This document shows positions 1-49,935 of a stretch of 49,935 bases of DNA, in pieces. The notes under the pieces were generated by a model. The model worked only from the letters and a program-made list of their open reading frames with translations, was not told the DNA's origin and did not search any database. Made by a program: the position numbers and the translations under genes. Every line of letters starts with the position of its first letter. The first letter of the stretch is position 1. This stretch comes from Duncaniella muris (GTDB lineage: Bacteria; Bacteroidota; Bacteroidia; Bacteroidales; Muribaculaceae): positions 1 through 49,935 of the forward strand of contig NZ_PUEC01000024.1 in the NCBI RefSeq assembly GCF_003024805.1. Reading direction: 5' to 3'.

Positions 1-102
<102 letters not shown>

Positions 103-106
103 AACC

Positions 107-153
107 GCGGACCGGATCCTGTCACAGCGACAGCTTCCGGCCCGCTTTTTTAT
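107..153 (+). terminator. Intrinsic terminator of the rRNA operon
   Basis: An interrupted stem pairs 107-116 with 136-145, an inner CTGTC/GACAG stem pairs 119-123 with 129-133, and a run of six T follows. It sits immediately after the 5S gene. Confidence 0.85.
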
Positions 154-284
154 ATCCCTCCGCCCACCGGAAAAAACCGCTGACCCCTTATTTATTCACA
201 GCTGGAATAAGGATGGTTCCGCTCATGGGATATAAATTTTGAATTATGTTTTTGTGGCGGCTGGGGATTCTCACGGATTTTGCC

Positions 285-292
285 TAAATTTG
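285..292 (+). promoter_or_regulatory. Candidate -7 promoter box upstream of wzi-like gene
   Basis: TAAATTTG matches the Bacteroidota TAnnTTTG -7 consensus. No TTTG-like -33 box is found at the usual ~20-base spacing. Transcription from here would start near 300, inside the longer open frame that begins at 280, which favours the ATG at 367 as the real start of the next gene. Confidence 0.45.
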
Positions 293-366
293 TATCGGGA
301 ATGGTTTTATCTGTCCCAAATGAAATTAGAAAAATATTATTTTACAATTTAGAATCCTGTGATGGC

Positions 367-1896
367 ATGAATTTTAGACGGCGATTCAGACAGTCGGCAG
401 TGGCTTTTGCATTAGTTTTGCCTTTTGCGGTTTCTGCTGAACTTCCGATGAATTATGAGGGAGAGTTCAGTGTGGGAGCCGGAAGCGGTGATTTTGCGCC
501 GTTTTATATTTCGTCGTTGCGTCACGGGCGTTTCACTCAGGCTGACAATGTGCAGGCGGAAGCCCGTCTCTGGCATGACATGGACTATGACCGGCGTTTT
601 TCGTTCGGTTTTGGGTTTGACGTGATAGGCGGTTACTCTTCTGCGGTGAGCTATGAGCGCTATGACCGGGAAAGTAATTCATGGTTTTATCATTCAGAGC
701 GTCCTTCAATGCTGAGAATCCAGCAGCTTTACGGCGAAATAAAATACCGCGGGGTGTTTGTCGAAGCCGGGATGAAGGAGCATGATTCTCCTATTCTGCC
801 TCAGTCGCTGACGAGCGGAGATCTGGTGGAGAGCGGAAACGCGAGACCGATTCCGCAGATAAGAGCCGGTTTCTGGGATTTTCAGAACATACCTTTCACC
901 AATGGCTGGATGCAGATTTCCGGTGAGGTGGCATTTGGCAAAATGATGGATAGTTCATGGTGGCGTGATCATTATAACTATTATTCCTATCATATCTGCG
1001 AGAACGAGCTTTATAATTACAAGCGATGCTATTTCCGCACTAAGCCGACTGAGCGGCTGTCTGTTACGTTCGGTATGCAGGCCGTTGCCGTTTTCGGGGG
1101 CACGAACCGTTACTATCGGCGTGGAGAACTTATACTTGAAGACAAATATCCGGCAGGGATAAAGGAGTTTTTCATGATGCTACTTCCTTCGAAAGACGGA
1201 GGTGAGGGATTTGTGTCAGGAAACCATCTCGGCACATGGGATATCAAAGCCAGATATGCTTTTGCCAATGGATCCGAACTATCGGCTTACTGTTCCTGGC
1301 TTTGGGAAGATGGCTCCGGCATAGGTAAACTCAACGGCTGGGATGGCCTCTGGGGTCTTGGCTATAAGGCAAAATCGAAAGGTTTGGTAAGTGGTGCCGT
1401 TGTGGAATATCTTGATTTCACGAATCAGAGCGGGCCTATACATTTTGCTCCGGTTGACAATCCGGGAACCACAGTGCCTGACCATGTTTCAGGTGCTGAT
1501 GATTATTATAACAATGCCTCGCATAACTCATATGCCTACTACGGACAGTCGTTAGGCACACCGGCCATCATGGCGCCGATCTATAACCGCGACGGCTACC
1601 CCGGCTTCATCGCCAACAGTCTGCGTGGTTTCCACATCGGAGTGGAGGGTGAACTGGGCGGTGATATCAGTTATAGACTGAAAGGGGGCTACCGCAAAGC
1701 GTGGGGAACCTCGAAGGCTATGTTGAAAACTCCGATCCATGAAACGGCGGTTATGCTGGAGGCGAACTGGCATCCGGCTACGCTTGTCAAAGGACTTAGC
1801 CTTAACATGCAGGTTGAGCTTGACCGAGGTACGATGCCCGGAAATGCATTCGGCGCTCTTGTAGGGATCAAATATAAAATAAGCAGACAGAAATGA
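367..1896 (+). CDS. Wzi-like capsule assembly outer-membrane barrel protein
   Basis: 509-residue exported protein resembling the capsule assembly Wzi family, outer-membrane barrels that help anchor capsular polysaccharide at the surface. The reading frame is open from 280, but the ATG at 367 is preferred because it begins a clean signal peptide (basic MNFRRRFR, a hydrophobic stretch, then a cleavage-like AVSA) and a -7 box lies between the two starts. The mature part is rich in aromatic residues and alternating beta strands, and it ends in a short basic tail after a strand (LVGIKYKI). The lipoprotein gene that follows overlaps its stop codon, and nonulosonic-acid genes come next, which fits a role in surface glycans. 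The family call comes from overall pattern, not a search. Confidence 0.8.
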   Translation: MNFRRRFRQSAVAFALVLPFAVSAELPMNYEGEFSVGAGSGDFAPFYISSLRHGRFTQADNVQAEARLWHDMDYDRRFSFGFGFDVIGGYSSAVSYERYDRESNSWFYHSERPSMLRIQQLYGEIKYRGVFVEAGMKEHDSPILPQSLTSGDLVESGNARPIPQIRAGFWDFQNIPFTNGWMQISGEVAFGKMMDSSWWRDHYNYYSYHICENELYNYKRCYFRTKPTERLSVTFGMQAVAVFGGTNRYYRRGELILEDKYPAGIKEFFMMLLPSKDGGEGFVSGNHLGTWDIKARYAFANGSELSAYCSWLWEDGSGIGKLNGWDGLWGLGYKAKSKGLVSGAVVEYLDFTNQSGPIHFAPVDNPGTTVPDHVSGADDYYNNASHNSYAYYGQSLGTPAIMAPIYNRDGYPGFIANSLRGFHIGVEGELGGDISYRLKGGYRKAWGTSKAMLKTPIHETAVMLEANWHPATLVKGLSLNMQVELDRGTMPGNAFGALVGIKYKISRQK

Positions 1897-2363
1897 GACA
1901 CAGACTGACCGATATATTTATTGTGTTGCTGCTGGTGCTTGTCACATGCGGCTGCACCCGGAATGATGGCGACATTGGCGATTATTTCGGCGAATGGCGT
2001 CTTGAAAAGCTTACTGCTGACGGAGAGGCCCTGCCGCTTTACACCGATGGAAGCGGTGTTGAGCTTTATACTTGGGCGTTTCAGGGCAAGATCATTCAGA
2101 TTGTGGAGATGTTGCCCCGTCATGAATATGTGGAACATACCGGTTCATGGCGTGAAGAAAATGATGTGCTTGAATTGAATTTCAGCTACAGTGATGACGA
2201 GCCGGGCCACGAGCCGGGCTACAGGGCGCCGGCTGCGTTGCATCTGGTGAGCGATGGCATAACACGTCTGCACATCGACCGGTTTAAAAACCATCGTATG
2301 GTGCTCTCATATGTCGGAGCTGACGATGTAACATATACATATTATCTAAAAAGACCCTATTAA
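1893..2363 (+). CDS. Lipocalin-like domain lipoprotein
   Basis: 156-residue predicted lipoprotein. A hydrophobic N-terminal segment (residues 9-18) ends in a lipobox-like TCGC with the acylated cysteine at residue 21, followed by polar residues and Asp, compatible with envelope anchoring. The remainder opens with a GEWRLEKL segment and has regularly spaced beta strands, like the lipocalin-like lipoproteins common in Bacteroidales. Its ATG overlaps the stop of the Wzi-like gene by four bases (ATGA), implying translational coupling. No ligand or enzymatic role can be read from the sequence. Confidence 0.7.
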   Translation: MRHRLTDIFIVLLLVLVTCGCTRNDGDIGDYFGEWRLEKLTADGEALPLYTDGSGVELYTWAFQGKIIQIVEMLPRHEYVEHTGSWREENDVLELNFSYSDDEPGHEPGYRAPAALHLVSDGITRLHIDRFKNHRMVLSYVGADDVTYTYYLKRPY

Positions 2364-2391
2364 CACAGACATTATATATACAATAAGAGAT

Positions 2392-3381
2392 ATGGATAAG
2401 GCAAAAACAAGAGTGCTCGTTACCGGAGCCGACGGATTTATCGGCTCTCATCTGACCGAGATGCTGCTGGCCGAAGGCTACGCAGTCAGAGCGCTTAGCC
2501 AGTATAATTCATTCAACAACTGGGGCTGGCTTGAAGAAGTAAGCAGCCCGGATCTTGAAGTAGTCACAGGCGATGTCAGAGACCCGAATTTCTGCCGCCA
2601 TATTACCGAAGGCTGTGACACAGTCTATCATCTCGCCGCACTGATTGCGATTCCTTACAGCTATGTAGCGCCTGACAGCTATGTCGACACTAATATCAAG
2701 GGAACGCTCAATATGTGTCAGGCCGCCCGCGACTGCGGGGTGCGCCGTCTGATTGTAACCTCGACCAGTGAAGTTTACGGAACGGCAAAATATGTGCCTA
2801 TCGACGAGTCCCATCCGCGTCAGCCGCAGTCGCCCTACAGCGCTACAAAGATCGGAGCCGATGCCATAGCACTCAGTTTCTACAACGCATTCAGACTGCC
2901 GGTTGTGATTGCGCGTCCGTTCAACACTTACGGTCCGCGTCAGAGCGCCCGTGCCATAATTCCTACGATCATCACTCAGATCGCATCCGGAATGCGCGAG
3001 ATAAAAGTGGGCGATCTCACACCTACCCGTGATTTCAATTTCGTAAAGGATACGGCAGCGGGTTTCATTGCGCTCGGCCGCGCAGAAGGCATAGAAGGCC
3101 GAGAGATCAACATTGCCACCAGCACAGAGGTCACCATGCGCGAAACGCTTGAAACAATAGCAAGGATCATGGGCGAAAAGGTAGACTATGTGACGGATCC
3201 GCAGCGTCTGAGACCCTCAGGCAGCGAAGTGTTCAGGCTTTGCGGTGACAACAGTCTGATAACATCTCTGACTGACTGGCGTCCGCGCTACAGCCTGGAA
3301 GACGGACTGCGCGAGACGGTGGAGTGGTTTACCAAGGGTGATAACCTGTCGAAATACAAGAGCGGTATCTATAACGTCTGA
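2392..3381 (+). CDS. legB: NAD-dependent nucleotide-sugar 4,6-dehydratase, LegB-like
   Basis: 329-residue extended short-chain dehydrogenase/reductase. Residues 11-20 hold the dinucleotide-binding TGADGFIGSH, the catalytic TSTSEVYG segment starts near residue 123, and the Tyr-x3-Lys pair is Y149/K153. The N-terminal YNSFNNWGWLEE segment is characteristic of LegB-type dehydratases, which make the 4-keto-6-deoxy intermediate from a nucleotide-activated N-acetylglucosamine in legionaminic acid synthesis. It begins 28 bases after the lipoprotein gene and is followed after 5 bases by the ATP-grasp gene. The neighbouring NeuB-like synthase supports a nonulosonic-acid role. The exact sugar nucleotide and product cannot be told from sequence alone. 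Confidence 0.85.
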   Translation: MDKAKTRVLVTGADGFIGSHLTEMLLAEGYAVRALSQYNSFNNWGWLEEVSSPDLEVVTGDVRDPNFCRHITEGCDTVYHLAALIAIPYSYVAPDSYVDTNIKGTLNMCQAARDCGVRRLIVTSTSEVYGTAKYVPIDESHPRQPQSPYSATKIGADAIALSFYNAFRLPVVIARPFNTYGPRQSARAIIPTIITQIASGMREIKVGDLTPTRDFNFVKDTAAGFIALGRAEGIEGREINIATSTEVTMRETLETIARIMGEKVDYVTDPQRLRPSGSEVFRLCGDNSLITSLTDWRPRYSLEDGLRETVEWFTKGDNLSKYKSGIYNV

Positions 3382-3386
3382 GGCTT

Positions 3387-4358
3387 ATGGCAGAGGGTAA
3401 AAAGAGAATCAATATCCTTTTTCTCGGAGGAGCCAAACGGGTTTCTTTCGGGCGAAAACTCATAGAGGCCGGAAACCGGATGGGGCTTGAGATCGGAATC
3501 TACAGCTATGAACTTGAAGCTGAAGTGCCCGTAGCGCTCATAGGCGGTATAATCATTGGTCGCCGTTGGGGTGCGCCTGACATACTTGATCATATCCATC
3601 AGATTGTCGGAGCCTATCATATCGATGTGCTGTTGCCGTTTGTCGACGGTGCGATCTCGATAGCCGGGGCCTATGTGGCCACCTACGGCGATGCGTGGTC
3701 ACCGGTTGTCAAACCGGGGCTGGCCGAGACTCTGTTTGACAAAGTGCTTTCAGCCTGTGCTTTCGAGAGCGCAGGTCTGAAAATACCGACAACATATCGT
3801 GGAGGCAAGCCTGTGTTTCCTCTGATAGCCAAGCCGCGGCGCGGATCGGCTTCCAAGGGAATTGAAGTGCTGAACGGAATAAGCGATTTCCGCCGGCTCC
3901 AAAATGTCAGTGACGAATATTTGCTTCAGACATATTATCCGAAGAGAGAGGAATACACTGTTGACTGCTATATCACACAGAAAGGCGAAACCCTGTGCGT
4001 GAGCCCGCGGCGCAGACTCGAAGTGGTAGGCGGCGAAGTTTCCAGAACGGTTACAGTCGATGATCAGGATATCTTTGAATCCTCACGTCAGGCTGTAGAG
4101 CGTCTCGGACTGCGCGGAGCCGTGACCCTGCAGTATCTGCGTGACCTTGAAAGCGGCCGGCTGATGCTTATGGAGATCAATCCGCGGCTTGGCGGCGGAG
4201 TGGTATGCTCGGTCCATGCCGGAGCCGATATTCCGGCGATGATTCTTGCGGAAGCTTGCGGGCAGCCTTATGACGGCAGCCGTGAAGTCAGAAGCGGAGT
4301 AATGATCTGCCGCTACTTTGAAGAAGCGGTATTTGATGTTAAAAAAAATTTCCATTGA
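3387..4358 (+). CDS. ATP-grasp family ligase (carbamoyl-phosphate-synthase-like)
   Basis: 323-residue ATP-grasp protein. Visible marks are an N-terminal nucleotide-fold segment (NILFLGGAKR), the nucleotide-binding IAKPRRGSASKG around K149, and the metal-binding MEINPRLGGG at 262-271. The family joins a carboxylate to an amine or thiol using ATP through an acyl-phosphate. It sits between a LegB-like dehydratase (5 bases upstream) and a NeuB-like synthase (4 bases downstream), so it probably works on the same surface sugar or decorates it with an amino acid. That substrate assignment is inference. ATP-grasp proteins accompany some sugar-modification clusters, but no specific homologue is recognised here. 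Confidence 0.8.
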   Translation: MAEGKKRINILFLGGAKRVSFGRKLIEAGNRMGLEIGIYSYELEAEVPVALIGGIIIGRRWGAPDILDHIHQIVGAYHIDVLLPFVDGAISIAGAYVATYGDAWSPVVKPGLAETLFDKVLSACAFESAGLKIPTTYRGGKPVFPLIAKPRRGSASKGIEVLNGISDFRRLQNVSDEYLLQTYYPKREEYTVDCYITQKGETLCVSPRRRLEVVGGEVSRTVTVDDQDIFESSRQAVERLGLRGAVTLQYLRDLESGRLMLMEINPRLGGGVVCSVHAGADIPAMILAEACGQPYDGSREVRSGVMICRYFEEAVFDVKKNFH

Positions 4359-4362
4359 CTGT

Positions 4363-5376
4363 ATGAACGACGCAGAAAAAATAATCATCATAGCCGAGGC
4401 CGGCGTAAATCACAACGCCTCGATGGAAATGGCGCGCAGGATGGTGGTGGAAGCCGCCCGTGCGGGAGCGGATTATGTCAAATTCCAGACTGCGGTGCCT
4501 GAACTGGTCATCTCATCGATAGCCCCCAAGGCCGAGTATCAGAAAGAGACCACCGGAGAGGCCGAATCACAGCTTGAGATGTGTAAGGCAATCCATCTGC
4601 CTCTTTCGGCCTATCCTGAACTGGCAGCACTCTGCCGCGAGGAAGGCATCGGTTTCATGAGCACTCCGTTTGACCTTGTGAGCATCGACTCCCTTGCGTC
4701 TCTTGATATGGACTACTGGAAAATTCCATCCGGCGAGATAACCAATCTGCCCTATCTGCGCAAGATCGCTAAGACCGGCGGCAAGGTGATACTTTCGACT
4801 GGAATGTCGACCATTGACGAGGTAGCAACCGCAGTCGAGATCCTCGAAACCGGAGGCATAAACCGCAAAGACATCATATTGCTGCATTGCACAACCCAGT
4901 ATCCTACACCTTACAGCGATGTGAATCTCAAAGCTATGGACAGTCTGCGCCGGCTGAACACCGGTGGCGTGGGCTATAGCGATCACACACTTGGAATCGA
5001 GGTTCCTGTCGCGGCCGCCGCACTTGGCGCAAAGGTGATAGAAAAGCATTTTACACTTGACAAAAATCTGCCCGGACCAGACCACCGCGCCTCGCTCGAT
5101 CCGGCTGAGCTCGCCGAGATGGTAAAGGCCGTGCGCCATATAGAAAAAGCGCTGGGCAGCGGCGTGAAGGCCGTGGCAGACTCGGAGCGACCGAATATAG
5201 AAGTAGCCCGCAAGAGCATTGTTGCCTCACGAACCATTGTCAAGGGTGAGATGTTCACAGAAGAGAACATTACGGTCAAGCGCCCCGGCAATGGCATCAG
5301 CCCGATGCAGTGGGACAGTGTGATCGGTCAGGTGGCCAAAAAGAATTTCGCATATGATTCTCTGATCGAACTGTAG
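4363..5376 (+). CDS. neuB: N-acetylneuraminate/legionaminate synthase family protein
   Basis: 337-residue NeuB-family synthase, which condenses phosphoenolpyruvate with a six-carbon amino sugar to form a nine-carbon nonulosonic acid. The N-terminal TIM-barrel opens with IIAEAGVNHN and ADYVKFQT, later strands contain STGMSTIDEV and GYSDHT, and the C-terminal ~60 residues form the antifreeze-like SAF domain (KSIVASRTIVKG, RPGNGISP). An in-frame ATG exists at 4318 but would overlap the ATP-grasp gene; the ATG at 4363, four bases after that gene's stop, gives the usual N-terminus. LegB upstream suggests legionaminate or a relative rather than sialic acid. A CMP-sugar synthetase is not present nearby. 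Confidence 0.88.
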   Translation: MNDAEKIIIIAEAGVNHNASMEMARRMVVEAARAGADYVKFQTAVPELVISSIAPKAEYQKETTGEAESQLEMCKAIHLPLSAYPELAALCREEGIGFMSTPFDLVSIDSLASLDMDYWKIPSGEITNLPYLRKIAKTGGKVILSTGMSTIDEVATAVEILETGGINRKDIILLHCTTQYPTPYSDVNLKAMDSLRRLNTGGVGYSDHTLGIEVPVAAAALGAKVIEKHFTLDKNLPGPDHRASLDPAELAEMVKAVRHIEKALGSGVKAVADSERPNIEVARKSIVASRTIVKGEMFTEENITVKRPGNGISPMQWDSVIGQVAKKNFAYDSLIEL

Positions 5377-5438
5377 CGCTGCGGCGATGTGTCAGCGACA
5401 GTAAAAACAGCAGCAGTCATCACGGCATTGTAACAGAA

Positions 5439-6875
5439 ATGAAAGAATCACTCAGATTATCGCTTTCCCAGAAACTCCAGCAGAGGCTCTCGCCCCTGCA
5501 GATGCGTTTTGTGCGTATGCTTGAGATGACCGGTCCGGAAGTGGAGGAAGAGGTAAGGCGCGAGCTTGATGACAATCCGGCGCTTGAGATTGCCGACCGC
5601 AGCGACAGCGAGACCCCGGAGGATGATTTTCACGAAAGTGCCGAAGAGATGCAGCTCGCAGATTACAAGGACGATGACGAGATTCCGGCCTACCGGCTTG
5701 AAGCGCGTAATTCCTCGCGTGATGATGTCTATTATGAACCGGTGGCCGTAGCCGGAGAGAATTCCCTCGGAGAATGGCTCATGAACCAGTTGCGGGAAAC
5801 CGATATAAACGACACTGAACTTCTTGCTGCCGGTTATATTATAGGGAATCTTGATGACAACGGTTATCTGACCCGCACGCTCCCGCAGATTCTCGATGAT
5901 CTTGCTATAAATGCCGGACTTGAGCTGACTATGGAGCAGCTTGGTGCTGTAGCCGACCGCATCCGAGCCCTTGATCCGGCCGGAGTATGTGCATATGATC
6001 TAAGAGATTGCCTGTCATTACAGCTCAAAAGGCTTGAACCGACTCCTTCACGTAAACTCGCACTGGAGATAGTAGACTATTATTTCGACCTTTTCTCTCT
6101 GCGCCATTACGACCGTCTTGGAGCGGCATTGGGCATTGACCGTGACAGCCTGCGGGAGGCCATAGACGTGATCCGTTCGCTTAATCCAAAACCAGGAGGC
6201 ATTATCGGTGACAGTGAAGCCGATGTACGTTCGCGGCATATAATACCCGACTTCAATGTAGAAGTAGACGGTGACAGTATCACCCTGACGCTGCTTAACA
6301 ACATCCCTGATCTCACTATCGAAAAGAGCTTTTCAGCTGATGCCGAAAGCTTTTCAGTGGCTTCGACAGCCGCCTCACGGAAGGATGCGATGGCGTTTGT
6401 CAGCCGCAAGCGTGAGGATGCCACAGACTTCATTGATCTGCTGCGCCTGCGCCAGCAGACTCTCTACAATGTCATGGCGGCGATAGTCAGACTTCAGCGC
6501 GATTTTTTTGTCAGCGAAGACGAGACTCGCCTGCGGCCCATGATTCTCAAGGATGTCTCGCGCGAGACAGGCTATGACCTTTCAGTGATCTCAAGAGCGA
6601 CGGCCGGCAAATATGTCTCGACCCCTGTAGGCATCTATCCATTGAAATTCTTTTTCAACGAGCGTGTAGGAGGAGATGATGAAGAGACATCCTCGCGTGA
6701 GATCCTTGCAGTGATTCGCGAGATCATCGAGGGTGAGGACCCGCTCCATCCGTTCAGCGATGACGCGCTTATGAAAGAACTCAACGACAGGGGCTATGAG
6801 ATAGCCCGACGGACAGTATCGAAATACCGCGAGCGCCTTGGCCTGCCGGTGGCGCGTTTGCGGAAAGGCATATAG
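5439..6875 (+). CDS. rpoN: RNA polymerase sigma-54 factor
   Basis: 478-residue sigma-54. Region I is glutamine- and leucine-rich at the N-terminus (SLSQKLQQRLSPLQ), residues ~50-100 form an acidic region II, the core-binding domain follows, and the DNA-binding end carries the signature RpoN box ARRTVSKYRE at about 456-465, near the C-terminus. Sigma-54 directs transcription from -24/-12 promoters and needs an AAA+ activator; none is encoded in this window. The gene lies 62 bases after neuB and 34 bases before a PAP2-like gene. No -24/-12 site was confidently spotted here. Confidence 0.97.
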   Translation: MKESLRLSLSQKLQQRLSPLQMRFVRMLEMTGPEVEEEVRRELDDNPALEIADRSDSETPEDDFHESAEEMQLADYKDDDEIPAYRLEARNSSRDDVYYEPVAVAGENSLGEWLMNQLRETDINDTELLAAGYIIGNLDDNGYLTRTLPQILDDLAINAGLELTMEQLGAVADRIRALDPAGVCAYDLRDCLSLQLKRLEPTPSRKLALEIVDYYFDLFSLRHYDRLGAALGIDRDSLREAIDVIRSLNPKPGGIIGDSEADVRSRHIIPDFNVEVDGDSITLTLLNNIPDLTIEKSFSADAESFSVASTAASRKDAMAFVSRKREDATDFIDLLRLRQQTLYNVMAAIVRLQRDFFVSEDETRLRPMILKDVSRETGYDLSVISRATAGKYVSTPVGIYPLKFFFNERVGGDDEETSSREILAVIREIIEGEDPLHPFSDDALMKELNDRGYEIARRTVSKYRERLGLPVARLRKGI

Positions 6876-6909
6876 CATGAATTAACGTTATATTTATAAT
6901 CAGAGAATA

Positions 6910-7515
6910 ATGAAAAGAATTTCGGAAATATTGTCGGTCTTGTTTTCTCCGCTGCTGGTTCCCACCTATGGCATGATCCTGGCCGCATTTCTTACCATAC
7001 TTAGATATCTGCCGGTCAATCTTCTTTGCACGGCTGTCGGAATAACTTTTGTCATCACCTGTCTGATTCCAGTGTCTATCATCATGGCACTCTTCCGGTC
7101 AGGCATGGTCTCTGATCCGGGGCTCAACGAGCGCAAGGAGCGATACTTGCCCTACGGAGCTGTGGTGCTCTGCTATCTTGGCTGCGGATTTTTCTTTTTC
7201 AAGGCGAGCGCCCCGCTGTGGCTGCCTATGTTCTTCGCCGGTGCCGCACTGGCAACGGTGATAAATGTCGCGGTCAACTACTGGTGGAAAATCAGTGCCC
7301 ACGCAGCAGCGATGGGCGGACTCGTGGCCCTGCTGTTCAGAATCGTAGCATCGCACTACGCGCTCTATAATATGAATCTCTGGCTTTCGGCCGTTATAAT
7401 TCTGGCGGGAGCTGTGATGACAGCCCGTGTATATCTCGGACGCCACACATTGTGGCAGGTACTTGCCGGATGCGCCAATGGATTCATCTGCGTATATCTG
7501 ATGTCAATGCTCTGA
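6910..7515 (+). CDS. PAP2-family integral membrane phosphatase-like protein
   Basis: 201-residue, very hydrophobic protein with about six predicted membrane segments. A C-terminal LGRHTLWQVLAG segment resembles the third PAP2 motif (Arg, His, then QVxxG), so it may act on lipid phosphates or pyrophosphates such as undecaprenyl or phosphatidylglycerol phosphate. The first two PAP2 motifs (KxxxxxxRP and PSGH) are not obvious, so catalysis is uncertain; LNERKERYLP near residue 70 might be a divergent first motif. It sits between rpoN and purE on the same strand. Confidence 0.65.
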   Translation: MKRISEILSVLFSPLLVPTYGMILAAFLTILRYLPVNLLCTAVGITFVITCLIPVSIIMALFRSGMVSDPGLNERKERYLPYGAVVLCYLGCGFFFFKASAPLWLPMFFAGAALATVINVAVNYWWKISAHAAAMGGLVALLFRIVASHYALYNMNLWLSAVIILAGAVMTARVYLGRHTLWQVLAGCANGFICVYLMSML

Positions 7516-7552
7516 AAAATTTAACCTCTACATATTAATAAATTAACATATC

Positions 7553-8059
7553 ATGAAACCGATCGTAAGTATAATAATGGGAAGCACCAGTGATCTTCCC
7601 ATCCTCAAGAAAGCCGCCGATTTCCTCAACCAGATGGAGGTGCCGTTTGAAATGAACGCACTGTCGGCCCACCGCACACCGTCGGAAGTTGAAAGTTTCG
7701 CCCACGGAGCGCAGGAAAGAGGCATCAAAGTCATTATAGCCGCCGCAGGCATGGCAGCCGCGCTGCCGGGAGTGATCGCGGCGATGACACCGCTGCCCGT
7801 GATCGGCATTCCTATCAATTCGACTCTCAGCGGCATGGACGCACTTTATTCGATAGTCCAGATGCCTCCGGGCATCTCAGTGGCAACAGTCGGGATCAAT
7901 GCCGGCATGAATGCTGCCATCACAGCCGTGCAGATTCTCGCTCTTTCCGATCCAGCACTTGCCGAACGCTATGAAGCTTACCGCGCGACCCTTTCAAAGA
8001 AGATCGTCAAGGCCAACGAGGAACTCAAGGATGTTAAATATGACTTTAAGGTCGACTGA
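7553..8059 (+). CDS. purE: N5-carboxyaminoimidazole ribonucleotide mutase
   Basis: 168-residue class I PurE, which moves the carboxyl group of N5-CAIR to give CAIR in purine synthesis. Diagnostic residues are IMGSTSDLPIL (11-residue N-terminal nucleotide site), the NALSAHRTP loop with the catalytic His, and AAAGMAAALPGVIA. Length matches the family. It begins 37 bases after the PAP2-like gene and ends three bases before ispG, so purE and ispG are probably cotranscribed. No purine riboswitch was seen upstream. Confidence 0.97.
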   Translation: MKPIVSIIMGSTSDLPILKKAADFLNQMEVPFEMNALSAHRTPSEVESFAHGAQERGIKVIIAAAGMAAALPGVIAAMTPLPVIGIPINSTLSGMDALYSIVQMPPGISVATVGINAGMNAAITAVQILALSDPALAERYEAYRATLSKKIVKANEELKDVKYDFKVD

Positions 8060-8062
8060 CAG

Positions 8063-9757
8063 ATGACAGAAAGCAAATCAAAGACACTTGATTTCAACTA
8101 TCGGCGGAGAGCCACCTGGCCAGTGAAAGTCGGGAATGTCACTATTGGAGGCGACAATCCCGTGCGCCTTCAGTCAATGACATCGACAAGCACTATGGAT
8201 ACCGACGGTTCCGTGGCTCAGATCAAGCGGATAGCTGATGCCGGAGCCGAGATAGTGCGTCTGACAGCCCAGGGAGTCCGTGAGGCTGAAAATCTGGCTG
8301 AAATTTCAGCCAGACTCCGGGCCGACGGCTGCTCGGTGCCACTTGTTGCCGATATACATTTCAATCCGCGGGCTGCGTTTGCCGCAGCCTCACGGGTTGA
8401 AAAAGTGCGCATCAATCCAGGCAATTTCGTTGATCCTGGCCGTGTATTCAAAAAGATCGACTATACCGATGAGGAATATTCAGCCGAGATCGAAAAGATA
8501 GAGGAAGGGCTGGTTCCGCTCCTCGACATATGCAGGGAACATTCCACCGCCTTGCGCATCGGTGTCAACCACGGATCACTTTCAGACCGCATCATGAGCC
8601 GCTACGGCGATACGCCGGCCGGAATGGTGGAAAGTGCTCTTGAATTTCTGCGTGTCTGTCTGCGCCACGACTTCCGTGATGTGGTTATCTCGATAAAGGC
8701 ATCGAATGTCTGCGTGATGGTCGAGACCGTGCGCCGTCTTGTCGATGCGATGGCCAGGGAGGACATGCACTTCCCGCTTCACCTTGGAGTGACAGAGGCC
8801 GGTGATGCCGAGGACGGACGCATAAAATCAGCCGTCGGCATCGGTAGTCTGCTTGCCGAAGGCATCGGTGACACAATCCGTGTATCGCTCAGCGAGGAAC
8901 CGGAATGTGAGATCGAACCGGCAACCGGCATCGTCAAGTTCATCGCTTCGCTGTCTTCCGGCCCGGAAGTCGCGGCAGTCACTGTCGGAGAGGATTATGA
9001 CAGCTATAAACCTTCACGGCGCAAAAGCCGCTGGACTGACAGACTTCCGCAGGTTGTTGGCCTTGATATTGACCCCGATTCATTATCCGGAGCCTTGGCG
9101 CTCAAGGCTGAAGACGGAATCGCACCTGAGCTGATTGAGGAGCTTAAGGCTGATTCTGACCGCGTGGTAGTGCTCGGTTCCGAAGTCTCCAACGCGCTTG
9201 GCCACCTCAGGGCATTCCTTACCGTGCTTAAGAGCGAGGGGGTGGAAAATCCGGTGATTGTCTGTCGGGATTACACTGGGCTCAGTGAGCAGGAGCGCAC
9301 AATTGCAGCATCGGTTGAATTCGGTTCGCTGCTGCTTGCCGGTTTTGCCGACGGAGTCTGGATCAAAGCCTCCGGCGAAAGCCGCGAGCGGCTGACAGCG
9401 CTTGCTCTGAATATACTTCAGGCCACCAGACTGAGAATCTCGAAGACCGAATTCATATCATGTCCCGGCTGTGGCCGTACGCTCTACGATCTACAGTCCA
9501 CACTGCGAGAAATCAAAGCCGCCACCTCGCATCTCAAGGGATTGAAAATCGGAGTCATGGGCTGTATAGTCAACGGTCCGGGCGAGATGGCCGACGCCGA
9601 CTATGGATATGTAGGTGCCGCCGCCGGTAAGATAAGTCTCTACAAAGGGAAAGAGTGTATTGAAAAAAATATTCCTGCCGAAGAGGCTATCAGCCACCTT
9701 GTCAGCCTTATCAAGGCCAATGGTGACTGGGTTGAACCGTCAGGCCCGGTGCGATAA
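8063..9757 (+). CDS. ispG: 4-hydroxy-3-methylbut-2-enyl diphosphate synthase, long form
   Basis: 564-residue IspG (GcpE), the iron-sulfur enzyme that reductively opens methylerythritol cyclodiphosphate in isoprenoid synthesis. The N-terminal TIM-barrel holds NPVRLQSMTSTSTMDT and the C-terminal [4Fe-4S] domain has C467-x2-C470 and C501 followed by IVNGPGE. Most bacterial IspG proteins are about 370-410 residues; this one has an extra central domain of roughly 160-200 residues (about 290-450), the three-domain form known from plants, chlamydiae and Bacteroidota. It starts three bases after purE and ribD begins 10 bases after its stop. Confidence 0.96.
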   Translation: MTESKSKTLDFNYRRRATWPVKVGNVTIGGDNPVRLQSMTSTSTMDTDGSVAQIKRIADAGAEIVRLTAQGVREAENLAEISARLRADGCSVPLVADIHFNPRAAFAAASRVEKVRINPGNFVDPGRVFKKIDYTDEEYSAEIEKIEEGLVPLLDICREHSTALRIGVNHGSLSDRIMSRYGDTPAGMVESALEFLRVCLRHDFRDVVISIKASNVCVMVETVRRLVDAMAREDMHFPLHLGVTEAGDAEDGRIKSAVGIGSLLAEGIGDTIRVSLSEEPECEIEPATGIVKFIASLSSGPEVAAVTVGEDYDSYKPSRRKSRWTDRLPQVVGLDIDPDSLSGALALKAEDGIAPELIEELKADSDRVVVLGSEVSNALGHLRAFLTVLKSEGVENPVIVCRDYTGLSEQERTIAASVEFGSLLLAGFADGVWIKASGESRERLTALALNILQATRLRISKTEFISCPGCGRTLYDLQSTLREIKAATSHLKGLKIGVMGCIVNGPGEMADADYGYVGAAAGKISLYKGKECIEKNIPAEEAISHLVSLIKANGDWVEPSGPVR

Positions 9758-9767
9758 AAAACTGCGG

Positions 9768-10733
9768 ATGGAGATAAACGAAAAATATATGCGCCGGGCA
9801 CTCGATCTCGCGCGTCACGGTCTGCTTGACGCATCGCCCAACCCGATGGTCGGAGCGGTCATCGTGGGGAATGACGGGCGGATCATAGGCGAGGGATGGC
9901 ACCGCCGTTGTGGCGAAGGTCATGCCGAGGTCAATGCCGTGGCCTCTGTCAGAGACAGGGAGAGTCTGCTGGACTCTACTATGTATGTCACTCTCGAACC
10001 TTGCTCCCACTATGGCAAGACGCCGCCTTGCGCCGACATGATAATAGAGCGGGGCATACCGCGGGTGGTGGTCGGTACGGCCGATCCATTTGCCAAGGTA
10101 TCAGGCAGGGGTATAGCGCGGATGAAAGCAGCCGGGATTGAGGTGGTCACTGGGGTCCTTGAAGACGAATGCCGTGCTTTGAACCTCAGGTTCATGACCG
10201 CTCATGAGAAACAGCGTCCGTTCATCACCCTCAAATGGGCGCAGAGCCGCGACGGTTTTATCGACGGAAAAATCTCAACACCGCTCACCTCTATGCTCGT
10301 GCACAAACTTCGGGCCACGCATGATGCCATCCTTGTGGGGAGCGGGACAGTGCTTGCCGACAATCCGTCGCTCTCAACTCGTCTCTATGCCGGAAAATCG
10401 CCGGTCAAGGTAGTGCTTGACAGGCGCAGGCGCGTCGGACCTGAAGCCGGAATATTCAAAGGTGATATCCCGGTGATCATGATGTCGGATTATGGATTGC
10501 TCGGAGACGCCATGTCGGAACTTTACCGTAAGGGAATCACATCAGTCCTTGTGGAAGGCGGAGCCCAGGTGCTCGAATCGTTCATGAAAGAGGACCTTTG
10601 GGATGAAATCAGGGTGGAAATCTCGCCGGAGTGTATCAATGGCCGTGTGAAAGCACCCGATCTTATCCGACTCCCGTTTGTTATAGACAGTGAGACTGTT
10701 GACGGCCATCGAATCATAACATATAGAAATTAG
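9768..10733 (+). CDS. ribD: Bifunctional riboflavin deaminase/reductase
   Basis: 321-residue RibD, which carries out the second and third steps of riboflavin synthesis. The N-terminal deaminase has the zinc site H52-A-E54 with C79 (PCSHYGKTPPC) and C88; the C-terminal reductase domain begins near 150 (FITLKWAQSRDGFIDG) and includes LVGSGTVLADNPSLS and LVEGGAQVLESF. A longer frame opens at 9660 inside ispG, but the ATG at 9768, ten bases after the ispG stop, gives the normal N-terminus (MRRALDLA follows). No FMN riboswitch precedes it, so control is probably that of the purE-ispG operon. Confidence 0.95.
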   Translation: MEINEKYMRRALDLARHGLLDASPNPMVGAVIVGNDGRIIGEGWHRRCGEGHAEVNAVASVRDRESLLDSTMYVTLEPCSHYGKTPPCADMIIERGIPRVVVGTADPFAKVSGRGIARMKAAGIEVVTGVLEDECRALNLRFMTAHEKQRPFITLKWAQSRDGFIDGKISTPLTSMLVHKLRATHDAILVGSGTVLADNPSLSTRLYAGKSPVKVVLDRRRRVGPEAGIFKGDIPVIMMSDYGLLGDAMSELYRKGITSVLVEGGAQVLESFMKEDLWDEIRVEISPECINGRVKAPDLIRLPFVIDSETVDGHRIITYRN

Positions 10734-10736
10734 AAA

Positions 10737-11303
10737 ATGGAAATAATAAAGGCCAGAAAGGCTGACGCACCTCTGATAGCCCGTTCAATAATGGATGCAG
10801 TGGGAGCGGAAATATGTGAGAACCTTGCAGGCGAAAACAGAACGCTTGCAGATGTGGAACGCCTGTTCACCACGCTGGCTGAAAGAGATGACAGCCAGTA
10901 CAGCTATCTCAATACACTTGTGGCAGCCGATGATGGCGGAAAGGCTGTAGGAGTCATAGTGTCCTATGACGGGGCTCAGCTCGCCGAACTGCGCAAGCCG
11001 TTTTTTGAGCTTGTCAAGACTGTCCTTGACAAGAACCTTGATGATGTCGAAGATGAGACTGATGCTGATGAATTTTATCTTGACACACTGGCAGTGCTTC
11101 CAGAATACCGCGGGAAAGGTATAGCCGCGATGCTGATTAAGGGAGCTGTGGAGAGAGCGGCTGACGCAGGCAAGCCGGCCGGACTGCTGGTTGACAAAGA
11201 TAATTACCGCGCCCGCCGTCTATACGAGCGTGTAGGTTTCCGCGCGGTAGGAGAGCGTCCGTTCTGTTACGTCATGATGGACCATATGCAATTCAAAGGC
11301 TGA
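10737..11303 (+). CDS. GNAT-family N-acetyltransferase
   Basis: 188-residue acetyltransferase. The acetyl-CoA binding motif A is clear at about 118-133 (LAVLPEYRGKGIAAML), and the C-terminal DKDNYRARRLYERVGF is the usual GNAT ending. The N-terminus (IIKARKADAPLIARSI) is the standard first strand and helix. The substrate is unknown. It lies three bases after ribD and its stop overlaps the start of dacB (TGATG), so it belongs to the same transcription unit. Confidence 0.88.
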   Translation: MEIIKARKADAPLIARSIMDAVGAEICENLAGENRTLADVERLFTTLAERDDSQYSYLNTLVAADDGGKAVGVIVSYDGAQLAELRKPFFELVKTVLDKNLDDVEDETDADEFYLDTLAVLPEYRGKGIAAMLIKGAVERAADAGKPAGLLVDKDNYRARRLYERVGFRAVGERPFCYVMMDHMQFKG

Positions 11304-12715
11304 TGGTAATCAAGAAAATTTGCCGCATAGCGGTCACCGCCGTTATTTTTCTGAGCGGGGCTGTCTCGGCCTCTGCCTTTCCGCTGCGTGTCAGCGGCAT
11401 TGACTCAGTCAACACCGCAATCCTTATCCGCGATCTGCGTTTCGGCGCGGATATAGTTTCGGAAAACGTAGACAGGTCACTGATTCCGGCGTCAGTCATG
11501 AAGTCAGTGACCGTAGGGTCGATGCTGAACCTTGCTGATACGAGCGAATGTTTCATCACACCCGTGGTGGCCGATGGAAGCATCAGTGACGGAGTGCTTT
11601 CAGGCAATATCGTGGTCAGAGTCTGCGGTGATCCGACAATCGAATCACAGTTTCTGCCGTCATCCCAGGGCTTTGCCGACAGCATTGCCGCCGGTCTGCG
11701 CCGGCTTGGCGTCACATCCGTCACCGGCGATGTCATAATTGACTCCTCCGATTTTCCAGATGCCACTACTCCTCCGGGATGGATGGACGAGGACATACCG
11801 TGGCCATATGGAGCCAGACTTCAGGGAGCCAATTTCCGCGACAACAGATTCAGACTGCGTCTGCCCTCGAAAGAGACTGAGCCTTTTGTGCCTGATCTGA
11901 AATTCTCCTATACGAATCCAAAGCGCCGCAGGGTCAAGATAGACCGCAAGGACGGATCCGAGACCTTCATTGTCAGCGGGAATCAGCGTCGCGGACTCAA
12001 CGACGTGTTCTCCATGCCCAATCCGTGGAAAGCCATGCGCCATGAGATAGTGACCGTGTTGCATGACAGCGGGATTGAAATCGGAGGCAACAAGACCGCC
12101 TATTCTCAGGACTCATGGACTGTCTATGAACATCATTCGCCGAGCCTCGGAGAAATCATGCGCAGCCTGATGTTCCGGTCAGACAATCTTATGGCAGAAG
12201 GGATTCTGCGGGCCATCACCCCTGGGGGCACCCGCGAGGATGCCATAAAGGAAGAGATGGCGGTGTGGTCTCTGTCAGGAATCAGCCCTCACGGCGTAGT
12301 GATCAAGGACGGCAGCGGACTCTCGCGTGACAACCGTCTGACAGCGCGTTTCCTTGCCGGAATCTATCAGTATATGATCACAGATCCTTTCGGCGGTGAC
12401 TACAGTTCGCTCTTCCCTCGTGCCGGATATGACGGGACGATGCGCAATTTCCTTTTGGGGACCTCTCTGGAAGGGCGCGTGGCCATGAAGACCGGTTCGA
12501 TGAGAGGAGTGCAGAGCTATGCGGGCTATCTTTTTGATGAAAACGGCCATCCGACCCATGTGATAATTTTTATGGTCAACAATTTCCGTTGCAGCCGTGC
12601 GGCGTTAAAAAATGACATAGAGAGATTGTTATTAGAAAAATTTGACGTAAGTTTGCAGTCTGAAAATCTTTCAGAGGAAGAGACTATAACTGAAAATCCG
12701 AATGATGAACAATGA
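11303..12715 (+). CDS. dacB: D-alanyl-D-alanine carboxypeptidase/endopeptidase, PBP4 (S13) family
   Basis: 470-residue periplasmic penicillin-binding protein of the DacB type, which trims or cuts D-Ala-containing peptidoglycan cross-links. A signal peptide (residues 1-24, ending SASA) precedes the three penicillin-binding motifs: S64-V-M-K67, S293-D-N295 and K396-T-G398. The large spacing between the first two motifs is typical of S13 enzymes with an inserted domain. Translation is coupled to the GNAT gene by a TGATG overlap, and the next gene begins inside its last codons. Confidence 0.93.
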   Translation: MVIKKICRIAVTAVIFLSGAVSASAFPLRVSGIDSVNTAILIRDLRFGADIVSENVDRSLIPASVMKSVTVGSMLNLADTSECFITPVVADGSISDGVLSGNIVVRVCGDPTIESQFLPSSQGFADSIAAGLRRLGVTSVTGDVIIDSSDFPDATTPPGWMDEDIPWPYGARLQGANFRDNRFRLRLPSKETEPFVPDLKFSYTNPKRRRVKIDRKDGSETFIVSGNQRRGLNDVFSMPNPWKAMRHEIVTVLHDSGIEIGGNKTAYSQDSWTVYEHHSPSLGEIMRSLMFRSDNLMAEGILRAITPGGTREDAIKEEMAVWSLSGISPHGVVIKDGSGLSRDNRLTARFLAGIYQYMITDPFGGDYSSLFPRAGYDGTMRNFLLGTSLEGRVAMKTGSMRGVQSYAGYLFDENGHPTHVIIFMVNNFRCSRAALKNDIERLLLEKFDVSLQSENLSEEETITENPNDEQ

Positions 12716-13310
12716 TATGACCGGCCTGCTGAACCTGGCCTACGAGATAGAGGGATTGCTGTTGCTCCGGATCAACCGCGGCGACGAGACTCCGTCTGAA
12801 ATGAAAGAGCTGCTTGCCGGCAAGGCAAAGCTGCTTGCCGATGCGCTTGCAGCCTGCGATGCCGCGGTAGTCTGTGACGCTCCGGCAGCCGATGCCGATG
12901 CCGCGGTTGAGGAGCAGGAGGCCGAAGCCGAGGCTGAGATTCCCGCCGAGACAGCGGCTGTCAGCCATGAGGATGCCGATGTCCGGACTCCGGAATCTGA
13001 AATAGCGGAAAGCGTCGAGGCTGAAGAAAAGGCCGATGCCGATGAGGCGCCGTCAGGACTGACTCTTGACGAAAAACTTGCCCGCGAACGTGCGGCTGAT
13101 ATTTCAAAGGCTTTCACTCTGAATGACCGCTTCCGTTTCTGCCGTGAACTTTTCCGCAACTCAAACGAGGAGTTCAAGGAGACACTTGAAGTGATAGGCT
13201 CGATGGCCGATATGGATGAAGCCGAGGAATATTTCTACAACGATCTCTGCTGGGATTCAGAAAAGGAAGAGGTCAAGGAATTCATGGCTATAGTCGCAAA
13301 ACATTTCTGA
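12702..13310 (+). CDS. Acidic Ala/Glu-rich protein of unknown function
   Basis: 202 residues with no recognised domain. The N-terminal ~50 residues form a leucine-rich helix, the middle (about 50-125) is a low-complexity Ala/Glu/Asp stretch that is probably disordered, and the C-terminal ~75 residues form an ordered, helix-rich, acidic segment (FTLNDRFRFCRELF, then YFYNDLCWD). The gene overlaps dacB by 14 bases and shares a TGATG junction with rsmI, so expression is tightly coupled to both. ATGs at 12702 and 12705 are both possible starts. The conserved-looking C-terminus argues that it is a real gene rather than an accident of the frame. Confidence 0.75.
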   Translation: MMNNDMTGLLNLAYEIEGLLLLRINRGDETPSEMKELLAGKAKLLADALAACDAAVVCDAPAADADAAVEEQEAEAEAEIPAETAAVSHEDADVRTPESEIAESVEAEEKADADEAPSGLTLDEKLARERAADISKAFTLNDRFRFCRELFRNSNEEFKETLEVIGSMADMDEAEEYFYNDLCWDSEKEEVKEFMAIVAKHF

Positions 13311-14044
13311 TGGGCAGACTCTATATAGTTCCTACCCCGGTCGGTAATATGGCCGATATGACACCGAGAGCCATCGAGGTGCTTAAGAGCTGTGACCGCA
13401 TCTATGCCGAGGACACAAGGACTTCGGCAGTGCTTCTGCGCCATTTCGAAATCACCACCCCCTGTTCGAGCCATCATAAGTTCAACGAACATGCCACAGT
13501 AAGGCCGATCATTGACCAGCTTCTTGCCGGAGAGACAGTTGCGCTGATCTCGGATGCCGGCACTCCGGGCATCAGTGATCCGGGATTTCTGCTGACACGT
13601 GAGTGCCGGCGCGATGGAATCGAGGTGGAAACCCTGCCGGGTGCCACGGCTTTTGTGCCAGCGCTCGTAAATTCAGGGCTTCCTACAGACCGATTCACAT
13701 TCGAGGGATTTCTACCGCCGAAAAAGGGCCGTCAGACAAGGCTGGAGAAAATCGCCGCCAGTGACTGCACCTCAATCATCTATGAATCGCCGCTGAGGCT
13801 TGTGAAGACACTTGAGCAGCTTGCAGTGGCTTGTGGCGGAGAGCGAGAGGCTTCTGTCAGCCGTGAGATCTCGAAACTGCATAACACCACCGTCAACGGA
13901 ACGCTCGACGAACTGAAGAATTACTTCACAGAAAACATTCCGCGAGGAGAAATTGTTATAATCGTAGGTGCACGGGATGATAAGGCACCTAAGGTACATA
14001 AGAATAAATATAGACAAAACTCACATTCAACAACAGATTTATGA
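13310..14044 (+). CDS. rsmI: 16S rRNA (cytidine-1402-2'-O)-methyltransferase
   Basis: 244-residue SAM-dependent methyltransferase of the tetrapyrrole-methylase fold that 2'-O-methylates C1402 in the ribosomal P site. Family marks are LYIVPTPVGNMADMTPRA at the N-terminus, AEDTRTS, and LISDAGTPGISDPG in the SAM site. The protein is slightly shorter than the ~286-residue E. coli enzyme. It starts with a TGATG overlap to the upstream acidic gene and ends in an ATGA overlap with the lipoprotein gene. Confidence 0.95.
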   Translation: MGRLYIVPTPVGNMADMTPRAIEVLKSCDRIYAEDTRTSAVLLRHFEITTPCSSHHKFNEHATVRPIIDQLLAGETVALISDAGTPGISDPGFLLTRECRRDGIEVETLPGATAFVPALVNSGLPTDRFTFEGFLPPKKGRQTRLEKIAASDCTSIIYESPLRLVKTLEQLAVACGGEREASVSREISKLHNTTVNGTLDELKNYFTENIPRGEIVIIVGARDDKAPKVHKNKYRQNSHSTTDL

Positions 14045-14919
14045 AAAAGCTTGCAACCTTGGCAGTTATTGCTACTGCAATACTCAGCGCCTGTAACGGA
14101 GGTAAACTTCGTGAAGCCGAAGCTCAGAATGAACAGCTGAAAGGCGATCTTTGTGAGACGCTTGCCACCCAAGACAGTCTTCTGGTTCTTGTCAATGACA
14201 TTTCAGACGGCATGAATCAGATCAAAGATCTCGAAAAGATCATCTCGACTCCCGGCTCACTCGGTGAATCGGTGTCACGCAGAGACCAGATCAAGAATGA
14301 CATGATCGCCATACAGAAAGCTCTTCAGGAGCGTCGCGAACGTCTTGCCGAACTCGAAAAGAAACTTGCCGACAACGGCGGTGAGAGCAGCACTCTCAAA
14401 CGTACAATCGCAAATCTGAAAGCGCAGATGGCCGAGCAGCAGACTGAAATCGCCACTCTGACAAATCAGCTTGCGAGCGCCAACATCCGAATTGAAGAAC
14501 TTAACAATCAGGTGACTCATCTGAACAGCGACGTTGACTCGCTCAACACCGGTCTGACAGCAGAACGCGAGCAGAAAGAAGCCGCGCAGGAAGCTGCCAA
14601 TGCCGCTACCAACGAACTCAACACTGTATATTATGCCATTGGAACCGGTAAGGAACTTAAAGAAAAGAAGATTCTTCAGTCCGGTTTCCTCCGCAAGACC
14701 AAAGTGATGGAAGGCAATTTCGACATGAGCTATTTCACCGCCGGTGACCGTCGCACCCTCGCCGAGATCCCCACTCACAGCAAGAAGGCCAAAGTGCTCA
14801 CCTCTCAGCCCAAGGGTTCCTACACGATCGTTGACGTCAATGGTCAGAAAGTAATAAGAATTTCAGATCCAGCAAAATTCTGGCAGCTTTCAGACTTCCT
14901 GGTGATCGAGGTTGACTGA
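14041..14919 (+). CDS. Coiled-coil envelope lipoprotein
   Basis: 292-residue predicted lipoprotein: hydrophobic leader, lipobox LSAC with Cys18, then a long heptad-like coiled coil from about 20 to 200 (Glu/Gln/Leu rich, including LAELEKKLADNG and EELNNQVTHLNSDVDSL). The last ~85 residues are a separate globular-looking segment with beta character (GSYTIVDVNGQKVIRI). It is probably a periplasmic or outer-membrane-attached spacer or structural protein; no enzyme motif is seen. Its start overlaps the rsmI stop (ATGA) and a terminator follows, so it closes this operon. Confidence 0.75.
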   Translation: MKKLATLAVIATAILSACNGGKLREAEAQNEQLKGDLCETLATQDSLLVLVNDISDGMNQIKDLEKIISTPGSLGESVSRRDQIKNDMIAIQKALQERRERLAELEKKLADNGGESSTLKRTIANLKAQMAEQQTEIATLTNQLASANIRIEELNNQVTHLNSDVDSLNTGLTAEREQKEAAQEAANAATNELNTVYYAIGTGKELKEKKILQSGFLRKTKVMEGNFDMSYFTAGDRRTLAEIPTHSKKAKVLTSQPKGSYTIVDVNGQKVIRISDPAKFWQLSDFLVIEVD

Positions 14920-14966
14920 TGACCGGCTCGGATTGATAAAAAATATCATTATATACATACTTACCT

Positions 14967-14999
14967 ATCGGGAGTTCGCGCTCCCGATTCTTTTCATTT
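14967..14999 (+). terminator. Intrinsic terminator after the coiled-coil lipoprotein gene
   Basis: An 8-base-pair stem ATCGGGAG/CTCCCGAT with a 6-base loop is followed by a T-rich run (TTCTTTTCATTTT). Confidence 0.8.
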
Positions 15000-15021
15000 T
15001 AATACCATATCATTCAATCCA

Positions 15022-17022
15022 ATGCATCAAAGATCAATCTATCTGACAATGCTCGCATTAAGCGCATCCGTAGCCACAAAGGCAGAGAACCCCGATGCAG
15101 TCTTTCAGACTTATCCCACCTATTCCGGTGAGGATCTTGAACTGACAGTGGACAGCAAGGGAACACACTGGCGTCTGTGGTCGCCTAAAGCTCAGGCGGC
15201 AAGAGTGATTCTCTATGACAGTGACCGAAACACACAAGCTGTGGATACTATTGACATGACTCGCGGCGAGGGTGGAACTTGGGTTGCGGCAGTGCCGCGT
15301 CAGCTCTACGGCTCATTCTACACCTTCTCGATTCTCGACAACGGCAAGTGGCTTGACGAAACTCCCGGAGTCTGGGCCAAGGCTGTCGGTACCAACGGCC
15401 ACCGTGCGGCGGTGATCGATTTTGCCGCCACTGATCCGGAAGGGTGGGAGAGCGACAAGGGCCCGGCCATCGCACATATCAACGATGCCGTCATCTATGA
15501 GATGCACCACCGGGATTTTTCGGTCGACCCGTCATCCGGTATAGTCAACAAAGGAAAATTTCTCGCTCTGACCGAACCGTCAACCACCAGTCCTGACGGC
15601 GAAGCAACCGGAATTGACCATCTGAAAGAGCTTGGCATCACGCATGTCCATATTCTTCCGTCATACGACTATAACAGTGTCGACGAAGCAAATCTGCCTT
15701 CCAACCAGTATAACTGGGGTTATGATCCCTACAACTACAATGCGCCCGAAGGCTCCTATTCGACCAATCCGGCCGATCCGTCAGCAAGAATCCGAGAAAT
15801 GAAAGAGATGGTCAAGTCGCTGCATGACAACGGCATCGGAGTGATCATGGACGTGGTCTACAATCACACTGCCGACAATGACAACTCCAATTTCTCTCTG
15901 ACCGCTCCCGGCTACTATTACCGTCACCGTCCTGACGGCAGTTACAGCGATGCGTCGGGCTGCGGCAATGAGACAGCTTCTGACCGCCGGCAGATGCGCG
16001 ACTTTATTGTCAACTCTGTCAAATACTGGGCAAAGGAATATCACATTGACGGATTCCGCTTTGACCTGATGGCCATTCATGATATCGAGACAATGAATGA
16101 GGTGGCTGCCGCGCTGAAAGAGATCAATCCTGATATTTTTGTCTATGGCGAAGGCTGGACAGCAGGTGACTCGCCTCTGCCTGTCAGCCAGCGCGCTTTG
16201 AAAGAGAATGTCAGCAAGATGCCTCAGGTGGCAGTGTTCAGCGATGACATCCGAGATGCTGTCAAGGGCCATTATACCGATGCCTCTGACCGCGGATTCG
16301 CCACCGGTAAGCCCGGACTGGAAGAGACTGTGAAGATCGGTATTGTAGGTGCCACAGCCCATCCGCAGGTAGACTATTCAAAGGGCAACAACTCTAAATT
16401 CGCCTATGCCTCGGCTCCGACACAGATCATCAACTATGTTTCGTGTCATGACGACCTTATGCTCACCGACAAGTTGCGCAAGTCGATGCCTGACGCAAGC
16501 GAGGCCGACCGTCAGCGCGCGGCACGTCTGGCCCAGACCATAGTGTTCACCTCGCAGGGCACACCATTTATGTTTGCCGGCGAAGAGATTTTCCGTGATA
16601 AGAAAGGAGTCCACAACTCCTACAAGTCGCCTGACTCGATCAACGCTATCGACTGGAATCTCAAGCATGTCAACCGCGAACAGTTTGACTATTACCGCGA
16701 GCTGATCAAGCTGCGCAAGGAGCATCCTGCATTCAGAATGGCTACAGCCGATCAGGTGGCCAGGCATCTGAAATTTGACAATGTCAAGGAACCGAATCTC
16801 ATTTCCTATTCACTGAAAGACCATGCGAACGGCGATCAGTGGAAAGAGATCAAAGTGGTGTTCAACGGAGCCGATGAGGCCCGTGAAGTGAAGATTCCGC
16901 GCGGTAAGTGGCTTGTGATCGCTGATGACGGCCGCATTTCCGCCTCAGGACTTGGCGAAAGCAAGGGCGGCAAAATGACAGTGGCTCCGCGCTCGGCTCT
17001 CATACTCGCCTTGCCGCAGTAG
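15022..17022 (+). CDS. pulA: Type I pullulanase (GH13 alpha-1,6-debranching enzyme)
   Basis: 666-residue GH13 enzyme that hydrolyses alpha-1,6 branches of pullulan, starch or glycogen. A short leader (1-21) suggests export, although it is not strongly typical. Residues ~40-130 form the carbohydrate-binding N-domain found in debranching enzymes. The pullulanase signature YNWGYDPYNYN is at about 230, followed by the GH13 conserved regions DVVYNH, DGFRFDLM (nucleophile Asp) and YGEGWTAG (acid Glu). The C-terminus is a beta domain. It is flanked by terminators on both sides and so is probably a single-gene unit. Substrate preference cannot be told. Confidence 0.93.
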   Translation: MHQRSIYLTMLALSASVATKAENPDAVFQTYPTYSGEDLELTVDSKGTHWRLWSPKAQAARVILYDSDRNTQAVDTIDMTRGEGGTWVAAVPRQLYGSFYTFSILDNGKWLDETPGVWAKAVGTNGHRAAVIDFAATDPEGWESDKGPAIAHINDAVIYEMHHRDFSVDPSSGIVNKGKFLALTEPSTTSPDGEATGIDHLKELGITHVHILPSYDYNSVDEANLPSNQYNWGYDPYNYNAPEGSYSTNPADPSARIREMKEMVKSLHDNGIGVIMDVVYNHTADNDNSNFSLTAPGYYYRHRPDGSYSDASGCGNETASDRRQMRDFIVNSVKYWAKEYHIDGFRFDLMAIHDIETMNEVAAALKEINPDIFVYGEGWTAGDSPLPVSQRALKENVSKMPQVAVFSDDIRDAVKGHYTDASDRGFATGKPGLEETVKIGIVGATAHPQVDYSKGNNSKFAYASAPTQIINYVSCHDDLMLTDKLRKSMPDASEADRQRAARLAQTIVFTSQGTPFMFAGEEIFRDKKGVHNSYKSPDSINAIDWNLKHVNREQFDYYRELIKLRKEHPAFRMATADQVARHLKFDNVKEPNLISYSLKDHANGDQWKEIKVVFNGADEAREVKIPRGKWLVIADDGRISASGLGESKGGKMTVAPRSALILALPQ

Positions 17023-17059
17023 AAGATTGTTTTTCCGGCAATCTTTGCAAGATATAGGC

Positions 17060-17102
17060 CCCGCGCTTCAGAAGCCTTCAGCTTCCGGAGCGCGGGTTTT
17101 TT
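17060..17102 (+). terminator. Intrinsic terminator of pulA
   Basis: A long stem (CCCGCGCT at 60-67 with AGCGCGGG at 89-96 of the 17,0xx block, continued by inner pairing GAAGC/GCTTC) with a five-base loop is followed by six T. Confidence 0.9.
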
Positions 17103-17112
17103 ATGCTGATGT

Positions 17113-17143
17113 TTTTAGGGTAGTGGAAAATTGAGTATATTTG
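17113..17143 (+). promoter_or_regulatory. Promoter of purU (-7 box TATATTTG)
   Basis: TATATTTG at 17136-17143 is a perfect TAnnTTTG -7 box, with a T-rich -33-like TTTT about 20 bases upstream. Transcription should begin near 17150, so translation must start downstream of the TTG at 17151. Confidence 0.7.
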
Positions 17144-17186
17144 CGGAATATTGAAATTAGTTACTTATCTGAAAAAGCAAACCGTC

Positions 17187-18056
17187 GTGGATAACAGAAA
17201 GAAACCTACCGCCATCCTGCGTATGCACTGTCCGGATCAGCCCGGAATCATAGCTGTAATAACAGATTTCATCACAACAAACAGAGGAAATATCATCTAT
17301 CTCGACCAGTATGTAGACCGTCAGAACGGCATATTCTACATGCGCGTAGAGTGGGAGCTTGAAAACTTCATGATCCCGGCCGAAAAGATCGATGAATATT
17401 TCAACACCCTTTATGCCCGGCGCTATGAGCTGACCTACCGCATCAGTTTCTCGACCCGCAGGCAGCGTATGGCTATCTTCGTCAGCAAGATGTCACATTG
17501 TCTCTACGATATGCTCGCGCGCCATATGGCCGGCGAGTGGGATGTTGATATTCCTGTGATCATCAGCAATCATCCTGATCTCGCTATAGCCGGAAAGCAG
17601 TTCGGCATACCGTTCGAGCACATTCCGGTCACACGCGACAACAAGGAGGAAATGGAAAAACGTGAGTTTGTGATACTTGACCGGCATAAGGTTGATTTCA
17701 TAGTGCTTGCCCGTTACATGCAGGTGCTTTCAGAGGATTTCATCAGGCGATATCCTAACCGCATCATCAACATACACCATTCCTTCCTTCCGGCTTTTGT
17801 AGGAGCCAAGCCTTACCATCAGGCCTATGAGAGAGGCGTGAAACTCATCGGAGCCACGAGTCACTATGTCACAGCCGACCTTGACGCCGGACCGATCATA
17901 GAGCAGGACGTGGCCCGTATCTCACACAAGGATACCATCGATGAACTTGTCAAGAAAGGCCGTGATCTGGAAAAAATAGTGCTATCGCGGGCCGTTGAAA
18001 AGCATATACAGCGTAAAATACTGACATATAACAACAAAACCGTTGTGTTCAGCTGA
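17187..18056 (+). CDS. purU: Formyltetrahydrofolate deformylase
   Basis: 289-residue PurU, which hydrolyses 10-formyl-tetrahydrofolate to formate and tetrahydrofolate and balances one-carbon pools for purine synthesis. An N-terminal ACT domain (ILRMHCPDQPGIIAVI) precedes the formyltransferase fold with NIHHSFLPAFVGAKPYHQA and the catalytic Asp region TADLDAGPIIEQDV. The frame is open back to a TTG at 17151, but a perfect -7 box at 17136-17143 would put the transcript start on that codon; GTG at 17187 gives the normal family N-terminus. No ATG is available before the ACT domain. The neighbouring genes are unrelated. Confidence 0.92.
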   Translation: MDNRKKPTAILRMHCPDQPGIIAVITDFITTNRGNIIYLDQYVDRQNGIFYMRVEWELENFMIPAEKIDEYFNTLYARRYELTYRISFSTRRQRMAIFVSKMSHCLYDMLARHMAGEWDVDIPVIISNHPDLAIAGKQFGIPFEHIPVTRDNKEEMEKREFVILDRHKVDFIVLARYMQVLSEDFIRRYPNRIINIHHSFLPAFVGAKPYHQAYERGVKLIGATSHYVTADLDAGPIIEQDVARISHKDTIDELVKKGRDLEKIVLSRAVEKHIQRKILTYNNKTVVFS

Positions 18057-18142
18057 TGCCTGCTCGGCGTTGCTGCGAAAAAGGCTTGAAAAAATAGCAA
18101 AATTTTCATTGTCAGGATATAGGAAAAATTGAAAATAATGAT

Positions 18143-18150
18143 TACTTTTG
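18143..18150 (+). promoter_or_regulatory. Candidate -7 box for the pseudouridine synthase-asnS unit
   Basis: TACTTTTG matches TAnnTTTG. No clear TTTG lies at the usual distance upstream. The implied start near 18157 is at the base of the hairpin described next. Confidence 0.5.
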
Positions 18151-18153
18151 CAG

Positions 18154-18188
18154 TTGTGTTGGCCAAGCAGGAGAGCCTGGCATCACAA
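18154..18188 (+). other. Hairpin at the start of the predicted leader RNA
   Basis: TTGTG (18154-18158) pairs with CACAA (18184-18188) and GCCA (18162-18165) with TGGC (18178-18181), with symmetrical two- and three-base internal bulges. It would form at the very 5' end of the transcript. It may stabilise the messenger or act as a control element; no known riboswitch class is recognised. Confidence 0.45.
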
Positions 18189-18375
18189 TTACAATATCCG
18201 ATAGGAAATCAACGATAATAACGATATTCTATTCACTCAACTATCAAGTATTTAAATTTGCAGCTGAACCATAGCTGAAAATCAAAAAAAACAACCGTAA
18301 CCAATAAGCCGCGAGGCTTTGATCAAAAATTAATCCATACTGTATCTCAAACTTCCAAAATTCAGAAAACCACTC

Positions 18376-19917
18376 ATGGACAGCAACGAAAAGAAAAGCA
18401 AACGCCCGCGAATCGGAGTTCGCCCCATCAATTCAGACAGTGTAGAAAACCGCAGTGACTTCTCATCACAGGAAGGTGGACATGAGGGCCAGGAACGCCA
18501 GGAACGTCATCAGTCTTCCTATGGCAACAGCTCTTATGGCAACAACCGTCCATATCAGCCGCGTCCCTATAACAACAATCGTCAGGGCGGCTATAACAAC
18601 AACCGTTACAACAATAACAACCAGGGCGGTTATAACCGTTACAACAACAATAATAACCGCTACAATAATAATTATCAGCCCCGTCCGCAGGCTAATCCCC
18701 AGCTCGAAGGAGAGCCTCAGACTTCACCCGAAGGAAGCGTGAACGCAACTTCATCAGAAGGCGAAAACGCAGGCGGAGGCTATCAGCCCCGTTACAACAA
18801 TAACCGTTATAACAATCAAGGCGGCTACAACAACAATCGTCAGGGCGGCTATAACAACAATCGCCAGGGCGGCTACAGCAACAATCGTCAGGGTAGCTAC
18901 AACAACAACCGCCAGGGCGGCTACAACAACAATCGTCAGGGCGGCTACAACAACAACCGCCAGGGCGGCTACAACAACAATCGTCAGGGCGGCTATAACA
19001 ATAACCGTTATAACAATCAGGGCGGCTATAACAACAACCGCCAGGGTGGCTATAACAACCAGAACGGCTACAACAACCGTCAGGGTGGATTCAAAAAGCA
19101 GGCTCCCCGCCAGAACCAGTATGGAATGCCGCAGGGAGGTCGCAGCTTCACTCCGCGCCCCCGCCGCATAGAATATGAAATGCCGCTGCCCGATCCAAAT
19201 GAACAGATCCGTCTCAACAAGTTCATGGCCAATGCAGGTCTCTGCTCGCGCCGCGAAGCTGATGAATTCATCCAGCAGGGTCTGATCAAGGTCAACGGCA
19301 ATGTTGTCACCGAACTCGGAACAAAGATCTCACACAGCGATGTGGTTGAATATGATGAAAAGGTAGTGGCACTGGAAAGCAAGTGCTACATCCTGCTCAA
19401 CAAGCCGAAAGACTGCGTGACCACCAGCGATGATCCCAACGGACGTCTGACTGTGATGGATCTCGTCAAGGGAGCCTGCGACGAACGCATCTACCCCGTA
19501 GGCCGTCTCGACCGCAACACAACCGGTGTGCTTCTGCTTACCAACGACGGCGATCTCGCTTCCAAGCTGACCCACCCCAAATATGTCAAGAAAAAGATCT
19601 ACCATGTCTGGACTGACAAAGATATAGCCGAAGAGGATATGCAGCGTATTGCTGACGGCATTGAGCTTGAAGACGGACCTATCCACGCCGATGCTATCTC
19701 ATATGCCACCGACACTGACCGCAACCAGGCCGGTATCGAGATCCACTCCGGACGCAATCGCATCGTGCGCCGTATCTTTGAAAGCCTCGGCTATCACGTG
19801 ACCAAGCTCGACCGCGTCTACTTCGCCGGACTCACCAAGAAGAACCTGCCCCGCGGTCGCTGGCGCTATCTGACCCAGGAAGAAGTAAACTTCCTCAAAA
19901 TGGGCTCGTTTGAATAA
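18376..19917 (+). CDS. RluB/RsuA-family pseudouridine synthase with Asn/Gly/Tyr/Arg-rich N-terminal tail
   Basis: 513-residue protein. Residues ~275-513 are a complete RluB/RsuA-type enzyme: an S4 RNA-binding domain (RLNKFMANAGLCSRREAD), then the catalytic GRLDRNTTGVLLL with Asp379, and the C-terminal NRIVRRIFESLGYHV. Such enzymes isomerise a uridine in 23S or 16S rRNA. The first ~265 residues are unrelated low-complexity sequence dominated by Asn, Gly, Tyr, Arg and Gln, with at least eight back-to-back copies of GGYNNNRQ at 149-212. The tail is basic and probably disordered, and could bind RNA or promote condensation; that is inference. asnS starts 24 bases downstream. Confidence 0.9.
   Translation: MDSNEKKSKRPRIGVRPINSDSVENRSDFSSQEGGHEGQERQERHQSSYGNSSYGNNRPYQPRPYNNNRQGGYNNNRYNNNNQGGYNRYNNNNNRYNNNYQPRPQANPQLEGEPQTSPEGSVNATSSEGENAGGGYQPRYNNNRYNNQGGYNNNRQGGYNNNRQGGYSNNRQGSYNNNRQGGYNNNRQGGYNNNRQGGYNNNRQGGYNNNRYNNQGGYNNNRQGGYNNQNGYNNRQGGFKKQAPRQNQYGMPQGGRSFTPRPRRIEYEMPLPDPNEQIRLNKFMANAGLCSRREADEFIQQGLIKVNGNVVTELGTKISHSDVVEYDEKVVALESKCYILLNKPKDCVTTSDDPNGRLTVMDLVKGACDERIYPVGRLDRNTTGVLLLTNDGDLASKLTHPKYVKKKIYHVWTDKDIAEEDMQRIADGIELEDGPIHADAISYATDTDRNQAGIEIHSGRNRIVRRIFESLGYHVTKLDRVYFAGLTKKNLPRGRWRYLTQEEVNFLKMGSFE
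18820..19011 (+). repeat. Eight tandem 24-base units encoding GGYNNNRQ
   Basis: The units run head to tail in frame (GGC GGC TAC AAC AAC AAT CGT CAG), with mostly synonymous variation between AAT/AAC, CGT/CGC and TAC/TAT. Two units carry amino-acid changes (GGYSNNRQ and GSYNNNRQ) and the last ends in Tyr. Less regular copies extend on both sides (about 18560-19095). Copy number could vary by slippage without breaking the frame. Confidence 0.9.
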
Positions 19918-19941
19918 TCATTACTAATCAGACTCTTGCAA

Positions 19942-21333
19942 ATGAAAAGAACAAAAGTAGCTGATCTGCTCAAAGATTCGTCTTTGATCGGAACCGAGGT
20001 TGAAGCCAAAGGCTGGGTGCGCACCCGCCGCGGCAACAAACACGTGCAGTTTGTGCAACTCAGTGACGGCTCTACAATAAAAAATATACAGATCGTGTTT
20101 GACATGGCCAAGTTCAGCGATGAGGAACTCAAACCTGTCACAACCGGATCAAGCATCTGCGTCAAAGGCATGCTCGTCGAGTCGCAGGGCAAAGGCCAGA
20201 CCTGCGAAGTGCAGGCCGAGAGCCTTAAGGTCTACGGCACAGCCGATGTTGAAAGCTATCCCCTGCAGAAGAAGGGCCACACATTGGAATTCCTTCGCGA
20301 GATAGCTCACCTGCGTCCCCGCACCAATACGTTCGGAGCCGTGCTGCGAGTGCGCAGCGCACTGGCTTTCGCCATCCACAAATTCTTTAACGAACGGGGA
20401 TTCCAGTATCTCCACACTCCGCTGATCACAGCGAGTGACTGTGAGGGTGCCGGAGCCATGTTCCAGGTCACAACCCTTGACCTCAACAACCTTCCCAAGA
20501 CTGAAGACGGCAAGACCGACTATTCTCAGGATTTCTTCGGCAAGCCGACCGCACTGACTGTGTCAGGTCAGCTCGAAGGCGAGCTCGGCGCCACCGCTCT
20601 CGGTGAGATCTACACATTCGGCCCGACTTTCCGCGCAGAGAATTCAAACACTCCGCGCCACTTGTCGGAGTTTTGGATGATCGAGCCGGAAATGGCTTTC
20701 TATGACATCACTGACAACATGGATCTTGCCGAGGAGTTTGTGAAATACTGCATCAACTATGCGCTCGAACACTGCATTGATGACATCACCTTCCTTCAGG
20801 ATATGTATGACAAGGATCTCATCGAGCGTCTGAAGTTCGTGGTCGAGAATGACTTCGTGCGTCTGACTTACGGCGAGGGCGTGAAGATTCTTGAGGAATC
20901 AGGCAAGAAGTTCGAATTCCCTGTGCACTGGGGCACCGACCTTCAGAGCGAACACGAACGCTATCTTGTGGAAGAACACTTCAAGAAGCCCGTGATCCTT
21001 ACAGATTATCCGAAAGAAATCAAGGCCTTCTACATGAAGCAGAACGAAGACGGCAAGACAGTCCGCGCTATGGACGTGCTCTTCCCGCATATCGGTGAAA
21101 TCATCGGAGGTTCTGAACGCGAGGAAAATTATGACAAGCTTCTGGCCCGCATTGAGGAACTCGATATCCCGATGAAGGATATGTGGTGGTATCTCGATAC
21201 CCGCCGCTTCGGTTCAGTGCCTCACTCCGGCTTCGGTCTCGGATTCGAACGCCTGGTGCTCTTTGTTACCGGCATGACCAACATCCGTGACGTCATTCCT
21301 TTCCCGCGCACTCCGGGCAAGGCTGAATTCTGA
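19942..21333 (+). CDS. asnS: Asparaginyl-tRNA synthetase
   Basis: 463-residue class IIb synthetase that charges tRNA-Asn. An N-terminal OB-fold anticodon-binding domain ([20 protein letters not shown]) is followed by the catalytic core with [25 protein letters not shown] (motif 2, split here by function) and the C-terminal [12 protein letters not shown] (motif 3). The Asn-specific features and length match AsnRS rather than AspRS. The frame opens at a TTG (19936), but the ATG two codons later is the natural start. It follows the pseudouridine synthase by 24 bases and is closed by a strong terminator. The Asn-rich upstream protein makes the pairing curious, but I see no direct regulatory link. 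Confidence 0.96.
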
Positions 21334-21363
21334 TAATACTGAATCATTTTCTTTATATAGTAG

Positions 21364-21400
21364 AAACGCCGGACTCCGAGAAGGAATCCGGCGTTTTGTT
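21364..21400 (+). terminator. Intrinsic terminator of asnS
   Basis: ACGCCGGA (21366-21373) pairs with TCCGGCGT (21387-21394), followed by TTTTGTTT. A-rich bases before the stem would also let it serve the minus-strand gene that converges on it. Confidence 0.88.
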
Positions 21401-21418
21401 TCGTAGAGAGCCTGACTG

Positions 21419-21730
21419 TTACTGCATCTGCGAAGAGGTGGGGATGGTTGATGCCTGACTTTCATCAGTAGCGGATGAAGCTTTTTTTTCTGCTGTGGCT
21501 ATATCTTTCTTCTCATTTTCGATGAAGCGCTTCATTTCGCCACGGCGCTCTGAGGCACGGCCTATGAGCATGAAAATTCCGCCGACAATTATCAGCGCGC
21601 CGAATGTGACGGCGGTGGTCCATGACGCGAGAGCCACAACTCCGACAAACATCGTTATCATATATGCTATTACCACTCCCATCAGGAGTATGAAGCCAAT
21701 CCAGAAAAGGCCTTTGCCAAAAGATTTCAT
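21419..21730 (-). CDS. Small two-helix membrane protein of unknown function
   Basis: 103 residues: two predicted membrane helices (about 7-32 and 38-57) separated by a very short turn, then a hydrophilic, charged tail with many Lys, Glu, Ala and Ser residues (about 58-103). No domain is recognised. It is a single gene converging on the asnS terminator. Its hydrophobicity pattern and ATG start make it likely to be real, but the function is unknown. Confidence 0.65.
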   Translation of the reverse strand: MKSFGKGLFWIGFILLMGVVIAYMITMFVGVVALASWTTAVTFGALIIVGGIFMLIGRASERRGEMKRFIENEKKDIATAEKKASSATDESQASTIPTSSQMQ

Positions 21731-21821
21731 AAGACAGTCAAATAGTTTTATAAGTGAGTAATGTTATATATAATAAATGGCTGCGGAGTGAAAAAGTTTT
21801 GTCATGCAGCAATAAAACGCT

Positions 21822-21869
21822 GATAAAAACTTCAAGAGCCGGCTGACAGGGTTGTCCAACCGGCTCTTG
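21822..21869 (-). terminator. Intrinsic terminator of thiH
   Basis: Read on the minus strand, CAAGAGCCGG pairs with CCGGCTCTTG (21833-21842 with 21860-21869), with an inner GGTTG/CAACC helix, and is followed by AAGTTTTTAT. It lies just after the thiH stop codon. Confidence 0.8.
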
Positions 21870-21897
21870 TATTGGTGTGTGGAATTACACTCTCAGG

Positions 21898-23007
21898 TCA
21901 ATCGAAGATCTTGTCCCAGTCTTTCCAGACGGCTTCATATCCGAGGCGGCGGATGTCGGCTGCCACAGCTTCAGGCGAGCGTGGGTCAGACACCTCGAAC
22001 TGTTCGAGTGCGTCAGGCGTAGAGCAGTATCCGCCCGGTTCGGTCTTGCTTCCGGCACTCATGGAGGTGACACCGAGTTTCATCATATTGGCGCGGAACT
22101 CCGGATCCTCGCGTGTAGAATAAGATATGTCCACATCGTGGTCGAATATGCGGAAAGCGAATGTCACCTGAGCCAGTTCGCGGTCGCTCATCACGACCTT
22201 GGGCTGATAGCCGCCCTCGGCCGGGCACATGCGCGGGAAATTCACGCTGTAGCGGGTGCGCCAGTAGTTTTTGCGCAGATAGCGCAGGTGGCGGGCAAGC
22301 ATTGCAAGGTCGGTGCGCCAGTCTTCGAGACCTATGAGCACTCCCATGCCGATTTTGTGGACCCCGGCCTGGCCCATGCGGTCGAAGCCGTTGACGCGCC
22401 AGTCGAAAATGGACTTCATGCCTTTGGGGTGATAGGTCTTGTAGTTGGCGGCATTGTAGGTCTCCTGGAAGCATACCACTCCGTTAAGACCGCTTTCAAC
22501 CAGCCGTGCGTAGCTTTCGGTCTTCATTGGCATCACTTCGATGGTGAGATTGTTGAAATAGGGACGCGCCACTTTCAGCACCTTTTCAAGATAGTCTACG
22601 CCGTTGAGGGCCGGGAATTCACCGGATACGATAAGCAGGTTTTCAAAAGGACCTAAACGGCGGATGGCCTCGCATTCGGCCTTGACCTGATCAAGGGTCA
22701 GTGTGACTCGTTCGAGGGGGTTGTTGTGGTTGAAGCCACAATACACACAGGAGTTAGTACACGCGTTAGACACATAGAGCGGAATGTAGAGAGAGATGGT
22801 TTTGCCGAAGCGCTCCATAGTGTAGCGGTGACTAAGCTGCGCCATCTGTTCGAGATAAGGCTCCGCGGCAGGCGAGATCAGTGCCATGAAGTCTTCGACA
22901 CTGAGATGCTGCTTGCGCAGGGCACTCTCGACGTGAGCTGCCGTGCGAGACTGGATGAAACGTGTGGTCTCATCCCAGTCATATTTTTTTAGTTCTTCTG
23001 AAAACAT
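21898..23007 (-). CDS. thiH: 2-iminoacetate synthase
   Basis: 369-residue radical SAM enzyme ThiH, which cleaves tyrosine to dehydroglycine and p-cresol for the thiazole ring of thiamine. The cluster-binding C83-x3-C87-x2-C90 (ACTNSCVYCGF) is intact, followed by SGEFPALNG and later MSAGSKTEPGGY at the C-terminal substrate region. In Bacteroides-type operons thiH normally follows thiC directly; here it is separated from thiC by about 5.1 kb of unrelated envelope genes. No -7 box is found in the 63 bases upstream, so it may depend on read-through. Confidence 0.96.
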   Translation of the reverse strand: MFSEELKKYDWDETTRFIQSRTAAHVESALRKQHLSVEDFMALISPAAEPYLEQMAQLSHRYTMERFGKTISLYIPLYVSNACTNSCVYCGFNHNNPLERVTLTLDQVKAECEAIRRLGPFENLLIVSGEFPALNGVDYLEKVLKVARPYFNNLTIEVMPMKTESYARLVESGLNGVVCFQETYNAANYKTYHPKGMKSIFDWRVNGFDRMGQAGVHKIGMGVLIGLEDWRTDLAMLARHLRYLRKNYWRTRYSVNFPRMCPAEGGYQPKVVMSDRELAQVTFAFRIFDHDVDISYSTREDPEFRANMMKLGVTSMSAGSKTEPGGYCSTPDALEQFEVSDPRSPEAVAADIRRLGYEAVWKDWDKIFD

Positions 23008-23035
23008 AAGAGTTTTGGTGTTTATGTTTTTGCAA

Positions 23036-23066
23036 GAGGCCGACGCGAGAGAGCAGCGTCAGCCTC
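23036..23066 (-). terminator. Hairpin between the four-barrel gene and thiH (weak or partial terminator)
   Basis: GAGGC-GACGC pairs with GCGTC-GCCTC, one C-A mismatch in the middle, with a nine-base loop. It begins five bases after the upstream stop codon. There is no good T run on the minus strand (TTGCAAAAAC follows), so it may be an RNA-stability or partial-termination element. Confidence 0.5.
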
Positions 23067-23070
23067 TCGG

Positions 23071-25347
23071 TTAAAATCGGTAGGTTATGCCAAGCGGTAG
23101 GCGACCGACTCCCACGAAGTGGTGGCCGTTGTGTTTTTCGCCATTGATTCGTGGCTGCCAGACGGTCACCATCGGAGTCAGTGTCAGACCGATGTTGTCG
23201 GTCAGGCGATAGCTGGCGCGCAGGCCGCCTTCAAGAGCCAGTGATGTCTTGGAGTTTCTGCATGATCCCCAGCCGAAGCCGATTCCGGCCATCGGGCTGA
23301 TTTCAAAGCGGCGGTCAGTCTCTCCGGTAAACACATGGGTGAGATTGAGCATATAGTCGAGGCTGAGGGTTTTGATCTCCTGATTGACGATCCGGTTGAA
23401 GGGCACACAGTCATAAGCGAATGAGAGTTGCAGTCCGGAGGTGCCGGTGAGCCACCCTCCGGCTGTGGCGTTGAAGCCCCAGGAGACTTTGCGGAACGAT
23501 GTGTTGGAGAAACTTTCGCTGTAGAGCATCGGGCCTCCCGCTATTCCGACATAGGGGCGGAATTCCGATAAATCAGTGGCAGAAGCATGGGCCGAACGTT
23601 CTTTCCTGGTGCGGCCTATTTTGTAGCTGAGGCCTGCGAGCAGACGTGCTTCAGGATTGAAACGGCGTGTGTAGTTCGGGATGGCAAGCAGCTGCACCTG
23701 AGGTTCGAGGATGATGTCGACTGCGGGTGACACACCGATGCGTCCGCGCAGTCCGGCTCTTGGTCCCCAGATAATGCTGTTGTGCTTATGGTTATAATGT
23801 GCGATACCGGCGTTCATGCCTACGAAGGCATCAAGATCGAAGCTACGTTCGCTGTCAAAGCCGCCGGCGAGTGTCGACAGGCTCAACAGATAGTCGGCCG
23901 AGAGCGAGAGGGAGCGGTAGTTGGCTCCGGTGTTATAATATTCGTATTCACCGTTGATTCTCCAGGCGCTCTCCGGTGTGTACCATTTGCCGAAGCCTAT
24001 GGCAACGGCGCAGTTGGGCTGCCATGAGCGCGAACGCATCAGCACTCCGCCGAGAAGATCGAAGAAGTAGCGGCGTGAGTAGAGGAATTCTCGATAGTCG
24101 AAATGCGACTTGTAGGCATCATATTCGGGTGATGTGTTGAAGCGGTAGACGAGGCCAACGTTAATTCCTGGCATCAGAGCGACGCGGTGGCTGGCACGAG
24201 CTATCTCACTGTCGAATGCCCTGACATTGGGTTCAAGATAGAGCCCTACAGAGGGTGAGACTTTCCATATGCCCTGAAGTCCGGCATGAAGCCCGGGGAA
24301 AAATTTCTTTCCTTCGCCTGAGAGGCAGGCTGCGCTTGCACCCAGCACCACGTTTGTCTCTATTTTGGCATCGGGGTTATAGCCTACGAATGCCGAATTA
24401 AGATTCCAAAGGAAGTCAAGATCGGCTATTGTGCTGTAGCGTTTTTTGAATCCTGCGGGCTGCCGGAGTTCCGCGCCGCCGATCGAAAGACGCAGGCCGG
24501 CGGGTGCGCTGAACCATTTTCCGATAGAGAGGGTTCCTGCGGCGCCTATGCGGTCACGCCATTCAGAGGTGTTTTCGCCGATTGACACAATTCCTCCTGA
24601 GAGACCAATGAAGAGATTGTCGCGGAAATGGTTGTTGGCAAACATGGAGTTGTCCACGCTGATGCCTTTTCCTCCGGCCATACGGTAGCCGAGACCGACC
24701 ATGACAGATGCGTTCCAGTCATATTTGTGCCATGTCTTGACATCGTCAAGCTTGTCGCCGTAGATGCCGAGACGAGGTTCCACATAGAGATAGGTGGATG
24801 ATGTGAGGTAGACTCTTGGCTGCAGGGCTATTCTGGCACCGGCCACACCCCAGAGACGGTGACCTTCGCGGTGGAGCGCCTGGCCTTCGATTCCCATGAT
24901 TCCGACCAGTTCGAAATGGCGTGAGGGGTTGTCGCCTCGAAGCAGGGATGAGAGGTTCATCATGTAGTCGAGTGAGAGGGCTGCGAAATACGGTTTGTAG
25001 TCTCTGAGTCCGTGGTGGCGTCCGCCGCTGATTCCGAGACGCCAGCCGTGGACGGGAGTTATCCAGTCTCCGATGGATATCCCCGCGCGGTAACCGTTTT
25101 CGGATGACGGACCTGACAGATGCGAGTTGGGGCGCATCCATTCGGGGCCGCCTTCCATAGAGATGAAAAGATGGTCGCCGAAGCGTTTGTGAGCGAATTT
25201 CTCGGCAGGGGCAGGGCGCTGGAGCACGTAGTCAAGCGCGTTCATAGTCGAGTCGATGGCCACCGGAGCATCCTGGGTGGCATAAGCGCCTAAGGGCAGA
25301 ATGCAGGAGCTTATAATAGTGCAGATGGTGCGTATATTGGTTTTCAT
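23071..25347 (-). CDS. Outer-membrane protein made of four tandem beta-barrel-like repeats
   Basis: 758 residues with a signal peptide (1-23, ending AYA). The rest divides into four homologous units of about 155-170 residues at roughly 56-225, 241-403, 425-578 and 596-758, joined by 15-21-residue linkers. Each unit has the same order of landmarks: a GG-turn first strand, a W..P/..GL/W strand, a strand ending LSLDYMLNLSS-like (LSLDYMMNLSSL, ADLDFLWNLNSA, LSADYLLSLSTL, LSLDYMLNLTHV), a central G-rich strand, a V/L-x-L-E/T-P strand (YVEPRLG, LEPNV, LEPQV, LTPMV), and an aromatic-ended last strand (YRM, YRF, YKIG, YRF). Each unit resembles a small eight-stranded outer-membrane barrel. The start overlaps the previous gene by ATGA. 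No family is recognised. Confidence 0.75.
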   Translation of the reverse strand: MKTNIRTICTIISSCILPLGAYATQDAPVAIDSTMNALDYVLQRPAPAEKFAHKRFGDHLFISMEGGPEWMRPNSHLSGPSSENGYRAGISIGDWITPVHGWRLGISGGRHHGLRDYKPYFAALSLDYMMNLSSLLRGDNPSRHFELVGIMGIEGQALHREGHRLWGVAGARIALQPRVYLTSSTYLYVEPRLGIYGDKLDDVKTWHKYDWNASVMVGLGYRMAGGKGISVDNSMFANNHFRDNLFIGLSGGIVSIGENTSEWRDRIGAAGTLSIGKWFSAPAGLRLSIGGAELRQPAGFKKRYSTIADLDFLWNLNSAFVGYNPDAKIETNVVLGASAACLSGEGKKFFPGLHAGLQGIWKVSPSVGLYLEPNVRAFDSEIARASHRVALMPGINVGLVYRFNTSPEYDAYKSHFDYREFLYSRRYFFDLLGGVLMRSRSWQPNCAVAIGFGKWYTPESAWRINGEYEYYNTGANYRSLSLSADYLLSLSTLAGGFDSERSFDLDAFVGMNAGIAHYNHKHNSIIWGPRAGLRGRIGVSPAVDIILEPQVQLLAIPNYTRRFNPEARLLAGLSYKIGRTRKERSAHASATDLSEFRPYVGIAGGPMLYSESFSNTSFRKVSWGFNATAGGWLTGTSGLQLSFAYDCVPFNRIVNQEIKTLSLDYMLNLTHVFTGETDRRFEISPMAGIGFGWGSCRNSKTSLALEGGLRASYRLTDNIGLTLTPMVTVWQPRINGEKHNGHHFVGVGRLPLGITYRF

Positions 25348-27401
25348 ATCTGTTCCTCCTCTTCTTCACGTTCTTCCATAAGGTCAATAAGGTCGCCGTC
25401 TATTTTGGCGATTTCCTTAAGTTCGGGCTTAAGGCGGAGAGCATTTTCAAGGTGGCTTACGGCTGCCATGTATTCATCCACACGGTTTGCCGCCACAGCT
25501 TTGAGGTATTCTTCTTCAGCTGAGCCTCCGAGTTTTGAAGCCTTGCGCCAGGCCTGATCATTGGCTTTGAGGGCAAGGAGTATCACCACTTCATTGATGG
25601 GTGATTCGGCGGCTACTTCCTGCATGGCTTCCTCATAGCGTCCGTTGAACACATCGGTGTAGACTTTGGCTTTGTGGAATTTCGGAGTGTCAGGCAGAAG
25701 CGATGCCAGCGAGTCGGCTTCGAGATAGTGGTGAGAGGCGAGGCAGGCTGCTATGTGGTTGAGCCGTGATTCGTCGGGGATTTTCTTTGTCTTGTTTCCG
25801 GGTTTGAGATAGGCGGCGAGTAGGTCGTAGTCCGCTTCGCCGCGTTCGAGCTTCATGGCCGAGAGGTCAGTGGCGGCGACAATGAAGTTCGGATGTGTCT
25901 CAAGCGCTTTTTTCAGATATTCCTCTTTCTCAGCCGGTGTCTTGGCCACATAGCGGTAAAGACGGAAGAATTCGAAACGTGAAAGCGATTTGGGATCTGT
26001 CTTGTAAACTTCGGCTATTTCATCGTCGGTCAGATAGCGGTATTGCGATGTCAGAAATTCATAGCTGACCTTACGCATGCGGGGAAGATATTTTTCGGGT
26101 ATCAGCGATGAATAGAAGGGCAGTTTGCGCACACGGACTGACTGCATGTCCATCTGTCCGGGGTAGCGGGCTATGATCTCGGCCACTGCATCGGCTTCGG
26201 TGTTGAGGCTGTCGGCACGGAGCATTTTGACGAGAGTTTCCCACGGTTCGACTGAGGCATCGCTTTTGACTTCCATGTATCGGCGGGTAGTGGGGGAGAG
26301 GTTGTCCATGATCAGGTCAAGAGCCGACTGCATGCGTCTTTGCGAGAGAGTCACGTTTTTCTCATAGTTGCCTTCAGGCGACGAAGTGGAGTAGATATAG
26401 AAGCTCTTGAGGGCGGCATCCGGGTCGTTTTCGATGCGCTGCAGCTGGCTCAGAAGCGAGTTCATTTCAGAGCGGTTGTTGCCCTGGTCCATGTCAAGGC
26501 GGGCGTCGTTGACGCGGAATGTCAGCATGACGTCGCCACGGGTGTCGCGCATCTGCATTTCAGGTGTCGGATAGAATGTGGTGTCGGTGACTTCGGTCCC
26601 GATCAGATTGTACTGGAAGAAGCGCATCGGGTTGACAGTGCCGCGGGCTATGGTTGTGGTGTCGCGATAGAATACGCGGTTGTAGTTTTCCATTGCCATG
26701 AGCATGTCGCAGTGGAAGTCGTGGTCAGGATTATCGAGATAGACGGAGTCGCTCCAGAAGATCATGTCGTCCTTGCGGCTTGAATGTTTCTGGACCTCTA
26801 CATAGGGTGTGAGCGGATCGTCATTGAGATCAAAGTCGAGCATTCGGTCCTGGGTGATGTTGTAGCGGCGTCCGTCAAACACGAGTGGCTTGAGATACCA
26901 CATTTTCGATGCCGAGACATTGTAGAGTGCCGGCTGGATTATCAATCGGGTGGAGGAGCCGAACAAGCGGTGAGGCACTTTTATGCGGGTCTTTATGTGG
27001 GCATAGTTACCTTTGATCTCGATGTCGGTAGGCTCCGGGGCCACGGTCTTGAGTTTGCCTTTGGCCTTGACCAGGACTTCATCAAGGGTTATCGAGGAAC
27101 GTGTCAGCATAACATCGATGGTCAGTCGTCCCTCTACGGGGACTTCGGTGTCTTCCATGCCGAGGATGGAGAACACGAGCTTGCCGTCGCCGTCAATGAT
27201 TACGAGATACTTGCCTTCTTCGTTGGTGCTTGTGAGGAGCTGTTCGTTTTCAGCATTGTAAATGCAGACTCCCTGCATCGGCTCGCCCTGTGAATTGGTA
27301 ACGATGCCGCGGACATTGATGTCACGTGCTGTAGCGGCGAGCGCTATCATGAGGATAGCCGCGATAGAGGAGAGGATGCGTTTGGCTGTTGTCATTTCCA
27401 T
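25344..27401 (-). CDS. Exported protein with carboxypeptidase-regulatory-like, OmpA-like and TPR-like regions
   Basis: 685 residues. A signal peptide (1-25, ending ATA) is followed by a carboxypeptidase-regulatory-like beta-sandwich (about 27-115: VRGIVTNSQGEPMQGV, EGKYLV, LDEVLVKA). The middle is mixed; at about 335-365 the segment SSPEGNYEKNVTLSQRRMQ resembles the NxxLSxxRA core of OmpA-type peptidoglycan-binding domains, though the usual Asp is missing. The C-terminal ~200 residues are helical repeats of TPR character (EEYLKKALETHPNF, HLENALRLKPEL), ending in an acidic tail. It may bridge cell wall and outer membrane and scaffold the two neighbouring barrel proteins. It starts 12 bases after the DUF3575 gene and overlaps the next gene by four bases. 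Confidence 0.75.
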   Translation of the reverse strand: MEMTTAKRILSSIAAILMIALAATARDINVRGIVTNSQGEPMQGVCIYNAENEQLLTSTNEEGKYLVIIDGDGKLVFSILGMEDTEVPVEGRLTIDVMLTRSSITLDEVLVKAKGKLKTVAPEPTDIEIKGNYAHIKTRIKVPHRLFGSSTRLIIQPALYNVSASKMWYLKPLVFDGRRYNITQDRMLDFDLNDDPLTPYVEVQKHSSRKDDMIFWSDSVYLDNPDHDFHCDMLMAMENYNRVFYRDTTTIARGTVNPMRFFQYNLIGTEVTDTTFYPTPEMQMRDTRGDVMLTFRVNDARLDMDQGNNRSEMNSLLSQLQRIENDPDAALKSFYIYSTSSPEGNYEKNVTLSQRRMQSALDLIMDNLSPTTRRYMEVKSDASVEPWETLVKMLRADSLNTEADAVAEIIARYPGQMDMQSVRVRKLPFYSSLIPEKYLPRMRKVSYEFLTSQYRYLTDDEIAEVYKTDPKSLSRFEFFRLYRYVAKTPAEKEEYLKKALETHPNFIVAATDLSAMKLERGEADYDLLAAYLKPGNKTKKIPDESRLNHIAACLASHHYLEADSLASLLPDTPKFHKAKVYTDVFNGRYEEAMQEVAAESPINEVVILLALKANDQAWRKASKLGGSAEEEYLKAVAANRVDEYMAAVSHLENALRLKPELKEIAKIDGDLIDLMEEREEEEEQI

Positions 27402-27413
27402 TTCTTTCGCGGA

Positions 27414-27971
27414 TTATTTAAAAATGTAAGAGAATGAAATTCCGGTTCCGACAGGCACAGGCACCCACCGGCTCATGTTTGTGGTGGCAGGCTGGCCGTT
27501 CTGGTAGAGATAGTTGTAGCCCCATACACGTGCCATTCCAAGTCCAAGAGTGAATTCTACGTTCCAGTGTCGGTTGAGCACGAGGGCATAGCCGTAGGTC
27601 AGACCGGCGGCTACTCCGTTGCCTTTGTAGCAGTGTTCGCGCAGGCGCAGGTTGAAGACTCCGCCGCTGAATGCTACTCCCATGAAGTGGCGGGCCATCG
27701 GGCGGTTGAACCAGTAGCGCAGCGACGGTTCGATGCGCAGGTTTTTGAGCTTGATATCTGAGCCGTAGACAGTCTTGTCGAGAGGATTTCCGGCAACGCC
27801 GATCTCGAAAGTGACTCTGCGTGACAGACGGGTGTCAAGGGTGAGGTTGGGCGACATAAGCACCCAGTCAAGCGTGTTGGTCTTCAACGCGACCCTCTGC
27901 GCTTTGGCCGGGACATAGCATAGTGTGAAAGAGAGGATGGAGAGGAGCCAAAGAAAAAGCCTATTGGTCAT
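27414..27971 (-). CDS. DUF3575-family outer-membrane barrel protein
   Basis: 185 residues from the ATG at 27971 (an upstream ATG at 28046 would add 25 residues without sense as a leader). Signal peptide 1-24 ends PAKA. The mature part begins QRVALKTNTLDWVLMSPNLTLD, the hallmark opening of DUF3575 proteins (shown here up to its full 22-residue span only in part: ALKTNTLDW), then beta strands with RIEPSLRYWF and GVAAGLTYGYALVL, and an aromatic last strand (FSYIFK). DUF3575 genes often stand beside fimbrial or envelope clusters in Bacteroidales; no fimbrillin is seen here. It is the first gene of the three-gene module. Confidence 0.8.
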   Translation of the reverse strand: MTNRLFLWLLSILSFTLCYVPAKAQRVALKTNTLDWVLMSPNLTLDTRLSRRVTFEIGVAGNPLDKTVYGSDIKLKNLRIEPSLRYWFNRPMARHFMGVAFSGGVFNLRLREHCYKGNGVAAGLTYGYALVLNRHWNVEFTLGLGMARVWGYNYLYQNGQPATTNMSRWVPVPVGTGISFSYIFK

Positions 27972-28060
27972 CGGTGAAAATTGTAAAAATAGTTGAACGG
28001 TTAAGTTATAGTGTGTGATTATGTCATCAGAAGACATGAAAAGCAATAACCACTGATAGA

Positions 28061-28100
28061 CGCAAGAGGGTGCTACAATCGCAGTAGGGTCCCTCTTGCG
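28061..28100 (-). terminator. Strong hairpin after thiC
   Basis: CGCAAGAGGG (28061-28070) pairs perfectly with CCCTCTTGCG (28091-28100), extended inwards by CTAC/GTAG. It lies 33 bases after the thiC stop and 90 bases before the DUF3575 start. There is no real T run on either strand, so termination may be partial. It marks the boundary between the thiamine operon and the envelope module. Confidence 0.55.
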
Positions 28101-28132
28101 GTTATATACGGTGGCATCAAGTGATGAATATT

Positions 28133-30639
<2,507 letters not shown>

Positions 30640-30686
30640 ATATAAGCTTGTGTGATGATTTTGTCTGGAAGTGGTGTGGCTGATGA

Positions 30687-31322
30687 TTACCGGCGCTTTT
30701 CAAATGCTTCCTGAAGAGCGCCGAGCACCTTGCGGGTGTAGTCCACCGGGTCATCGGCGTTGATGATTGATCCGCTCATGGCTACTCCGTTGACTCCTGT
30801 GGCCATGACTGCCGGTATGTCTTCAAGGGTGATTCCGCCGATAGCCACGATGGGGAGCAGGATGTCAGCGGCGCGGACTTCACGGACTATATCCGTGTAG
30901 CCGTCAAGGCCGATTACCGGCGAGAGGCGGGCTTTGGTGGTGGTGTAGCGGAAGGGGCCGAGGCCTACATAGTCCACGTCCCAGCCGCGGAGCCGGGTGA
31001 TGTCAGCGGCGGTGTTGGCTGTGCATCCGATGATGGCTTCCGCTCCCATGTTCTCACGTGCGACGAGCGGATTCATGTCATCTTTGCCGAGGTGCACGCC
31101 GTGGACCGACATCTCTATGGCAAGTTCTACGCGGTCGTCGAACACGAGGAAGGCTTCGTTTTCCTTGCAGAGCGGGATGATTTCAAGAGCCGTCTGCCGG
31201 AATTCTTCATCAGTGGCATCCTTAAGGCGGAGCTGTATCCATTTGCAGCCTCCTTCAAGGACCATCTGGACTTCTTCCGCAATCGTGTAGCGCTCGGATG
31301 GATGGGTTATGAACTGGAGCAT
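30687..31322 (-). CDS. thiE: Thiamine phosphate synthase
   Basis: 211-residue TIM-barrel ThiE that couples the pyrimidine and thiazole moieties into thiamine phosphate. Marks are [58 protein letters not shown] and [13 protein letters not shown]. The ATG at 31322, five bases after the upstream gene's stop, gives a normal N-terminus ([12 protein letters not shown]); a longer frame from 31388 would overlap that gene by 61 bases and is not used. Catalytic Lys/Asp positions appear intact, unlike the upstream TenI-like copy. Confidence 0.93.
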
Positions 31323-31327
31323 AAGAG

Positions 31328-31909
31328 TCAGATTAGTTTTATGGTTTGTTCCGCAAACTGCCTTACAGTTGTGGCCGGGCTGTTCCACGGAATGGCTCCA
31401 AGCATGGCGAAGCCATTGAAGTTATAACGTTTGAGATATGGAATTCGTTCAGGAGTAACGCCTCCGAGTGCGATGACCGGAGTCGGGATATCGTCAAGAG
31501 CGGAGAGGGTCTCGCCGGTGAATGCTGAGTGATAGCCTTGTTTGGAGATGCTGTCAAAAATGGGGCTGAGGGTGGCATAGGCCAGCCCTGTGCATTTTCT
31601 GAGTTCATCGATCGAGTGGCATGAACGGCTCAAGGCTCCTCTGTAGAGGGCCGGTGCGTCCGGACAGCGGTGGTTCAGATGCAGGCCTCCGAGATTGAAA
31701 TCGTTGCAGAGGTCGAAGTGGCCGTGGAGCACGAGGCAGCTGTGGAAAGCCTGGGGTATTGCTTCGATGAGTTTTCTGACATCGGTGCGTGACGCTCCGG
31801 GATGGCGGAGGTGTACTCTGTGCCATCCGGCATCAAGAAGCGCGCATACCGCTGCTGCTTCATGCCGCTCGTTTTCGAGGCGTTCCGGTGTAATGGCTAT
31901 CGCTGTCAT
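31328..31909 (-). CDS. ThiE/TenI-like protein
   Basis: 193-residue second member of the thiamine phosphate synthase fold. VHLRHPG, GGLHLNHRCPD and VIALGGVTPERIPYL correspond to ThiE strands, but several ThiE active-site segments are altered: the GHS-type segment reads LSRSCHSIDEL and the diphosphate loop is LSPIFDSISKQGY. This is the pattern of TenI or of the accessory ThiE of Bacteroidota thi operons, so an aromatase-like or regulatory role is as likely as synthase activity. It lies between thiS (18 bases) and thiE (5 bases). Confidence 0.8.
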   Translation of the reverse strand: MTAIAITPERLENERHEAAAVCALLDAGWHRVHLRHPGASRTDVRKLIEAIPQAFHSCLVLHGHFDLCNDFNLGGLHLNHRCPDAPALYRGALSRSCHSIDELRKCTGLAYATLSPIFDSISKQGYHSAFTGETLSALDDIPTPVIALGGVTPERIPYLKRYNFNGFAMLGAIPWNSPATTVRQFAEQTIKLI

Positions 31910-31927
31910 CGCGGAGAGATTTATGGC

Positions 31928-32128
31928 TTAGCCTCCGTAGAATGCCTTGATGATGACAATGTCATCTCCGTCGGCAAGTTTATGAGACGGACGCAGCACG
32001 GCGGGTATTACTTTTCCGTTGACGGCTGTGGCGATTCCCTGTGGTTTTATTTCTTTGGCGTCAAGAGCATCTTGCAGAGAGGCGCCGTCAGAGAGGGTTA
32101 TGTCTACTTGGTTGACTTTTACGGTCAT
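31928..32128 (-). CDS. thiS: Sulfur carrier protein ThiS
   Basis: 66-residue ubiquitin-fold protein ending in the diagnostic Gly-Gly (IIKAFYGG). The C-terminal glycine is adenylated and turned into a thiocarboxylate that donates sulfur to ThiG. It is the second gene of the operon, 37 bases after thiD. The adenylating enzyme ThiF, often in the same operon, is not in this window. Confidence 0.93.
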   Translation of the reverse strand: MTVKVNQVDITLSDGASLQDALDAKEIKPQGIATAVNGKVIPAVLRPSHKLADGDDIVIIKAFYGG

Positions 32129-32165
32129 GGTTGTTGGTTTTATCTGTTGAAATAGCCTGCCGGGA

Positions 32166-32990
32166 TCAGCGGCTTTTCGGATTGAAATTTTTTAATCGTC
32201 TGGGTGAGAAGAAGTGGTTCACGGGTCCGTGGCCGTGGCCTGTGGAGATCCATGCACCGGCTTCAAGGGCGCGTGTCACGTAGAGTTTTGCCATTCTGAC
32301 GGCTTCGGTCAGGGAGTAGCCGAGTGCGAGATAAGAGGCTATGGCCGATGAGAGGGTGCACCCGGTTCCGTGGGAGTTTTTTGTGTCGACAGCATCGGCT
32401 TTGAGTTCGATGGTTTCTCCGGTGGCGCCGAGATACAGTGTGTCGGTTTTGAAATCAGTATTGTCAGAGTCGCCGCCTTTGATCAGAATGTTCTTGCAGC
32501 CAAATTTCCGCAATGCTTCGATCTGCTCTGCGGTGTCTAAAGATCCGGCCAGTTTTTCGGTTTCCATCCGGTTGGGAGTAACAAGCGTGGCCAAAGGGAA
32601 AATGCGGCTGACAAGGATTTCGATGGCATCCTCTTCAAGGAGCATTGATCCGGAGGTCGAGACCATTACCGGATCGATAATGAGATTTTCGGGACGATAG
32701 TGTTCGAGACGATCGGCTACAGCCGCGGCGACTTCTGCATTGCAGAGCATCCCGATCTTGACGGCCAGAGGCGGAATGTCGGTCATGACCATGTCGATCT
32801 GATCGGTCACTACTCCCGGCGACACTGGCATGATCGACCGCACCCCGGTGGTGTTCTGGGCTGTGATAGAGGTTATGGCCGACATGGCATAACAGCCGAT
32901 GGCCGACATTGTCTTGATGTCAGCCTGGATGCCGGCGCCACCCGATGAATCGGACCCGGCGATTGTGAGAGTGGGATAGTAAGTTCTCAT
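32166..32990 (-). CDS. thiD: Hydroxymethylpyrimidine/phosphomethylpyrimidine kinase
   Basis: 274-residue ribokinase-fold kinase ThiD. The substrate loop TIAGSDSSGGAGIQADIKT at the N-terminus, VKIGMLCN, IIDPVMVSTSG and the C-terminal DTKNSHGTGCTLSSAIA (anion hole and catalytic Asp/Gly/Cys region) are all present. It phosphorylates the pyrimidine product of ThiC twice. It is the first gene downstream of the TPP riboswitch, about 110 bases after it. Confidence 0.96.
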   Translation of the reverse strand: MRTYYPTLTIAGSDSSGGAGIQADIKTMSAIGCYAMSAITSITAQNTTGVRSIMPVSPGVVTDQIDMVMTDIPPLAVKIGMLCNAEVAAAVADRLEHYRPENLIIDPVMVSTSGSMLLEEDAIEILVSRIFPLATLVTPNRMETEKLAGSLDTAEQIEALRKFGCKNILIKGGDSDNTDFKTDTLYLGATGETIELKADAVDTKNSHGTGCTLSSAIASYLALGYSLTEAVRMAKLYVTRALEAGAWISTGHGHGPVNHFFSPRRLKNFNPKSR

Positions 32991-33104
32991 CGCGCTTTGT
33001 TATTATTAAAACTCCTGCTTTATGCCATAGTGGGCATAAGGCCAGACGATACTCTTCGAAGTCCGGCTGACGGCAGGCGGTCAGACGTCGGACTGACAAA
33101 GCGG

Positions 33105-33214
33105 CTGAGGCAAAGTCAAGTGCAATCCCTTCGGCGGTACTAACCGCATCAGGTTCAGAGGGTATCATCTCAGCGGCAATCACAGGAGGGTGAATGCCGC
33201 ACCCCTTTGTCGGC
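33105..33214 (-). ncRNA. TPP riboswitch (Thi-box)
   Basis: On the minus strand the conserved thi-box elements appear in order: GGGGTGC, then CTGAGAT-GATACCC, then GAACCTGATGCGGTTAGTACC, and AAGGGATTGCA closing. These form the pyrimidine-sensing and diphosphate-sensing helices of the TPP aptamer. The promoter immediately upstream puts the transcript start at its 5' edge. It should repress thiD and the downstream genes when thiamine diphosphate is plentiful. Exact ends are estimated. Confidence 0.95.
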
Positions 33215-33215
33215 G

Positions 33216-33247
33216 CAAAGGTAGAGTTTTATTCGTGATTTTCCAAA
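33216..33247 (-). promoter_or_regulatory. Promoter of the thiamine operon
   Basis: On the minus strand, TTTG (33244-33247) and TACCTTTG (33216-33223) form perfect -33 and -7 boxes with a 20-base spacer. Transcription would start within a few bases of the riboswitch's first helix. Confidence 0.85.
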
Positions 33248-33369
33248 TCATAAGCGGTCTAAAAACGGCATCGGGACTTTGAAAAATCATCTGAAAAATC
33301 ACCGATGCGCCCCACTCCGGGCGCATCGGCAAAAATGAGCTCCTTTTGAGAGCAGAGTTTTGTCTGCGG

Positions 33370-34461
33370 TTATTTCACGATGCCTTTTTCAAGATATTCG
33401 GCAAGGTTGGTGCGTACCTGTTCGCCGGCGCGTTCTACGGCTACTTTGGCCATGTCGGCATCTACCATGAGGTTGACGAGCTGCTCGAAAGAGGTCTTCT
33501 TGGAAGGGTCCCAGCCGAGCTGCTTGCGGGCTTTTGAAGGATCGCCCCAGAGGTTGACAACGTCGGTCGGGCGGTAGAAGTCGTGCGATACTTCGATGAC
33601 TACTTTGCCGGTCTTTACATCGATGCCTTTTTCATCGGCTCCTTCGCCTTCGAAACGCAGTTCGATACCTGCGCGACGGAAAGCGTAGAGGCAGAATTCA
33701 CGCACTGAGTGCTGTTCGCCGGTAGCGATCACGTAGTCTTCGGGTTTTTCCTGCTGGAGGATGAGCCACATACATTCCACATAGTCCTTGGCATAGCCCC
33801 AGTCGCGGAGCGATGAAAGGTTGCCGAGATAGAGTTTTTCCTGTTTTCCCTGGGCGATGCGGGCTGCGGCAAGGGTGATCTTGCGTGTTACGAATGTCTC
33901 GCCGCGGCGTTCTGATTCGTGGTTGAAGAGAATGCCTGAGCAGCAATACATGTTATATGCCTCGCGGTATTCCTTGATGATCCAGAATCCGTAAAGTTTT
34001 GCCACTGCATAGGGTGAGTAGGGGTGGAAGGGTGTCTTTTCGTTCTGAGGAACTTCTTCAACCTTTCCATAAAGCTCTGAAGTTGAAGCCTGATAGATGC
34101 GGCAGGTGTCGGCAAGGCCGGTGAGGCGCACGGCCTCAAGGATGCGGAGCACACCGGTGGCATCGATGTCGGCTGTGAATTCGGGCGAGTCAAAAGATAC
34201 CTGGACGTGGCTCTGGGCGGCAAGATTGTAGATTTCGTCAGGGCGCACTTTTGACACTACCTGTAGTATCGACATCGAGTCACCGAGGTCGGCATAGTGA
34301 AGATGGAAGTTGGGCTTTCCCTCAAGGTGTGCGATGCGTTCGCGATAATCTACTGACGAACGGCGGATGGTGCCGTGAACATCATAACCTTTCTCTAAAA
34401 GGAACTCTGCCAGAAACGAACCATCCTGGCCGGTGATACCTGTGATCAGTGCAGTTTTCAT
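33370..34461 (-). CDS. gmd: GDP-mannose 4,6-dehydratase
   Basis: 363-residue short-chain dehydrogenase that makes GDP-4-keto-6-deoxymannose, precursor of GDP-fucose and related sugars. It has [20 protein letters not shown] (NAD(P) site), [36 protein letters not shown] and the Tyr-x3-Lys pair in [11 protein letters not shown]. Length matches Gmd. The usual partner fcl (GDP-fucose synthase) is not beside it here. Its own -7 box lies at 34509-34516. Confidence 0.96.
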
Positions 34462-34508
34462 TAGTCTTTAATTGATTTGTTACAAGCTACTAAGTGAGTT
34501 TTGAGCCG

Positions 34509-34539
34509 CAAAGGTAATGAATGTTTGTGATATATTAAA
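34509..34539 (-). promoter_or_regulatory. Promoter of gmd
   Basis: On the minus strand TACCTTTG (34509-34516) is a perfect -7 box and TTTA (34536-34539) a three-of-four -33 box, 19 bases apart. The leader would be about 40 bases. Confidence 0.65.
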
Positions 34540-34573
34540 ATTGAAATTTTATTTTTTTTGATATTAACGAATT

Positions 34574-34604
34574 GAGAGGATGCCTGATAACCAAGCATCC
34601 TCTC
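34574..34604 (-). terminator. Hairpin after the DUF4861 gene
   Basis: GAGAGGATGC pairs perfectly with GCATCCTCTC around an 11-base loop. It lies nine bases beyond the stop of the DUF4861 gene. The T run on the minus strand is poor (AATTCG follows). Confidence 0.6.
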
Positions 34605-34612
34605 GAATTGTT

Positions 34613-35776
34613 TTATTTGATTGTTATTTTTGCCGGATTTCGTTTCTCTTTTTCCCACCGGTGTAGGTAGTTGAACCATTCGGTGGCAGAGTGGGGAGAG
34701 GCGCTGTCGCGTTCGGCTCCGGAGATAAAGCTGTAACGGATGCGGCCCTTGGTGTCGGTTTTCAGAAGTGTCAGATAATTGACGTTATCTTCCTTGACAG
34801 ATCGCAGATAGGCTGCCGGCACAAAGATGCCGAGCCCGATTGTGTCGGTTATGTCGGGCATTCCTTTGTCAGGCAGATTTGTGCCCCAGCTTCCGGCAAG
34901 ACCGGTTTGGGTGAGGAAGCCTTGGTTGTCAGTGGCGAGTTTTTGCACCCCTGTGCAATAAGTATATGTTTTGGGAGCGCCTGAAATGGTGATGTCTACG
35001 TCGATGTCGCGGTGACGGGCATAGATTGTGTAGCGCTGGCGCATTTCAAGAGGTGTGCCGTTGTAGATCCAGCCGCGGTCAGAGACTTCGACTATGGAGC
35101 GGACCGGACCTGTGGCGATCACGCGCTGCATTCGGGTGGTGACGGTGTCAATGGTGACGGGGCTGCCGTTCTGCCATCCGCGGAACGAGCCGAGCGCCAC
35201 TGAGGTTCCGGCCCATAGCACGTCGCGGCCGTAGCCTTGTTCGAGTTGCTTGCGGGTGGTGTAGAAGCCGGTGCTGTCAAGTTCGAGCCGCGGGGTGTTT
35301 TTGGCGTAGAGGTCTACGCTCTGGCGGTTGTCCATGTAGATGCGAATGGCATTATAGAGCCCTTCAAGCACAACTCCGTGGCCGTAGATGCTGTTGTACA
35401 TCTGGCGGTTGTCAACATCGCCCGGAAAAGCGATGGCCTGTATCTCAGGATGCTTCTTGTTTTTGTCGTTGAGCTTGAGGTAGGCCTTGGTTTCGGGGGT
35501 GAATGATGTTTTCGGGCGGGCCGATGAGAGGTCGACGGTCAGAGTCTTTGTCTGGTTGGCTTTCAGGTCGACGAGGAAAACGAGTTCATCGGGACGGCCG
35601 TCGTCGTTGAGATCGTCAAGTTGCCAAGGCGTGTCGGGCTGGCCTTTGATGACCGCCGAGTTGATTTCTTTACCGTTTTGTGCTATAGGAACAACAACCG
35701 GCACCGCCTGGCGGGGTGTCGGTTGTGGATTCGTAACGGTAACAGTAATTGAAAGCAGGAGTGAAAACGCGAGCAT
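34613..35776 (-). CDS. DUF4861-family exported protein
   Basis: 387 residues with a short signal-like N-terminus (MLAFSLLLSITVTVT). The body is beta-rich and contains RQAVPVVVPI, DLNDDGRPDELVFLVDL, YGHGVVLEG and the long YRRxY-like strand region, a pattern I associate with DUF4861, a family linked to polysaccharide-processing neighbours in Bacteroidota. DLNDDGRPDE also looks like an FG-GAP or EF-hand-type calcium loop. It starts 30 bases after rpoD and may be cotranscribed with it, which would be unusual. No catalytic residue can be named. Confidence 0.7.
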   Translation of the reverse strand: MLAFSLLLSITVTVTNPQPTPRQAVPVVVPIAQNGKEINSAVIKGQPDTPWQLDDLNDDGRPDELVFLVDLKANQTKTLTVDLSSARPKTSFTPETKAYLKLNDKNKKHPEIQAIAFPGDVDNRQMYNSIYGHGVVLEGLYNAIRIYMDNRQSVDLYAKNTPRLELDSTGFYTTRKQLEQGYGRDVLWAGTSVALGSFRGWQNGSPVTIDTVTTRMQRVIATGPVRSIVEVSDRGWIYNGTPLEMRQRYTIYARHRDIDVDITISGAPKTYTYCTGVQKLATDNQGFLTQTGLAGSWGTNLPDKGMPDITDTIGLGIFVPAAYLRSVKEDNVNYLTLLKTDTKGRIRYSFISGAERDSASPHSATEWFNYLHRWEKEKRNPAKITIK

Positions 35777-35806
35777 GAATTGAGTCGGTTTTGAGGTTTA
35801 TGCTGA

Positions 35807-36667
35807 TTACTGGCCGAGATATGCTTTGAGCAGGTGGCTTTTCTGACCCTTGAGCCGGCGGATGGCCTTTTCTTTAATCTGGCGCACACGTTCGCGGGTC
35901 AGGTCGAATTTGGCGCCGATTTCTTCGAGGGTCATTTCCTGACAGCCTATGCCGAAGAACATTTTGAGGATTTCGCGTTCACGGTCGTGGAGCTGCTTGA
36001 GGGCGCGCTCTACTTCTTTTGACAGAGACTCCTGGGTGAGTGTTGCATCAGCCATAGGAGAGTCATCGTTTGTGAGCACGTCAAGAAGACTGTTGTCCTC
36101 GCCTTCAACGAAGGGGGCGTCGACAGAAATATGGCGTCCTGAAACTTTGAGTGTATCGGCGATTTTGTCGACAGGCACGTCGAGCTTTTCAGCGAGTTCT
36201 TCAGGCGACGGACGGCGTTCGTTTTCCTGTTCGAATTTCGAGAGTGCCTTGCTGATTTTGTTGAGCGAACCTACCTGGTTGAGCGGCAGGCGCACTATGC
36301 GGCTCTGTTCGGCCAGAGCCTGGAGGATGGACTGACGAATCCACCACACGGCGTAGGAGATGAACTTGAAGCCTCGTGTCTCGTCAAATTTCTGTGCCGC
36401 TTTAATCAAGCCGAGATTGCCTTCGTTGATAAGATCGGGGAGGCTGAGCCCCTGGTTCTGATATTGTTTTGCCACAGATACAACGAAGCGGAGGTTGGCA
36501 CGAACGAGCTTGTCGAGAGCTCTCTGGTCTCCTTGGTGAATGCGCTGGGCGAGCTCTACTTCCTCTTCGACGGAGATGAGCTCTTCGCGGCCGATTTCCT
36601 GGAGGAATTTATCGAGCGACGCGCTTTCACGATTGGTTATAGATTTGGTGATTTTTAATTGTCTCAT
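35807..36667 (-). CDS. rpoD: Primary sigma-70 family factor (sigma-ABfr type)
   Basis: 286-residue primary sigma factor. Region 1.2 ([20 protein letters not shown]), region 2 ([33 protein letters not shown]), region 3 and region 4 with a helix-turn-helix ([20 protein letters not shown]) are complete. The long, acidic region 1.1 and the non-conserved insert of proteobacterial RpoD are absent, as in Bacteroides. It recognises the -33/-7 promoters seen throughout this window. It has its own well-formed promoter. Confidence 0.96.
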
Positions 36668-36692
36668 GTCTACTTATAGCAGATAATTCGTG

Positions 36693-36723
36693 CAAAGGTA
36701 GTAATTTTTCGGCTTATATCAAA
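36693..36723 (-). promoter_or_regulatory. Promoter of rpoD
   Basis: On the minus strand TTTG (36720-36723) and TACCTTTG (36693-36700) are perfect -33 and -7 boxes with a 19-base spacer. The leader is about 20 bases long. Confidence 0.85.
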
Positions 36724-36817
36724 ATTTGAGAGTCTTAAAAGAGGTGAGATCAAGGTCTGAAAGTCGAAAAGTTGCTGTTTGGATGCGCGCGATGGTGGAA
36801 AAATGAAAAAAAAATTG

Positions 36818-36825
36818 TAACTTTG
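36818..36825 (+). promoter_or_regulatory. -7 box of the glycogen-synthase-like operon
   Basis: TAACTTTG matches TAnnTTTG; the -33 position is weak (GGTG). A seven-base-pair GGCCAAG/CTTGGCC hairpin (36853-36890) would form in the ~85-base leader. Confidence 0.6.
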
Positions 36826-36915
36826 CAATCCAATCACATAACAAAGAGCCTGGGCCAAGAGTTCAGCTGTAAAAAATATGGACCTTGGCCGGTTCGCTAA
36901 GACTATCTATCCTAA

Positions 36916-37740
36916 ATGGCGCCCAAAAAAGTTCTATTCGTCTCGCAAGAAGTATCGCCTTATCTGCCGGACACATCAATGTCAGTCCTTGGTCGTGACA
37001 TACCGCAGGGTATTCATGGCAAAGAATTCGAAGTGAGGAGCTTCACCCCGAAATATGGCTGCATCAACGAACGCCGCAACCAGCTCCACGAAGTGATTCG
37101 TCTCTCCGGCATGAATCTTATCATAGATGATTCAGACCACCCTTTGATAATTAAGGTGGCGACCTTGCTGCCTTCGCGCATGCAGGTCTATTTTATTGAC
37201 AATGACGATTATTTTCAGCCATTACCTGAAAAGGGGCTCGAAACAGATCTTCTGCCGGCTGACAATGACGAACGCATCATGTTCTTCACAATGGGTGTTG
37301 CGGAGACCGTCAAAAAACTCCGTTGGCAGCCGGCTGTGATCCACTGCAGCGGCTGGGTTTCGGCTCTGACTCCACTGTATCTGCGCAGACGTTATTCGGA
37401 TGACCCGATTTTTCGAGACTCAAAGATCGTCTATGCCCTGCAGCCTGAAAAGTTTGAAGGAACTCTTGACCCGCGTTTCGCAGAGAAACTGCGCATGAGT
37501 GATTTCAGCGAAGAAGATATAGCGGCTCTCGGCTCCGACCCCGTGGATTTCGCCACCCTTAACCGTCTGGCCATTGACTATGCCGATGCCGTCATCCAGG
37601 TGACCGGTGATGTCGATCCAGCGCTGGTTGAATATGCCAAGGCTTCCGGTAAACCATTCCTTGCTTATGAGGGCGAGGAAGATCGCGTTGACCGTTACAC
37701 AGAATTTTATCGCTCGCTTTTAGGCGAGGAAGATGATTAA
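36916..37740 (+). CDS. Standalone glycogen/starch synthase-like (GT5) domain protein
   Basis: 274 residues matching only the N-terminal half of GlgA-type glucosyltransferases: KKVLFVSQEVSPYLPD at the start, FTPKYGCINERRNQLHEVIR, a central YFIDNDDYFQ and VIHCSGWVSALTPLYLRRRY. The C-terminal GT1-like half of full-length synthases (~470-550 residues) is absent, with a stop well inside the expected length. The ADP-glucose-binding KTGGL loop that should follow SP is replaced by DTSMSVLG, so glycogen synthesis by this protein alone is unlikely. The DUF4270 lipoprotein gene starts 12 bases downstream and is probably cotranscribed. It may be a regulatory or sugar-binding derivative. Confidence 0.82.
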   Translation: MAPKKVLFVSQEVSPYLPDTSMSVLGRDIPQGIHGKEFEVRSFTPKYGCINERRNQLHEVIRLSGMNLIIDDSDHPLIIKVATLLPSRMQVYFIDNDDYFQPLPEKGLETDLLPADNDERIMFFTMGVAETVKKLRWQPAVIHCSGWVSALTPLYLRRRYSDDPIFRDSKIVYALQPEKFEGTLDPRFAEKLRMSDFSEEDIAALGSDPVDFATLNRLAIDYADAVIQVTGDVDPALVEYAKASGKPFLAYEGEEDRVDRYTEFYRSLLGEEDD

Positions 37741-37752
37741 TCTCCGATCAAA

Positions 37753-39174
37753 ATGAAAAAATTAGCTCTGCTTTCAGCAGGCGTAATAGCCACACTCTCA
37801 GTCATTTCATGTGACGAAAGCACCTCAACAGCCGGCGGGAGCTTGGTCGAGGATGAGGTTGAGATCGTCATAGACTCCAACTTTACCGTCAGCGGACGCC
37901 CGGTCAGCAATGATCTGGTGCAGTCACGCACTGTGCTTCAGCTTCTCGGAAATCTGGATGCCAAAGGATATGGCAATCTCCGCAGCGATATCGTCTGCCA
38001 GTATATGCCATCGTCTTATGTCGATACATTTTATGTCAAGCCGGACTATATTGATTCTGTCAAGCTCGTCCTTTCTATGTATAAGGACGGATTTGCCGGA
38101 GACTCTGTGGTGCCGATGGGGCTTACGGTTTATGAACTCAACAAACAGTTGCCTTCGCCGATCTACAGTGACTTCACTCCTGACGGATATTACGATCCTT
38201 CGGCACCTATCGGTTCAACATCGTACTCGGCGCTCATTGACGGAGCCGAGGATATAGGGGCTGACAGCGAGGGCAGTATTATAAAGGATATAAAGGTGAC
38301 TCTGCCGACAGAATTCGGTGTCCGTCTCTACAATCAGTTCAAGACCTCGGAGGCCACATTTGCCACCCCACAGGCATTCGCAAAATGGTTTCCCGGATTA
38401 TACATCGCCAATTCATTCGGTTCAGGACGTGTGACAAGAATAGTCAACAATATGATCAACGTCTATTACCGTTCGGTTATGCCGATTCCTGACACCGATC
38501 CGCAGCGTGACACAGTGTTCAACCTCGTCGGATCATATATGGCTGTCACTCCGGAGGTAATCACCAACAATAATATAGTATATAAGATGTCGGAAGAACT
38601 TAAGCAGCGCGCCCAGTCAGGCGAAACAATGCTTATAGCTCCCACCGGCTACGATGTGGAGTTCAACTTCCCGGCACGCGAAATACTCCGCCGCTATCAG
38701 GAAAACAGCGGATCGCTTGCAGTGGTCAACTCACTTTCGCTCTCGATTCCCGCCAAAGAGATCGAAAATGACTACGGTCTGACACCTCCGCCATATGTGT
38801 TGCTTGTCAAGAAGAAGGATAAGGACAAATTTTTTGCCGGAACTCAGATCAATGACAATCTCTCGTCGTTCTATGCTTCATACAACTCTACCACCAAGAG
38901 CTATACATTCTCGTCAATGCGCGATTATATTCTCGACATAATCAAGAAAGGCGAAGCTACGGAAGAGGATGAGGAGTTCGTCATCTGTCCGGCACTGGTG
39001 TCGTTCTATGTGAATTCCAATTCAAACTACTACAGCTATTACTACGGCTACAACACCACATCCACTCAGGTAAGCTCCATAACACCTTATGTAACCGAAC
39101 CGGTAATGGCAACGCTTGATTTCTCGAATGCCAAGATCAAGTTCAGCTACAGCAAGCAGACCCTTGGTAATTAA
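37753..39174 (+). CDS. DUF4270-family lipoprotein
   Basis: 473-residue predicted lipoprotein: leader, lipobox VISC with Cys20, then DESTS. The mature protein is beta-rich with many Tyr/Ser (IVCQYMPSSYVDTFYVKPDY, LTVYELNKQLPSPIYSDF) and a Tyr/Asn-rich segment near the C-terminus (SNYYSYYYGYNTTSTQ). This fits DUF4270, outer-membrane-associated Bacteroidota proteins of unknown function commonly found beside the standalone glycogen-synthase-like gene. It ends the operon at the palindromic terminator at 39186-39238. No ligand site can be named. Confidence 0.82.
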   Translation: MKKLALLSAGVIATLSVISCDESTSTAGGSLVEDEVEIVIDSNFTVSGRPVSNDLVQSRTVLQLLGNLDAKGYGNLRSDIVCQYMPSSYVDTFYVKPDYIDSVKLVLSMYKDGFAGDSVVPMGLTVYELNKQLPSPIYSDFTPDGYYDPSAPIGSTSYSALIDGAEDIGADSEGSIIKDIKVTLPTEFGVRLYNQFKTSEATFATPQAFAKWFPGLYIANSFGSGRVTRIVNNMINVYYRSVMPIPDTDPQRDTVFNLVGSYMAVTPEVITNNNIVYKMSEELKQRAQSGETMLIAPTGYDVEFNFPAREILRRYQENSGSLAVVNSLSLSIPAKEIENDYGLTPPPYVLLVKKKDKDKFFAGTQINDNLSSFYASYNSTTKSYTFSSMRDYILDIIKKGEATEEDEEFVICPALVSFYVNSNSNYYSYYYGYNTTSTQVSSITPYVTEPVMATLDFSNAKIKFSYSKQTLGN

Positions 39175-39185
39175 AAAATAAATTA

Positions 39186-39238
39186 GTAACTTTGCGCTGC
39201 AATAGTCCTGACGGGGTTGCCGCAAAGTTACTTTTTTG
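39186..39238 (+). terminator. Palindromic terminator with -7 boxes in its arms
   Basis: GTAACTTTGCG (39186-39196) pairs perfectly with CGCAAAGTTAC (39221-39231), with an inner GCAA/TTGC helix, and a TTTTTT run follows. It closes the DUF4270 operon. Each arm contains TAACTTTG, a perfect -7 consensus, on the plus strand and minus strand respectively; the plus-strand copy may instead serve the tRNA downstream. Confidence 0.75.
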
Positions 39239-39287
39239 TGGTCTAGGCATATGACGGACATCCCAGAGTCCGGACCGCAGCCATCAA

Positions 39288-39360
39288 GCCGCAATAGCTC
39301 AGTCGGTAGAGCATTTCATTCGTAACGAAAAGGTCGTGGGTTCGAGTCCCACTCGCGGCT
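39288..39360 (+). tRNA. tRNA-Thr (anticodon CGU)
   Basis: A 73-base cloverleaf: acceptor GCCGCAA with TCGCGGC, D stem GCTC/GAGC, anticodon loop TTCGTAA giving CGU for ACG codons, and T arm GTGGG-TTCGAGT-CCCAC. Discriminator T73; CCA is not encoded. Two pairs are A-C mismatches: 6-67 in the acceptor stem and 31-39 at the end of the anticodon stem. The remaining pairs are canonical. It stands alone between the DUF4270 gene and a radical SAM gene. Confidence 0.92.
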
Positions 39361-39417
39361 CAAAGGGAGTGACAGAAATGTCGCTCCCTGCTTTTTTTGA
39401 TACTTTGCATGTGCAAA

Positions 39418-40311
39418 TCACAGATGCCATATCCGGTGGCGGTATGTTTTGAGTTCTTCTTCCGGGAACTTGGCTATCGCATTGTCAAATTCTCGGAGCA
39501 ATGTGACTTTGTCGTTTGGAAGCGCTCCGGTGATCGGTACCGTATTGGATATGTGATGGCCAAGGAGGTTGACTTTTATGCTAAGTCGGTCAATGAGTGT
39601 GCGCATTTCCATCAGCCTCTCGATTTCCGGTTCTTCCTCATAAGTCCCGTCGAGTACTTCATTAAACAGTTGTGACTCCGGGAATATCGTGAGTGATACA
39701 ATGTTGATTATGCAGGGGTGGAGCTGATTGAGGACATGGGCTGTTGCCACGGCGCTTTCCTCTCCTTTCCCTCGTCCTCCGAGTCCGTTCAGATAGAACA
39801 CGTTGTAGCGGATTCCGGCTTCGTCAAGTTTCGATAACTGTTCGAGAATGTCAGAGGCGTGATAACCTTTGTTCATTCTGTCGAGGGTCTCATCGTGAGC
39901 CGTCTCGATGCCGATGTTGATGCTGTCGAGCTTCATGTGCCGGAGGTTTTTCAGCTCTTCCACAGATTTTGATTTAATGTCTGTCACACGGGCGAACATT
40001 CCGAACGATACCATGTGAGTAAGATATTTTCTTAACAGAAGTGCCACATCCATCAGTTTGTTGTAGCTCAACGCAAAAGGGTTGGCTCCTGTGAGATATA
40101 CTCGTCTGGCACGCGGTTGCCACTGGCGAATGACTTTCAGGTCTTCTTCCACCTCTGACAGCGGCGACATACGGAACGGAGTGCCGTGATAAAGGCTACA
40201 GAATTTGCACTTGTGCCATGTGCAGCCGGATGTGATCTGAAGAAGCTGCGAATTGGCCTCGTATGGCGGACGCCACACCTGCCCGGTGAAATGGAGTTGC
40301 GGATACATCAT
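39418..40311 (-). CDS. Radical SAM protein with CX4CX2C cluster motif
   Basis: 297 residues of the Elp3/HemN-like radical SAM type. The cluster motif is C30-TWHK-C35-KF-C38, that is C-x4-C-x2-C rather than the usual C-x3-C-x2-C; this spacing is also seen in some uncharacterised Elp3-like proteins. The SAM-site strand RVYLTGANPFALSY and the downstream LDSINIGIETAHDETLDRMNKG are as expected for the fold. No B12, HAT or substrate domain is visible, so function is unknown. A structured leader (40335-40399) lies between its predicted promoter and start codon. Confidence 0.85.
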   Translation of the reverse strand: MMYPQLHFTGQVWRPPYEANSQLLQITSGCTWHKCKFCSLYHGTPFRMSPLSEVEEDLKVIRQWQPRARRVYLTGANPFALSYNKLMDVALLLRKYLTHMVSFGMFARVTDIKSKSVEELKNLRHMKLDSINIGIETAHDETLDRMNKGYHASDILEQLSKLDEAGIRYNVFYLNGLGGRGKGEESAVATAHVLNQLHPCIINIVSLTIFPESQLFNEVLDGTYEEEPEIERLMEMRTLIDRLSIKVNLLGHHISNTVPITGALPNDKVTLLREFDNAIAKFPEEELKTYRHRIWHL

Positions 40312-40334
40312 ATTTGATTATTTTTTGTAACTTT

Positions 40335-40399
40335 GCGGTGAGTCAGAGTGCTTTGCACCGCGCATCGGCTGCGCCGACATGCGCTCTCTGCTCACTCGC
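40335..40399. other. Strongly palindromic structured element
   Basis: GCG-GTGAG-CAGAG (40335-40348, T43 bulged) pairs with CTCTG-CTCAC-CGC (40386-40399, T96 bulged), and an inner hairpin pairs GCGCAT-CGGC (40360-40369) with GCCG-ATGCGC (40373-40384). It would form a long cruciform or RNA hairpin. It lies in the predicted 5' leader of the minus-strand radical SAM gene; a plus-strand TAACTTTG box (40328-40335) touches its left edge. It has no T run, so it is not an intrinsic terminator. Confidence 0.6.
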
Positions 40400-40420
40400 G
40401 AATGTTTCACATTTGTAGTG

Positions 40421-40452
40421 CAAAATTAGATGATTATCAGTGTGGAAGCAAT
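40421..40452 (-). promoter_or_regulatory. Promoter of the radical SAM gene
   Basis: On the minus strand TAATTTTG (40421-40428) is a perfect -7 box and ATTG (40449-40452) a three-of-four -33 box with a 20-base spacer. Confidence 0.6.
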
Positions 40453-40462
40453 GACTTACCGA

Positions 40463-40470
40463 TAGGTTTG
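40463..40470 (+). promoter_or_regulatory. -7 box of the HxlR-VOC-TfoX operon
   Basis: TAGGTTTG matches TAnnTTTG, 56 bases before the HxlR start codon. The -33 box is not clear, which would suit a promoter controlled by the regulator itself. It is divergent from, and close to, the radical SAM promoter. Confidence 0.5.
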
Positions 40471-40525
40471 ACCCTTACCGAAAAGTTTGTATTGCTCGTG
40501 ATCAGTCATTTTTGAAACCTCGGTT

Positions 40526-40879
40526 ATGGCAAAAAAACTTGACTACGAATATTGCAAGGCGGCTCCGATGCTTGAATGGCTCGGCAACAAGTGGGCGCTG
40601 GTGGTTCTCGTGAAGATTTCAGAGAACGGACCGGTGCGCTTCAATGAGCTGTACCGCAACATTCCGTCAGTATCGGAGAAGGTACTGTCGCAAGTGCTTC
40701 GTCAGCTGGCCGCCGACGGCATAATCCGTCGCGAACTCTTTCCGGATGTCCCTCCACGGACGGAATATTCGGTGACGGAGTTCGGTAAAACTCTTTTGCC
40801 TCACGTCGAGGCTCTGCTCAACTGGGGACGCGAGAATTTTGAACGGATAATGGAAAACCGTAAAAATGCAAACAGATAA
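40526..40879 (+). CDS. HxlR-family winged-helix transcriptional regulator
   Basis: 117-residue one-domain regulator. The HxlR pattern is clear: YCKAAPMLEWLGNKWALVVLV, then RFNELYRNIPSVSEKVLSQVLRQL (recognition helix region, shown in parts) and DGIIRRELFPDVPPRTEYSVTEFG (wing). A conserved Cys near the N-terminus (C10) is usual in redox- or aldehyde-sensing members. It probably controls its own operon, which continues with a VOC enzyme and a TfoX-like protein. The effector is unknown. Confidence 0.92.
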   Translation: MAKKLDYEYCKAAPMLEWLGNKWALVVLVKISENGPVRFNELYRNIPSVSEKVLSQVLRQLAADGIIRRELFPDVPPRTEYSVTEFGKTLLPHVEALLNWGRENFERIMENRKNANR

Positions 40880-40880
40880 T

Positions 40881-41285
40881 ATGGCAGCTAAATTTAATTT
40901 CAATACCATCGGATTGTTTACGACTGACAATACCCGCATGGTGGCATTCTATCGTGACATAATGGGGTTTGAAACCGATTGGAACGGTGAAGACCCTGAT
41001 GTAAGGATGCAGCTTGGCAATATGTGGCTAATATTGTTCCCACGTACCGCCTTTGAACAGATGACCGGGCGGGAATACTCTTATCCATGCGGACTGAACG
41101 GCACGGTCGAACTGGCTTTTTATGTACCGACATTCAGCGATGTAGATGAAGAGTATGCGAGAGTGACCGCCCTTGGAGCAAAGTCAGTATTTGCACCGCA
41201 AACTATGCCTTGGGGGCAACGCACCTGCTATATTGCAGACCCCGAAGGGAACCTGATTGAAATCCACTCTTTCACCAAAGACTAA
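40881..41285 (+). CDS. VOC-family (glyoxalase/dioxygenase-like) protein
   Basis: 134 residues with the two beta-alpha-beta-beta-beta units of the vicinal-oxygen-chelate fold: FNTIGLFTTDNTRMVAFYRDIMGF in the first half (shown up to its first part) and YIADPEGNLIEIHSF in the second. The usual metal positions are partly visible (Glu in LIEIH). An ATG at 40866 overlaps the regulator by 14 bases; the ATG at 40881, one base after the stop, is equally possible and gives a cleaner start. It may modify or bind a small reactive compound sensed by HxlR. Function is not assigned. Confidence 0.85.
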   Translation: MAAKFNFNTIGLFTTDNTRMVAFYRDIMGFETDWNGEDPDVRMQLGNMWLILFPRTAFEQMTGREYSYPCGLNGTVELAFYVPTFSDVDEEYARVTALGAKSVFAPQTMPWGQRTCYIADPEGNLIEIHSFTKD

Positions 41286-41290
41286 ATAAA

Positions 41291-41605
41291 ATGGCGTGTA
41301 CCTATGCATTTATTGAATTCATCTGTGATGCACTTGCTCCATTGGGTGTGGTTCGCAGTCGCAAGATGATGGGCGATTACGTCATCTATGTCAATGAAAA
41401 ATGTGTAATCACAGCCTGCGACAATATCGCTTACGTAAAGAAATTGCCCTGTATTGCCGACTTGATGACTGATGCCGAGTGCGGCTTTCCTTATCAGGGC
41501 GCAAAGGAGGCCTATATCCTTGACTTCGCTGACACCCGCAAGGCTCTTAAGGTGATTGAAACTCTATGGAATGATCTCCCGTTTCCGAAATCAAAGAAAA
41601 AGTAA
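41291..41605 (+). CDS. TfoX/Sxy N-terminal domain protein
   Basis: 104 residues matching the TfoX N-terminal domain: a start helix (FIEFICDALAPLGVVRSRKM), then MMGDYVIYVNEKCVITACDN and a helix-rich end. Full TfoX/Sxy proteins help competence activation in gamma-proteobacteria, but single-domain copies are widespread and uncharacterised. It lies five bases after the VOC gene and is followed by a hairpin. Its role here is probably not competence. Confidence 0.82.
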   Translation: MACTYAFIEFICDALAPLGVVRSRKMMGDYVIYVNEKCVITACDNIAYVKKLPCIADLMTDAECGFPYQGAKEAYILDFADTRKALKVIETLWNDLPFPKSKKK

Positions 41606-41630
41606 CAATAGAGAGCTCACACAGAAAAGA

Positions 41631-41663
41631 CAGATCCCGAAGCCGTGGCGGTTTCGGGATCTG
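41631..41663. terminator. Bidirectional terminator between tfoX-like and fabI genes
   Basis: CAGATCCCGAA (41631-41641) pairs with TTCGGGATCTG (41653-41663) around an 11-base loop. An A-rich run precedes it (so a T run follows it for the minus strand), and both flanking genes converge on it. Confidence 0.75.
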
Positions 41664-41695
41664 TGCTTATAGTCTGGATCTGTCTGGCTGAGTGT

Positions 41696-42553
41696 TTAGC
41701 CGTACTGGATTGTTCCGTCTTCGTTGCGGTACTGGTCAAAGCCTTTTTCGTACTGGTCCATTGCACGGAGGCTCATGCCCATGCTTGAGAAACCGCCGTC
41801 ATGGAAGAGGTTCTGCATGGTGACCTTGCGGGTAAGGTCGCTGAACATGACAATGCAATAGTCGGCACATTCGTCGGCTGTGGCATTGCCGAGGGGCGAC
41901 ATACGGTTTGCAAAGTCCATGAGCGAAGACATGCCCTTCACGCCGCTGCCTGCAGTGGTCTGGGTGGGCGACTGAGAGATGGTGTTGATGCGCACTGACT
42001 TTTCGCGACCGTAGATGTAGCCGAAGCTGCGGGCTATTGATTCGAGGAGCGCTTTGGCATCGGCCATGTCGTTGTAGCCGAACATTGTGCGCTGGGCTGC
42101 GATGTAGCTGAGGGCCACGATGCTGCCGTGGTCAGCGATCGCATCAAGTCTTTTTGCGGCCTGAATCATCTTGTGGAATGATATGGCTGATATGTCAAGC
42201 GTCTTGTTGAGCAGATCGTAGTCGATGTCATCATAGAGACGTTTCTTGCGCACGTTGGGTGACATGCCGATAGAATGGAGAACGAAGTCGATCTTTCCTC
42301 CGAGGATTTCCATTGATTTCTGGAATACCATTTCGAGATCTTCCACATTGGTTGCATCGGCCGGGATAACTTCAGCATTAAGCTTTTCGCCGAGTTTGCT
42401 GACATCACCCATGCGGACTGCGACCGGGGTGTTTGACAGAGTGATTGTAGCGCCTTCTTCTACAGCTTTCTCAGCTACTTTCCAGGCAATACTCATGTCA
42501 TTGAGCGCGCCGAAGATAATGCCGCGCTTTCCTTTCAAAAGATTATAAGCCAT
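41696..42553 (-). CDS. fabI: Enoyl-[acyl-carrier-protein] reductase (NADH)
   Basis: 285-residue FabI, which reduces the double bond in the last step of each fatty-acid elongation cycle. The NAD-binding KRGIIFGALNDMSIAWKVAE, VLHSIGMSPN, and the catalytic Tyr-x6-Lys (YNDMADAK) after YIAAQRTMFG are present. Length is slightly longer than the E. coli enzyme (262). It is a single gene with its own promoter, diverging from the rRNA-methyltransferase-like gene. Confidence 0.96.
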   Translation of the reverse strand: MAYNLLKGKRGIIFGALNDMSIAWKVAEKAVEEGATITLSNTPVAVRMGDVSKLGEKLNAEVIPADATNVEDLEMVFQKSMEILGGKIDFVLHSIGMSPNVRKKRLYDDIDYDLLNKTLDISAISFHKMIQAAKRLDAIADHGSIVALSYIAAQRTMFGYNDMADAKALLESIARSFGYIYGREKSVRINTISQSPTQTTAGSGVKGMSSLMDFANRMSPLGNATADECADYCIVMFSDLTRKVTMQNLFHDGGFSSMGMSLRAMDQYEKGFDQYRNEDGTIQYG

Positions 42554-42594
42554 TTGGTCTATTAAATTAATTCGTTTCTTTTATTTCGCGGGTG

Positions 42595-42626
42595 CAAAGT
42601 TACGCAGAATTGGGCGGGATTTGAAA
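42595..42626 (-). promoter_or_regulatory. Promoter of fabI
   Basis: On the minus strand TAACTTTG (42595-42602) is a perfect -7 box; TTTC (42623-42626) is a three-of-four -33 box with a 20-base spacer. Confidence 0.65.
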
Positions 42627-42653
42627 TATTTTCGGCAAAAACGCTCCCCGGAG

Positions 42654-42685
42654 GTTGCAACAACCGTAATATTGACTTAATTTTG
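42654..42685 (+). promoter_or_regulatory. Promoter of the SpoU-type methyltransferase gene
   Basis: TAATTTTG (42678-42685) is a perfect -7 box and GTTG (42654-42657) a three-of-four -33 box with a 20-base spacer. The -33 box lies within a short GGTTG-CAACC palindrome. Confidence 0.65.
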
Positions 42686-42743
42686 TGATAATTTGGAGTA
42701 AAGTTTTCTGACGCTCACACCCCTCCACTAACGATTGAGAATT

Positions 42744-43547
42744 ATGCCGATAATTGAAATTTCATCATTGACACATCCCGGAGCAGAGATTTTCAGCTCA
42801 TTGACCGAAGCCCAGTTGCGTAACAGACTAGAACCTGACAAGGGTGTCTTCATAGCAGAGAGTCCTAAGGTGATACGTGTGGCTCTTGAAGCCGGTTATG
42901 AGCCTGTGGCTTTGCTGTGTGAGCGGAAACATATAGAAGGTGACGCTGCCGACATTGTGGCGCGTTGCGGAGACTCAGTCCCGGTCTATACAGGTGACCG
43001 GGATCTGCTTGGCACTCTGACCGGCTATACTCTGACACGCGGGGTGCTCTGTGCCATGCGCCGTCCGCAGGCTCCGACTGTCGGTGCAGTGCTGAATGAA
43101 GCCCGCAGGGTGGTGGTGATTGACGGTGTGGTAGACACAACCAACATAGGAGCGATATTTCGCTCAGCTGCCGCTCTTGGCATTGATGCCGTGCTGCTTA
43201 CGCCGTCATCATGCGATCCGTTCAACCGCAGAGCGGTAAGGGTTTCGATGGGGTCGGTATTTCTTGTGCCGTGGACATGGCTTGACGGACCGATCGGCTC
43301 ATTGCGTGAATCCGGGTTCAAGACGGTGGCGATGGCTCTGACTGACAAGTCTGTCTCTCTTGAAGACCCGGCGCTGAGAGAGGAGCCTCGGCTCGCTATA
43401 GTTATGGGTACCGAGGGCGATGGACTTGCCGATGCGACTATTGAAGATGCCGATTATACAGTGCGTATTCCTATGGCTCACGGGGTCGATTCGCTCAATG
43501 TGGCCGCCGCGGCGGCTGTGGCTTTCTGGGAGCTTAGAGCCCGATAG
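42744..43547 (+). CDS. TrmH/SpoU-family RNA 2'-O-methyltransferase
   Basis: 267-residue SPOUT methyltransferase. The knotted SAM site is recognised by VVDTTNIGAIFRSAAALGID (motif 1), VMGTEGDGL (motif 2) and IPMAHGVDSLNVAAAAAV (motif 3). An N-terminal substrate-binding region (~1-110) precedes it, as in RlmB/TsnR-like enzymes. The frame opens at a TTG (42735); the ATG three codons later is preferred. The target, rRNA or tRNA, cannot be told. The Asn-Arg pair of motif 1 and the Asn of motif 3 are intact, so it should be active. Confidence 0.9.
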   Translation: MPIIEISSLTHPGAEIFSSLTEAQLRNRLEPDKGVFIAESPKVIRVALEAGYEPVALLCERKHIEGDAADIVARCGDSVPVYTGDRDLLGTLTGYTLTRGVLCAMRRPQAPTVGAVLNEARRVVVIDGVVDTTNIGAIFRSAAALGIDAVLLTPSSCDPFNRRAVRVSMGSVFLVPWTWLDGPIGSLRESGFKTVAMALTDKSVSLEDPALREEPRLAIVMGTEGDGLADATIEDADYTVRIPMAHGVDSLNVAAAAAVAFWELRAR

Positions 43548-43565
43548 GGATTCTGCATAAAGTAT

Positions 43566-43609
43566 CGGTCCTGCCGGTCTGAATTTTTTCTTTCAGACCG
43601 GCAGGACCG
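43566..43609. terminator. Perfect 18-base-pair bidirectional terminator
   Basis: An 18-base arm at 43566-43583 is the exact reverse complement of 43592-43609, around an eight-base T-rich loop; TTTATATATAA follows on the plus strand. It separates the convergent methyltransferase gene and rhaD. Confidence 0.9.
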
Positions 43610-43674
43610 TTTATATATAAGGAGGCTTTGGCCGCCTTTCTGGGGCTGATTATGTGTGGGTAGCTTGCGCCTGA

Positions 43675-44484
43675 TTATTTGGGCAGGTTGAAGGCCACTG
43701 TCATCTCTTTCATCTGCTCGTCAGACATGCCGTCAGGTTCGAAGCCCATGTTCTTGGCGCAGATGTAGATCTGGGCAGATTTGTTGAGCACATCAACCTG
43801 GTCGAAGGCCATCATGATATCTTCCTCTACGGCGAAGACTCCGTGTTTTTCCCAGAGTGTCACGTCGTAGTCGGCAAGTTCCTTGATGGTAGACTCGGCG
43901 AGGATGTTTGAGCCGGGAAGCTGATAGGGGATGATGCCGAGACCGCGCGGACAGAAAGCCTTGGTTTCGGGGATCATGCTCCAGAGCAGGCGAGTGGCCA
44001 CGTCTTTTTCAAGATATTTGTTGCAGTGTGACATTGCCACGAGTTCGATCGGATGAGTGTGGAGCGATGCTTTGTATTTCGAGCCTTTTCCGATGAGGTA
44101 GTTGTGGACGGCAAGATGCGAAGGCAGTTCCGAGGTGGGTTTCACCGGTTCGTCTGCGATGATCTCATAGTGGGCGCAGTCATCGGTGATGCGGATCACA
44201 GAACCGTTGGCCATAGGCTTGCGGGCGAGATCACGCATACGCTTGTTGGTGCCTTTGCAGAAGAAATAGCATCCCTTGAGGTTGGGAAGAGTCATGCCGA
44301 TAGGAGCGGCGGGAGCGATGGCCGGCATGGCGCGGATCGCATCGTCGACATATTCGGTTACGTTGACTGTGATGTTGCCTCCGTTACGTTCGGCCCATCC
44401 CTTTTCCCAGAGATAGCCGGCTACTTCAGCTACTTTTTCAACCTCGGCTGTGAGCACGGGGCGGTTTTCTAATATTGATGACAT
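43675..44484 (-). CDS. rhaD: Rhamnulose-1-phosphate aldolase
   Basis: 269-residue class II aldolase that splits L-rhamnulose-1-phosphate into dihydroxyacetone phosphate and L-lactaldehyde. Marks are ERNGGNITVNV (substrate loop), TSELPSHLAVHNYL and the zinc motif LHTHPIELVAMS. The ATG at 44484 gives the proper N-terminus; an upstream in-frame ATG (44598) would run into rhaT. It is the last gene of the rhamnose operon, 23 bases after rhaT. Confidence 0.95.
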   Translation of the reverse strand: MSSILENRPVLTAEVEKVAEVAGYLWEKGWAERNGGNITVNVTEYVDDAIRAMPAIAPAAPIGMTLPNLKGCYFFCKGTNKRMRDLARKPMANGSVIRITDDCAHYEIIADEPVKPTSELPSHLAVHNYLIGKGSKYKASLHTHPIELVAMSHCNKYLEKDVATRLLWSMIPETKAFCPRGLGIIPYQLPGSNILAESTIKELADYDVTLWEKHGVFAVEEDIMMAFDQVDVLNKSAQIYICAKNMGFEPDGMSDEQMKEMTVAFNLPK

Positions 44485-44507
44485 AAGTATGTGATAAATA
44501 TTGATGG

Positions 44508-45539
44508 TCAGATCAGTTGCGGAAGGAAGCACGAAACGATGAGCACTGCGATGCCTATGACAAGCACTGTGATCGTTTTTGACGAGCAGCCTTTCCACTC
44601 TTTAAGTATTATGCCCCAGACGTTGGAGAAGACCACGTTGAGCGCCATGAGGATGCAGAACGAGAGGGTCATCAGCGTAGGGGAGTCGGTCAGGAATCCT
44701 TTGCCGAGTGCGAGTCCGAAGAACTGGCTGTACCAGAGAGCTCCGGCAAGGAGGCAGAAGAGCAGGTTGTTGCCGAGGACGGCTCTGTTGGCATAGTCGC
44801 CCCAGGTCCGGTTCTTGTGGTTCTGATAGAAACAGTAGACGGCGTTTGTGACGAATCCGCCCAGGGTCACAAGCAGAGTGGCCGGAAGGGTTTTGTAGAT
44901 GTCAGGGGTGAGTGAACCGAAATTGATTCCGCTGCCGAATTCAAGGCCTACGTTGAAGCAGCCGCTCATGAAACCTGCAAGCAGGGCGATGGTGATTCCT
45001 TTGGGGAAATTGAAGTCCTTGACAGCAGCCTTCTTCTCTTCTTCGCTGAGCGATGAGGCTTTCATTGATCCGGCGATGCCGATGATGGCGATGCCGATCA
45101 AGGTGACAACCACTCCGAGGATCACAGCCATTGTCAGCTGAGAGAGCGGATCGTTTTCAGGGAAGAAAATGTTGAGCAGCACGGGGCCCATTATGGTGCC
45201 TAAGCCGGCACATGTGCCGAGGGCTATAGACTGACCGAGCGCCACTCCGAGATAGCGCATGGAGAGTCCGAAGGTCAGACCTCCCACTCCCCAGAGTGCT
45301 CCGAAGAGAATGGTCATCCAGATGTTGAATGACTGGTCGGCTGTAAAAAGCTCTGTCAGCGAATGGCCGGCCGGAACGGCGAGGAGTGCGCCCAGAAACG
45401 GCAGAATGAGCCACGCGAAAACGCCCTGCACAATCCAGTAGCTTTCCCAGCTCCATGACTTGATCTTGTTGATGGGTACATAGCAGCTGGACTGGCAGAA
45501 AGCGCCGATCGCGATTATAAGGAGACCTATCAGTATCAT
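44508..45539 (-). CDS. rhaT: L-rhamnose/proton symporter
   Basis: 343-residue permease of the drug/metabolite-transporter fold with about ten membrane helices. FCQSSCYVPINKIKSWSWESYWI, GALWGVGGLTFGLSMRYLG (both shown in part) and LGQSIALGTCAGLGTI are typical RhaT segments. It brings L-rhamnose across the inner membrane. Its start overlaps the rhaA stop by four bases (ATGA). Confidence 0.95.
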   Translation of the reverse strand: MILIGLLIIAIGAFCQSSCYVPINKIKSWSWESYWIVQGVFAWLILPFLGALLAVPAGHSLTELFTADQSFNIWMTILFGALWGVGGLTFGLSMRYLGVALGQSIALGTCAGLGTIMGPVLLNIFFPENDPLSQLTMAVILGVVVTLIGIAIIGIAGSMKASSLSEEEKKAAVKDFNFPKGITIALLAGFMSGCFNVGLEFGSGINFGSLTPDIYKTLPATLLVTLGGFVTNAVYCFYQNHKNRTWGDYANRAVLGNNLLFCLLAGALWYSQFFGLALGKGFLTDSPTLMTLSFCILMALNVVFSNVWGIILKEWKGCSSKTITVLVIGIAVLIVSCFLPQLI

Positions 45540-46789
45540 CGTTTGCTGGTGACGTCACGTTCATACTGCTCCACTTCGACGATGTAGTTTTCGCCGACAG
45601 GCACATTGTTCTTGAGGCAGAACATGTCATAAACGGCATTCCAGGGGAGGTTCTTGCACTCTTCGAGGAGGGCAAGGCGCTGGAATCTCTTGTCTTCGAG
45701 TTCGTATTTGCGCAGAGTTTCGGTGGGTTCGAGCAGTGCGCGGAGCATGCACTTCTGGGCTGCGCGGCTACCGATCACGTAAGCGCCGATGCGGTTGAGG
45801 GTGCCGTCGAAGTAGTCGAGGCCGTAGTGCACGCGGTTGAGGGCGCCGGCACGGACAATTTCGCTGAAGAGGTCCATTGTCGGGTCGTCCATGATGGTGA
45901 CATGGTCAGAGTCCCAACGGATGGGGCGGCTCACATGGAGCATCAGTTCGGGCACGAAAAGCAGCATGGCTGACACCTTGTCGGCTACACTTTCGGTGGG
46001 GTGGAAGTGGCCTGTGTCAAGGGTGATCATCATGTTGTTCTTGGCGGCGTATGATGTGTAGAAGTCGTTTGAGCCTACGGTGTAGCTTTCAAGTCCGATG
46101 CCGAACACCTTTGACTCCACGCAGTCTTTCATCCAGTCATATTTGTGTTCGAAGATCTGGTCGAGAGAGTCTTTGAGGAGCTCACGGTAGAGATAGCGGT
46201 TGACGGTGATGTCTTTTGAACCATCGTGAACCCAGGTGTTCATGATACAGGGGTCCTGCTGAGCTTCACCTATGGCCTGAGAGATGGCACGGCAGCGCTT
46301 TGAATGTTCGATCCAGAAATCACGGATGCCCTTGTCGGGGTTCGAGAGGCTGAGGTCGCCGCTCTTCGGGTGAGAGAATGAGGTTGAGTTGAAGTCGAGC
46401 TTGATGTCATTGGCTTTGCCCCAGTCGATCCAGCTCTGGAAGTGTTCGACAGAGCACTGGTCGCGGTCAACGAACTTGCCGCCGAAATCGCCGTAGATTT
46501 CATGGAGGTTGAGACGGTGCTTGCCGGGGATGAGGCTCATGGCATAGAGAATGTCGGCGCGGAGTTCGTCGATATTGCGTGCTTTGCCGGGATAGTTGCC
46601 GTTGACCTGGATGCCGCCGGTCAGCGAGCCGCCCTGGTTTTCAAAGCCGGCTACATCATCAGCTTGCCAGCAGTGCATGCTGAGGTGGAAGTCCTGCATC
46701 TGCTGCAGCACCTTGTCAGTGTCGATACCAAGTTTTGCGTAACGCTCTTTGGCTATTTCATAAGCTTGTTTTACAGTTCCTTCGTTCAT
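45536..46789 (-). CDS. rhaA: L-rhamnose isomerase
   Basis: 417-residue RhaA, a TIM-barrel isomerase that converts L-rhamnose to L-rhamnulose. Family segments are HCWQADDVAGFE near the start, NLHEIYGDFGG, LDFNSTSFSHPK, MNTWVHDG, and metal ligands in GLESYTVGSNDFY and LDTGHFHPTESVADK. Length agrees with the E. coli enzyme (419). It starts 46 bases after rhaB and is translationally coupled to rhaT. Confidence 0.96.
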   Translation of the reverse strand: MNEGTVKQAYEIAKERYAKLGIDTDKVLQQMQDFHLSMHCWQADDVAGFENQGGSLTGGIQVNGNYPGKARNIDELRADILYAMSLIPGKHRLNLHEIYGDFGGKFVDRDQCSVEHFQSWIDWGKANDIKLDFNSTSFSHPKSGDLSLSNPDKGIRDFWIEHSKRCRAISQAIGEAQQDPCIMNTWVHDGSKDITVNRYLYRELLKDSLDQIFEHKYDWMKDCVESKVFGIGLESYTVGSNDFYTSYAAKNNMMITLDTGHFHPTESVADKVSAMLLFVPELMLHVSRPIRWDSDHVTIMDDPTMDLFSEIVRAGALNRVHYGLDYFDGTLNRIGAYVIGSRAAQKCMLRALLEPTETLRKYELEDKRFQRLALLEECKNLPWNAVYDMFCLKNNVPVGENYIVEVEQYERDVTSKR

Positions 46790-46835
46790 GATAAGATAGA
46801 TTTATATGTATTTAGGTAAAATTTGATGTGTCTGT

Positions 46836-48269
46836 TTATTGAGGGAGATAAGTTTTTGTCTCGGTTGAGTTGATTGCCACCTTGCGCATTTCGGAGAGGT
46901 CGCTGACGCGGGCATCAGCGCGAAGCTGCACGAGTACATTGCCGAGGGCTGTGGATTCGGTCGGACCGGCCACCACGGGCATTTGGAGTTCATTGGCGGT
47001 GAGCTGCATCAGATGGGCGTTGAGTGATCCGCCGCCTATCACATGCAGGGTATTGATTTCTTTTGGGGAGAGCTCACGCAGCCAGCCGAGCACTTCTTTG
47101 TAGCGGAGAGCCAGACTGCGGAATATCAGACGTACGTAGTCAGCCACTGTGACCGGCACTTTCTGTCCGGTACGCTCGCAGTAGTCGCAGATGGCCTGGG
47201 TCATCGAGGCCGGATTTGCAAATGACGGATCGTCTGGGTTGATTGTGCTGTCGATGTCAGATTCGGTGTAGAGCGCACACAGATCGGCAACACTGGCCGG
47301 CGCGTCTTTCAGCTCGGTGCGGGCGCGTTCGAATATCCACATTCCGCAGATGTTTTTCAGATATCGGATGGTGCCGTCAAGGCCGCCTTCATTGGTGAAA
47401 TTGTAGGCAAAGCCTTTTTCGTTGATGATGGGCTTAGGTGTCTCGATGCCGAGAAGCGACCATGTGCCGCAGCTCAGATATGCGAAATTCGCATCTTTGG
47501 CAGGTACGCCGATCACGGCCGAGGCTGTGTCGTGTCCGGCTACTGCAATGACGGGGACCTCGCCCAGTCCGGTCAGCTGCTGAACGGCGGGTGTAAGTGA
47601 GCCGATACGATGACCTGGGTTCACGAGTTTGCCGAAGCGATCCTCGCTCAGTCCTATCCGGGCAAGAAGTTCGTCGTCAAGCCGGCCGGTTGTGGGATTG
47701 AGTATCTGAGATGTTGACGCGACTGTATATTCAGTCACGGCCTCGCCTGTCAGCATATAGGCCAGCGCATCCGGAATGAACAGGATTTTGTCTGAGTTGT
47801 GGAGTGCGTTGCCCTGATCTTTGCCTATAGTGTAGAGCTGAAACAGAGTGTTGAAATCCATGAATTGGATTCCGGTCTTTCCATATACTGTCTCTTTTGA
47901 CATGTCTTCGCAGAACTTGTCGACAGCTCCGGTGGTGTGGGGGTCGCGGTAGCAGTAGGGAAGTCCGGCAAGTGTGCCGTCGGCATGGAAATAGGCCACA
48001 TCGCATCCCCATGTGTCTATGCCTATGGACCGGGCTTTGGCTCCAAGGCTATTGAGTTTTTCAGCTGCCGTTTTCAGGCCGGTGAGAATTTCGTGGTAAA
48101 GTCCGGGCAAATTCCAGAACAGGTGGTCTGCTATGGGAAGCATCGGGTGTTTGAACCGGTGAAGTTCTTCGGTTGAAATTTTTTCGCCGTCAAACAATGC
48201 AAGGATAAGGCGACCGCTGGTCGCGCCGAGATCCACCGCTATATAATAGGTGGCAGATTCAGTTTTCAT
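46836..48269 (-). CDS. rhaB: Rhamnulokinase
   Basis: 477-residue FGGY-family sugar kinase that phosphorylates L-rhamnulose. The phosphate-binding VDLGATSGRLILALFDG, GIDTWGCDVAYF, AGHDTASAVIGVPA and C-terminal HVIGGGSLNAHLMQLTANEL are present. It is the first gene of the operon as read here. A weak -7-like TACCTTAG (48294-48301) lies upstream on the minus strand; the AraC-type regulator RhaR is not in this window. Confidence 0.95.
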   Translation of the reverse strand: MKTESATYYIAVDLGATSGRLILALFDGEKISTEELHRFKHPMLPIADHLFWNLPGLYHEILTGLKTAAEKLNSLGAKARSIGIDTWGCDVAYFHADGTLAGLPYCYRDPHTTGAVDKFCEDMSKETVYGKTGIQFMDFNTLFQLYTIGKDQGNALHNSDKILFIPDALAYMLTGEAVTEYTVASTSQILNPTTGRLDDELLARIGLSEDRFGKLVNPGHRIGSLTPAVQQLTGLGEVPVIAVAGHDTASAVIGVPAKDANFAYLSCGTWSLLGIETPKPIINEKGFAYNFTNEGGLDGTIRYLKNICGMWIFERARTELKDAPASVADLCALYTESDIDSTINPDDPSFANPASMTQAICDYCERTGQKVPVTVADYVRLIFRSLALRYKEVLGWLRELSPKEINTLHVIGGGSLNAHLMQLTANELQMPVVAGPTESTALGNVLVQLRADARVSDLSEMRKVAINSTETKTYLPQ

Positions 48270-48370
48270 GATAATGACGTTGTTTATTAAATCCTAAGGT
48301 AGTGTGTGATTTGTCGTGGCGTGAGGGAGAAGGTGAGGGGAGAGAGGGAGTGTGTTTTCATGCGTGGTGA

Positions 48371-49690
48371 TTATTTCTCACGCATGAAAACATTGATCGG
48401 TGTGCCGTGGAAGTCCCATGTTTCTCGGATCTTGTTCTCCAAGTAGCGGCGGTAGGGTTCCTTGACCCACTGCGGCAGGTTGCAGAAGAAGATAAATGTT
48501 GGAATGGGGGAGCCTTTCAGCATTGTCACATATTTGATTTTTATGAATTTTCCTTTGTTGGCGGGAGGCGGATAGGCTGAAATGGCTTCGAGCATCACGG
48601 TGTTGAGCTGCGAGGTGGGGACCACTCGCTTGCGGTTTTCGCATACGTGGAGGGCTGTTTCAAGCACTTTGTAGATGCGCTGCTTGGTGAGAGCCGATGC
48701 GAATATGATAGGGAAATCGACAAAGGGAGCGAAGCGCTCGCGGATGGCATCTTCGTAATGTTTGATGGCTTCCTTCGATTTGTCTTCTACGAGATCCCAT
48801 TTGTTGACCACAACCACAAGACCTTTCTTGTTGCGCTGGATGAGAGAGAAGATTGAGACGTCCTGCGACTCGATGCCTCGTGTGGCGTCGATCATGAGGA
48901 TGCATACATCCGAAGCCTCGATGGCGCGTATCGAACGGATCACAGAATAATATTCGATATCTTCTGTCACCTTGGTTTTTTTGCGGATACCGGCTGTGTC
49001 AACGAGATAGAAATCGAAGCCGAATTTATTGTAGCGCGTATAGATTGAGTCGCGTGTAGTACCTGCGATGTCGGTCACGATGTGTCGGTCTTCGTCAATA
49101 AACGCGTTGATGATCGATGATTTCCCTGCGTTCGGACGGCCTACGATGGCGATCTTGGGTATGTCATCGAGCTTTGACTCTTCGTCATCATCTTTTTCGG
49201 GCATTTTGAGGACCACTTCGTCAAGAAGATCGCCTGTGCCGTAGCCGCTTACTGCTGAGACTCCCATAGGGTCACCGAGTCCGAGACTGTAAAATTCGGC
49301 GATGTTGTAGAGCGAGTCACCTGCGTCAACTTTGTTGGCCACGAGAATTACGGGCTTGGTTGACCGGCGGAGAATTTCGGCTACCTGGTCGTCAAGGTCG
49401 GTTACGCCGTTCATGGCATCGACCACAAAAAGAATTTCGTCAGCCTGCTCGATGGCGAGGTGGACCTGCTTATTGATTTCGTTTTCGAAAATGTCTTCGC
49501 TGTTGACCACCCAGCCGCCGGTGTCGACAATCGAGAACTCTTTCCCGTTCCAGTCAACTTTGCCGTACTGGCGGTCGCGGGTAGTTCCGGCCTCGTCGTT
49601 GGTGATAGCGGTGCGTGACTGGGTAAGTCTGTTGAAAAGTGTGGATTTGCCTACATTTGGGCGCCCCACTATGGCGATCATTTGTCCCAT
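48371..49690 (-). CDS. der: Ribosome-assembly GTPase Der (EngA)
   Basis: 439-residue protein with two GTPase domains and a C-terminal KH-like domain. Walker A motifs are GRPNVGKST (first) and GRPNAGKSS (second), with DTGG and DTAG G3 motifs, and NKVD and NKWD G4 motifs. It is needed for 50S assembly. The frame is open to 49789, but the promoter's -7 box lies at 49759-49766, so the ATG at 49690 (or 49681) is the start. Confidence 0.96.
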
Positions 49691-49758
49691 TTGGATGATT
49701 ATATAGATGGTTCCGGTTGTTGAGTTCCGGGTTGTTAAAAACAAGCCGAACGTCAGTG

Positions 49759-49790
49759 CAAATTTAATGAATAATTTCCTATCCCACAAC
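49759..49790 (-). promoter_or_regulatory. Promoter of der
   Basis: On the minus strand TAAATTTG (49759-49766) is a perfect -7 box and GTTG (49787-49790) a three-of-four -33 box with a 20-base spacer. Confidence 0.7.
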
Positions 49791-49820
49791 TTTCGGCCGT
49801 GTTAGAACAGGGCAACCGCA

Positions 49821-49935
49821 TCAAAATTTTGCTTTAAGTAGCATATCGGTCAGATAGTCGTTGGAAAGGCTCGCTTTGAAGCGTCTTTTCTTCAGACTAC
49901 TTTTGTCGACATGCTCTTTAATAATCTGCATTGCC
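49821..49935 (-). CDS. C-terminal end of an unidentified protein (gene continues beyond the window)
   Basis: The last 37 codons of a minus-strand frame, open to the window edge, read as a basic, helical tail (KSSLKKRRFKAS, then SNDYLTDMLLKAKF) and a TGA stop. The composition looks coding. It is not the Era C-terminus that often precedes der in Bacteroidales. A transposase end is possible but I cannot support it from so little. Confidence 0.5.
   Translation of the reverse strand, partial: AMQIIKEHVDKSSLKKRRFKASLSNDYLTDMLLKAKF

Follow-up and report, generated by a model that had tools for sequence, protein, structure and literature searches.

A string of four predicted eight-stranded outer-membrane barrels encoded third in a conserved gene trio of Duncaniella muris

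The window analyzed here is the whole stretch of 49,935 nucleotides at positions 1 to 49,935 of contig NZ_PUEC01000024.1 of Duncaniella muris. It contains a gene for a 758-residue protein built of four tandem units, together with two upstream partner genes of the same orientation. The features are:

23071..25347, minus strand: gene of the tandem-barrel protein, 758 aa (ORF call, unit alignment, AlphaFold2 model)
25276..25347, minus strand: signal-peptide-like N-terminal segment, residues ~1-24 (from the sequence, end set by eye; helix 2-21 in the model)
25219..25242, minus strand: conserved N-terminal motif NALDYVLQ, residues 36-43, ahead of barrel 1 (motif counts, column identity)
24679..25182, minus strand: barrel unit 1, residues 56-223, 8 predicted strands
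24628..24678, minus strand: linker between units 1 and 2 (unit alignment and model)
24139..24627, minus strand: barrel unit 2, residues 241-403, 8 predicted strands, terminal Phe
24079..24138, minus strand: linker between units 2 and 3 (unit alignment and model)
23617..24078, minus strand: barrel unit 3, residues 424-577, 8 predicted strands
23563..23616, minus strand: linker between units 3 and 4 (unit alignment and model)
23074..23562, minus strand: barrel unit 4, residues 596-758, 8 predicted strands (last two broken in the model), terminal Phe
25344..27401, minus strand: operon partner, 685 aa, with SusC-NTE-like domain, unassigned beta domain, OmpA-like domain and TPR solenoid
27414..28046, minus strand: operon partner, DUF3575 protein (Pfam PF12099, E 1.2e-42)

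The reading frame and its four blocks were found with boundaries nearly identical to those of the original prediction. The stop codon of the 685-aa partner overlaps the start of the barrel gene by 4 bases, and translation of the DUF3575 gene more likely begins at an ATG near 27971. The order of the trio is conserved: a DUF3575 single barrel, the SusC-NTE/OmpA-like/TPR protein and, as third gene, the tandem barrel. In L045 (1789-2403) and L046 (1622-2275 and 2425-3144) a separate single-unit barrel protein is encoded upstream of a 3-unit trio, with a second DUF3575 in L046. In the papers searched, no description was found of a function for this three-gene envelope module of gut Bacteroidales.

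In the window the trio lies inside a thiamine operon (21898-33216, all minus strand), with thiD, thiE and thiC upstream, thiH downstream and a TPP riboswitch leading the operon (33109-33216, minus strand). Scanning of eight neighbours with NCBIfam at E 1e-10 gave thiH, thiC, thiE, thiD, gmd, a Nudix/TenI-type match and two genes without a match. In loci from two genera thiH comes next after the barrel gene, which is not the case in seven other flanked loci, and a thiamine link of the trio was rejected because seven flanked loci from elsewhere (L039, L041-L046) have no thi neighbours. No promoter or terminator above chance was detected in 22900-28300, using a sigma-70 scan that is ill suited to the phylum of the window.

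The presence of four homologous blocks, as proposed earlier, was borne out by alignment of the units. All six unit pairs scored beyond shuffled sequences in Smith-Waterman alignments (z 10.6 to 22.3, identity 21-29%), and for each pair 0 of 500 shuffles equalled the real score. A unit profile, iterated over sequences that included the window protein and OmpA-type single-unit proteins, finds exactly four domains in the 758-aa protein (i-Evalue 2e-46 to 2e-57), and its matches are separated by short linkers of 20, 22 and 20 aa. AlphaFold2 predicts eight strands in each of the four units; the cruder measure of alternating-residue peaks gives 8, 10, 9 and 8. Each unit aligns structurally to solved 8-stranded outer-membrane barrels (OmpA, NspA, CarO, Ail), in a table that has few rows for units 1 and 2 and soluble barrels among some rows. 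A soluble beta-helix or propeller, the outcome that would have spoken against the barrel reading, is rejected since the model and the structural alignments show otherwise. The model of the full chain, in which two strands of unit 4 are broken, has a pTM of 0.34 and a mean pLDDT of 69.5, so that the barrel-to-barrel arrangement is not set by it.

Sequence searches of the PDB gave no match to the whole protein up to E 10, and with a profile of 50 units the best match (E 0.32) was not significant. When 50 units were searched against Pfam, OMP_b-brl was found in 3 of them (best 1.8e-5, the family's own cut-off not being applied per unit).

The genome of the window contains the full-length protein once and three weak matches besides; of these, L002 and L003 are OmpA-type proteins with a single unit. 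Among genomes of the same family 29 of 397 carry the protein (E 1e-30), and at E 1e-20 matches were obtained in 28 of 393 genomes of the same order, by count 19 tandem and 9 single-unit; profile searches scored two or three candidates per genome, and second copies may thus be missed. In a phylum-wide set of 345 genomes, including a few from the same order, the window's own genome was the sole match at E 1e-20. Among the named isolates with tandem forms are Coprobacter secundus 177 (5 units) and Phocaeicola faecicola AGMB03916 (3 units). The single-unit relatives, of about 400 aa, consist of a barrel followed by an OmpA domain. Two records titled Lachnoclostridium and Prevotella (L036, L042) encode the same protein as the window-family genomes G003 and G141, and these titles look wrong.

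Identical proteins were set aside, as were the L005/L034 copies (96%), proteins cut off by a contig end and L066, which has an in-frame stop. This left 45 distinct complete tandem proteins, with 2 units (1 protein), 3 (10), 4 (20), 5 (8), 6 (4) or 8 (2); the 8-unit and the 6-unit forms each come from a single genus, with two and four genomes, respectively. Copy numbers other than four (2, 3, 5, 6 and 8), which the original prediction had proposed to look for, therefore exist among homologues within the same order. L066 is a 4-unit gene in a draft genome that is broken by an in-frame TAA, and both pieces retain good unit matches. The 3-unit protein of L090 / L112 reaches a contig end in adapter-like residues, so that its unit number is a lower bound.

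Trees of the units, with midpoint roots for drawing only, give a view of how this series could have arisen. In a 110-unit tree most first units form one group (96/89), except those from the 8-unit forms, the 2-unit form and two of the 3-unit forms. A second group (100/99) holds the terminal units of proteins with 4, 5 or 6 units; those of the 8-unit proteins and of several 3-unit proteins fall elsewhere. Within the 8-unit proteins, unit 4 pairs with unit 6 (99/96) and unit 5 with unit 7 (100/96) as sisters, a pattern such as would be seen after duplication of a two-barrel cassette. An earlier 137-unit tree indicated that unit 4 is missing from the window-family 3-unit forms in about four separate lines, and no unit remnants were found within up to 1500 bases downstream of eight 3-unit genes.

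Such gain and loss of whole units bears on the two arrangements that the original prediction had considered, beads on a string or one fused pore of about 32 strands. The predicted eight strands per unit and the alignment of the units to single barrels argue for four tandem 8-strand barrels, and the coming and going of whole units fits the string and speaks against the pore. A single fused pore would suit units that are all on one chain with short linkers, but it is extremely improbable: each unit is predicted to have its own eight strands and aligns separately to single 8-strand barrels, homologous single units exist in OmpA-family proteins, and the 2-, 3-, 5-, 6- and 8-unit homologues would demand pores of very unlike size. 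The predictions thus place two or more separate membrane-type barrels on one chain, and computation supports both the fold of the units and their separateness.

The expectation that every unit would end in an aromatic residue did not hold. In the window protein only units 2 and 4 strictly do so (GLVYRF and GITYRF), units 1 and 3 ending in Met and Ile (GLGYRM and GLSYKI), and Tyr is the third-last residue in all four. Across the tandem proteins, 41 of 45 last units carry an aromatic end residue versus 17 of 147 internal units (Fisher p 1e-23, related sequences being treated as independent); if L090 is left out, 40 of 44 last units do. Internal units end in Leu, Ile or Met in 95 of 147 cases and keep the third-last Tyr in 136 of 147. 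Of 34 single OmpA-type barrels, which likewise do not close their chain, 27 have Phe at this place. The end of unit 3 is aromatic in 4 of 6 proteins where it is last versus 2 of 20 where it is internal (p 0.013, sequences treated as independent), a comparison that rests on about four losses, two of which show an aromatic end. In the usual view the BAM machinery recognizes a barrel by a signal in its final strand. Since the aromatic residue is kept in the last barrel and is mostly absent from internal ones, the last barrel may bear the main BAM recognition end, and the correlation agrees with a single main BAM end signal for each chain. Internal signals, too, are reported to assist (PMC10945584).

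Conservation was compared by mean column identity in ten proteins. It was highest in the N-terminal motif (0.82), followed by periplasmic turns (0.45) and strands (0.43), and lowest in extracellular loops (0.24) and linkers (0.23), the in/out assignment of loops assuming the usual periplasmic termini. Taken singly, turn 2 has 0.49 and turn 3 only 0.33; the difference between turns and loops has a p of 2e-11 with columns treated as independent. The strict form of the NALDYVLQ motif is present in 33 of the 45 distinct tandem proteins, and all 45 contain a relaxed form, which was widened after the 12 misses had been inspected and has 0 further matches in the 34,021 residues of these proteins. With the usual topology the conserved parts would be periplasmic, which favours docking to an upstream partner over a role at the surface. 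A surface adhesin or variable antigen array, with which the extracellular loops being among the least conserved parts would agree, is very improbable, as these loops are short in the window protein (2 to 14 aa) and conservation peaks in the N-terminal motif, periplasmic if the topology is usual. Close to the N-terminus of the DUF3575 neighbour stands NTLDWVL, which resembles NALDYVL of the barrel string; going by this resemblance, the two are possibly a shared docking element.

The partner proteins give further indications. The position where OmpA proteins have an Asp that serves as peptidoglycan-binding residue is occupied by Ser341 in the OmpA-like domain of the 685-aa partner, and this Ser is invariant (9 of 9 rows), so that peptidoglycan binding by this domain is doubtful. 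Comparison of the unit profile with the DUF3575 neighbour gave no clear match (E 0.022), and no common origin is claimed. Relatives of both upstream partner genes are found in DUF3575/DUF3868 fimbrial loci of Bacteroidales. The same genome has a type V fimbrial locus (L079 2671-12894) with genes in a row for DUF3575, DUF3868/OmpA-like/TPR, Fimbrillin_C, Mfa2 and DUF4906 proteins, to which the TPR partner (BLASTP E 2e-12) and the DUF3575 protein of the trio (E 3e-22) are related. It is conceivable from these similarities that the trio, as a relative of the type V (Mfa/Fim) locus, forms a fimbria-like assembly platform in which the barrels help to export or anchor a surface polymer. We consider this unlikely: Pfam run against the trio genes and NCBIfam against the eight neighbours gave no fimbrial match, and the barrels are homologous to OmpA-type barrels. 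Whereas the fimbrial loci hold fimbrillin and Mfa2 genes, no fimbrial subunit gene was found alongside the trio, and its third gene is the tandem barrel. Pfam gave no DUF3868 match in the 685-aa partner.

A relationship also exists with the OmpA-family proteins of Bacteroidales, which share a homologous barrel unit. A plain protein search with the window protein retrieves such ~400-aa proteins down to E 4.8e-10, with PF00691 in 4 of 4 scanned; they are matched by the unit profile as well, whose iterations had included them. These have one barrel and an OmpA domain per chain, whereas in the window system the barrels are multiplied and an OmpA-like domain is encoded by the adjoining gene; Pfam finds no C-terminal OmpA domain (PF00691) in the 758-aa chain, which ends with unit 4.

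The original prediction had recognized no described family with this layout. This stands in that no Pfam or NCBIfam model matches the whole protein up to E 1, but not in that multi-barrel outer-membrane proteins have already been described as a class (Solan et al. 2021, PNAS), known here through passages in citing papers (PMC8592465, PMC11494523). Since the likeness lies in having more than one outer-membrane barrel per chain, the tandem-barrel protein is, as far as those passages describe the class, a variant of it. The 2-to-8-unit series, the conserved trio and the aromatic end of the last unit are results of the present analysis. According to the same passages, GfcD and YjbH have two predicted membrane barrels in one chain, and limited proteolysis of GfcD yielded two stable 30-kDa fragments (PMC8592465). 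Their predicted 12- and 13-strand barrels flank a periplasmic domain, whereas the window protein has homologous 8-strand units with linkers of about 20 aa; these GfcD/YjbH features were not found in it, nor was there a Pfam match. The proposal that GfcD exports a lipid-anchored polysaccharide (PMC11494523) raises the option that the units act as independent small channels or lipid-handling barrels, similar to GfcD and with no role as a tether. This is quite improbable, as the co-occurrence with the OmpA-like/TPR partner would be left unexplained and the units have eight strands. Barrels of this size rarely form open pores.

In view of the above, we find it reasonably probable that the locus encodes a "distributed OmpA", in which four separate OmpA-type barrels and two upstream partners would form an anchor or assembly platform. 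The tandem-barrel protein would be exported by its signal peptide, after which the four 8-strand barrels could fold separately, side by side in the outer membrane, joined through periplasmic linkers of about 20 residues. The chain would work together with the DUF3575 protein and the periplasmic SusC-type NTE/OmpA-like/TPR protein. The chain may dock to the TPR partner through its NALDYxLQ motif and through the conserved turn that follows strand 4 in every barrel. With many barrels on one chain and the periplasmic tether on another, the complex could serve as a multi-point anchor or assembly platform. An extension that we put forward more tentatively, as a possibility that falls short of being probable, is a modular string in which the number of barrels ranges from 2 to 8 (up to ~64 strands), the first and last barrels are distinct in forms with 4 to 6 units, and internal barrels amplify. 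A single main BAM end signal, carried by the last barrel, would license assembly of the whole chain, and a dedicated OmpA-like/TPR periplasmic partner would make it a multi-point envelope anchor.

The tandem-barrel trio points to a conserved three-gene envelope module in gut Bacteroidales. The range of 2 to 8 copies among relatives offers a natural test of how cells build strings of barrels, and with a family of this kind, which keeps the aromatic residue mainly at the last barrel, one can test directly whether BAM needs such a signal in every barrel or one per chain.
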